From NCBI RefSeq assembly GCF_018873765.1, contig NC_057924.1:3348001-3412000 (forward strand): a DNA stretch of 64,000 nt, written 5' to 3'. This stretch comes from Telopea speciosissima. Lineage: Eukaryota; Streptophyta; Magnoliopsida; Proteales; Proteaceae. The notes beneath the pieces were generated by a model. The model searched no databases. It was not told where the DNA came from and worked only from the letters and a program-made list of their open reading frames with translations. Within the stretch, counting starts at the first letter, position 1. The number at the start of each line of letters is the position of its first letter. Below are positions 1 through 64,000 of this stretch, piece by piece. Position numbers and translations under genes: made by a program.

Positions 1-1505
1 GATGCTGGCAATGGATACCGAAATGGATGCATTATTATCACATGGAACATGGTCTTTAGTGGATTTACCTCCAAGTAAAGATGTTGTTAAATGTCGTTGG
101 GTATACATTGGCAAATACAATCCTGATGGTTTGGTTGAACGTCTCAAGGCTCGCCTTGTGGCTAAAGGGTACACTCAGACCTATGGGGCTGACTATTTTG
201 AGACTTTTTCTCCTGTAGCTCGTCTTTATGTTGTGAGGGTTCTCATCTCTATGGTTGTCAATTTGAGTTGGCCACTTTATTAGATGGATATCAAGAATGC
301 CTTCCTCTATGGTTATCTCCACGAGGAAGTTTACATGGAGCAACCTCAAGAGTATGTTGCTCAGGGGGAAAATTGTACCAAAGTGTGCAAGTTACATAAA
401 GCTATATACGGGCTGAAGCAGTCACCCAGAGCTTGGTTTGACAAGTTTAGTACTGTTGTTACTCGTTGTGGCTTCTCTCAATGTTATGCTGATCATTCTG
501 TGTTTGTTCGAAGCAACTATTCCAAGGTGGTTGTGCTAGTAGTCTATGTTGATGACATAATAATTACTGGGAGTGATGAGTCAGGAATTGCATCAGTTAA
601 GTCCTATCTACATCAGCATTTTTAGATGAAGGATTTAAGTCCTCTTGGGTATTTCCTTGGAATCGAAGTACTGCGTAGTAAAAAGGAATCAGCCTATCCC
701 AGTGGAAATATGTGTTGGATCTCTTATCTAAGACAGGTATGTTGGCTTCTAAGCCTGTTGATACTCCCATGGATCCTCATCACAAGCTAGAGGCTGTTAG
801 TGGTGAAGATCTTGAAGATATACATCAATCCCGGAGGTTGGTGGGAAAGCTTATTTACTTGACTGTCACTCGTCCGGACATATTCTTTGCAGTGGGTGTC
901 ATTAGCTAATTTATGCAGTCTCCAAAAAAGCCTAACTGGGAGGCAGCTTGTCGCATTTTACGATATCTAAAAGGAGCTCCAGGAAAGGGGCTGATTTAAA
1001 AATCACATCAGAGAGTGGATCTGATGGGATTCTCTGATGCTGACTGGGCTGGTTCTATTGGTGATAAAAGGTTCACTAATAGGTACTGTACATTTTTGGC
1101 GGAAATCTAGTCACTTGGCGCAGCAAGAAACAATCTACTGTGGTTAGGTCTAGTGCTGAGGCTGAGTTCAAGCTATGGCTCATACTGTAGCTGAACTGAT
1201 GTGGCTGAAATCGTTACTACAAGAGTTAGGGTTTCCCGTTTCAACTCCCATGAAGATGTTTTGTGATAACCAAGCTGCCATCTACATTGCAAGCAATCCG
1301 GTGTTTCACGAGAGGACCAAGCATATTGAAGTTGATTGTCATTTAGTGAGAGATGCTGTCATGAAGAAGCTCATCTCCACACCATTTGTCTCCTCTACAG
1401 ATCAGCTTGGTGACTTGTTTACTAAGCCCTTATTCGGTCCGTTATTCCGGAAGAATTGTTCCAAGCTGAGCATGGGTGATCTATATGCTCCAGCTTGAGG
1501 GGGAG
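1..1505 (+). mobile_element. Copia retrotransposon fossil, 3' part of pol (reverse transcriptase and RNase H)
   Basis: The conceptual reading contains Copia reverse-transcriptase landmarks: the RLKARLVAKGYTQ block near 140-180, the AIYGLKQSPRAWFDK block near 400-440, and YVDDIIITG near 545-575. Copia RNase H follows, ending near 1497 just before a purine-rich tract at about 1496-1505. The 5' half lies outside the window. The reading is interrupted in several places, roughly five, so this is a dead copy. It is in plus orientation and joined to an LTR-like segment on its right. Confidence 0.92.
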
Positions 1506-1822
1506 TGTTAAAACTATCGTGGTGCCCTTATGCACTTATGTAAATTATGATAGAGGGAGTCCCTCTATCGTGGATATGTTTCCTCTTTTAGTTCTTGCTG
1601 TGTTAGTAGTTTCTATTTTATAGGAGATTGTCTTTCTATTTTCTTTCCTATTCTAATTAGGAAAGTTATTGTACTCTTTTCTATTTTCTGAAGTTATCAG
1701 TAAAGGTATAAGTGAGGGAAGAGGGTATCGGCTGTAGTTCTAACAGGAGCCTCTCTTCCTCCTCCTTCGTCTCTTCTTCCTCTTCTACTAGTTTTTTATT
1801 TTCTCATATTGCCTCAGTATCA
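1506..1822 (+). mobile_element. Probable Copia 3' LTR
   Basis: This segment follows a purine tract (GAGGGGGAG) directly after the Copia RNase H, which is where a 3' LTR must start. It opens with TGTTAAAAC, has no coding potential, and holds a T-rich and CT-rich stretch. It plausibly ends in CA at 1822, where Gypsy-like coding sequence begins. The partner 5' LTR is outside the window, so the ends rest on the TG...CA rule only. Confidence 0.65.
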
Positions 1823-2345
1823 AGCAGAGTAAAGGGAAGTTTGAATGGACAGCTGCAGCAACCAAGGCTTTTCAACTGATCAAGAAGAAGATGATAGAGG
1901 CTCCAGTGTTACGCTTACCAAACTTTGACCATATATTTGAGATGGCGACTGATGCTTCACATATTGGTCTGGGAGGTGTACTGATGCAAGGTGGACTCCC
2001 TATAGCTTTTTACAATGAGAAACTCAATGAAGCCAAGCAGCTGTATTCGACATATGATCTTGAACTCTATGTTGTTGTCCAAGTGTTAAGACATTGAAGA
2101 CACTATCTTGTTGGTAAAGAGTTCATTCTTTACACTCATCATGAGGCACTCAAGCACCTTCATTCACAGAAGTCTTTTAGCAATCGACATACAAAATGGG
2201 TTTCTTATTTACAGGAGTTTGCCTTTGAAGTACAAGTCAGGAAAGGAGAACTTAGTGGCTGATGCACTGAGTAGGAAAGTACTGATTTTAAGCACATTCT
2301 CAACACATACACTTAGCACCGAGCAGATCCATGAAGAGTATGCCA
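1823..2345 (+). mobile_element. Ty3/Gypsy pol fossil fragment (RNase H region)
   Basis: The translation around 1890-2100 shows the Ty3/Gypsy RNase H start, with an FEMATDASHIGLGGVLMQ-type block, followed by the downstream TH.EALKHL and DALSRK landmarks to about 2280. This family differs from the Copia copy on its left. The abrupt junction at about 1822 suggests the Copia element inserted into a Gypsy element. The right side is cut by the element starting at 2354. The copy is broken, with only a few hundred bases left. Confidence 0.85.
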
Positions 2346-2353
2346 TTGATAAG

Positions 2354-3183
2354 CATAGTTGTCAAGGCGCCGCCTTGGCATCCTGGCGGAATTATGAGCA
2401 CTGAGCGGGACTATGCTTACTATGAGTCATGAATGGCGTTCGCTCTGACCATCTAGGAGTCGCCAAGGCAGTTAAAGCGACGCCTTGGTGTGCCATATGG
2501 TCAAGTCGACCGCCATTGATGACTAATGGGTTTTTTTTTTTTTCATGCTCTTTTTTTTATTCTTTTTGTTTGATTTGTATGGTTTGTGTATAAGGATTCT
2601 AATGTACGCTACTACATGGGATAACTTAGCTTTAAAACTAAAAACTTACAAATCTAATCCCTAAAAGGTAAAAGGTGAAATCGTCAAATCCCTAAAAAGT
2701 GAAACAAAAATCCTCGACTCTTCGTCTCTTCCCTCTGCGCAACTCCAAGTCTGCAACTCTTCGTCTCGACTCTTCGTCTCTTCCAGTTCCAGCAAGGCGG
2801 CAACAGCAACTCGAATCTTCCCGTCTTCTGGCTAGGTAAGTCCCTACTCCGGTACTCCCTACCTAGTCTTCTTCTTCTTCTTCTACTTCTGTGTAACTCT
2901 GTTTTCCCTTTTCTTTTTTATTTTTTATTTTAACGACTGCTACTGCTTCCCTCCAACAACAACTCAACTCTTCCAAAGTTCCAGTTCCGGCAACAGCAAG
3001 TCAGCTTCCTCTTCCTCCTACCTTTCCGGCTAGGTAAGTCTTCTACTCCCTATGCTTCTTCTCTGTAACGGTAACTTCTTCTGATCTTCTCTTCTTTTTT
3101 TTTTTTTTGCTTGTTAACACTTCTATAGTTCTATGCTTCTTCTTCTCTATAGAGTGTACTAGTGTAGTTTGTAATGGTAACTT

Positions 3184-3222
<39 letters not shown>

Positions 3223-3582
3223 TGGTAACTTTTATCTATGCTTTTTCTCTATCTATACTAAATAAGAGAATGTTGATTAGTCATTTGTGATTTTTTGCCA
3301 TGTCTTTTAGTTTCTTAATTAATTTATGATGTTTGATTATTCTGAATTTTTATGTGTCATGTATGATTTTTCATTTTGATACCTTGAGGTGGCTTAAATT
3401 TAATTTTTAATGATATAAGGTATGATACTATGATGCATCATGCCATCATGTATTGAGTGTTTGGGGGGGGAGGGGGAAAACTAACACTAGACCTCCTTTA
3501 CCGCTTAGGCGGCCGCTTTACCGCCTAAGCGCTTAGACAGGCCTCCACCGCCTTGGACCGCCATGCCGTCGTGACAACTATG
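2354..3582. mobile_element. Non-autonomous DNA element with terminal inverted repeats (CATAGTTGTCA...TGACAACTATG)
   Basis: The left end reads CATAGTTGTCAAGGCG and the right end is the inverse, CGTCGTGACAACTATG. Inside both ends lie repeated GC-rich subterminal motifs such as CGCCTTGG and CGCTTAGGCGG. The interior is AT- and T-rich, with an (A/T) run of about 27 T near 3191-3218, and has no transposase reading. No clear target duplication is visible: the left flank is Gypsy and the right flank is reverse Copia, so a deletion or rearrangement probably accompanied insertion. A similar end occurs near 32,260. The superfamily is uncertain, either hAT-like or Mutator-like. Confidence 0.7.
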
Positions 3583-4190
3583 GATCAGAGAAACACTAAG
3601 TGAACCCATAACCACAAATGACCTTACTAAACTTATCAAACAAGGGACGAGGAGACTGTTATAGCCCATAAGTGGCCTTGTGAACACATCAAATCTTTAA
3701 TACATTCTTCTCCTGAGCAACATACCCAGGAGATTGATCCATATACACCTCCTCCTCAAGATCACCATAGAGAAGCATTCTTCATATCAATCTGAAACAG
3801 AAGTTGGTCAAGATTAACAACCAAGGATATAAGTACACAAATAGAGTTAAGACGAGCCACTGGAGAAACTGTCTCAAAATAGTCAGACTCGTGTGGCCTT
3901 TGGCAAGCAAGCAAGCTTTCAGCCTCTTAACGGAACCATCTGGAAGATACTTGACTGTGTACACCCAACGATGCCGCACAAGCTCCTTTCCTGGGCGTAA
4001 TTCAGTAAAAGAGTCGCATCAGGAAAAGGGCATCCCTGCGAAAATCTGAGTCATCATTGCCCTTACTCGAGTATGGGTCATCAAAATCTATTAAAGCCCC
4101 GATCATGGGTCTTCGACACCTACCACAGTGAAGGCTGCTTTGGCCATCATGGTTGAGTTCGAGCTCCCCCGTGTCCACCATAAACACATC
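3583..4190 (-). mobile_element. Copia pol fossil fragment, reverse strand
   Basis: On the minus strand the readings at 3782-3979 and 3583-3690 carry degenerate Copia reverse-transcriptase blocks (RHRWVYTVKYLPDGSVKRLKA and a later RT stretch). It is broken several times and truncated on the left by the element ending at 3582. It probably belongs to the same decayed Copia copy as the gag piece at 4930-5960, with most of pol missing between them. Confidence 0.75.
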
Positions 4191-4929
4191 CTACTTCACC
4201 CATAGACCATGTCTGACGATCTAACAAGGCATCCATTTCTACATCAGGCAATCCTAGTACGAGAAGGATTACTATGAACAACCAATAGTTTTCAGATTGG
4301 GAGCAAAATCTTAAGAAGACAAAATCGATCCATAGACGCTGAATTGAGAATTCGATTCAGATCAGTAACTCACCATTAAACCACTAACTAGCAGTGATTA
4401 AACTGAAGTATCGACCAGAACTTTGATGGACAGAAATTTCAGTAACAGTAAGGGATCATCAATACCTTAAGAAGGGAACTAGAGAGGAGAAGAAGAAGAG
4501 TGTTCAGACCTGATTCGTAGAGAGATAGAGGAAAACGGAGAACCAGTTGGATAGCTAAAGCTTCGCCCAGTATCAGACACAACCACATGCAAACAAACTT
4601 GTATTCAATCTTATTGTATGGCTTGTTAGCCCTGTATATAAACAAGTCATTACATGAAACCGGGATTCTAATACAAACTATAACTCCTCCCACGCATGGA
4701 CAGTTTATCTCTAACATGACTCTCTAAAATAAAACCAAAAAAAATAGCAACAAACTATATCCTACATTGGCAGCCTAACACAAAAGATGTGATCACATTA
4801 CCACTTAAAAAGACCCAAACTATTGAACCGAACCACAAATAAAACCAGAATTAAAAAGAAAATGAAACTAACAACTCCTAGCCATCGTTCATGCATCACA
4901 TGGTTTAGAGGAAGAAGAGGCAAGAAATG
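4191..4929. other. Non-coding stretch inside the retroelement nest
   Basis: No gene is visible. The sequence is purine-rich on the plus strand near 4480-4530. It separates reverse Copia pol from reverse Copia gag, so it may be a remnant of another LTR-type insertion or a deletion scar. I found no matching ends. Confidence 0.4.
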
Positions 4930-5960
4930 TGTCAGTACCTAAGTGAGCAATGGTTGTAGTTGGATGTAGATGCAAATGTCTCAATTTGTTGAATACGCTT
5001 AAGTAGTTGATCTAGTTCATCTCGTAATGGAGAACCAAGCTGATTACCTCCAGATGTAGAAGCAAGATTGACATTGAAAGATGATAATGTTGTAGAACTC
5101 TAATAAGAAGTAATAGCATTTACAGATAGTTGTTGAGTCCACTCGAATTTACTATACTTCTCCCAGCATGTATCAACAATATGATTCATCTTTGCATAGT
5201 AACTACACTGATGTATGCCTTGATCCGGTGGCTGTCCTCTGCCTCTACCATCACCACGACCTCGGCCTCCTCCTGAACTTCGAACTCTGCCAGGAAAACC
5301 AACACCACGGTCATGACACCCACTATTAAATTAAGGGTTGAATTATCCTTAGAGGAGGACGATTCGTATTTGGCGAAGGAGGGAGACACAATACGTTGAA
5401 TCCGACAAGATACCTCATTCATGGATGGTATCTTCTCACATTCAAGAATTTGGCTTTTGTCAAGCTGAAGGTCAGAATCTAATTCAGACAAAAATTTAAC
5501 AACCAGGAATTCAACACGTTGAGATTTAAGGACTTCAATATCAGTAGGAAGAGGTTGGTACATATTGAGTTCCTCCCATATGCCCTTTAGAGAACTGTAG
5601 TAGTTGTCAATTGATTTGCCATTTTGCTTAAAAGAGAAGAACTTCTCTTATAAATCACATACTTTGGACATATTCTTATTTTGAGAATAGTTTTCTTTGA
5701 GAGTATCCCAAACACCCTTGACTGTGGTTTGAAACATTATATTGGCAGCCACAGAAGTCCCCCATACCATTCCACTGCCAACAAAGTAATGTAGCATTCT
5801 CCATCACCCACTCTTTATTCTCAACATAAGTCGTCGCAGGTGGTGATAGTCAAATAGTCCATCTTCCGTTTGGCGGTGATATAAACTTTAATTGCCTATG
5901 CCCAGAGAAGATAGTTGGATGCATCACTAAGCTTGATATATGTAATTTGGGCATGGAGGG
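4930..5960 (-). mobile_element. Copia gag fossil, reverse strand
   Basis: On the minus strand the gag opening YIKLSDASNYLLWA lies near 5905-5955. A UBN2-type gag stretch (LPTDIEVLKSQRVEFLVVKF) lies near 5470-5560 and a gag-protease linker at 4930-5180. This is the usual N-terminal half of a Copia polyprotein. The copy is broken more than once. Its leader and LTR are to the right, with the primer site near 7124-7136. Confidence 0.82.
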
Positions 5961-7123
5961 AGTCCAGTGGAGGTTTTGAAAAGCGCCCATTATGTATATA
6001 GAAGGATAACCAACAGTAATATCTCAATGAAAGCACCACAAAACCGACATACACAGCAGCCCAAAAGAAACAAATATATAAGGATGAATGTCCAGCAGTA
6101 TCCCAACAGTAAATACCACATTCTGACAGATATAGAAGCTCAATTGAAATTAAATTCAACTCTTTGGATAGGGCTACAATTCTGATTGGAGATTGTAGGC
6201 CAATAGAATATCAAAACCCCAAAATCTGATAAGAATCAAATAGTTAGATGATAATCGGAGACTAAAAAACCAGAATCCCATGGTCAGATCCAGTATGTTG
6301 GCAGATCTTGATTCTGCCAGAAAACCCCAAAAAACATGGTATCGCCAAGTGACAAAGCAATAGTAATCTTCCATAGAACAAAGGCTTGGATCAGCCTCAA
6401 AATTTCGTTGAATGACCTTACTAGAATAACATGTTCACTACCGTTTCACATAAAAGCCCAAACTGATAGGGAAGGGCAGTGTCAATGTATTACATCAACA
6501 TTCCCCCGCACATGTTGGCCAAGTTCCCATGGTCCTTGCACGTGGAGCTCACGTGGCATTTCCTTCACGCGGCACCGAGGGGTGAGAAATGTCAGGAGAA
6601 CTCTTCCGATGCACTTTCCAGGAGTCGAACACTTGACCTCCTTGCTCTGATACCATGTTCGCTACCGTTGCACCTAAAGCTCGAACTGTTATGCAAGGGC
6701 AGAGTCAATGTATTACATCGACAAATGTGATGTCCTGAAAAATCAGGAATATCCAAATTCTCAGTACTGGCCGATCTCGATTCTGCCAAAAAGCCCATAA
6801 AACAGGGTACTGCCTGGAGAGAAAAGCAGCAATAAACTTGAGATAAATCAATATTGGTAGATAGGTAACTCCAAGGAATCACTGCTGCAGGTAATCTCCT
6901 TCATATGCTTGATAACTTCCATGTGATCCATGCAAAGGGGGAAACACAGGATAATATATACCAAGGAGACCCCTCTTTTTATATATATATATATATATAT
7001 ATATACAGTCATCAACTAGGATTTCATAGAATAGATACAGCAGCATAGGTTGCTGCAAAACACAAGGGAAGAACCCTAAAAGACAATCAATACAGGGATT
7101 GATGAAGAAAGGCTGATTAGTTA
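5961..7123 (-). mobile_element. Copia leader region with internal duplicated segments
   Basis: This non-coding stretch lies between gag and the primer-binding site. Two segments are repeated imperfectly in direct order. 6429-6500 resembles 6653-6722, both containing ATGTTC.CTACCGTT and CAATGTATTACATC. 6290-6380 resembles 6762-6850, both containing GATCT.GATTCTGCCA. A second initiator-Met-type motif (GCTCTGATACCA) occurs at about 6646-6657. This suggests an insertion or duplication of a related element's LTR and primer area. An (AT)n tract lies at about 6976-7004. Confidence 0.55.
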
Positions 7124-7392
7124 GGCTCTGATACCATGTATCAGTATCAACCTAAGAAACCAGCAGTCAAAGAGAAGAAGAAGAACCGAAGAGGGAGAGA
7201 GAGAGAGAGAGAGAGAGAATAGAAGTCACGGCTAGAATAGAATGTCTACCCGACCCATAACCCACTTATATATAAATTATGAAGTGTAATTACAATAAAG
7301 GACAGAACTTAAACTAATTAGTTACAATACTACCCATAATTCACGACACACTACCCAAGATATTCTTAGAATAGCAGTAACACTTAATAACA
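7124..7392 (-). mobile_element. Copia primer-binding site and 5' LTR, reverse strand
   Basis: Positions 7124-7136 read GGCTCTGATACCA, the 3' end of plant initiator tRNA-Met, so the minus strand carries the standard Copia primer site. The adjoining segment 7137-7392, read on the minus strand, begins TGTTATTAAG and ends in CA. It contains a (GA)n tract at about 7191-7219. The 3' LTR of this copy is not obvious to the left, so the element is incomplete. Confidence 0.7.
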
Positions 7393-7796
7393 CTTGCCAC
7401 CACCCATTGAAAAATAGAGTCAGTGGGTCTGAGCATCTGGTTTGTGTCATTCAACTATTTTCACCTATTGTAAGAATTATGTTCTTCTTAAATCAATTCC
7501 TGAGAGTAACATATAAATACCAGTAGCTAGCCAATGCATTTCTTTAGTTCTATAGTGATTTGTTTCCTTATGTGTAGGTGCTCTGCTCTTTCTCTCTCTC
7601 ATGCCTTGGCCAGCTTAACCTACCAAAAGTTTAAATAAGCATAAATAAATAAGTACAGTTTAGACTTTAGAGTTAAGTGCATTATTTTTTTTCCCCTCTA
7701 TAAATAATGATATATTAATTGAGAATAGAGAATCATTAAGTCTTTTTTCTTTTCCTTCCAATTGATTTTTCATTGAAAAGGTTCTGTTACAAGCAG
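7393..7796. other. Intronic or upstream sequence of the PPX gene
   Basis: AT-rich sequence without coding potential. It ends in a pyrimidine-rich tract and the 3' splice site at 7795-7796 that opens the first visible PPX exon. I looked here for the missing PPX 5' exons, including the metal-binding GDxHG and GDxxDRG segments, and did not find them. Confidence 0.6.
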
Positions 7797-9342
7797 GTTA
7801 GGTATCCAGATCGCATAACGCTAATAAGAGGTAATCATGAGAGCCGTCAGATCACTCAGGTTTGAAATCTTAAAGCCCCTTAGCGTTGATATATGAGTTC
7901 TAAAACTGAAGTTTATTTTGGTGGACTTACAGACAGTTCTCACTCACCAGGTATATGGATTCTACGATGAGTGCCTACGTAAATATGGCTCTGTTAATGT
8001 GTGGAGATATTGCACAGATATATTTGACTACTTAAGGTTTGCTTCTCATTTTTCGATAGAGGAAACGCAGGCTTTTTGTCTAATGAAAGATAGGAAGGTC
8101 TGTAGTACGTAGTTTGCACATGCAAGAGACTGTAGAAGACAGGCAAAATTGCTTCCCATCAAATGATCTTAATCCTACACATTGCATGCATCATGTTGTT
8201 CTAGATAATCGTATTCAGACACTAAAAAAGATTATTGGTGGGACCCATTAAAGAGGCCTGGCACTCGTTCATGTCTCCCATAGCATTTTCTTTGTTGTTG
8301 GTTGACCGTTGAATGTGGAAGTCACAATTATTATTTATTTTGTCTTTTCATATGATCCTCATAATGCCTGACTTTTCTTTTGGATGTGTTTCTACAGCTT
8401 GTCTGCTCTCATTGAGAACAGGATATTTAGTGTCCATGGCGGTCTCTCACCTGCCATATCCACATTGGACCAGGTCAGAGAACCGATCTGGTGTTATTAT
8501 TTAATATCTTCTCCAAGTAAGGATATTAACAGGATCCATTTTCCAGATTAGAACAATTGACCGGAAGCAGGAGGTACCCCATGATGGTGCCATGTGTGAC
8601 CTTCTATGGTCAGACCCTGAAGACATTGTTGAGGGTTGGGGTTTAAGCCCCCGAGGTGCTGGTTTCCTCTTTGGTGGCAACGTTGTTACTTCTTTTAACC
8701 ACTCAAATAACATTGATTATATTTGCCGTGCACATCAGTTGGTTATGGAGGGATATAAGTGGATGTTTAATAACCAGATTGTTACAGTCTGGTCAGCTCC
8801 AAATTACTGTTACAGGTAAATGACCTGTGGTCTTCAAGTTTTTGCTTTGTGGGAAAATAGTGAGTTGTCTGTCTTATTTCTGGATGTGCTTCAGATGCGG
8901 CAATGTGGCAGCAATTCTTGAGCTGGATGAGAACCTGAACAAGCAGTTCCGTGTGTTTGAAGCAGCTCCACATGTCAGTACATTTAACTTGCTGTTTTCC
9001 CCGTTTTGTAGTGAACCAATGGTAGCAACATGAAAAGTACATGTACTTTTAAATCACATGCAGAGACACGACTGTGACATTCAATTAGTAGGTTCAGCTT
9101 GATAAACCAGAAGCCATTCCCATGATACGATCCTAATCCATGACCTGGACCTACTGATTGAATGGCTGTAACTGTTGCTGTGCGTGACTGATTGGTAAAG
9201 AAACATGAAGTTTGATGCTGCACTTCATTTTCAAATATTCTCTCATATTTTGGGTATATCGTAGACTATTGAAAGATCAACTGTAATGCAGGAATCTAGA
9301 GGTGCTCCTTCCAAAAAACCTGCACCAGATTACTTTCTCTGA
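7797..9342 (+). CDS. PPX: Serine/threonine protein phosphatase 4 catalytic subunit (PPX), 3' six exons
   Basis: Catalytic subunit of PP4, a PP2A-like metallophosphatase that removes phosphate from Ser/Thr. Coding exons are 7797-7859, 7951-8036, 8398-8473, 8547-8815, 8895-8973 and 9292-9342. All have GT/AG borders and compatible phases, giving about 207 residues. Visible landmarks are [18 protein letters not shown] (metal-ligand GNHE), [43 protein letters not shown] and [11 protein letters not shown]. The tail [10 protein letters not shown] ends in the Leu that PP2A-class enzymes carboxymethylate. SKKP before DYFL distinguishes PPX/PP4 from PP2A and PP6. The family has about 305 residues, so roughly 98 N-terminal residues are missing. 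They should lie left of position 1 across a retroelement-filled intron, unless the locus is truncated. The visible exons are undamaged, which favours a working gene with a very long intron. Confidence 0.93.
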
Positions 9343-10214
9343 GGACGCACATCTGGAAGCTTTCAATTGCCATCTAATACACAGGTTAAAGCAAAAGATA
9401 TACTGAGAGTCATGCATGGAAGATGTTCTTGTGTTGGATAACCATGGAATCACTGGGTTGGCACTGCAAAGAATTACTCATTGAATTGTCGATGAGATTG
9501 GTAATACGGTGTTATTGATTTGTTTCCAGTGCTGGATTTGCTGGTTTCTCTATTTTTTTTCTTCCATTTTCTTTGTTGGGGGATAATCAATTTTCTTTAT
9601 TCTTTCTCCCCCTCTTTTTTTGGGTGTCTACTTGTAAGAACAAGAATATGGTGTATCCCATTATATGTCTGTGCACATGATAAAGAACTTGAATACTCCT
9701 TAAAGGAGCAAGAAAATCAGGATCTATCAAGAGGAAGTTTTGCTCCCATCTCTGGGAATATGTATGGTGAGTATTGAATTGTAACACGGATTGGATCCCT
9801 AGAACCTTTATTTTCTTTTTCTTGCCATCTATTTTCAAAACAACTCTCATCTAGGTACGCAGTTGAGTTTTTGCTTACTATCTGATTATGGAAGAGCTTA
9901 AATTTGTCATGTGTCGTCGTATATCACTCAATAACTCACTTTCTTTGTGGCAAATTCCGATCTAGATATGTCAAAGAATATTTTTCTAGGGTTAGGAGAA
10001 AGTAAGAAAATGAGGCGAAAATTTTCCTTTACTTAGACAAAAAAAAATCTCTTATATGTCATCATAAACTCCTCCTTATTTTACAAAGTTGAAAACACTC
10101 CTTAATCTAATTAGACAGACCAATGCAGTGGTGAGTGATTCTTCCTTCACTGTGGGTGAGGGAACACTCAATCCAAAAAAATATATATATTAGAAGTTCA
10201 TTGAATGAAGAGAA

Positions 10215-10290
10215 AAACTAGCAGCTGCGGGATCAAGTCAAGAAACAGCCTCTTTCCAAAGTGGGGTAAGGTTGCATACATTATGAATTG
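10215..10290 (+). mobile_element. Au-type SINE fragment
   Basis: Contains the Au SINE central core: AAGAAACAGCCTCT, then GGGGTAAGGTTGCATACAT. The same core appears, better preserved and on the minus strand, at 28537-28698 and 36903-37025. Both the tRNA-like head and the tail are largely lost here, so the ends are approximate. Confidence 0.7.
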
Positions 10291-10360
10291 CTTTAGATCT
10301 TACAGTGGCCGAAGCTTCATGCGTTGGTTTTTATTTTTTTAAGGGAAAATAATCTGCTCG

Positions 10361-10560
10361 GGAGTGTGGCCTCCACCAGCACTCCAATGAGTCTATCTCT
10401 CTTCCCCATAATAAGAGACCTTTACCTCCTTGTTTTTAGGAGAGAGATAGACACATGCCATACTCTCGGACAGAAAATTACAGGAGAAAACCTATTGTTA
10501 GGTAGTGCGCAACCTTGCATAATAAGAGGGGATGGACCTCACCCGAGTAATATGTTTGGG
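10361..10560 (+). repeat. Dispersed repeat with TCTATCTCTC / GAGAGATAGAC inverted motif
   Basis: The segment begins GGGAGTGTGGCCTCCACCAG and holds GCACTCCAATGAGTCTATCTCTC, followed about 55 bases later by GAGAGATAGACACATG. A related copy lies near 60,008-60,140, where AGTGTAGCCTACGCTAGCAT is followed by GTGTTTATCTCTCTC. It is non-coding and the family is unknown to me. Confidence 0.5.
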
Positions 10561-11596
10561 TGGAGGGTAAGGTGATCATTTTCACCCACTATGAGAGAAA
10601 ACGGTCGACCTGTACCAGGCAGGAACCTGAGAGGATAAAGATCCTCCACAGGGGGAATTATGCAGGATGGTACCTTCAGTAGAGGCTGGTACACCTATGA
10701 TAGGCTGCTCCCAATGGTCAGGGAGGAGAAATAAAATGAATGAAAAAAAAGTCTTAGTGAGTGTACGTTAAGGAGCTCATAAATCAAACATGGGTATATA
10801 AGTATATAACCCTTCTCACTGCCGACAGTGTGGAAGATATTTTTTCTTTTCTTTTCTGGGTTGAATAAAGCAAACATGTATATTTCCCATTAAAGAAGCA
10901 GCAGACACATCATCTTTAACAATATTTACACTAATGACAAGTTAAACCATTCAAAAACGGTGATTTTATTTACTTCTCTACTCTTCTACCATTCAAATGC
11001 CTCTACCAAAACCATAAACAGATCATTGACTTATGTTTAACCACCACCATTTACAGATGTACTGTAATTGATGGATGGAGAACCCAAGGTAGGAGAAACT
11101 CTGTTTTCAGGAGTGGAGAAAAAGGAGACGCAGGGGAAAGGAATATGCATAGACCCAATTGCAAGAAAACTTTGGTGGGCCTTCATCTGCACGCCATGTG
11201 CCAAAAAGTAATATAAAAAAGCAATTTAACTTCTCTATTACTCAGGACTATTCTTTTTCTCTCGATTCTTTTACTTTTTATTTCTCTTTTTGATTAGTAA
11301 AAGCTAAATCCAGCTCTAAAGCTCTGCCAATCTTGGGAAAACCTCAAGAATTAGTTAAACTGACATGTGGGTTTTTTCTTGTTTATACTGATCAGTTCTT
11401 AATATTTTTGCTTGATGGAGTGAAATGTAGCTCAGCTTTACAGAGTACAGTTGAGCCTAGGAGTAAACCTATGCTTTACAACTTTTTTTTTTAGTTTTCT
11501 TCTTTCTATTTGGGAATTTTTGAATACTCTTCTATGATCTAGGCTATAATTAAGAATCCATTTGAGAGAATTCTTCCCTGTGGCTGCTAACGTGAA

Positions 11597-11807
11597 ATGG
11601 GTCTCACTGGGGAATTGGTTAGGAGTGTCTTCTCCAAGAGTCGGTCTGTGGGTGCTCATGATAGCAATGTGCGACGCTTACTGTAATCTGTTGCTTTTCT
11701 TATAGTTGTTTCTCTTCTGAATTCTAAGAGTTGATTGGTTTTGTTGTTGTTGTTGCTACTGCTGCTGTGACTCAAAAGCATTGAGTTCCTCTCTCTCTCT
11801 CTCTCTC

Positions 11808-11839
<32 letters not shown>

Positions 11840-14644
11840 AACTGAATGGGTTTTGCTTTATATGATGAGAAATGAAGTTGATTACTGTGGGTTGGAATAT
11901 TTGTTCCTGTAATGTAAGCATAGATGATTGTTGTGGTAATTCAGATGGACTGATTTCTTTGGTGGAGTTGCACTTTGAGTACTACTTAGCAGACACTTTC
12001 TTTGGTTCTAACCAGGTGAGGAATTATGGGGTGGACAAGAGAAGATGGAGCTCTGTGAGATCCTATCTTTGTGGGGATGAAATCAATTCAGTCCTTGCCG
12101 AGGAGGATTCAGCTTCTGTTAGGAGTTCTGAGGCTACTGTTACCCAACCTGTTGGAGAAGATCTGAAAGACGAAGTGGAAATCCAATATGAAGAGAAGGA
12201 AGAATTGAAAGAACAAAAACCCCAGGAAAACCAGAATTCAGGCACTAGAGTCTTGAACAACGAGGAAGCTGCCACTATCATCCAGTCAGCATTTAGAGGG
12301 TTTATGGTTGGATCTCACTCAAGTTATATTTTCCTGGCATATAATCTGTAGATCATTTTCAAAATTAGATAGGAACTTCGATCTCCTCCAAATTTTAGAA
12401 ATCCTGTGAGAAATTTGGACTACCAAATTTTATCACAAAATCCTCTTGAGAATGCTGTGAGATCATAGGATGTCATTGTTTGAAGCTTGATGAAGGCACA
12501 AACTTTAAAATGTTAAAATTTATGTCAAATATTCTCTTTCTAACCCTTTGGATGAAAAGGATAATTTAAAGTTTGTTAGTATTATGGACACAAGAAATTG
12601 GTACTAGGTTCATGGTTGAAGTGTTGCACTGACATTCAATATGCTTGTAGCCTCTGTTATTGTTCTTCTTACTCTGACAATTTGAATGGATGAAATTCAG
12701 GCTAGGCGTCGAAGTGGAATAATGGAAGAGATGTATAACACAGAGAGTCTTCAAGAAATGGCTAGTCCAAGTAGGGTGTCACTCGGGACATCAGTTGAAG
12801 TTCAAACAGGGAACTCTGTGGAAACTCTTACAGTTAGGGAAGAAAGCGTGACTGCCCAACATCGAGTGCAGCAGAAAGCCAGAAGCCAGGTGTCCAAGCT
12901 GAAGGTAAAAAAAAGAAGGCAAGCAATCAGTTCTTTCTTAATGTTTCATGCAATTCTTATATATACTACATAGGTAGTGTAAGTAGCAATGAAGACTTGA
13001 ATGGGCCAGTCAATTTAGTAATAGTTAACAGTCGGCTTGAAAAATTGAGCAAAGATGAATTGGGTGGACAACCTATGAATGAAAACAGTGTACGCATTGG
13101 TTGTAGAGACACCATAGACTGTATATCCAGATATTCTTTTTGTTCCAGGGCAGCACTTGATGCTTAGAATTGCATTTGCTATGAGTGGACCAATTACATA
13201 TTTCTTGTGTACTATAGTGTTGATTGACCACTACAGCTGATTTACTACAACATATCAAAGAATTAAGCCCGTCTTTTTTTCCGTATCATGTTGTCAGTCA
13301 CTAGCTGAACAAAGTTGTCTTAATCTCTGTGAGAAGGAAACTCACAAGCTGCACTTGTAGGACCACAGAAGTACTCATAAAATTCAAAGGCAGACACCTA
13401 TAAATTGTATTAACTCTATAGTAAGCAAATTTAGTAGTAGTGACAAAGGCTTTGCAGAATTAAGACTCAAGAGTAGAATAATGAAACTTTTGGTTGAGTT
13501 ATTTGACCCTCAGTGCACCTAAAATTTCTGTAAAGCTGATGATCTATTCATCTTGAAACATTTTTTCTGGGACATGTATGCTGCAGGGAGACTGGGATGA
13601 CAGCACAGTGAGTAGCAACATATCAAAAATGAGAATCCAGCACAGACTTGAGGCAATGACCAGGCGTGAGAGAGCTCTAGCTTATGCATTCTCTCAACAG
13701 GTATGATAGATCAATTGATTGTCTAATATGAGCATAAAGAAGGTGATCTCAATCCTGAAATAATTTGAGTTCTAATGAATCTGTTGATAGTTACGAATTT
13801 GTTCAAAGAAAAAGTCAACACAATCTGGCACAGCAGAACCCAATATGGGATGGAGCTGGCTTGAACGATGGATGGCAACCCGGCATACAGAAAGTCATTT
13901 GGTCGAAGACCACATGAGCAAGCATCTCAGCTCCGTCAATGGAGATCGAAGATGCGTGATTATTAAGAACAGTTTTGATGTTGGAGAAGAGGAAAGCTGT
14001 GGATCTAATGAGGTACCTGTTGGGGTGGAAAATTTTGCGGTTACAGCACAAAGTATGGATGATAGATACAGGCCAGTTAAGAACAGGCCAAAGCTTACAC
14101 GTACTGTTTCAAGACAAAAAACTGTGCCTACATGCCAGTTCTCAACACAACAGACCAAGGTAAAAACTCATTATTACTGTGACTCATTCAGTCTTATGGT
14201 GAAATTGACTTGATGACAGAAAGAAGAAACTAAATTTGATTCAAGGGAAAGAAAGGGGGGGGGGGATATAATGTCCTAATTTGACCCTTGTCAACAGAAA
14301 GATGCCATGAGTCACTGAATTAGAAATTGCTCAGTTAACTGATAATCAACAGAACTTGTCAAAACTCAGATGGGTGATGAAACTTTTAGGCATTACTAGG
14401 TCAAGAGAGTTACCATTTTAGGAGGAGTTTAATCTTGGTTCATTCTGTCAATACCCCATGATCTGCTGATGTTTCCTTTCTGTTGTAGGTGACCAAAAGT
14501 GATTTTTCAAGGGAACCCAAAAGAGAGAGAAAACAGATGCAAATGCATCCCAGAGGTAACGGAGAGCCAAAGAATAAGGATGCCTCATCACCAGCAACAT
14601 CTGTTCCACTGATCAGTAGTTCCAAGTGTGCCCCTTCAGAGTAA
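11597..14644 (+). CDS. IQ-domain (IQD) calmodulin-binding protein, complete
   Basis: Plant IQD proteins bind calmodulin through IQ motifs and act at microtubules, plasma membrane or nucleus as scaffolds. Exons 11597-11668, 12016-12306, 12701-12904, 13587-13700, 13791-14159 and 14489-14644 join in frame with GT/AG borders to give 401 residues. The start MGLTGELVRSVFSKSRS is the usual basic IQD opening. An IQ motif (EEAATIIQSAFRGFM|ARRRSG) spans residues about 107-126 and is split by intron 2, as is typical of the family. The conserved QHRLEAMTRRERALAYAFSQ block is at about 195-226 and WSWLERWMATR at about 247-257. Residues 70-105 are Glu-rich. A CT/GT microsatellite lies in intron 1. The neighbour eIF1A and the sequence suggest an IQD33-type gene by recalled Arabidopsis gene order, so I give no symbol. 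Confidence 0.9.
11791..11839 (+). repeat. (CT)n-(GT)n microsatellite in IQD intron 1
   Basis: About ten CT units followed, after TTTCT, by about ten GT units. It lies about 120 bases inside intron 1. The length is likely to vary between individuals. Confidence 0.9.
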
Positions 14645-15529
14645 GCAAAAGAAAAAAGTTGGGGCTTTTAAATCTGTTAAAGAGGAGATTAGGTTCTTTA
14701 CTGTTTCTGTAACTATGAAGAGACAGCTTCAAGATAAGCCATATTTCTATCTGTTAGATAGTTGCTTTACTTGCTTCATCTCCTTGAACATACATTGGAA
14801 TTATGAAATAAAAGCACCATGTAGCATATATAATTGTGTTAATTTCAAGTGAAGGTTCATAACCATCAATAGTGTTAAAGAACTTTACCCCAAAAAAAAT
14901 AGAGTTAAAGAAACTTCTGTGAAAAGGACTAGTTTCTTGTTTATAGGGTTGCATGGAAGAGCTAACCTCTGTGAAAATGACTGGTTTCTTAAAGGACAGC
15001 ACCCAATTCAAGAAAGTCTTCACCTAATTTAAAGTTTCAGATCAGTAAAGCTTAGGGTACACTTCCATGGGATTTTTATGTTGAAAGAGGAACTAAGGAT
15101 TTCAAGGGCTTTAGTAGAGATCTTTTTTTTTTAAGATCAGCAATAGGAGAATCTATAAGACTACATTTATAGTATAAAAGGTGTACAGAAGTACAAGGGA
15201 ATGACAATTCCTAAAAACTTCAGGAGCAAAAAAAAGAGATCAAGCTGTAATTTTTCAAGCCATTATTCTTCAATAATCAATCCCATCCAAAGCGATCAAA
15301 GCTAACTAAGACAATTTTAGAGGATCATGCAGTGATTAACAACCATAAAGTACCATGAACGAACTCTCTGGTGGATCAAATTAACTCTTTTTTTCTAAAT
15401 AGTTCTTGGTTTAATAGAACATGCAACAAAATTCGCAACACTCAAGGAAAATTCACTCTGTAGAGACAAATATGCATAAAATCATAAATGGAGTGTTGTG
15501 TGGTCGATGTATTCCTTTAAAATTAAAGG
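14645..15529. other. IQD 3' UTR and intergenic sequence
   Basis: The first few hundred bases after the TAA stop are likely 3' UTR. The rest is AT-rich with no coding potential or clear repeat. Confidence 0.5.
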
Positions 15530-15995
15530 AAAATTTTATAGGACAATCATATGATCGGCTATGATTTATGGTGTAGAATATTGGGCAGTTAAGAATAGCA
15601 TCATATAGATAAACTCAATGTAGCAGAGATGAGGATGTTGAGATGGATGTGTGGCAAAATAAGAAGAATAAAGTAAGGAATGATCACATTAGAGCTATTT
15701 GGGAGTAACTATAATACATGATAAGCTATGAAGACGTCATTTGAGGTGGAATACCATGTTCAACGGAGGCCTTTGTATGCTCCAGTATAGAGGAATGATT
15801 TGATTCCGATTGAAGGAACTAAAAGAGCCAAGACCAGACCTAAAATAACCATAGGAGAAATTGTGAAGAAAGAAATGCATAGGTTAAGCCTTGTATCAAG
15901 TATGACCTCGAATAAAAGTGATTGGTGGGCAAGGATCCTGTACCCAACCTCATTTAGTTGGGATAAGGTTTAGTTATTTCTGTTGTTGTTGTTGG
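15530..15995 (+). mobile_element. RTE-type LINE 3' end, truncated
   Basis: The degenerate reading has the RTE reverse-transcriptase C-terminal signature: YGVEYWAVKN, then a LNVAEMRMLRWMCGK block near 15612-15660. The 3' end is CCCAACCTCATTTAGTTGGGATAAGG followed by a (GTT)n-type tail near 15975-15995, as in plant RTE LINEs. Several stops and frameshifts are present, and it is 5'-truncated, as is usual for LINEs. It is dead. Confidence 0.85.
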
Positions 15996-18900
15996 GTTTC
16001 AGAAATCAGCTTCTAGGAGGTGGATCATTCATTGAAATGCTTCCGTTTAGAATCTTTTGCCTCCCAACACTAGACGCTAAGAATCTTGAAGTGGGTGGGT
16101 GGAGTTTAGACAATATTAGAATTCACAAGAAAGTAAAGTTTTTATTGGGTGCCCTGAAATTGATGACATTCCCATTAATTTATGGAGCAGACATGACTTA
16201 GGGCTCAACTTGGACACTGCTGTTGAAGAAGGAGAAAAGATCCCATACTGTCCAATCTTTCCCATGCTCTCACAAAAAGTGGGGGTGCCACATAAGTATT
16301 TATATTTTATTTTATTTGTATTTATTTTAAAAATGTGGGATCCACATGGATGATACATTTTTTCTAACCACTAATTGGTAGTAGCGTGCAGATTCTATCG
16401 TTGGAAACCCTCTCCCACTGAAGCATTAAGGAAATTCGAATATCATCCATGTTTAGACATCATCTTCGGTACAATTTGTATAGGGTCGGGTTATGATAAG
16501 GTTAGGGTTGTATTTATATTACTATTGCAAAATGAAAAAGGAAGAATTTTCTTACACAAAAAGTGTGAGAAACCAATTGACATTTTAATAATTGGATAGA
16601 TAGAGTTTTCCTTAATTTGAGTATATATTTAATTTGATGATCTATCTCAATCATATAATTTATCATATATTTTTCTTGTTTCCTTAATCACCAAGGATTA
16701 TTATTCTCCAAATAATTCCTACTAATTTTATTTTTTATTTTTTAAATAACTTTGAAACTTTATATTTTTTTATTTAAAAATTAATTCATGACTAGATGAC
16801 ATGGATAATATGTTCACAAGTTTTTCCTTCACCCACGATCTAGTGAGAATCTCTTGACCAAGAGGTTCAGATGGCATGCACAGGGTATCTGGAACAGTGG
16901 AAGGTATCAAAACAGTGGGAGGCGGAGAGGAGAGAATATTATCGACTTCATACAATAGGGGATGGGAGTAATAATGATCCTAGAAAAATGGATGTTTCCA
17001 CGATGGAAAAAAAACTTTTGTCAAAAAATAATGTATGTGATGAAATAAAACATTGATGTAGAAGGCCACCCCTCGGTGTAGGAAATCGCCTCCCAAAGAA
17101 TTAATTGGGTAGCAAACTAATTGGTTTCAAAAATCTGATGAACCAACTTGAATTGACTATGACCGATCCTGATTCTTGTTGATCCGAATAGGACTTTTGG
17201 GATTAATTCATCGTCAATTCTGAGTTTAAAATCCTTGCTACTAACTTAAATTAAAAATTTTTATTTTTTTTTTGTTGCTTGTACATTAAACAAGAAATGA
17301 CCAACAACTACAGGAGCATCCAAACTTGCTCATATAAATCGATGAATATCAGAAGTCAATTAGCATATAATAGTTCAGGCCCATACTCATATCTTACATA
17401 CATGACATGTATACGGGAAATTAAATGGAAGGAAACTTTAAAAAAAAAAATTTGTAATTCCTATCACTCATGTTTATGTGATTAACTCCAAATCGTTCCT
17501 CATTTGATTATTAAATTTCATTTTACTTTGTATTCAAATTCTTGAAAATCACATTTAAAAAGTATTGCTATTAAATGGGAGTGTCTTTCTATCAAAAATA
17601 AATAAATGAGAGTGTTTAACGATATCTCCATAGGTGTATTTAGAACTTGACACCTTCTTTTAATTGTCTTTTATCTTATTCTCAAAAGTTGTTTAAGATA
17701 AGGATATAAAAGGGTTTTCAGAAATAATTTTATAGTAATATATCATTATATCATTATCAAAAATTTTATCACACATTTTTCAAATAAATAAACCGTCAAT
17801 AAAAAATTGTTATAAATAAGTTACAAATTATTTAGAGATAAAGAATGATAGTGGTCATGTGGATGGTGTGATTCCTATGCCGAACATGAACATGTGAAAA
17901 GACCATTAGCCCTAGTAAAATCGAAAACCCCTTCCAAACCAATGCCTATGCACACTCTCAGCGCAGGATCTACACAACCAATTAGCGTTCTCATGTATAT
18001 TTTTATTATTTTTTCTCGTTTATTTTAAGTATGAAAATGTTTTTTCCTTTTTCTTTTTTTTTTTTTTTTTTTTTTTGATAAGATAAACATTAAGTTCTCC
18101 CCCATAGTGGAGTGTTGATGGTTCTCATAGTGGAGTGGTGACGCCTTTTTTTTTAGGACAGCTATTGTCCATTGACATAACGTATATATTCATCCCCACA
18201 TGGCGTGCAATTGGTTGTTTCATTTCCTTTATTCCAACAAATAATACATATGGTTAGGTAGATAGATGCACTGCAGTGCACCATTGAGAACTCAATACAT
18301 GGAACTCCACACCAATCCTAAACGTGCAATTGATTTTTTTTTTTCTTTTCTTTCTTCTCGAGCTCGGCACCTCAGCAAGGATGTCACATCTTCCTCATGT
18401 CGAGCTCTCAAGCCCGCTCTACAGTGCACCGCCACATTAGAGCGACCAGATCAGCCGTCAGTAGGACTGTATCAATATAGAACTTGGCTGATATGGATCG
18501 GCCAGTACGAAACCATCACCAATACTGTGAATGCATAATTGGCAGAGGTAAGTGTAAGGTTGAAGCTAGGTTTTAAACATCAAAATTGGAATAGATCAAT
18601 CCATCTGCCGATTCTGATCTAGAGATATATCCAGATAGTCAGAAAATTCAAAATCATATCTATTGGGTCAAGGAATATCTAGATCCAATCACATCTCGAT
18701 TCATATTTGATCCACATTCGTTTTACATCTCTATCCAGACACATCCCAACTCAGGCCATGAGGTAAGTAATTTTTAAGGTTCAGACCAGTTCCAGCCAAC
18801 CGATTACAATCTCAACCTTGGGTTGGAGAGGTTTCCTTGTCGAATTAGATCCTTTATCCAAGAGATAAGCATTTAACGGGTATACAGAGACATACAGGCA

Positions 18901-20321
18901 AACAAGAACAACTCTTGGTTTCTTCTTGTAGAGCTGTATATGGAGGAAAATGCTTGAACAAGAATCCAAATTACTGCTTATAGCTTTTTTTTGGGTATGA
19001 GGATTTTTTTTTTTTTTGGGGGGGGGGGGGGTAAATAGCGTATGAGATTACAGCTTATAACACAAAACAATTAAAAACGAAATCCACATACACAAAGTTC
19101 ACCAGAGATCTAACATAGTACCAAACAAGCCCTAGTTTTCTCATTACAATTTCCCAAACCCCATCATAAGAACTAGAAATTTCTTCAGGCCACTGAACAT
19201 GGGAGACAAATATGCATTGCTTGGGGTCAAAACCGTAACCCCATCCATCTTGAAAACTGATATAAACATAGGTTTTCTGTACTCTACAGTCTAAACATTC
19301 ATGGCTAGACTTCCAAACACTTCCCATTCTCAAAATTCTATGAAGCTCTGGCAGATTGCCTGGTGACTGCCATGCCTAAAGACCAATAAATTTGCAGAAC
19401 ATAGTGTTCATACAAACATGAATTGAATTGAAGACAATGAAGAAAGCACAAAGGAATAAGTTCAGTGCCCACAATGTTTGACAACAATCCTTCCTTCCTC
19501 CCCCCATGAATCCCATTACAGTCCAAATCCAATAATCCATGCCTACATTTTATCAATAATGCTCAAATTCTTAATCCACCCCAGAAACATTGAAAACCAA
19601 CTTCATCCCATGAAATAAAATCAAATTAAGAACAAGAACCAAAAATTCCATCCACCACACACTAGCCTAACTCCCAGGTTTAGGCCTATCTGGCTATATC
19701 TCCAATTCTCCATCAAGAGTCCAACAAGGAGAAACCAAATTCCATATAACACAAACTAGCCTATCTCCAACAACAGTTCAACAAATAACCCTAATTCCAT
19801 ACACCATATACCAGTCTAGCACCATTACCACACCTATCTCCATCGCAATTTAAGTAGAATATTTGATATCCAAAACCCGTATTTCGGCAATCGAATAAAC
19901 CCAACTCCACAAAATAAAAACGCAAACTGCAGTACCATCCATTCCCACATCGTTTCTTTCAGAAGAAGAGATAAACAAAAACTAACAATTGTACAATTAT
20001 TTGCATAAACGAGAAAGATTAAAATTTCTTAGAACGAAAATGAATAGCAGGAACAGAGCAACAAATAAAGTACGGAAATTGATTGGTTTAATGTTACTTT
20101 CCATCCTATTCATCTGGAAACCCTATTTCAACATGTGCCACCATAAATTCGTACCTGGTAGGGGAGGGGGAGGGGGAGGGTGGGGGGGGGGGGGGGGGGA
20201 AGAACCCTCAAATTTAACTACAGAATACGAATCTCGCGATATTCATCCTTATAAGATTTTATAGTAAACATATTTAAGAAGGTGAAAAAATAAGAAAGGC
20301 AGAAGACAAGATTCCCAAACC
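15996..20321. other. Intergenic, AT-rich; no gene seen
   Basis: 4.3 kb with no supportable gene. It holds a run of about 24 T at 18053-18076 and a T(n)G(n) tract at about 19003-19033. A very G-rich stretch (GGGGAGGGGGA units, then about 17 G) lies at 20160-20201. The last part is probably the eIF1A 3' flank. Scattered short readings here show no conserved motif. Confidence 0.55.
20160..20201 (+). repeat. G-rich tract with quadruplex potential
   Basis: Three GGGGAG-type units followed by GGGTGGGGG and a long G run, about 38 G in 42 bases. This easily meets the four-G-run pattern for a G-quadruplex. It lies about 120 bases beyond the eIF1A stop, on the strand opposite to the eIF1A transcript. 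Confidence 0.85.
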
Positions 20322-20759
20322 CTAGATTTTATCGATGTCCTCATCCTCAAAATCAATATATCCGTCACCAGCACCATCATCCTCCTCGTCGATGCCACCG
20401 GCGATACCCTCGTTGAGACGAGTATTCTCTGGTAGCTCGCCGTAGGCCTTTAACAGCCTTGCCTCGTCGGGCATGTACTTGAGGATGACATCAGCTTTGT
20501 CATCCTGATAATCACGGAGGCCGACGAGTATGATATCACCAGCAGCGATCCAGACTTTCTTGTGCATCTTACCTCGTATGTGGCAGAGACGTTTGGTGCC
20601 GTCGATGCACATGGCTTCGCACCGACCGTTGCCGAGCATACGAAGAACCTGAGCGTATTCTTGGCCATCTTCCTTGAAGACTAGCTCACGCTTCTCATCA
20701 TCGGCTTCGTTCTTTCCTCTCTTCCTGTTCTTACCTCCCTTTCCCTTGTTCTTCGGCAT
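20322..20759 (-). CDS. EIF1A: Translation initiation factor eIF1A, complete single-exon CDS
   Basis: eIF1A binds the A site of the 40S subunit, promotes scanning and start-codon selection, and helps eIF5B join subunits. The 145-residue protein matches the plant family length. It has a basic N-terminal tail ([17 protein letters not shown]) and an S1-like OB fold at about residues 34-100, with [20 protein letters not shown] and [13 protein letters not shown]. An acidic C-terminal tail ends EDEDIDKI, which corresponds to the eIF5B-contacting end. The start is the first ATG after a CTG/CTT-rich leader, and the stop is TAG at 20322-20324. It is convergent with the IQD gene. The CDS is undamaged, but a DNA element sits just upstream of its core promoter. 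Confidence 0.98.
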
Positions 20760-20936
20760 CGCTTCTTCTGCTTGCTGCTACTGCTGCTTCTTGTCCTGCA
20801 GCAAACCCTAAATCGAGAAACACAGTCCTTGTTAGCTTTCTCTCTCTATCTCTTCCAACGGTAAGATCGATCCTCGATTTATATAATGCGAGTGGCGTTC
20901 TCCTAGCTGGATAATTTACTCTAATCCTACGGTATT
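20760..20936 (-). promoter_or_regulatory. eIF1A core promoter and 5' leader
   Basis: Read on the minus strand, a TATA-type motif TTATATAAA lies at 20878-20886, about 120 bases upstream of the ATG. A telo-box AAACCCTAA is on the plus strand at 20803-20811, in the leader; this motif is common in plant translation-machinery genes. A CT-rich stretch at 20841-20853 reads GA-rich in the transcript sense. The Mutator-like element begins at about 20937, so only about 50 bases of original DNA remain upstream of the TATA motif. Confidence 0.65.
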
Positions 20937-21086
20937 GGGAAAATTACTTGGACACCCCTATACTGTAGCCATTGCAGTTTACCATTTCTTTCAAGTAGGT
21001 CAAATCCGTTAATTTAGTGATGATGTCATCGGTTAAATTTTTTGTAATGCCTAAACTATCCTAAAAGGTTACTAGAGTGACAGATT

Positions 21087-21267
21087 TACCCCCTTCTTTT
21101 TCTTCATGGCTGTGTGTGAACTCTCATGTGACCTCCCAAAGCCTGGGTACCCCCTTCTTTTTCTTCATGGCTGTGTGTGAACTCTCAGGTGACCTCCCAA
21201 AGCCTGGGTACCCCCTTCTTTTTCTTCATGGCTGTGTGTGAACTCTCAGGTGACCTCCCAAAGCCTG
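21087..21267 (+). repeat. Three tandem copies of a 61 bp unit
   Basis: Units start at 21087, 21148 and 21209 (TACCCCCTTCTTTTTCTTCA...) and end GCCTGGG or GCCTG. They are nearly identical; copy 1 differs at one base (TCATGTG versus TCAGGTG). The repeat lies in the left part of the Mutator-like element. Confidence 0.97.
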
Positions 21268-21350
21268 CTCCCCATAACCCAGAAATCCAAAAACGAATTA
21301 AATTCAATCAAAGTTTGCCCATAAGATTTGAACAAGAAAAACTGTTACAT

Positions 21351-21551
21351 TCAATTGCTCAACAGAGTAGAGACGTTGGAGGCCGCATCAGTGCCGGTGG
21401 CGCCATCGCTCTCAGGGAGGAGGTTGCGGTGGTGGTTGACGTCAGAGTTGGAAGGAGGGTGGTAGTACATCCTCGCCGTCTGAGGACAGTGAGAGTGGAA
21501 GCGAGCAACGATCCTCACCCCTGCAGCCAATATCTCCACATACTTTCCCAT
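21351..21551 (-). pseudogene. Captured gene fragment: small conserved plant protein of unknown function
   Basis: The minus-strand reading of 66 residues begins [20 protein letters not shown] and continues [14 protein letters not shown]. From memory this strongly resembles the N-terminus of a small plant-conserved protein family of unknown function (MG+[28 protein letters not shown]). A leader-like purine-rich stretch precedes the ATG. It ends at a stop after SNVSTLLSN, probably short of the family's full length. It lies wholly between the inverted ends of the Mutator-like element, so I read it as a captured fragment and not a native gene. It points toward eIF1A. Confidence 0.6.
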
Positions 21552-22470
21552 CTCTGCTCTCGCTTTTCTCCGTCTATGATGCTTTAATTTCTCCTCCTCT
21601 CTTCTGAAAAAATTAAAATCTGTTGAGAAGATTAAAGAAAGGAAGACAAGAAAAAAAGAAATATGTTAAAACTTAGAGCAGAACCTTTGATTTCCCAACT
21701 AGGGATTGGAAAGGACATGGGATGCTTCTTCTTCTTCTTCTATCTCTCTCTTACTGATTCAGAAATCAGAAGGTTGGTGTGTGACAGACTTACAGAGGCT
21801 TTGTCGGATAGGACCTGGATTTCACAAGGGAAAATTTGACTATAATGGTAAGGATTTAGAAGGTTTCATCCATCCTTCTCAGTAATTCAGTAGTGGAGAA
21901 GAATCGAACCTGACGAGAGAGAAACCCCCAATTGCTTCCTTCATTGTTCCGCCCTTATCTCCGAGAGACCATATGTGGCTACCGCTCCTCCTTCTCCAGC
22001 GCCGTCAACGGCAGTATCCACCATTCTTCATATTCAAACCCTTAATCGATTTTCAGATTCAAAATCGATTAAGGGTTTTGGGTTATTTTAATTTGAAATT
22101 TTTTTAAGAAAAGAGAAATTTTTTGAAATCGATTAGAGTTTGAAATCAATTAGGGTTTGAAATCAGTAGGGGTAGGGGCGGTAGGGTTGCTAGAGGAGGA
22201 AGAAGAAGAAGAATAAGGAGGAGAAGGGGGGTAAATCTGTCAATTTCACTGTTTTCTTTTGAATAGGTGATAAGGGTAAAATGGATATTTTCAATTAAAT
22301 TCTAACAGCAGACTAACACCGTCAGGTTTCGGGGGTGTTAAGTAATTGTTTCAAATGTTGATAATCATAAGCAAAATGGCTATAGTACAGGCGGTATCCA
22401 AGTAATTTTTTCTATTTTACCCAAAAAAATCCTACGATAATGCATAAGCCCGTTTAAATATGTAATACAG

Positions 22471-22526
22471 GTGGAAAATTTTAGGGAAAATTACATGGGT
22501 GGAAAATTTTAGGGAAAATTACATGA
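22471..22526 (+). repeat. 28 bp tandem duplication of target site plus MITE tip
   Basis: Two copies (22471-22498 and 22499-22526) of a 28 bp unit that contains AAAATTTTA, the MITE's target duplication, plus the first 15 or so bases of its inverted repeat (GGGAAAATTACATG). The second copy continues into the MITE; the first is only a stub. Confidence 0.9.
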
Positions 22527-22934
22527 TTAGCTACTTTTGGGTTTTCATTTACAAAATTGTCCACCCTATGTTTGAGTTAACAAAAATAGACAAAAACAAG
22601 TTAAGGTTTATAAAACTGGACAAAATATTGTCTCTCCCTCCCACACTTATTTTTTTAGACATTTTTACCCCTGTCATTGCCTTCTCGTCCAGGCATCCTT
22701 TGTTCCCTGCAACCCTACCCTTGTCCCAGCCACCGCCATTCTCTGCTATCCCAAGTAACAAAGGAAAAAAAAAGAGATTTTTTCAGAGGGAAACTGTCGA
22801 GGAAGGAAGGAGAGTCACTGTTTTGTCTAGTTTTGTAAAACTAAACTTGTTTTTGTCTATTTTTGTTAACTCAAACATAGGGTGAACAGTTTTGTAAATG
22901 AAAACCCAAAAGTAGCTAATCATGTAATTTTCCC
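22512..22934. mobile_element. Mutator-like MITE, 423 bp, with perfect 9 bp target duplication
   Basis: The ends are inverted repeats of more than 100 bases. The left end starts GGGAAAATTACATGATTAGC and the right end is its inverse, with only a few mismatches through the GTTAACAAAAATAGACAAAA segment. AAAATTTTA flanks both sides exactly (22503-22511 and 22935-22943), the 9 bp signature of Mutator-like elements. There is no coding capacity; readings on both strands are mirror images from the long arms. Confidence 0.95.
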
Positions 22935-22943
22935 AAAATTTTA

Positions 22944-25900
22944 AAGGGAAAAGTTCTCTGGGCTGTCGAGGGATGGATAGTACTCTCAAGGTTGGATCGG
23001 CGGGCTCGGATTCAGCTCTTCTCCTTCGAGTCCAATGCCCAGTAGGTGACCAGTGTGGCACCCAACGGCTGGCTTAGTTGAGGCGCAATACTAATTGGCT
23101 GTATCGATCCATATCAGGCCATATCGGTCTATAGGATCAATTCTATTAAAAGAGGATTTTCCTGAGAAATCAATTATAAACCAATTAAATCAATTAGGGT
23201 TTTACCCTTGTCCATGATTGCACATGGTTGCCTATAGGAACCTTGGTGTAACTCAAGTAGGGTTTGGTATAAAAACATTACCAGAGATTCCATATCTGAA
23301 TGGTATGGGGAAAGAGATCGATTCGGATTTTTTTCGCATCCCATGAATATCATATAATTAAATAATTAGAGAAATCAATAGAAATTGCTAACCTTTTGAG
23401 CCTCAAGCATTGCTCTTCCTATAGACAATGCAAACCTAGATCCTCTTCTTCGAATCTTCAAGCACCATACCGGGTTTCCAAAACCCTAATTCTCTAAAGC
23501 AAGAAGGAGTGAGAAGAGATCAAAAGAGAGAACCAAAAATCCGTCAAAGGGGGAGGGTGCAAGAAAACGTCCAAGCTTAGAATGGGCGCCCCCTCCCCTA
23601 AGTGTGTTTATATGGATAGGGTTACCCTGTTTGGATAATTCCTAGTGAGAGTCAGTTTCTCTCTCTCCTCTTTGACTTGAACCCGTTTAAAGTTTAAACT
23701 TAATGGATTTCTAATTGGTGAAGAAGCGGAATCTAATAGGGAATAATAAATTAATTAATTATGTATTTTATTTTAATAGATAAATACAATTAGCACCACA
23801 TCTATTAAATTAAATAAACAATTAATTAATTAGTAAATTCCAATTATAACTTCATATAATAATAAATTACCAACCACTAATCAACATCATCATTAATGGA
23901 ATCTAAGGCATGTACACATGTACTGCCAAATCCCATTCAATAGAACATGTCCATACGAGAGCATCTGTGTACGTGATCGGGTCCCGCAAAACACGATAAA
24001 ATATTTTCAATTAAAATTACATGTAATCTATCATTTTATGTAAAATAGGTTTTGCAAAAACCATTTCTAAAACGGTATTGTATCCAGATTCCGATCCGAC
24101 CATCCACAGACAATCTGTATCTTTTTTTTTTTTTTTAACACAATACTACCATGATTTATTAAATCAAAAAATTCCAGCAAGGTGCTGGGAATACAACAAA
24201 GATAGGAGGGGGGGACTAACCACCAGACATTTGAAAGAAACAAACTTGATGCTCGCACAGCAAAATAATCTATATCTTGATGTTCCCCAATCGGGCAACG
24301 GTGACCATGTTGAGCAACTCTCTCACTCACGAAATGTTCTCGCATCACCAGAACACCGACTTTAACTCTCTTGAATCTTAGTCATTGATGATCCAAAGAA
24401 TGTTGTCACGTTGTCTCGGTAACACATGTCTATCTCATTCTACATCTGACAGTAATACATGAGAATCGACAAAGTAGATTCTTCGCCAATACACATCATA
24501 ATATGCACTTGCATTCGTACCCCAACATCAACATGTCTAGATATACCCAATGCGATGACCATATGATAACGGTGCCCAACCCAAACCCTAGTCATGATTC
24601 ATGACTACCATTTTAAGTAAAACTTAAGGACACATAATGCTCAAAAAATTATATCGCATGCGATAATATTAAACCAAAATATATAAAAGGTTCAATACAA
24701 AGTAAATCGGACCGAATCAAGTTTGATGGACACATAAATCCAACAGGCACAACATAAAAAAATAAAGGAAAAAAAACACACATAAACAATATGTCATGAA
24801 ATTGAGCCTATCAAAGTGCTCCCCATCTATCCAACAATCGAAATGCCAAATTATTGATCCACTTGTTCATGTACAAATAATTTTCCAAACGTCCATATAG
24901 GAAATTTTTATCCTTTTTGTTGTCTAAATATAAAAGAGTTGATCTATGTAATAAGGTAAATCATATCCATTTCATTGGTCTAATATCAACCCCAAACAAG
25001 CAACTGAAATGCTTCGGAAATTGGATAAAAAAGTATGAAGATGCGACTAAATGAGATAGTATTTTAGTAATTTTACGAAACTTTACATTCACTTTCCTTC
25101 CTTGTTTCGAATTGGAATTTAAAATTTGAACGGGGAGAAAGGTATGAGGTGACCTATCACATAGCATCACGCCATCACCATGTGCTTCACTTGGCAACAA
25201 ATTGCAATATGATACTAATCTAAATGACACCAATGATGATGTCAATTATCATAGTTTAAGTTCACGGAACCAGGCATGAGGCATGGATCAAACAATTTTG
25301 CCCGTTTTTCTTTAAAATTAAATTTTTTTTTTTATGTTTTCTCATTTGTTTGAAGTTTGAATTCGTTTTGGTTCAAGCTCTTGTGTTTGGATCCCAACAA
25401 GCAGACCACAGGAATACAGGAAGGAGAAGTCAATTTAGCTGCAAAAGAGAAAAATGGCTTGGTAGTGACGCAGACATACTTGTGAAGGAGGCAGGTGATG
25501 TCGTTTACTGAAGGATCACAACCCATGAAACTTCAATCCCTGGCTGAACTCACTCATCACCAGATGACCAGAAGGATGTGTTTGGTGTTGGGACACCTTC
25601 AAAAACTCTGGCTTGTCCACTGATCCTTACCATGGATTCCAGGATGTTTCAAGCTGTGGACACGAACAATATATTTTATGGACTTGTTCAACCACTATGG
25701 CTCCTTTCTTGTGGGAAGTAGATTGCATGATCAGCTTCAAATGGTTATGAGAGAGAAAAGAGAGAGAGAGAGAACACACACCCTTCAATGTACAAGTTTA
25801 ACCCTGTAAGAAACAATAACATGATTGGGGGGCTTTAAGACCACTAGTGCCTTATTCTCTACATTAATGGCACACTCCTTGGATCCCCCCCCCCCCCCAT

Positions 25901-26061
25901 ATACCAATTGAAGAAGAAAGAAAATCAAGGTCAGACAATTTGATGTCATGGCATCAATGAGCCCCATCCAATATGGCAGGACCCTGTGAGCCAAGCAAAC
26001 CCACAAAATCAAATATGAAACAGAATCATTCACAACAACAATCAAATATATGGATTAGAAC
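22944..26061. other. Intergenic between MITE and DUF1664 3' end
   Basis: No gene is visible. The stretch 23390-23700 contains CCAAAACCCTAATTCTC and a GC-richer block that looks LTR-like, but I could not pair its ends. 23740-24060 is AT-rich. A poly(A)-tailed insertion lies at 24124-24266. A (GA)n tract is at about 25752-25776 and a run of about 16 C at 25879-25894, near the DUF1664 3' UTR. Confidence 0.5.
24124..24266 (-). mobile_element. Short poly(A)-tailed retro-insertion (LINE 3' end or SINE)
   Basis: Read on the minus strand, the segment ends in about 16 A (plus-strand T run at about 24122-24137). It is flanked by AATCTGTATCTT (24112-24123) and AATCTATATCTT (24267-24278), which match at 11 of 12 positions and probably form a target duplication. 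The body holds AATAAATCATGGT near the tail. I cannot assign a family. Confidence 0.6.
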
Positions 26062-27519
26062 TCATATTTCCCTCGCCAAAGAAAACCCTATTGGATACTC
26101 CCTGTGGATTCTTGTTTTCGTCATCAAGACGTTTTTGGCAGGCTTGTTATCACAATCATTTTCTAACACTTTGCTCATCTTTGGCTTTTCTACCTCGCCT
26201 GCCTCAGCAGTTTCAACAATGAATTGTAGTCCCTGAAAGACAACAATTGGGGCAATAACATAGATTAGGGGACAAAGGAGTCCACACTCAAGGAAAAAAG
26301 AAAAAGTGGATATGGATTTTATTTTATTTTTTTTAATTTTAAAAGCTTCATTTTGCAGCATACCTTGAGCGATTTATCTTCATAGGCCACTGATGCACGT
26401 TCTGGTGGAAGTTTGGCACTAGTATCCTGGCACATCCAAAATGATACTATATCACCAACTAAGCAGAAGAATCAATGTGGTACCATCTGATTCTAAATGT
26501 ATCAGTCTTTGGACTGACCAGTATATTCTCCAGTACAAGAATTTCGATCTTGTTCTTTAGCTTAGGGGGACTGAACATTATGATTGCTTGGTTGCTAACT
26601 ACCTGTAGCATTCCTCTAATCAAGCTATTTACTCCAGTAAATTAGCTTGCCAATCCAAAAGGGATGAAGAAGTTTAAGCTAAGTAATTAAAATTATGAGA
26701 ACTTTTAACACCAACAGCAAGATGCTATCCAACAATGGATCAACTTGGAATAGCTTGCTCTGAAGAAGTTTGTTTTAACTTTTAACTCATGTGAAGTTCT
26801 AACACCCTCACGGGATACCAAACAATTGAGACATGGTAGTAACTTTGGTTTAGACTATTTAGTCAATAACAACTTACATGAACTTCTAAGTCGTTAACTA
26901 CCCAATGATTAAGCAAAGGAAGTAACTTAATCCAATGGATTAACATGGACTAGACTTTCCATAAGACGCTTAAGTGATGAAGAAGTTGCTTTAACTCCTA
27001 ACGATATAATGTGAACTTCTAACACCACTTACACGAAGTTAGCTACCAAATGATTGAGTAGATATAGTAGCCTGGATTTAGTCATCATTCCATAAGCTGA
27101 AGTTTATGTTTGTCCTGTCCATTACTAGTTCCTGTAATTAAGCAATCTGCAATTGTAAGTCTAATCTGATGGTTCAACTTGTGGCAACCCTAGTGAGGCA
27201 GGTGGTGGTGGTATTCATCAGATGCTCCACTAGGTCTCTAATTTCTTTCTTTTCTTCTTTTTTTCTGAATAAGTACTTTCATTTCTTGTTTCTATTTTTA
27301 CAATGGATGGAGTTACAATACTTTTTCTGAACTGAATACACTTTGTGATGACCTAGAGATGTGTCTGTGATTAGAGATCTCAAATATTTTGGTTGAATGT
27401 GGCTTGATACCTGTGGTGAGCTTCATTGATAAAGACAGTTGTTCAAGTGGGTAACATTTGTATATTTGGTGCAGAATTCACATCCGTATCCAACTCCTTA
27501 ATCCCATCTTTCCCATGGT

Positions 27520-27591
27520 TTCATTGAAAAGAACAAGGTGGTTGATGCATTAGCTAGAGAAGACTCTATTAATCATGTACCCGATTGAATC
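27520..27591 (+). mobile_element. LINE RNase H fragment
   Basis: A short reading FIEKNKVVDALARE fits the C-terminal end of the RNase H domain found in plant L1-type LINEs (N.VADALAR). It is only about 70 bases, lies in the DUF1664 intron between exons 10 and 11, and is 5'- and 3'-truncated. Confidence 0.45.
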
Positions 27592-28536
27592 CTTCAACCT
27601 GTATTTGGTTTAGTCTATGCCTCTTAGGCTAGCTTTGTTTGATTAAAGCCTTCTCTTTATCTTTTTTTTTTTTTATTGGGTTCTTGTTTGGAATTGAGTG
27701 CACCATGCCACAATCATATTTGGGTCTAAAGGGCTTACCAGTACCCCCTGCACTGTACTTGCTCCTATTTACTTCCTTGACTGACAAATTTGTCATGATT
27801 GCCAGGGTCCCAAAGTTCAGGGGTCATTAAAAAAAGGCATGCACCCTAAATCTGGTTTTAAAACAATGATAATAATGAAAACAATCCATTTCAAAATAAG
27901 TGATAAAGCTGCAAACAATCACAATGTCCGACCTGAAAAAGGTTAGCATTGAGGCCTTCTTTAATGCCTCCAGCAAATTGACATAGATACCAGAGACCAG
28001 AATTAGTGACATCCTGCAAAATGTTCAGAAAAGGGAAATAAATCACTTCACAAACTCTAAGTGGGTGAAGCAAACTGAAAGGAGATATATTCACAATGAC
28101 TGGTCTTGCAGACATATACCTGTTTGCTTTCAAGAAGTCCAATCTTTCCTTCCTGCTCATTGTAACAAAAATTTAGAACATCAGTCCAATACTCATCCTG
28201 TTGACCTACTCTACCTATAGCATGCTGGGCCTATTTTGTATATAACTTACCAATCCAGTTACCATTTTTTGAATTGTTTCAATATCAAATCCAATTTGAG
28301 AAAGATCCGACTTCACCTTATTTACCTAATAAACAAGTTGTAAATGCATTAAAAAGACAGTTTACCAACCCTAATTTGAATAATAACAAGAGAATAGAAT
28401 TGATGCATACTCACTCTTAAAAGAACGAATGACCAATTAGCTAATGAATTAAGACTTGTAGGGTCCACAAACTCCCCTCACCCCCACCCCCAAAAAACAG
28501 CCAGACAAACATACACAGGTAAACCTAATCTAAGAG

Positions 28537-28698
28537 CGTCCCACTGCACGAGGCTCCCGCTACTGCAGGGTCTGGGAAGGGCAAATGTACGCAGCCTTAC
28601 CCCCTGCTTCATAGGAGAGGCTGTTTCCTAGTTTCAAACCCGCAACCAACAGGTTGCAGTAGTGCAACTTAACCATTGCGCCAAGGCTCACCTACTCT
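28537..28698 (-). mobile_element. Au-type SINE with 16 bp target duplication
   Basis: Read on the minus strand it has a tRNA-like head with an A box in TTGGCGCAATGG, a B box in GGTTTGAAAC, and the Au core AACAGCCTCTCC...GGTAAGGCTGCGTACA. It ends GAGCCTCGTGCAGTGGG. AAACCTAATCTAAGAG flanks it exactly on both sides (28521-28536 and 28699-28714). It is full length for the family, about 160 bases, and sits in the DUF1664 intron between exons 7 and 8. Confidence 0.95.
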
Positions 28699-28949
28699 AA
28701 ACCTAATCTAAGAGATGAATATATAATCACATTCCACTTCCCAAATGGTAAGGCCATTTAGAAGAATAACTAAATACCTTTCACAATATGATTCTCTATG
28801 GTATGGTCTATTTCTTATCTATGTATGAAGGAAACACTTATTTGTCATTTATAGGCCATTTCCACACGTATCAGACACCAGCATGTGTGTCCATACTAAC
28901 TGAGCAATTTGTACATATATTGTGTCCTCCAAAAGGAAAATTAAGATTT

Positions 28950-28984
28950 GGGGGGGAGGGGGGGGGGGGGGGGGGAGAGGAGGG
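28950..28984 (+). repeat. G-rich tract in DUF1664 intron 7
   Basis: GGGGGGGAGG followed by about 18 G and GAGAGGAGGG. It has quadruplex potential on the plus strand, and is C-rich in the DUF1664 transcript. Confidence 0.85.
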
Positions 28985-30374
28985 AGATTTTTACAGAATA
29001 AAACATAAAATAGCTGCAACCATGGATTGACTACAGGAAAAACATAATTATGACATACAGATGTGTCTATGTCGAGTTTTTAGGATTGCTGTATCAGACA
29101 GCTCATATCCATGTCAGGTGCCAATACACATTTCCATGTCCTTTTCTATGTTGGATACTGTGAGCATACAATTTCTACTCTCGCAGGTCTAGAGAGAATC
29201 TCTAGACTGGTGCATATATCTACTAAGTGGTAGATTGGATAGAGCTGAATTTTTGTGGATAGGTAGACCCCAAGGTCCCTCCATAAGTCAAGTTTCAGCA
29301 AAAAATAGAGTTGGTCAAATGGCAAAATAAAGTTTTGAAAATCCGGTGAAAAATGGCACATTTCCAATAAGAATGGACGGCTAAAAATATAACAGAATCT
29401 CACAATACATGGGAGGGTGTATGGATGAATCTGAGTCTGAAATTTGACTTGTGCCCATTCTAGATCATTTCTAGATATCCATATGGTTGAAATTGCCACA
29501 TAACCCTTCCATGTGGCAAAACTTGGTGCTGAACTAGAGATACCCTCTACTCTTGCCAGACTAGAAAAATATTTTGCCTTTATTTATACGCAATAAAGAA
29601 TCTTATGATCCCCCTCAAGTTGATTATTCATGAGCAGCTGAAAAGTCAACAGACAAGCACCTTGTCCTTTCTGTTATGACTGTGAAACATGTTCGTAAGA
29701 ACTTCCAATTGATCCAAAAGTTTCCTCCACCTGGATTCAGGATTCTTGGGAGTTCTCCAATTATAGCCCTTACCACACTTCTTGGAGATGTGTAGCATGA
29801 ACCAGATCAATTAAAAGATATCAACCTTATTAAAATATCATAAAGGCATAAAATAATTACAAGTGCACACAAAAAACATGGGTGTGAACATAATTTACCT
29901 CATTCATGATAAGCTTTGAAATTTCCTTCTGCTCATCCATCTTTACATCCAAGTTCTCAAGCCTCTGCGTCAGATGCCATTTTGTTGACTGTAGCATTGG
30001 TAACAAAATTTCATCAAGCTTGCTGATGATAAGACACAATAAGGAAAATCCTGTAAAAGATCAATCAAGAAGCTAAAAGAAGATTTAAGAGAGTAATGAA
30101 TCTTCAGCCAGAGGGATTATCAGTTCCTAGACATACAGCTAAAGCTGAAGATACTAGCTCCAACTGCTTAGAAACATTTGCAACAGCACTGGCCATATTA
30201 CGTTTTGTAACAAACATGACATCAGAAAATGACCATCCCTGCACATACACAAAAAAAAACATTAATTTAAAGAAGAAAACGAAGTAGCTCTCATAGCCGG
30301 ATCTTGAAATACCAAAAAAACAGCCTCTTAGGTTCATGAGATCATCAATGATAGAATCTTACCTTCCACCACAT

Positions 30375-30390
30375 ATAGCAGATTAGCAGT
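30375..30390 (-). other. hAT-type excision footprint in DUF1664 exon 5
   Basis: In coding sense the exon reads GGAT-ACTGCTAA-TCTGCTAT-ATGTGG where the conserved protein (GYCYMWWK) requires GGAT-ACTGCTAT-ATGTGG. So an 8-base site ACTGCTAT is duplicated. The last base of the first copy and the first base of the second are replaced by their complements (T to A, A to T). An 8 bp duplication with complementary changes at the junction is the known scar left when plant hAT elements excise through hairpin intermediates. Simple slippage would not predict the two junction changes. Confidence 0.8.
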
Positions 30391-32179
30391 ATCCCATTGC
30401 TCCAAGTGCAGCAGCTGGCATAATGTAAGACGCAAAATTCCCTGTGCAAAAGAGAAGAAGACAAGCATCACTCAGTATTTATTGGTTACAATGCATTGAA
30501 TTTTGTTGCCAATATCAGATATAATTTTCGATGGACTGCATAGAAGCTTTGGGAATATCGAAGACTGCAAAACACATTTGGACATCAAATGAATCATGCA
30601 CACAACCGAACATAGGGATCGCAACAGATTGGGTACAGAGTGCATTCTGTCATTAGCAAGCTCAACCTTAACTGCCCCATTCAGTGAAACATGCAAGGGA
30701 CTTCCTTTTCACAATGTAAATACGGCAGCATCCTGCAGGTTGAGGCCAGGTAGGGGCCCTGGGTTTTTTCAAATATGAAACCGAACCCTATTCTTATGAG
30801 CCCACTGTGTTGCCATCCCTAGCCCAACCCTTTCATAGATGATAGATACTCACTAAGGCTGACTGAACAAAAAAATTGAATTGAGCAAATCTAGTGCATC
30901 TGTGGTGCAGACCTCAAGGGCAGCCTAGTAGCTGTACCCCTCTAAAAATGATGCACGTGAAAGGAGTGGGACCCACCAATCCTTGTGTTCCATCTACAAG
31001 ATGTCTAAAAGAACAGCCCCATCCTCATAGATTCCAATCTAATTATTTTCTTTTGTCAGATAGACTTATTTTAAGGGGGCAAAGCAAGAATGCAATAATT
31101 TGGATCGCCACTTTCATCCAATCAAAATCATTACTGCCTTGGGTGATCTCCTGGTGCAGCCCATAGAGTGGTGGGTCCCAACTCAATGCATAAATGCCAT
31201 GGCTGCCTGTGCTTGCTGGAATTTGGTACATGATACTCCATGAGTTTGCTGTGATGCTGAGAACAGGAAAGTGAGATATAAAAATCAATGTACGCACCAG
31301 TCCCACTAGAATCAGAATTTCCATTGAAAATGGTCACAGGATTGGACAATGTCAATTCCCTGATTTCCTGAGCCAATTGTCAAATCTGAAAGTAACAGGA
31401 AACAGAAAACATAATGACAACTTTATGAAGATAGGGTGAACTAAAAATTTACTTCAACCTTCACATTTTATAGAAATGAAACTCACAAAGTTATAGCAAA
31501 ATGACAAGAATAACCTTCCAACAGGATATAAAATAGAGAATATGGAAAGAAGAAATATCAACACATACCAAAAATTAATCACACTAAATCTCTCTCTCTC
31601 CCTCACATATCACATATGTTTATTTCTTTTGGCACTGAAAGGAAAGAGAGAGCTATGAAAGCAAGAAGCAAATTCTCATCCTCAAGGTTAGGGTTATCCA
31701 ACGGAATATGGAGGTCAACCCTTTTACCCTCATGCCACTGATAACAACCACAACTATTCCTGGTATCTCTACATTTATAGACAACTTGGTATGAACTATC
31801 ACTCGCAAAACCAATCCTTCATCATTTGGTCAACACATCTACAAGAAGAGAAACTAATTCCCTCCTCCTGCATATCATGTGTAAATAACCAAGTAAAAAG
31901 AAAGAAACAAAGTGCAGCTATTATGTGTTCTTATTTAAATTTGTTATGAATTAATTTTTCTACTTCCATAGTCAAGAAATTAGTGCTCCATCGAAAATGG
32001 TTTAAATTACTATATACGTTAATCCTGTTAGATTTCCATCTCAAAAGATCAACCTGTTAAGTGGAGGTACTACCAAGTATATTAACGGAATGGGGATCTC
32101 ACTCACAGCCAATATGGGATTTAACAAATCCGGAAATTGTGATTTAATTCTATAATAAAACTGACAACATCTCTTAAAC

Positions 32180-32272
32180 TTAAGGATATTGAGCCTAGGC
32201 GTCCAAGCTCCTTGGTCGCCTTGCATCCAGGCCCCAATGCCTTAGAGTCGCCTAGACGTCGTGACAACTATG
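32180..32272. mobile_element. End of a CATAGTTGTCA-type element
   Basis: The segment has subterminal CCTAGGCG, CTTGGTCGCC and CGCCTAGACG motifs and finishes CGTCGTGACAACTATG, identical in form to the right end of the element at 2354-3582. I could not find a matching left end, so it is a truncated or internally deleted copy inside a DUF1664 intron. Confidence 0.6.
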
Positions 32273-32374
32273 ATTCTACCCGAGTCCCAAGACTTCTGCA
32301 TGATGCGTAGAAGCCTACCAAACCTTGCATAGGAGGAAGATATCACTTATCACTTCTACTCTTCATTCTCCTAA

Positions 32375-32530
32375 GGTACGAACGAGTACACATAATTCAA
32401 TGATAGGACTATGCTCTGCAACACCTAATTGCATCCACTTATCCTTATGCTCTTCACACTCCAGAGGTATGTGTACATATAATTCAAAGATAGGACTGGG
32501 TGCTCCGCAACACCTAATTGCATACCTGCT
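32375..32530 (+). repeat. Imperfect direct duplication of about 65 bp
   Basis: 32375-32440 and 32464-32528 share ATAATTCAA.GATAGGACT and GC..TGC..CAACACCTAATTGCAT. They are about 85-90 bases apart. Function unknown; located in a DUF1664 intron. Confidence 0.75.
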
Positions 32531-35500
32531 CATGTTCAGGATCCAATCCTGTGAGCAACAAAGGTATGTAGTTCCTGGCAACATCTTCTTTAACTTCTTA
32601 GCATCATCATCAACGCAAGGGACTGAAGATCTTAATAGTAAATTAACTCCTCCCGCACATCATTAGCTGGGAAAAACAGGTAGCAAGTGACTTTGCTTCT
32701 TGCCTCAACTGTGAGCTGCACTTCTACCCAAAAAAAAAAAAAAACTGTGAGCTGCACTGTCGTCGCTAATTGAGATATGTATGCACAACTGCACCCCAGA
32801 TTGCCTCAGCAGTCTCTGGGAACAGAAAGAAACAAGTTACATTGGGTTGTTCGTGATGAAGGGACCAGGTCTTTAAAAGTAGAGTCAACCGCGATCTACT
32901 TCTCATCAGAAGCATTTGAAGGATCAAGTTTATCTACAGTCTTTCCAATAAGATAGCATCTTCCCTTTTCTTTTGAAAAATAACATGGCAGACAGGGACC
33001 AAGACAAGAGTTGATAGCATCCAACTTTTCTATAATAATATGAAGACCAGGAATCTCACCTATGTCCCCATAGAAGAAAATAAGTAGGAAACACCAGAGG
33101 TTTGGCTCACTTTAGACATTTTGTTCACACTTTTCTTTCACTACAACTTTCTCATAAACTAATTGAGTGCACATACACAAAGAACAAAGAGTACATACTC
33201 CAAAACAGTCAACCACCACTTAAATAACACAACCAGCTATGTATGGTCGCAAACTTTCTCTAACTGTAACCCAATACGTCTACACACAACCACATTGGGT
33301 ATATACACTTCCAAAAGCATAACACCATCATCAAGACCCACAAATCAAACACCAATCACCACGAAGAGGAACTCCAGATGCCAAAATCTCACTGTTAGGG
33401 TCAAATCATCTGGAATAGTTCCAAAAAGTTCCATCTCATGAAGTACTGACCTTCACCAAAGCATTGACCCCCAGTGGTGGATATCCGCAAAACTTCCTTT
33501 CGCAGTGTTATCCAAATATGAAACCTTTTGAACACTAATCCAAATAGGAAACCTTGTGAAAACTAATTCAGAAATCATAAAAGCTGTTTTATCATACCAC
33601 TGAGATTAAATAAACATAGAAAACTCTGGTTCAACTAGGAGGCTGATAATAATCAGTCATTGGTATGAGAAACAGGATCACCTACTATAAACATCATAGA
33701 GCAACCATTGCAATAATGAAGTTGGAAAATAGCATATTAAACGCCCTAGGCTGTTGTAGATTCAAAATATAATTCCATAGTGGAAAAAGTTTGGATACCA
33801 AAGGAATAAGAATCTAATTAATACCTGAGCTGCAAGAAGAGAAGTATCATACCGGTTCGGTGAAATCTCCACTTCATTCGCTCCCTTAATTAATTCCTGA
33901 GAAAGAGATATAACTCCACTTATTAGGATCAATAGAGATGTCCAAACAGAGCACGACAGCACAAAATGCTGCAATCTGTTAAGAATCCTTGTGTAACAAG
34001 AAAAAAGGAATAAGAACCTTCACCATTTATCGAGCCATGTTCACAACAACACAAGAAATTCATAGAAAATCACATTAAAATAAAAACCTCCTTCCCAGTT
34101 CCACCCCCCCCCCCACAAAAAAAAAAAACAACAGTAACCTCAATGGTTTCACCATATCAAGTTGATTAGGCCTTAACGGGATATCATGCAGCAAGCTATG
34201 TGAAAGTCAGATAAAGCTACATAAACTGCTCATTAACTATTTCACACAAGCTCTCCATTTCCTTAACAGTTTTCTAAAAATTTTAAGTAACAGCAGAAAC
34301 AGGTTTTCTGCAATTACTGACAGCAATGCCGTGAAATTTTAAGGGTTCAATCAAGCTTACTGCATATACAGCCATTTAAAATCTGTTATTACTGTATGAT
34401 GTAATGAGTTCCAAACCATCCATCTGATAGGGAATACCCTCCATTGACCATCTGATGGGGGATAGTTTTACTTTTCAAATTCTAAATAAATTATGAGGAA
34501 AGGGACTCTTCTCTTCAACATGGAAGAGGTCTCTTGGGCTAAAAATTTACAACTGAAGATGGGATGACGTGCAGAGGTACCAAGAATGTAAGATTTCCCA
34601 TTTCCAATTTTTGTCCCTGTGAAATTAACGTCTTCAAAGGATAGATAACTCAATGGGAAATGCGTAAAGTAGTTCTTTCTTGCCATTGGAAATCTTCAAT
34701 ATTGGCACATTTTTATGAGATATATGCTCGGCAATGAATCAATTACCTGAAGTTGCAAAATTACATCAGACAACCGACCGCTCCTCAAAATAACAGAACC
34801 GGTCAATCCTAAATAATAGAGCAAGATAAATGAAGTTAGCCAACAATAGTTCTCAAAAAAAAAATTATGTGGCTAGTAGGAAAACAAGGGTGTGCAAGTG
34901 TGCCATTTGTCTTTACCAATTATAATAACTGATGCTACGATGATCCAAGAAAACAAACACCCTTTGATTTTCAAAAGTTGACAGCTAAAATCCCACAGAA
35001 GGGAAAACTATGTCATAGAACATGAAGGTAAATAAACAAACACAACACAAAATAAACAATAATATGAGTAGAAAGTCATCTACATGTATTCCTAAATGCA
35101 ACTAGACCCATTCATGAGGTATTTTCCTTTTAGAGATTATTGTAAGGATCACAACTACTCATAACCTATTCTCCTTAAAAAAGGAAGGAGAAAATGAGTT
35201 CCTTTCAACATGTATAATGAAAGTTAATATCAATTTAATGGTTCAACATTTAAATACCAAAAACATATCCATACCCTAGGAACTTGCATACTCTAAGAAT
35301 CATACTTGATTAGTTGGATTATTTGAAAATGAATATATAGTAATATTCAGGAAATAGGGATGAAAAGACGAGTATGGATTTGGATGTGTTTTTTACATGT
35401 GAAATATACTTTCCTGAGTGTTCTGATACAATGTTTTCTAATTTGTTTGGTTTTAGATGAATCTCAAGCAGTTCTAGTTGGGTTTATTTCATTTTAGTTT

Positions 35501-35575
35501 TAATATTTCAGAGGTCTACTTTTAGTAGCTGAATCAATTCACTCGTTTGAGTGAAAGCAGGGGTCTACATGGAGC

Positions 35576-36364
35576 CATAGTTCTAAAACTCGTCGGCGAG
35601 ATCTCGGCTCTCATCTCGGTTTTCTGAGAAACCGAGACGAGATGGCATACCGTACATAAAAGTGCAATATCTCGCCGAGATCTCGGCGGGATCTCGGGTT
35701 GACCCATGGAAATGACCATTCTATTATGTATTTACTTACCTAACTCGACAGAACTCGACATATCTCGGCGAGATCTCGGATCTCGGGTTGAGATCTCGGG
35801 TTGACCCATGGAAATGATCCATCTACTATGTATTTACTTACCTAACTCGACAGAACTCTTATATGCTTGTTGTGGAGCACTATATGCAACATTACAGCAA
35901 CACTATGTCATGGGAAGACTATGTGACACTAGCGGGGACTGAATACTTGATTCAAAGTCATTTTATGTGATGATAGTTGTAACACTGTTAAACAGTTTGA
36001 TGTATCACTTTAACAATTCTGATTCTTATTTAAGTTGTTTAGCTATTAATTGAATGATTTGCTTGCTTTCTATTACTAAATTATGTGTAGAGTAGGGTAT
36101 TTTAGTACATCATCACCTACCAACCTATAGTCCAAATTGAAACTCATATTTGGACTTTGTTTTTGCAAAATATGATAGTGCCATTATGTTTAAATGGCCT
36201 AAAATAGGCTGAATACCAAGTTTCAGACCCAAACTAGGTCTAAAACCCACCGAGTTGAGGCTTTGAGTAGGAAAAAAAAAAATGCACCAACTCAGTGAGA
36301 TCTCGACTCGACTCAGTTTTTCCAAGGGCCGAGTTGGTACCGAGACCCGAGTTTTAGTATCTTG
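35576..36364. mobile_element. Non-autonomous hAT-like element with 8 bp target duplication
   Basis: CATGGAGC flanks both sides exactly (35568-35575 and 36365-36372). The left end is CATAGTTCTAAAACTCG and the inverted right end CAAGATACTAAAACTCG, matching at 13 of 17. Subterminal GAGATCTCGG motifs are repeated many times in the first 220 bases and again, in altered form, near the right end. It has no transposase reading. The perfect 8 bp duplication favours hAT. It is located in intron 1 of the DUF1664 gene. Confidence 0.85.
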
Positions 36365-36902
36365 CATGGAGCTTCGTTGAAAAAATTAAATAGTATGGAA
36401 GGGTGAAGCTCTATATAAACCACTTCTTGTTTTATTCTATTAAGTTTGAGGAATAATGGTTTCTTGATGCTCTGGCTTTGGTGCCAATACAAACCCTTTG
36501 TACCCTTGAAGGTGCTGATAGACGGATACTTTTAATAACCTGCGTGATGATTCCTAAAGTCAGCTGGTACTAATTCCTGCAGAACTGATCCTCCACTTTT
36601 TTTTTTTATTCAATATTCATTTAGATTTTCAGCTGAATTCTCCATACACCACAACCCTAGCATAAGATCCATCAAAATATTTTGCATCAAGTCCATAAAT
36701 CTCCATAGCCCATTCAACTTATGCCCCAATCAACCACAATATGTATACCCACCCCATGCATTTTGTGGTTGCTGCAGTTGCACGTTAACACAGTTACTGT
36801 CAGATCATTCCACTTTAACGAAATACATCGAACTATGCATTTTTGTGGTTGCAAAATGCAAGGTTACTTGCAACCTAACTAAAATCAAATTCAAACAAAT
36901 AT

Positions 36903-37025
36903 GGTGTACCCAGTGCACGAGGCTCCGGCCAGTGCAGTCATAATGTACACAACCCTACCCCCCCTTCGCAGAGAGGCTGTTTCTTGACTCAAACCCACGA
37001 CCACTAGGTTGTAATGGAGCAACTG
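36903..37025 (-). mobile_element. Au-type SINE, 5'-truncated
   Basis: Minus-strand Au core: GTGGGTTTGAGTCAAGAAAC, then AGCCTCTCTGCGAAG, GTTGTGTACATTATGACTGC and GCCTCGTGCACTGGGTACAC. It is in DUF1664 intron 1. The tRNA-like head is shortened and no clear target duplication is visible. Confidence 0.85.
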
Positions 37026-37744
37026 TTAGGGACTTTGGTAGAACTCATCCTTAAAAGCTAGCCGTTAAGGAGAGGGTGCCCAAGTACCTGTAAGCCTATT
37101 CAGGTCCGATGTGGGATTATGACTTCTGCCTTCTGCATGGAACTCTCTCCCCCTCCACGCGAGAGCAACCAAGATCTTCCCCCATCTCTCCCGCATTGGA
37201 TTATTACTTCCGCCTTCCAAGTAGAACCCAACAATCTTCCCCTCCATGCAGAAGCAACCAAGATCTTCCCCATCTCCCCCTCCATGCGAGAACAACTGAG
37301 ATCTTCTCCGACTTCATCCTCGGAGGCACACCGGGGGTTCCCACGCCCTAACTCTGCCACAACCTTGCCCTACCATGCCTGATACCACTTGTTGGGAATG
37401 AATATGCAACCACAAGGAAGAAACCAAACAAACAATCAAACACAACACGAGGAATTTACAAGGTTCGGCACGAATGCCTGCATCCACTAGAGAGAACCAA
37501 ATATTTTCCATTAAATCTGAAAAACTCTCTACAGTACTCTCTACCTCACAAAGTGATCTTCCCTTTGTTTGTGTCTAGGGTTTGCATAATAGAGACACTT
37601 TATAGGAAATCCCAAAACCCTAATCCCCACACAATTACAATTTTATCCATACATGTAATGGACCAAAATCCGACCCAATTACAAATACAAGCCCAATAAT
37701 AAATATATGAACCCGTTTAATACAAGACACACCCAACCCCAACA
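37026..37744 (-). mobile_element. LTR-element fossil: LTR, primer site and internal repeats
   Basis: 37390-37744 has LTR-type ends, TGTTGGGAATG and CCCCAACA. Directly left of it, on the minus strand, is TGGTATCAGGC, an initiator-Met-type primer site, so the 355 bp segment is a 5' LTR in minus orientation. The adjoining 37110-37389 carries three imperfect repeats around CAACCAAGATCTTCCCC. No protein is encoded and the other LTR is not recognisable. It is a small TRIM-like or truncated copy in DUF1664 intron 1. Confidence 0.6.
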
Positions 37745-38259
37745 GCAACATTACCATGCGCTGAGGTCCACCCTCAAAATCAAACTCAAACACAAAGAGG
37801 TAATACAAAGAAAAAAAGAGGCCATCATTACGATGCTTCAGGGGGATCATACAACGCCAAATTGAATTGTGACGTCAAAATCCAATCACTCGATATCAGC
37901 TCCAATCGAGGTCGTATTTCATGTCTTATTTACAACAAATTTTGTCTTCGCTTCTTGCTATTCACATGGTGAATGAAAAATGGAAAATATTGTTCATAAG
38001 TTCATGACTGAAAACTCTCTCACCACTCCCAATAAGTTTCTGATAAATATTTGAAGTACAGTGCGGAAGATCTAATTTGATCCAGTATAGAAGAACAAAT
38101 CAAACAAGAAAAGCAAGACCAAATCACGTTCCAAAAAGTAGATAATCAATGAAAACAAAGACAATGAACGAACACGGAATCAGACTGAGAAAGAAGCTTC
38201 TGACCTGCTCCGACGAGAACGAGAACTTTAGAAGTTGAAACTCCGGTCTGCATCGCCAT

Positions 38260-39763
38260 TTACGCAGCCAAGGCAGAGCGATCCACTGTAACCAAGGAAG
38301 AAAAGGTTCGTTTTTTCGGTTTCCTGTACTTGTTTTTTCCCGTCCACCTCTTTTTTTCAATCTTTTGTCTGAAAAGCACCTCGTGGCAGCCTGGTGGGCA
38401 TTGAACAGGAAGCAAATCAAAGTTTTAGTTCAAATACCTATAATACCCTTGTGTAGAACGTAAATGACAAAAGCTGTGTTTGGCTACACTACATCACGCT
38501 TTTTCAGCTCGGGCTGACCTAGGTCATCTAAATTAAAGGGTGTCAATCAGCTCAGTTTTGTTATCAAAATAAAAAAGGTAAATTACACATCATCCCCTGA
38601 TTTTCAATCGAATAATTTTTTATATTTTAGATCGAATTTCTTGTTTGATTTTTTGCATTCAATTTCATTCGACGCATTTCTTTCCTATAAGACTTGGGAA
38701 TGTATCGCATTCGTCTTGAAGAAACAAAGCACGTAAGAGAAAAACAAATAGAAGTGTAAAACTACAAAACAACAATAAGAAGAGTCAACAATTGAAGACG
38801 TAGGCGGGAGGTGACAAAGTCAAGATTGAAATCTCATAATATTTGTTTTAATGCTTTAGGGTTTAGTATGGTTTAAGTTCTATTTATACGAATTACAACT
38901 CATTTGGTTTAGTTCAAACCAATGGTTTTTGTCTAGATCAAAACCAAATCAAGTTTTAATTCCCAAAATTGATCGAACCAATTTTTTATAATTCAATTCG
39001 GTTCAAATTTACATGGCTAGTTTCCATTTCAGTTCTAAAATGACACTCTTAGCTTGAAATCGCATATTGTTTTGCACACTCCAATCATTTGTGATTGAGG
39101 ATCCTCTAATCTAATCCAAGGTTTTTATAAATGAAATCTGATCAAATGAATCGATCAAGCCCGATCCCAATTCAAACCGCTTCATATCGGCCCCCTCTAT
39201 ACAGATTTTCCAAGATTCCACCCAACCCTATCCAACTTCAGCAGTTCTGGGCCACTTTTAGACCAATTCCGGCCGAATCAGATCCAAACTGACCAATTCC
39301 GGTTTTTATATCACTGGACCACTGGTCCAGTCTCTACCAGGACACGCTCACAATAAGCCACTGTCATATTTATTTGATCTAATGGGGTCCGGCTGATCGA
39401 ACAGTCTAGTTTGTTCAAATTTTTGTTTGTCTTGATCATCTACTTGTTGTGTCCATGGCCATGCAAGTATGGCATTGACGTGTTCCTTCTACTTTCTGCT
39501 AAATTCTAATCTCAATCATTAATGAAGTAATCAAATGCTTTGCCTGGTCAATTATTATGAACTACAATCCAAAGTCCAACTCCAAACCAAGCAACCACAT
39601 GAAATTTATGCTTTGTAAGCATAGGCAGGTACCCTGTTCTCTGCAAGGCAATCTCCAAACCTGAAAGACAACTAATCCATTTGATAATTTCCAACAGATT
39701 CTGAGTTTCCCCTCGTACAATTATTGTTCTGCGAGTATTTTATGCTTTTCGTCGAGGTTTTTC
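38260..39763. promoter_or_regulatory. Shared divergent upstream region of DUF1664 and BPI/LBP genes
   Basis: 1.5 kb between two divergent start codons. No gene is visible. 38560-39050 is AT-rich. 39105-39345 contains repeated AATCGATC / CCAATTCCGG-type phrases, suggestive of an old DNA element without recognisable ends. No unambiguous TATA box was found for either gene. Confidence 0.5.
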
Positions 39764-42700
39764 ATGGCGACCGCTTTCTTCTTCCTTCTCATGCCATTCT
39801 TTTTGGTTCCTGCAAGTACCCATTTGCAATCTACTGAAGAGGGCTTTATTTCTACAGTTATTTCTGAAAAGGGTCTCGATTTTGCCAAGGATATACTGAT
39901 AGAGAAGGCAATTTCCTCTCTAACGCCTCTTTATTTGCCCCAAATCGAGAAGACTCTGAAAATCCCGTTGGTTGGAAATGTCCATTTTGGTTTATCCAAT
40001 ATCACAATTTACAGGGTGGATGTTCCTTATTCATATGTTAATCCTGGTGATACTGGTATTGCAATTGTTGCTTCGGGTGCTACTGCGAATTTGAGTATGA
40101 ATTGGTTTTATTCCTACAGAGCCTGGTTTGTTACTGTTTCAGATAAAGGGCATGCCTCCATTCAGGTATACCACTGGGCTTGTACTTACAGTTTTCTACA
40201 TATACTAGATAGCTGGATGTTATACTAGTTCCAATTTTTTATGTGTTCTTTCCTGGTTGAATTTGAAGTTTTGAGGATATTTTTCGTTCAAATTATCATG
40301 TTTGACGCACAGATAAGTTTTCAGGGAGAGCTGTAATGGAAGAATTCTCAGCGAAGAGATAATTGTAGCAACTATACCACTCCATTGGGGAGGAAAAAAG
40401 ATGTTTGTTGGTGTTTAGTATTTACAGAGTTAAATGTTCAAAACAAAGCTCACTTTTCTTGGTTTTACTGTATTTCCCAAAAAACATGGACTCATAGTCC
40501 AGTGACACCTATCAATTGAATTAACTAAAGCATCAAGTCCTCATACTTATAATAACCCTCAATACCGAATTCTCCATCATCAAATGATTCAAACTTGCAA
40601 CAAATTCTGAAGATCCTTCTACCAGATTCGTCCAAATATTACACTACCTTCTTTTTTATGGACTTGCACATATTAACTTACTGGTTGAGGGCTTTGTATC
40701 CATGGAAGTTGAGAATTTGAGCTTGAGAGCTTAGACCCTTGTACGGAAATTTTGCTGGTACCCACTTATCTCAAATCAATTATTACGTTGAAGGGTGATA
40801 GTTTCCAGCACCTTCAGATTTGATTTGATGATGGTTAAACTTGCCTAGACAAAATCCATGTTCTATGCGATTAAAAGCAGCATAATCTGTTTGCCTGACT
40901 TGGTGTAGTCCAGTTTGATAGAATATTCTTTGAAAGTTCCTTATCCATTTCCTCTATTAGTTAAACTTTAAATAAGAAGGATCTAAAACACTACGTGAAC
41001 TGGATATTTATGCTGTTTTAATTTGGTGTATATGAAATTCCCTTTGGTTGATGGCCATGGAATGATGCTGGCAATTATTTTAAAGCTTGTTTATCTTTTT
41101 TATCTTGTTTACTGTTGTGCTTATCTCCAATATGTTTTTCAATAAAGAATTGATGAGTCATCTTCTAGGTAAGGTTGAAGGCATGGAAGTGGGGCTTACT
41201 CTAGGCCTGGCAAATCAGCAAGGAACATTGAAGCTGTCCCTTATGGAATGTGGCTGTTATGTGAAAGATATTGATATAACCTTGAATGGAGGAGCTTCTT
41301 GGCTTTATCAAGGGTAAAGAGTGCTCTTTTGGGATTTGATTTTATCCGCAGAACGGTGTCTTCTCTTTTTTAATTTCCTTTACTTTTTTTCTTTATTCCC
41401 ATTGAAGAAAACTCTGCTTGGTGTTTTCATTATAGCGATGCAACCAAATGGCGATTCTTTTAACCTATTAGTAAAATCTTAAAATGAGTTTTATTGTGGG
41501 AAAAATTTTCATCATAAGACAAATTTTTGGTGAATATCTTGCATTAGTTAAGGGATTTATCAAAAATAAAATATCTTTGTCACTTCTCCACATATCGTTG
41601 GATATGAATGAGTTTGTTTCTTTCCTTTTCCCTGTACCAAGCATAATGCTCGGTGCCTTATTTTTATGGAACTGAACTACATGGTTGCAGTGACCTCTAT
41701 CTTCATGCTCAACGTCATCAATTCTCAGCTTTTCCGTATGATTCACATTGTTCTACAAAAAGACATTTGCTGAAGAAATCACATGTTTGCAACTTCAGTC
41801 ACCACAGTCAGGATTCCCTGCAGTATTGTTGCCCTCTGTGTCTATTCTTTAGTAAATACAGCTTACAGTCCTCTTTTCATCACTCAACCCATTGTCTCTC
41901 TTTTCTTCCAAGAAGTGCTATTTCTGACAACAGAAGACCATTATTGGATATATGCTTTACTGAATTCTGTTCTTCTCTGCTTTTTTAATTTTACTTCAAC
42001 GCTTTCAATTTTAACCTGAAAATTGCACCAACAGGTCCAGTCTGAGGTTATCAACCGCCACCAAAGTGCCACACCTTTGATCTGCAACCAAGTCATATAG
42101 AATCCAGGGTGCTCTAACCACATATGTTTAAACTAATGCAGAATTGCAGCTGACCTCATGCAAGTGTATTAATTGGTATGCAGTCTGAAGTAGGTCTAGG
42201 AAGGGCATTTAAGGAGATAGCTTGGATCAAAGAGTTAAAGCTATCTGATCCAAGAAAGCAATACAGTTAGCTCTGTGCTGATTTTTCTTTAACTAACAAA
42301 TTTTAAACCTAATGATATTTAAGGGGTATTAGAGGGGTGGATGGGAGGTCTGGCTTTAATAGTCTAATTGAATTTGACAAATGATATTTCCTGTGTTATT
42401 GCCGAATTACCAATTGGATCCTCAGAAGGTTTTACTCTCAGATTACCATCCAGGCATCCACTGTATTTCTAGCCTAAATGTTGGATATGTTTTCAGGCCA
42501 TTGCCTTTTGTCTTTTCATCTTTAGAAATTTGATGACGTTTTGAGATAATTTTCTTTTTCCTAGGTTGGTGGATGCTTTTGAAGGACAAATAAAGTCCTC
42601 AGTGGAAAATGCTATTACTAAGAAGATTAAAGAAGGGATTCTGAAGCTTGATTCCTTATTAAAATCTCTTCCAAATGAAGTCCCTGTGAATGAAATTGTT

Positions 42701-45700
42701 GCTTTAAATGTCACTTTTGTTGAGGAGCCTGTATTAAGTAATTCTTCCATTGGGTTTGAGATTGATGGACTATTTACTGCAGCAGATAAGGTTGTCAGCT
42801 CTGGAAACTACTTTAGGAATTCACAGCTTTCAGCTTCGTGCAAAGGTCCAGTTAAGATGCTTGAGATTTCCTTGGACAAAGACGTATTTAACTCTGCATC
42901 CAACATATACTATAATGTGAGTTTTTAAGTTTACGAATCTCAAAAAGTTCTTGTGTACTCGTTGAGTTGTAATTGCTGATTTGTGGAGTAATTCTTCAAG
43001 TCATGAAACTAGTTTATGAATCATGTGCTGGTGTATATGGCCAATATTTGCTTAATAAAGTATCAAGGACTTAATTACTACTCTGAAGGGGTGTATTTGT
43101 GCATCAATCAAGGTTTAGGTTATCAAACCTATGACTTGACCTGGTCAACCTTGTATGTTCGTATCTATGAAGGATGACAGTTGAACCTTTGGACTAATAA
43201 TTTTTGTCGGTGAACAGGCAGGATTAATGCAATGGATTGTGGACAAAGTACCGGATCAGTCCCTTTTGAATACTGCTAGCTGGAAATATATTGTTCCTCA
43301 ACTGTACAAGATGTACCCAAACGATGACATGAATCTGAATGTTTCTCTATCTTCTCCTCCAGTTATAAGGAGTTCACCTGATAATATTGATTCTACCATT
43401 TACTCAGACGTGACGATTGATGTTTTTGGTGACAATGAAATCATACCAGTTGCATGTATCTCATTGGTAAGCTTACATGCTTGATGAAAAATGTGATAAA
43501 ACTTAATTTTCATGCACTATTCCTGATTCTTTTGCATTTTTCCCCTCTTCTTTATTGATTTTGCTCTTTTCTAGTCTAGTCTGAAGTTGTAAGATGTGTT
43601 AACGTTATCATCTCATTGTATCCTTATTGTTGGGAAGTGTGACAATCGTAAAATTGAATTACCTGTTTTGTTTATCAGGCAAAAGTTGTCCAGTAGCTGC
43701 TATGTATCTTTCCCTGTATCATGCCTCCTCATCTTATTTGATCTGCAAGCATTATTTGAAGCTACATCTCCCCAGTAGACGGTAGAAAACAGCCAAACCA
43801 ACGGAAGTTATGGTGCTTCCGGAATGCAACGGTTCCCCTGTTTAGATAAGACAATCTAATCCGATCAATCCATTCACAAATATAAATTCTGATGCTGTTT
43901 GTATTATAAATAATGATAAACTCCAACAGTGTATAATTGAGTTAAAAATATTAGCAATACAGAGGTACTCTCTGTGACAGTATTATTTTTCAGAAACTAA
44001 ATTTACATAAATTAGTTTTACCAAATTCATATTAAATGGAGAGGGGTCAGTGGTTAATACAAAAAGAGCTTTGGTTCAGCTTATAAACATCAGAAGTATT
44101 TCTTGAGAAACCAAATAGTTGTGGCCTAAATGTGCCCATGGGCACTCAGACTTTAACCTCATTGATGATAGCATTTAGTAGAAACATTCGGCACACAAAA
44201 AACATGCACATCTCTGCCCCCTAAGGATCTTTATGTATGTATACATAGATGATGATGGTGCTTCACTCTACTTGCAAGTGTGTGATTTTAGTTCTTTGTA
44301 GCAATTTGACATTATGGGCAATTGAGTTCATTGTTTTTGTTGATTTGTACAACACATTCCAAATTTGATCAAACTTGCAACTCTCCCCCCTCCCCCCTTC
44401 CCTTTTCAAACTTTATATTATCTTCTTTGTTTTTCTTTAATTAAAAGAGTAATATTAATGATATCTTGTATATACTTCATTATAAACTTTATTTGTGATG
44501 TATGTATCATTCACCCAAAAAATGACGTTATCTAACATTTTCTTGAGACTGTGACTAAGAAAATATCAGGAACTGCAGAGATTTGACCGCTCTTCTCAAG
44601 GAGAGACTTGGAATGAACTGGGGATAAGTAGTGAGAAAATATATGGGTGGTGGGTTGACCACAAATATTACTCTAACTGGAGTTGAAAGGTAAATCAGGA
44701 TTCATATAGCTGATCCCACTGAGTTGGGATGAAGCTTAGGTTCCTGAACCACAGAACCAAGGTTCCAGGACAGGAGTTTTCCCTAATATGGAGGTCCCAG
44801 ATGCTACAAAATAGTATCTAGGTTTTCTTTCTTTTAATTTTGTGCTTCCCATGTCAAGTGGGCCTTTTGGTTTTGGAAATTTGAAAAGAAGAATTAACAA
44901 AAATTCAATAATAACTCTCACTAATGACGTTATTGAGAAGAAATGTTTAGGATCCCTGCTAAACTGAAGTACACTGTTGTACTTGTGGCCTTAAATTATG
45001 CATGTTCTAGAACCCAGCCTTTTGAAGTACCGCTACTTTTACCAAACAAGGAGTATTTTATGCACTTCACTGTATTCACATTTTTTGGAACTTTTCATGC
45101 TGTGAAACTTTGAATATGTCTCATGATGAACAGAGAAGGTTGTGTCTTGGAACAGGTAGTTACTGCATCAGGTTCGGTGGGCATCTCAGGGAATAACCTA
45201 GTTGGATCTGTTGAGTTAGTTGACTTCACCATGTCGTTGAAATGGAGCAAAATTGGTAACTTCCACATGTATCTGATTCAGGTATGCATGATATGCTCAT
45301 GCTTTAGTCTCTTCCCCCTCCCCCCAACCCCCAACCCCCACCCCCAAGCCATGCATGCTTGCCAGAAAAAAAAATGATGAATGGAAAGAAAGATGAACAA
45401 TATGTGCATATAAGCACCATGTGCATTGTATTTCACCTCGTCTGAATGTTTTATTTAGTAAATACCAGTATATTTCACATAAATTGTTCCCTAGTAGGAT
45501 CCCACCCCTGGGGGCGCGGTTCTAAGCCCTTCCTACCTCCTCTCAGTACATTGTGCAAAGCGGTGCCTCAATCTGCACTCCCATGAGTATTTGTCTCGCA
45601 TGGTCTGGTGTAGATGATGGATACCTGGGCACAAGTGTATTTACATGAATCATGTCTTTCATATTAATTATTTTTCCCACTGCAAAGCAATAGTACAATT

Positions 45701-46231
45701 TTGGAATCAGTTCAGTTTTCCAGAAAATTGTTCACACCGGTTAGTTCTTTAACTCGAATAAGTTGTTTGAAACCACATAGTTTTATTGATGCATTGCATT
45801 TGTCAGAATGAACTGACAATCAAAGTGGGCCTCTCTCTTGGTCGATATGTCTGGTCCAGTTTTCAGGATCATAGCTATCAGAGGAAAATCTGCCAACTTA
45901 ATCCCCTGTAGCAAAATTTTCCCTTTGAACATAGTAACATACTTGCATTATCCTTTTTCTGACTCCTTATATGAAGCTTACCAAATTGTCTAAATTTTTG
46001 CAGTCAGTGATGCGCACTCTCCTCAAAACGGTGTTCTTACCATATGTCAACTTACATCTCGGGAGAGGATTCCCATTGCCCATAATCCGTGGTTTCACTC
46101 TTCAAAATGCCGACATATTCTGTGCCAGTTCACAAATTCTTATTTGCAGTAATGTGGTTTTTGCCGATTCTTATAAACCCAAACTGCTTCCTTATGATCC
46201 AACGCATTCTCTTCTGGATTTTGGTTTTTGA
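39764..46231 (+). CDS. LBR: BPI/LBP family lipid-binding protein (plant LBR type), complete
   Basis: A secreted or cell-surface relative of mammalian LPS-binding protein and BPI; Arabidopsis LBR-1/LBR-2 bind lipopolysaccharide and affect defence gene expression. Exons are 39764-40165, 41174-41313, 42565-42916, 43218-43466, 45156-45281 and 46004-46231, all in phase with GT/AG borders, giving 498 residues. A signal peptide (MATAFFFLLMPFFLVPAS) covers residues 1-18. The N-terminal BPI barrel follows: GLDFAKDILIEKAISSL, GNVHFGLSNITIY, and GCYVKDIDITLNGGASWLYQG to about residue 181. The C-terminal barrel ends in HLGRGFPLPIIRGFTLQNADI. At exon 2 two AGs lie five bases apart; only the downstream one (GTAAG|GTTGAAGG) keeps the frame. 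It is divergent from DUF1664 and convergent with fumarylacetoacetase. No lesion was seen. Confidence 0.93.
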
Positions 46232-47282
46232 TAACTTTAGCTTTTCTTTGAAGATCCTTTCAGTCCTATTCTTCTGTACGGTTGGGAAATAGGGATCTCC
46301 TTGTTCCATATGAAGGATTTTGGTTGCCGCTTTGGCTTCTGTAACATGTCAAAGACGAAATGCACCCTCAGACCATGCTCAGATGATTCAGCATCATTAC
46401 AGTGTAGGATCACAGTGTCAATGGTGTAAATATGCTTCTAAAATCATGTTTTACTCCCCCATTGTTGATGTTAGTTTAGTTGTTTCTAATACAATACTTG
46501 CAAAGCGGGTGTAATGTTTGATTTTTTTTATTTTATTTTTTCTTTTGGGTGAAAAAGATGTTTGAAAATCAGTTTCAATTGTTTCTATTATATTCCCTTC
46601 AAAGCAGGTGCGATGTTTAGAAATCTACCATCAGGCCAAGGATTAAATGGTACACCTAATTCTACCTGAATTATTAAATTGAAAGACAGGAGCCTCACTG
46701 CCTTGTCATAGGATGACTCCATCCCCCCCCCCCCCAAAATAAAAATATTTTATACTTCGAATTGGGGTCGAATCGGTCCCAAAAACCTTAGAATCAGTCG
46801 CTTTGAAAATGTCTGGAGTCGAGATCAGTCACCACCGATAGCAATCCAAATCAAATTCAACCTATGCATCCCCCTCCAAGAAAAAAATTTGGGACCTTAG
46901 TGGGGCTGGTTTTGGGGAAGGGTGAGGTGATGTGGACCTTTGGTCTCCCTGATATTAAGAGGAGTTTGTGGGGGGAGGGGGAACATCTAGGTGCACCTTA
47001 AATTGTTTGCCCCCACAATATGGCTATGCTGAAATCCATGAATAACACATCCTCCATTTCAGTTTACTTGATCCAAGCATCGCAAATGCATCCACACACA
47101 CACACACATGAGAGAGAGAGACAGAGAGAGATCAACCACAAACTAAAGTTTCAAGTCTCATGCTGACCGATTCTGCTTATTATAAGGTCACTCAATTCCC
47201 CTTACAGATTTAACAACTCTATTGATGTCATGAGACCAATATCAGGAACAATTACAAGACTAATAAAAACCAGAAAACTTTG
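46232..47282. other. Convergent intergenic region, BPI/LBP and FAH 3' flanks
   Basis: About 1 kb between two stop codons, expected to hold both 3' UTRs. It contains a C13 run followed by A-rich sequence near 46725-46745, a (CA)n tract at 47092-47107 and a (GA)n tract at 47111-47129. No gene is visible. Confidence 0.6.
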
Positions 47283-58309
<11,027 letters not shown>

Positions 58310-60650
58310 TTTCAGATGATTTCGAGGTAGTCGAGCAGAAACACTGAAACAACTTCGAGATCGCCGTAAACTGCAAAGATGACTCTGTTTATAGAAGAAG
58401 ATAAGATTGGGAATTGTTCTTGAGAGAAGAGCCGTTTTTGTATTCGATTTTGGAGTAGTAGGAACAGTGACTCATTTATCCATTAAACAACAATTTGGGT
58501 TTAAATTAACATTTATAGAGGACTAAAGAAGACTTGTGGTAGTTAAGAGTTGCAAAGGAATGACTGAGGAGTGAGTGATGAGTTGGTGCCCGTCACCTTG
58601 TGAGGAGGTAGTTGTCATCCACCTTTCAAAGTTATAAATGAATCAGAAAATGAAAACAACAACAGCATCAGGATCAGAACCAGAACCAGATCCTCTACGG
58701 TGACGACAAGCGCTGTGGTTTTTCGTGTCGAAACTAATCATTGGCTTAATTAGCTTTCTCCTGCTGTTTGGCTTTGAAGTCGTTTCCCCTGCTCACGGCA
58801 TATAAGTCGCGACTTACAGTAACGGTTTCTAACTAAATTGTGCCTCCTAGTCACGCGGTTATAAGAAAAGCTAAAAGCTCACCTTCTTCTTTTTATTCCA
58901 CGCACTGACAGCAGTTGCAACATTCACTCTCTCTTTCTCTCTCGTATGATAGGACCAAGTCCAAATTGAGACTGACAGTAAGAACACAGTGGATTTCTTC
59001 TTTTGCCTCCATCTCTTTCTCATATAGAGCACGGACTATGAACAATGTAGCAGATGTCTTGGCTAAGAAGGCCATGTCCTTTTGTGTGTGATAGATTAGC
59101 CGTTATCCATTCCATGGTATCATGATCTCTGTGTAAATGAAATCACTGGTTGTAAACGTTTTCCAGTTGAGTAAAGTCTCCCCTTACCCAAAAATATAAT
59201 AGGACCAAGTTTCCCTTTAGCCACGGTGAATGAGAATCCAAGACAAGGGATATCAGAGGATATTTTGGGGAAAATACTAAAATCTAGGAGGGGTTTGCCA
59301 ATCCTAGGATGGTGGGAATCTATTCTCCAAGTGATAGAGGGAAACTTCATCGTAGTATAAAATTATAAATGATTTGAATAGCTTTGTTCAATTATTAGAG
59401 TAACTTTTGGTTCAGCAAGGGAACGGGACATGAAAATGTGCATGGTCAAATATGGATAATTTTATAGTTAGTCCCATGATTTTATGCCTGTATTTTAAAA
59501 TAAATTTTCTAAAGTAAAATATTTTTTTTATCTTACTTTTGATTGGTCTTTGTTTTATTTTCGAAAGTTCTTTAAGTAAAGGGTAAAAAGGAATTTTTTA
59601 AATAATTTATAAGTGTGTTTATTATGTCAATTTCAAGAGATGTCATTGTGGTGCATGATTCACCAAAAAAATATTAATTTGTGATGCATGCATTGAAATT
59701 ACAGGATTTTACATTCACTATAGAATAAGTGTTGTATTAAGAAGGAAATAAAATAAGATTAGAAATTATTTGACACCTTAAGAGATGTCAATAAAAAAAT
59801 CCTTTTAACAAAATACTTTTCATACTGTTAAAATAATAATATAGACAAGGCAAAAGATTTTGTCCATGGTCCTGTCCCCCCCTCTCACAAGAGGAGGTCA
59901 CAATGACAAAAAAAATCCCTATTGGACGAATTCGTAATCCCCTTCCCCTCATGTGGTTGTGCATGAAAACTTCCCCCTATAAATAACTAGATAAGTAGTC
60001 TTATGTTTGGAAGTGTAGCCTACGCTAGCATTCCCATGTGTTTATCTCTCTCCTCCTCAAAACAGATGGACTTTTCATATGGAGAAGATAGAAAGATAGA
60101 CTCGTCAGAGTATTGCATAGACCACACTTTCGGACGGAGTTCATTTTCCCAAACAGCTATCATGGAAACATTATAGCATCTAAGCCAAAATCACTATAGC
60201 TGAATTATGCTTGGATTTGTTCTCAAACATCCCTGGCCATTGTTTGAATTGGCATAATAAACTCAACAAGTTATTACCAAAATACCCTGCATATACCTCA
60301 ATTTGTTGGGGAATAAAAAGGAGCACCACAATTGAAAGACAAATATCAGCAACCACAGTAGTATGCTAGTATGCTGATGAAACCCAACTTTCCATGTGGT
60401 GAATTTTGAATTCATCTAAGAAAACCCTCATGGTTGGGCTGTCCAAAAATACCTACCCCTTATTATTATTTTTTAAGTATGAAAATCATGTCTACTTGTT
60501 TCAATGACCCAAGATTGAATTCTCACATTCACATGGGGTTTGGGTTTCATCATGGGTAAAGTGGTGGGTGTGGGTGGGCACCTAGATCTACCACTTTTTT
60601 ATTTTATTTTTTTTATAATGAGACATAGATATGCCACTCAGTATATCATG
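58310..60650. other. FAH upstream and intergenic sequence
   Basis: 58310-58470 is the FAH 5' leader and promoter. A short RNase H-like piece (NNVADVLAKKA) near 59038-59090 suggests a decayed L1 LINE fragment. 59340-59860 is strongly AT-rich. 60008-60140 carries a second copy of the dispersed repeat described at 10361-10560. No gene is visible. Confidence 0.55.
59020..59150 (+). mobile_element. LINE RNase H terminal fragment
   Basis: The reading RTMNNVADVLAKKAMSF matches the end of the RNase H domain in plant L1 LINEs and is followed by non-coding sequence. It is short and truncated, so the call rests on one motif. Confidence 0.45.
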
Positions 60651-60827
60651 GGATCTTTATCACCTCCAGTTTGCTGACCGGCCCAGTTTCCCAGTTCCTC
60701 TAACAAAGGGGGCTGAAATGACCTCTCTACCCATGCCCAAACACCCTGCCCGGGTGGGGTCCACCATCCCCCTATTAGAGGAACTGGGGAACTGGGCCGG
60801 TCAGCAAACTGGAGGTGATAATTTTCC
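60651..60827. mobile_element. 177 bp MITE with 10 bp target duplication
   Basis: GTATATCATG flanks both sides exactly (60641-60650 and 60828-60837). The ends are inverted repeats of about 50 bases. The left contains TTATCACCTCCAGTTTGCTG and the right its exact inverse, extending through ACCGGCCCAG and AGTTCCTCTAA with a single-base difference. The outermost bases are GGATCTTTATCACC and, inverted, GGAAAATTATCACC. A 9-10 bp duplication suggests a Mutator-like MITE. Confidence 0.93.
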
Positions 60828-60837
60828 GTATATCATG

Positions 60838-62306
60838 TAGCACTAAAGTTTTATGATGAGGTGGATCCCAAGATCTCTTGTTTACATGTTAAATTTCAGT
60901 TCAATTAGAGTTTGACATATAGTATAATAAAGTGTGAGAAATTCAGTGTTACAAAACATGCAGGGGAGTACAATTTGTGCATACATATACATGGGAATAA
61001 ACATAAGGGAAAATGATTACTTTGAGGCTGAAATTTGGCAAGTCAACTATTTAGACAATTTTCTTTGCAATCAATAATCAAAGTTGCCACAGCAGTCTTT
61101 CAGATGTTAAAAAATATGAATGTCATCAGTTATTTTTGCCTTTATTGTTAAAGGTCTAAAATACCCTTTTTCCAATCAAATCAAAGGATTAGACCGTATA
61201 GATGAAGAGATTCTCTATGCACTATGAGTAAATAGAAATTGGGTCCATGTTAAGAGACCCTAAATGAATATTAATGTTTTGCAAGTGCCCTTTGTGCTCA
61301 AGTCACACAACTCCAATGACCTGCTTGTATATATGCACACTTCATGTATAGTTAGGTGATGATGATGTGTTTGCTTCTATAAACTTGTCTTCACTAAGAA
61401 TGTATTTCTACCCTCCCTTCCCCCCCCCAAAAAAAAAAAAAAAAACCAAGAGTGTATGGCAAAGTATTTATTGAAGTAAAATGATACATGGCATCACCTA
61501 ACTGTATACGAAATGTGCATGTATGGGTTGGTGATACAGACTTTAGCATTTTTGCACAGGTGACTTCCACATAACGAGGTGTATTTACAGTTGTCCCACA
61601 ATGGTAGGATTGACTTGAACTGACCGGTTGAAGCCCAAGACCGGCCTAACTAATTACTAGATGTGTCGGGCTCAAGCGTCGATTTATTAATAATCAAGCA
61701 TTATTCCTAGTGCAAGGTAGTGGCTCGACGGTTGCCCAATTAAGCATTTTTGCACAGGTGACTTCCACATAATTAGGAGTGTCTAAAATTGTCCCACAAT
61801 GGTAGGATTGACTTGAACTGAATAGTTGAAGCCCAAGACCGGCCGAACCAATTACCAGATGTGTCGGGCTCAAGCACCGATTTATTAATAATCGAGCAAT
61901 ATTCCTAGTGCAAGGTAGTGGCTCGATGGTTGCCCAATTGAGATTGACTGATGACTGACTAAATGACCATTTATAGCCCAATTAGCCAGATTGCAATGCA
62001 TTTATGATCCTTCTAAGGACTATTTATTGTCCGATTAATCAAATTGGCTAGTTTAAAGATCAACTATTGCCCAATTATCTTAAGCCCAATTATGGCTCGA
62101 TAATCGACCAACCAAATGAAGACGTGTGAATGCCCTGGTTTACTAGACCTGATTACTTTAACGTACTTAAACGGACAAAAATGGTGTAAGGTCTTAAGTT
62201 GGTGGGGGTCGATTAGGCACGACCAAAACTGACCGATTGACATCCCTAAATTATTATTAAAGAAGAGAAAAAAAAAAGAGCAGCACAGATCAGGTTTACG
62301 TACGTG
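60838..62306. other. Intergenic with a 198 bp tandem duplication
   Basis: AT-rich sequence to about 61540, then the tandem duplication. 61943-62245 follows, with repeated GCCCAATTA and GATTAATC phrases, ending in GACCGATTGACATCCCTAAA. The inverse of that end (TTTAGGGATGTCAATCGG) resembles a DNA-element terminus. No gene is visible. Confidence 0.5.
61545..61940 (+). repeat. Two tandem copies of a 198 bp unit
   Basis: Copies start at 61545 and 61743 with AGCATTTTTGCACAGGTGAC and share GTCCCACAATGGTAGGATTG, GAAGCCCAAGACCGGCC and CCTAGTGCAAGGTAGTGGCT. Identity is around 90%. It is non-coding and probably part of a decayed DNA element. Confidence 0.93.
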
Positions 62307-62407
62307 GTCCGACCTTGGGACTTGATCTGTGCCCATATGGAATCCAGGGGGCCTACAGAGGGGGCAGTGGATTCCATATGGGCACAGATCAGGTCCCAAA
62401 GTCGGAC
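62307..62407. mobile_element. Foldback element (40 bp arms) upstream of the last gene
   Basis: Arms 62307-62346 and 62368-62407 are inverse copies with two mismatches in 40 (GTCCGACCTTGGGAC... and ...GTCCCAAAGTCGGAC), separated by 21 bases. It would form a strong hairpin. It lies about 700 bases upstream of the start codon at 63009. No target duplication was resolved. Confidence 0.9.
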
Positions 62408-63008
62408 CGGACCTGATCCAGGCTCAATACAGAGAGCCTGTAGCCGAGGGGGGAGGAAAAACAGAATAGCCCCTATTAAATTCCTTATTTACACGAGGAC
62501 CAGGGCATTCTACTATAGTGCTAATATATTTCTCTCGTCGACTCGCCTCTCTCTTCCCGTTAAAAACCCGGCATGCGCGAGCGAACGATTTATAGTCTAA
62601 ACCTCTATCTCTCTCTCTCTCTGCTCACCTCGTCCAGTCTATCTATCGCCACAGCGTTGTCTCTTCAAATACCCGCCAAAAAGGTTTATAAACGGATCGA
62701 TATGTTTTTAAAATTTTAAAACTTTCCCTCGTACTGACGTGTTTCATTCCTCTCACCCTGTTCTCCTTCTCCTCTTAGGGTTTCTGCTTCTCTCCTCGCT
62801 CATCTATGGCTTCGGATCTCTCTCCTGTGCAGGTTTGTACTTCGATTCAGGCTATTCCGAGGCATAATTTGACGGTGAGCGACGGTCCCCTGCGATTCTC
62901 TGGCTTTGGAGTGTGTGATTCTTCTCCGAAGACGCGTACGGACGGGATTGTTCTTCTTGTGAAGCAGTGGAGTTCGTTCGGTGAATGAGGGCTTGAAGAA
63001 TCTTTAGG
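62408..63008 (+). promoter_or_regulatory. Promoter and 5' leader of the last gene
   Basis: Pyrimidine-rich sequence with (CT)n at 62607-62623 and repeated TCTCTC blocks to about 62800, typical of a plant Y-patch leader. An upstream reading frame of 60 codons (62806-62988, MASDLSPVQVC...) ends 20 bases before the main ATG in a different frame. Confidence 0.6.
62806..62988 (+). other. Upstream open reading frame in the 5' leader
   Basis: A 60-codon reading from ATG to TGA, in a frame different from the main CDS and non-overlapping with it. If transcription starts upstream of 62806 it could reduce translation of the main CDS. No conserved peptide is recognised, and a CAG|GTTTGT donor-like site at 62832-62833 means part could be intron. 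Confidence 0.4.
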
Positions 63009-63443
63009 ATGGATCCGGCAGGTTTGGAGGCCGTGGTTCCGCCAGTGGTTAATTCGGAGAAGTCGTTGGCTTCCGTTGGGGATAAGAGACCCGTGGAGAA
63101 TGAAGTTGATATTGATAATGGTGGGCGGTTGCATAAGAAGGCCAAAGGAGATTTTGGTATGGATATGAAGAAGGTCGCGGAGATTGTTCTGGTTTTGTCG
63201 GAGATGGGAAAGATGCGTGGGGGGAGGAATCCTACAGATGTGGAGGAAAGGCTCATGGCGGAAGCTCGTCAGAAATTGGCCGAAATTTGTGAAGCGCTGG
63301 CTCCGAAGGATATCCTTCCGAGGGATGCTGTTAAGGCTGTTATTGAGGATCTTGGACTTAACAATAGGTCGAAAGATCAGAGGTTAGGGTTTCGTCCTCC
63401 AAAGATGTCTATTGCCGAGAGGTTGTTGCTCACAAAGAGAAAG
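63009..63443 (+). CDS. Unidentified plant protein, first coding exon (gene continues beyond window)
   Basis: 145 codons from ATG (context AGGATGGAT) to a clean donor AAAG|GTAATA at 63443-63444, phase 0. The N-terminal 35 residues are hydrophilic, with a possible basic patch (RLHKKAKGD). Residues about 50-100 look helical (MKKVAEIVLVLSEMGKMRGG..., ERLMAEARQKLAEICEAL). They are followed by the conserved-looking APKDILPRDAVKAVIEDLGL and QRLGFRPPKMSIAERLLLTK. I associate this block, weakly and from memory, with N-termini of some plant PHD-finger nuclear proteins; the diagnostic domain would lie outside the window. No function is assigned. The exon is undamaged. Confidence 0.75.
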
Positions 63444-64000
63444 GTAATATCTGAGCTTCCGATGCTTTGGTACAAATCCAGTTAGTTCAGTTGCTCGCAA
63501 ATTCTCACGTGTGTTTCCTATCGTGGATTCCCCTCCTCTATGCCCAAACTTCTGTTATCTTGAAATTACTGGGAGATGACTATTAGTTTTTTTCTTCTTC
63601 TTGGGTAGAGTTTTTAGTTTTACATGAATAGTGGATATATTAAATAGTGCCTTAAAACTCTGGATATATTATTTCATTTAAAATCTGGTGTTGTAGGATA
63701 CTTTTGGTTTATTTTGAATAATCTATAGTTTTCCATTATCTAAGCAGAACATGAAATAACAATTAGTAAACATATCCATAAAGAGGGGTGCGGGGGAGTT
63801 ACAGGGATGATAGTAGAAAGATGGGGTAAACCGAAAGATTACAATTGTGTTCCTTAACAGTTGCAATTGCTGATTGAGGTAATAAATGCAATATTTGTCA
63901 CTACTTGGAAGCTTGGTCGGTAGGATCCAAAGCTTCCTCAGATAAAATGCTACATGACATAATTGAAGCTTTTAAAATGCTTCTCCAGATGAGACTCACT
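63444..64000. other. Start of intron 1 of the last gene
   Basis: AT-rich sequence after the donor at 63444 with no coding potential. No acceptor or second exon is recognised before the window ends. Confidence 0.55.

Follow-up and report, generated by a model that had tools for sequence, protein, structure and literature searches.

A 16-bp sequence in the fifth exon of a DUF1664 gene copy (positions 30375-30390, minus strand; defined by the 16-mer itself and by comparison with a paralogue on contig C10) is best explained as the scar of a hAT-superfamily transposon that inserted there and was subsequently excised, an explanation that we hold to be very probable. This reading is well supported because the paralogue is shorter by exactly 8 bp, the bases at the junction are complementary, the duplicated octamer fits the target preference of hAT-like elements in this genome, and three further scars were validated by their own paralogues. 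The window, the whole 64-kb stretch of DNA analysed, is part of contig C9 of an 823-Mb genome, presumably that of a plant. The hAT excision proposed in the initial annotation is therefore retained as the best explanation of the scar, but not its further assertions that the excision inactivated the gene and that such a record is rare.

The exon 5 site and its duplicate on C10

The DUF1664 gene copy of the window comprises twelve exons on the minus strand (26062-38259). They were modelled from their homology with a colinear duplicate, located on C10, with which the introns are also partly alignable; exon 1 spans 38259-38205 on the minus strand and exon 12 ends at 26062. In the C10 copy all twelve modelled exons are open and encode 319 residues, and the product of exons 2-12 matches Pfam family PF07889 with an E value of 4.3e-49. 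The C10 duplicate has a GC splice donor instead of GT after exon 5 (C10:46,558,496).

Exon 5 of the window copy (30441-30363, minus strand), delimited by its AG and GT splice borders and by the paralogue alignment, is 79 nt long, versus 71 nt in C10. The difference lies in the 16-mer formed by ACTGCTAA followed directly by TCTGCTAT, which in C10 corresponds to the single octamer ATTGCTAT, so that the duplication of exactly 8 bp claimed from the sequence is confirmed by the paralogue. The two octamers have a 6-bp core in common and differ at the junction, where T is changed to A in the left octamer and A to T in the right; at both positions the base is the complement that hairpin-mediated excision of a hAT element is expected to leave, as had also been claimed. 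The eight extra bases shift the reading frame and introduce an in-frame TAA, while at five DUF1664 loci of more distant relationship (C3 at 2.7 Mb, C3 at 3.3 Mb, C8, C9 at 11.0 Mb and C7) the GYGYxWWK stretch is uninterrupted at the position of the scar. The statement that conservation demands a single ACTGCTAT holds in part: a single octamer is present in C10, but it reads ATTGCTAT, a synonymous C/T difference, and exact ACTGCTAT is absent at the scar site.

By itself the motif is unremarkable, eight 16-mers of period 8 with both junction bases complemented (complement/complement) being found within the 64-kb window; at 30375-30390 it becomes meaningful because the paralogue reveals a clean 8-bp insertion. 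The exact 16-mer has five matches genome-wide, three of them with the flanks of one repeat, so this count says little, and leaving both junction bases open gives 11 matches, including the same five. An assembly or sequencing error at this place is scarcely credible, since an exact hAT junction at a hAT-like target is not expected from error and a DNA search returned only this site and the C10 copy, with no second contig to contradict it.

Footprints of the Ac/Ds system, which belongs to the hAT superfamily, are described as joints centred on the complement of the base beside each transposon end, arising through the formation and opening of hairpins (PMC5873905). The scar resembles them in its complement-centred joint and in the proposed hairpin opening and end joining (PMC5873905), but differs in that the element and its excision are observed in Ac/Ds, whereas at 30375-30390 we infer the insertion, the excision and the identity of the element. 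In the sequence of events envisaged, an element of the hAT superfamily, perhaps short and non-autonomous, would have entered exon 5 in one of the two DUF1664 duplicates, duplicating the octamer ACTGCTAT. Excision by a hAT transposase would have left hairpin-capped flanks, the opening of which would have swapped the outermost base of each octamer for its complement, T becoming A in the left octamer and A becoming T in the right one. The octamer ends would then have been joined without loss, so that eight extra bases stayed and the frame was shifted. The marks of a hAT footprint are found together here: a single octamer in the paralogue, a complemented junction, a fitting target, and a genome with hAT transposase genes and their mobile derivatives.

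A second lesion in the gene copy

The scar is sufficient to break the frame of the window copy. That the excision was the inactivating event is nevertheless not established, because exon 4 (31385-31298), upstream of the scar, holds a nonsense codon: the exon starts with ATT TGA in the window copy versus ATT CGA in C10, the premature TGA being its second codon (31380-31382, minus strand). Translation of the window copy would end after 64 codons, short of the scar. Apart from these two lesions, the modelled exons of the window copy are open and have usable splice borders. Joint skipping of exons 4 and 5 would preserve the frame, giving 267 codons, and might thereby rescue the window copy.

The divergence between the window copy and C10 amounts to a dN of 0.071 and a dS of 0.209 (NG86), with a dN/dS of 0.34 (NG86) or 0.44 (YN00) over 298 codons. 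Ten amino-acid differences in four aligned stretches could be divided into three assigned to the window copy, four to C10 and three to neither. A long-neutral pseudogene is not supported by these ratios or by the split of three versus four, although both amount to a weak test; because of the dN and dS figures and the even split of assignable changes, the decay of the window copy looks recent, on what is weak evidence.

Excision alleles of a comparable kind are known from Petunia, where the hAT-like dTPH1, a 284-bp non-autonomous element that produces an 8-bp duplication, leaves mostly out-of-frame alleles upon excision from coding sequence (PMC4735711). The 8-bp duplication and the out-of-frame allele in a coding sequence are shared with the present case (PMC4735711), but the dTPH1 alleles are induced mutants of a laboratory line, whereas the present allele is fixed or belongs to a single individual and is accompanied by a further lesion upstream.

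hAT elements and their targets in the genome

The hAT transposase domain PF05699 gave 1799 first-look candidates, and all of the 150 that were scored exceeded the cut-off; among the matches listed, its open frames reach 749 aa. Copies of two hAT-like miniature families, the former with CATAGTTGTCA ends and the latter with CAAGGTTTAAAGTAT ends, are flanked by 8-bp duplications. The former is very common, with 179 and 181 strand matches genome-wide for one strict pattern. Sixty miniature copies were fetched, namely 53 of the CATAGTTGTCA-end pattern (among the matches listed) and seven places of the CAAGGTTTAAAGTAT-end pattern. Perfect 8-bp duplications flank 23 of the 60 and duplications matching at 7 of 8 bases flank 15 more, versus none and two, respectively, of 3540 mismatched pairs.

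The target consensus of these duplications is nTTnnAAn. On the matrix derived from them ACTGCTAT scores 2.0 bits, which ranks it among the highest 4.5% of the octamers sampled from the window and above 15 of the 23 true duplications, and its register is the best of 16 around the scar site; its position 2 deviates from the consensus. Target duplications of 8 bp are not unique to hAT elements, since some Mutator-like or P-like elements may produce them too, and the scar itself does not name its element. An origin in such another superfamily is, on the other hand, very unlikely: the characterized miniature families are hAT-like in their ends and their nTTnnAAn target fits the octamer, in a comparison that covers hAT-like families.

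Several other element-like sequences were observed. The C10 duplicate carries an intronic 364-bp member of the CAAGGTTTAAAGTAT family (C10:46556949-46557312, in the stretch 46,556,937-46,557,324), flanked by the 8-bp duplication CTTGCCAG; it is absent from the window copy, in which just 28 bp separate the flanking aligned blocks. Within the window, CATAGTTGTCA or its reverse has three end-like matches (at 2354, 3572 and 32262), the last of which corresponds to TGACAACTATG in intron 3 of the window copy (32262-32272), whose letters are those of one end of the CATAGTTGTCA family and where one end only is delimited. At 22475-22943, GGGAAAATTACATG occurs in inverted copies with AAAATTTTA on their flanks, possibly representing a different small inverted-repeat element.

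Period-8 junctions and a possible wider record

Near-duplications with a unit of 8 bp and an aligned paralogue were collected from seven stretches (188 kb) and sorted by junction type. A paralogue shorter by exactly 8 bp is seen at four of the eight complement/complement sites, including 30375-30390, versus none of the 22 sites with other junction types (p 0.0026, or 0.0096 with 30375-30390 left out; per alignment, 4/11 versus 0/25). Several of the tests were picked after the first excess had appeared. The other three sites (C8:3,759,110, C9:10,992,457 and C9:10,996,191) are likely to be hAT scars near other DUF1664 genes. The complement/complement class thus behaves unlike other near-duplications of equal length.

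These data also bear on repair of a break without any transposon, in which a short templated or tandem duplication would arise through patch repair or end joining, either as 6 bp (CTGCTA) plus a filler AT or as 8 bp followed by two substitutions. Of the short insertions in rice, a large proportion are tandem duplications (PMC7971508). Such repair is active in the present genome as well: exact near-duplications exceed random expectation at every unit length tested, from 6 to 10, and at unit 7 the paralogue is one unit shorter at two of nine exact and five of 54 other sites, with 0/2 for complement/complement sites (at unit 9 the figure is 0/11 over all sites). Plant patch-repair duplications resemble the scar in being short head-to-tail insertions (PMC7971508), but the available portion of that source describes no complement junction, fixed 8-bp unit or hAT target for them. 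At 30375-30390 the copy is not an exact tandem one, 6/8 bases being copied and both junction bases differing. Break repair predicts neither complements at both junction bases nor a hAT-like target, and fails to predict that 8-bp-shorter paralogues are confined to the complement/complement class; we consider it an improbable origin for this site.

The hAT reading is further addressed by the composition of junctions. In 280 kb, 25 of 210 unit-8 junctions are complement/complement versus 13.7 expected (p 0.003), an excess that is lacking at units 6, 7, 9, 10 and 11; in the fresh 70 kb alone the count is five versus 3.0 expected, which is not significant. The hAT target cores are better at complement/complement sites than at the remaining ones (p 0.0019). 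A 2x2 table (20, 14, 20, 22) shows no significant association between the two junction changes (p 0.23). Among the matches listed genome-wide, the core TTGGAA at 8-bp spacing has complement/complement junctions in 23 of 100 cases versus 9.2 expected (p 5e-5), and the reversed core in three of 100 versus 8.8; all ten inspected TTGGAA places have different flanks. When only distinct 16-mer types of this core are counted, five of nine possible types are among the 50 seen, which is not significant (p 0.16). For TTTCAA the figure among the matches listed is 26/100 versus 10.8 expected; five of eight inspected places of its commonest 16-mer belong to one repeat family, and a conservative count among the matches listed is 20/94.

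Match counts were also considered as evidence of scars, TTGGAA at 8-bp spacing giving 303+314 matches versus 101+100 for the reversed core. The same threefold ratio over units 6-12 (3828+4027 versus 1272+1236) indicates that it stems from core abundance, and the argument was dropped; only junction composition is kept because match counts reflect that abundance. Among 100 TTGGAA matches listed for units 6-12, those with units 6, 7 and 8 number 20, 36 and 13, respectively, unit 8 not being the commonest.

The view that the exon 5 scar is a rare record is contradicted by the complement/complement excess at period 8 (25/210 versus 13.7 expected), and further by the four paralogue-validated scars in 188 kb. 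A partial literature search brought up no study surveying such hAT scars, and their absence from the literature is not claimed. Taken singly, the exon 5 scar adds a new case to a class of mutation that is well understood; greater interest attaches to the wider record of scars. We see an even chance that a large and still readable record of hAT excisions is preserved in this genome and can be validated by paralogues of the same assembly. If the excess in the 280 kb were typical, about 30,000 such scars would be present genome-wide, a figure extrapolated from a small sample, much of it taken from the surroundings of a single gene family. Should the record be real, the share of departed transposons in the breaking of duplicate genes could become countable. 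Duplicated segments of one assembly can serve to validate the scars of elements that have since left, and past hAT excisions could be counted from a single genome.
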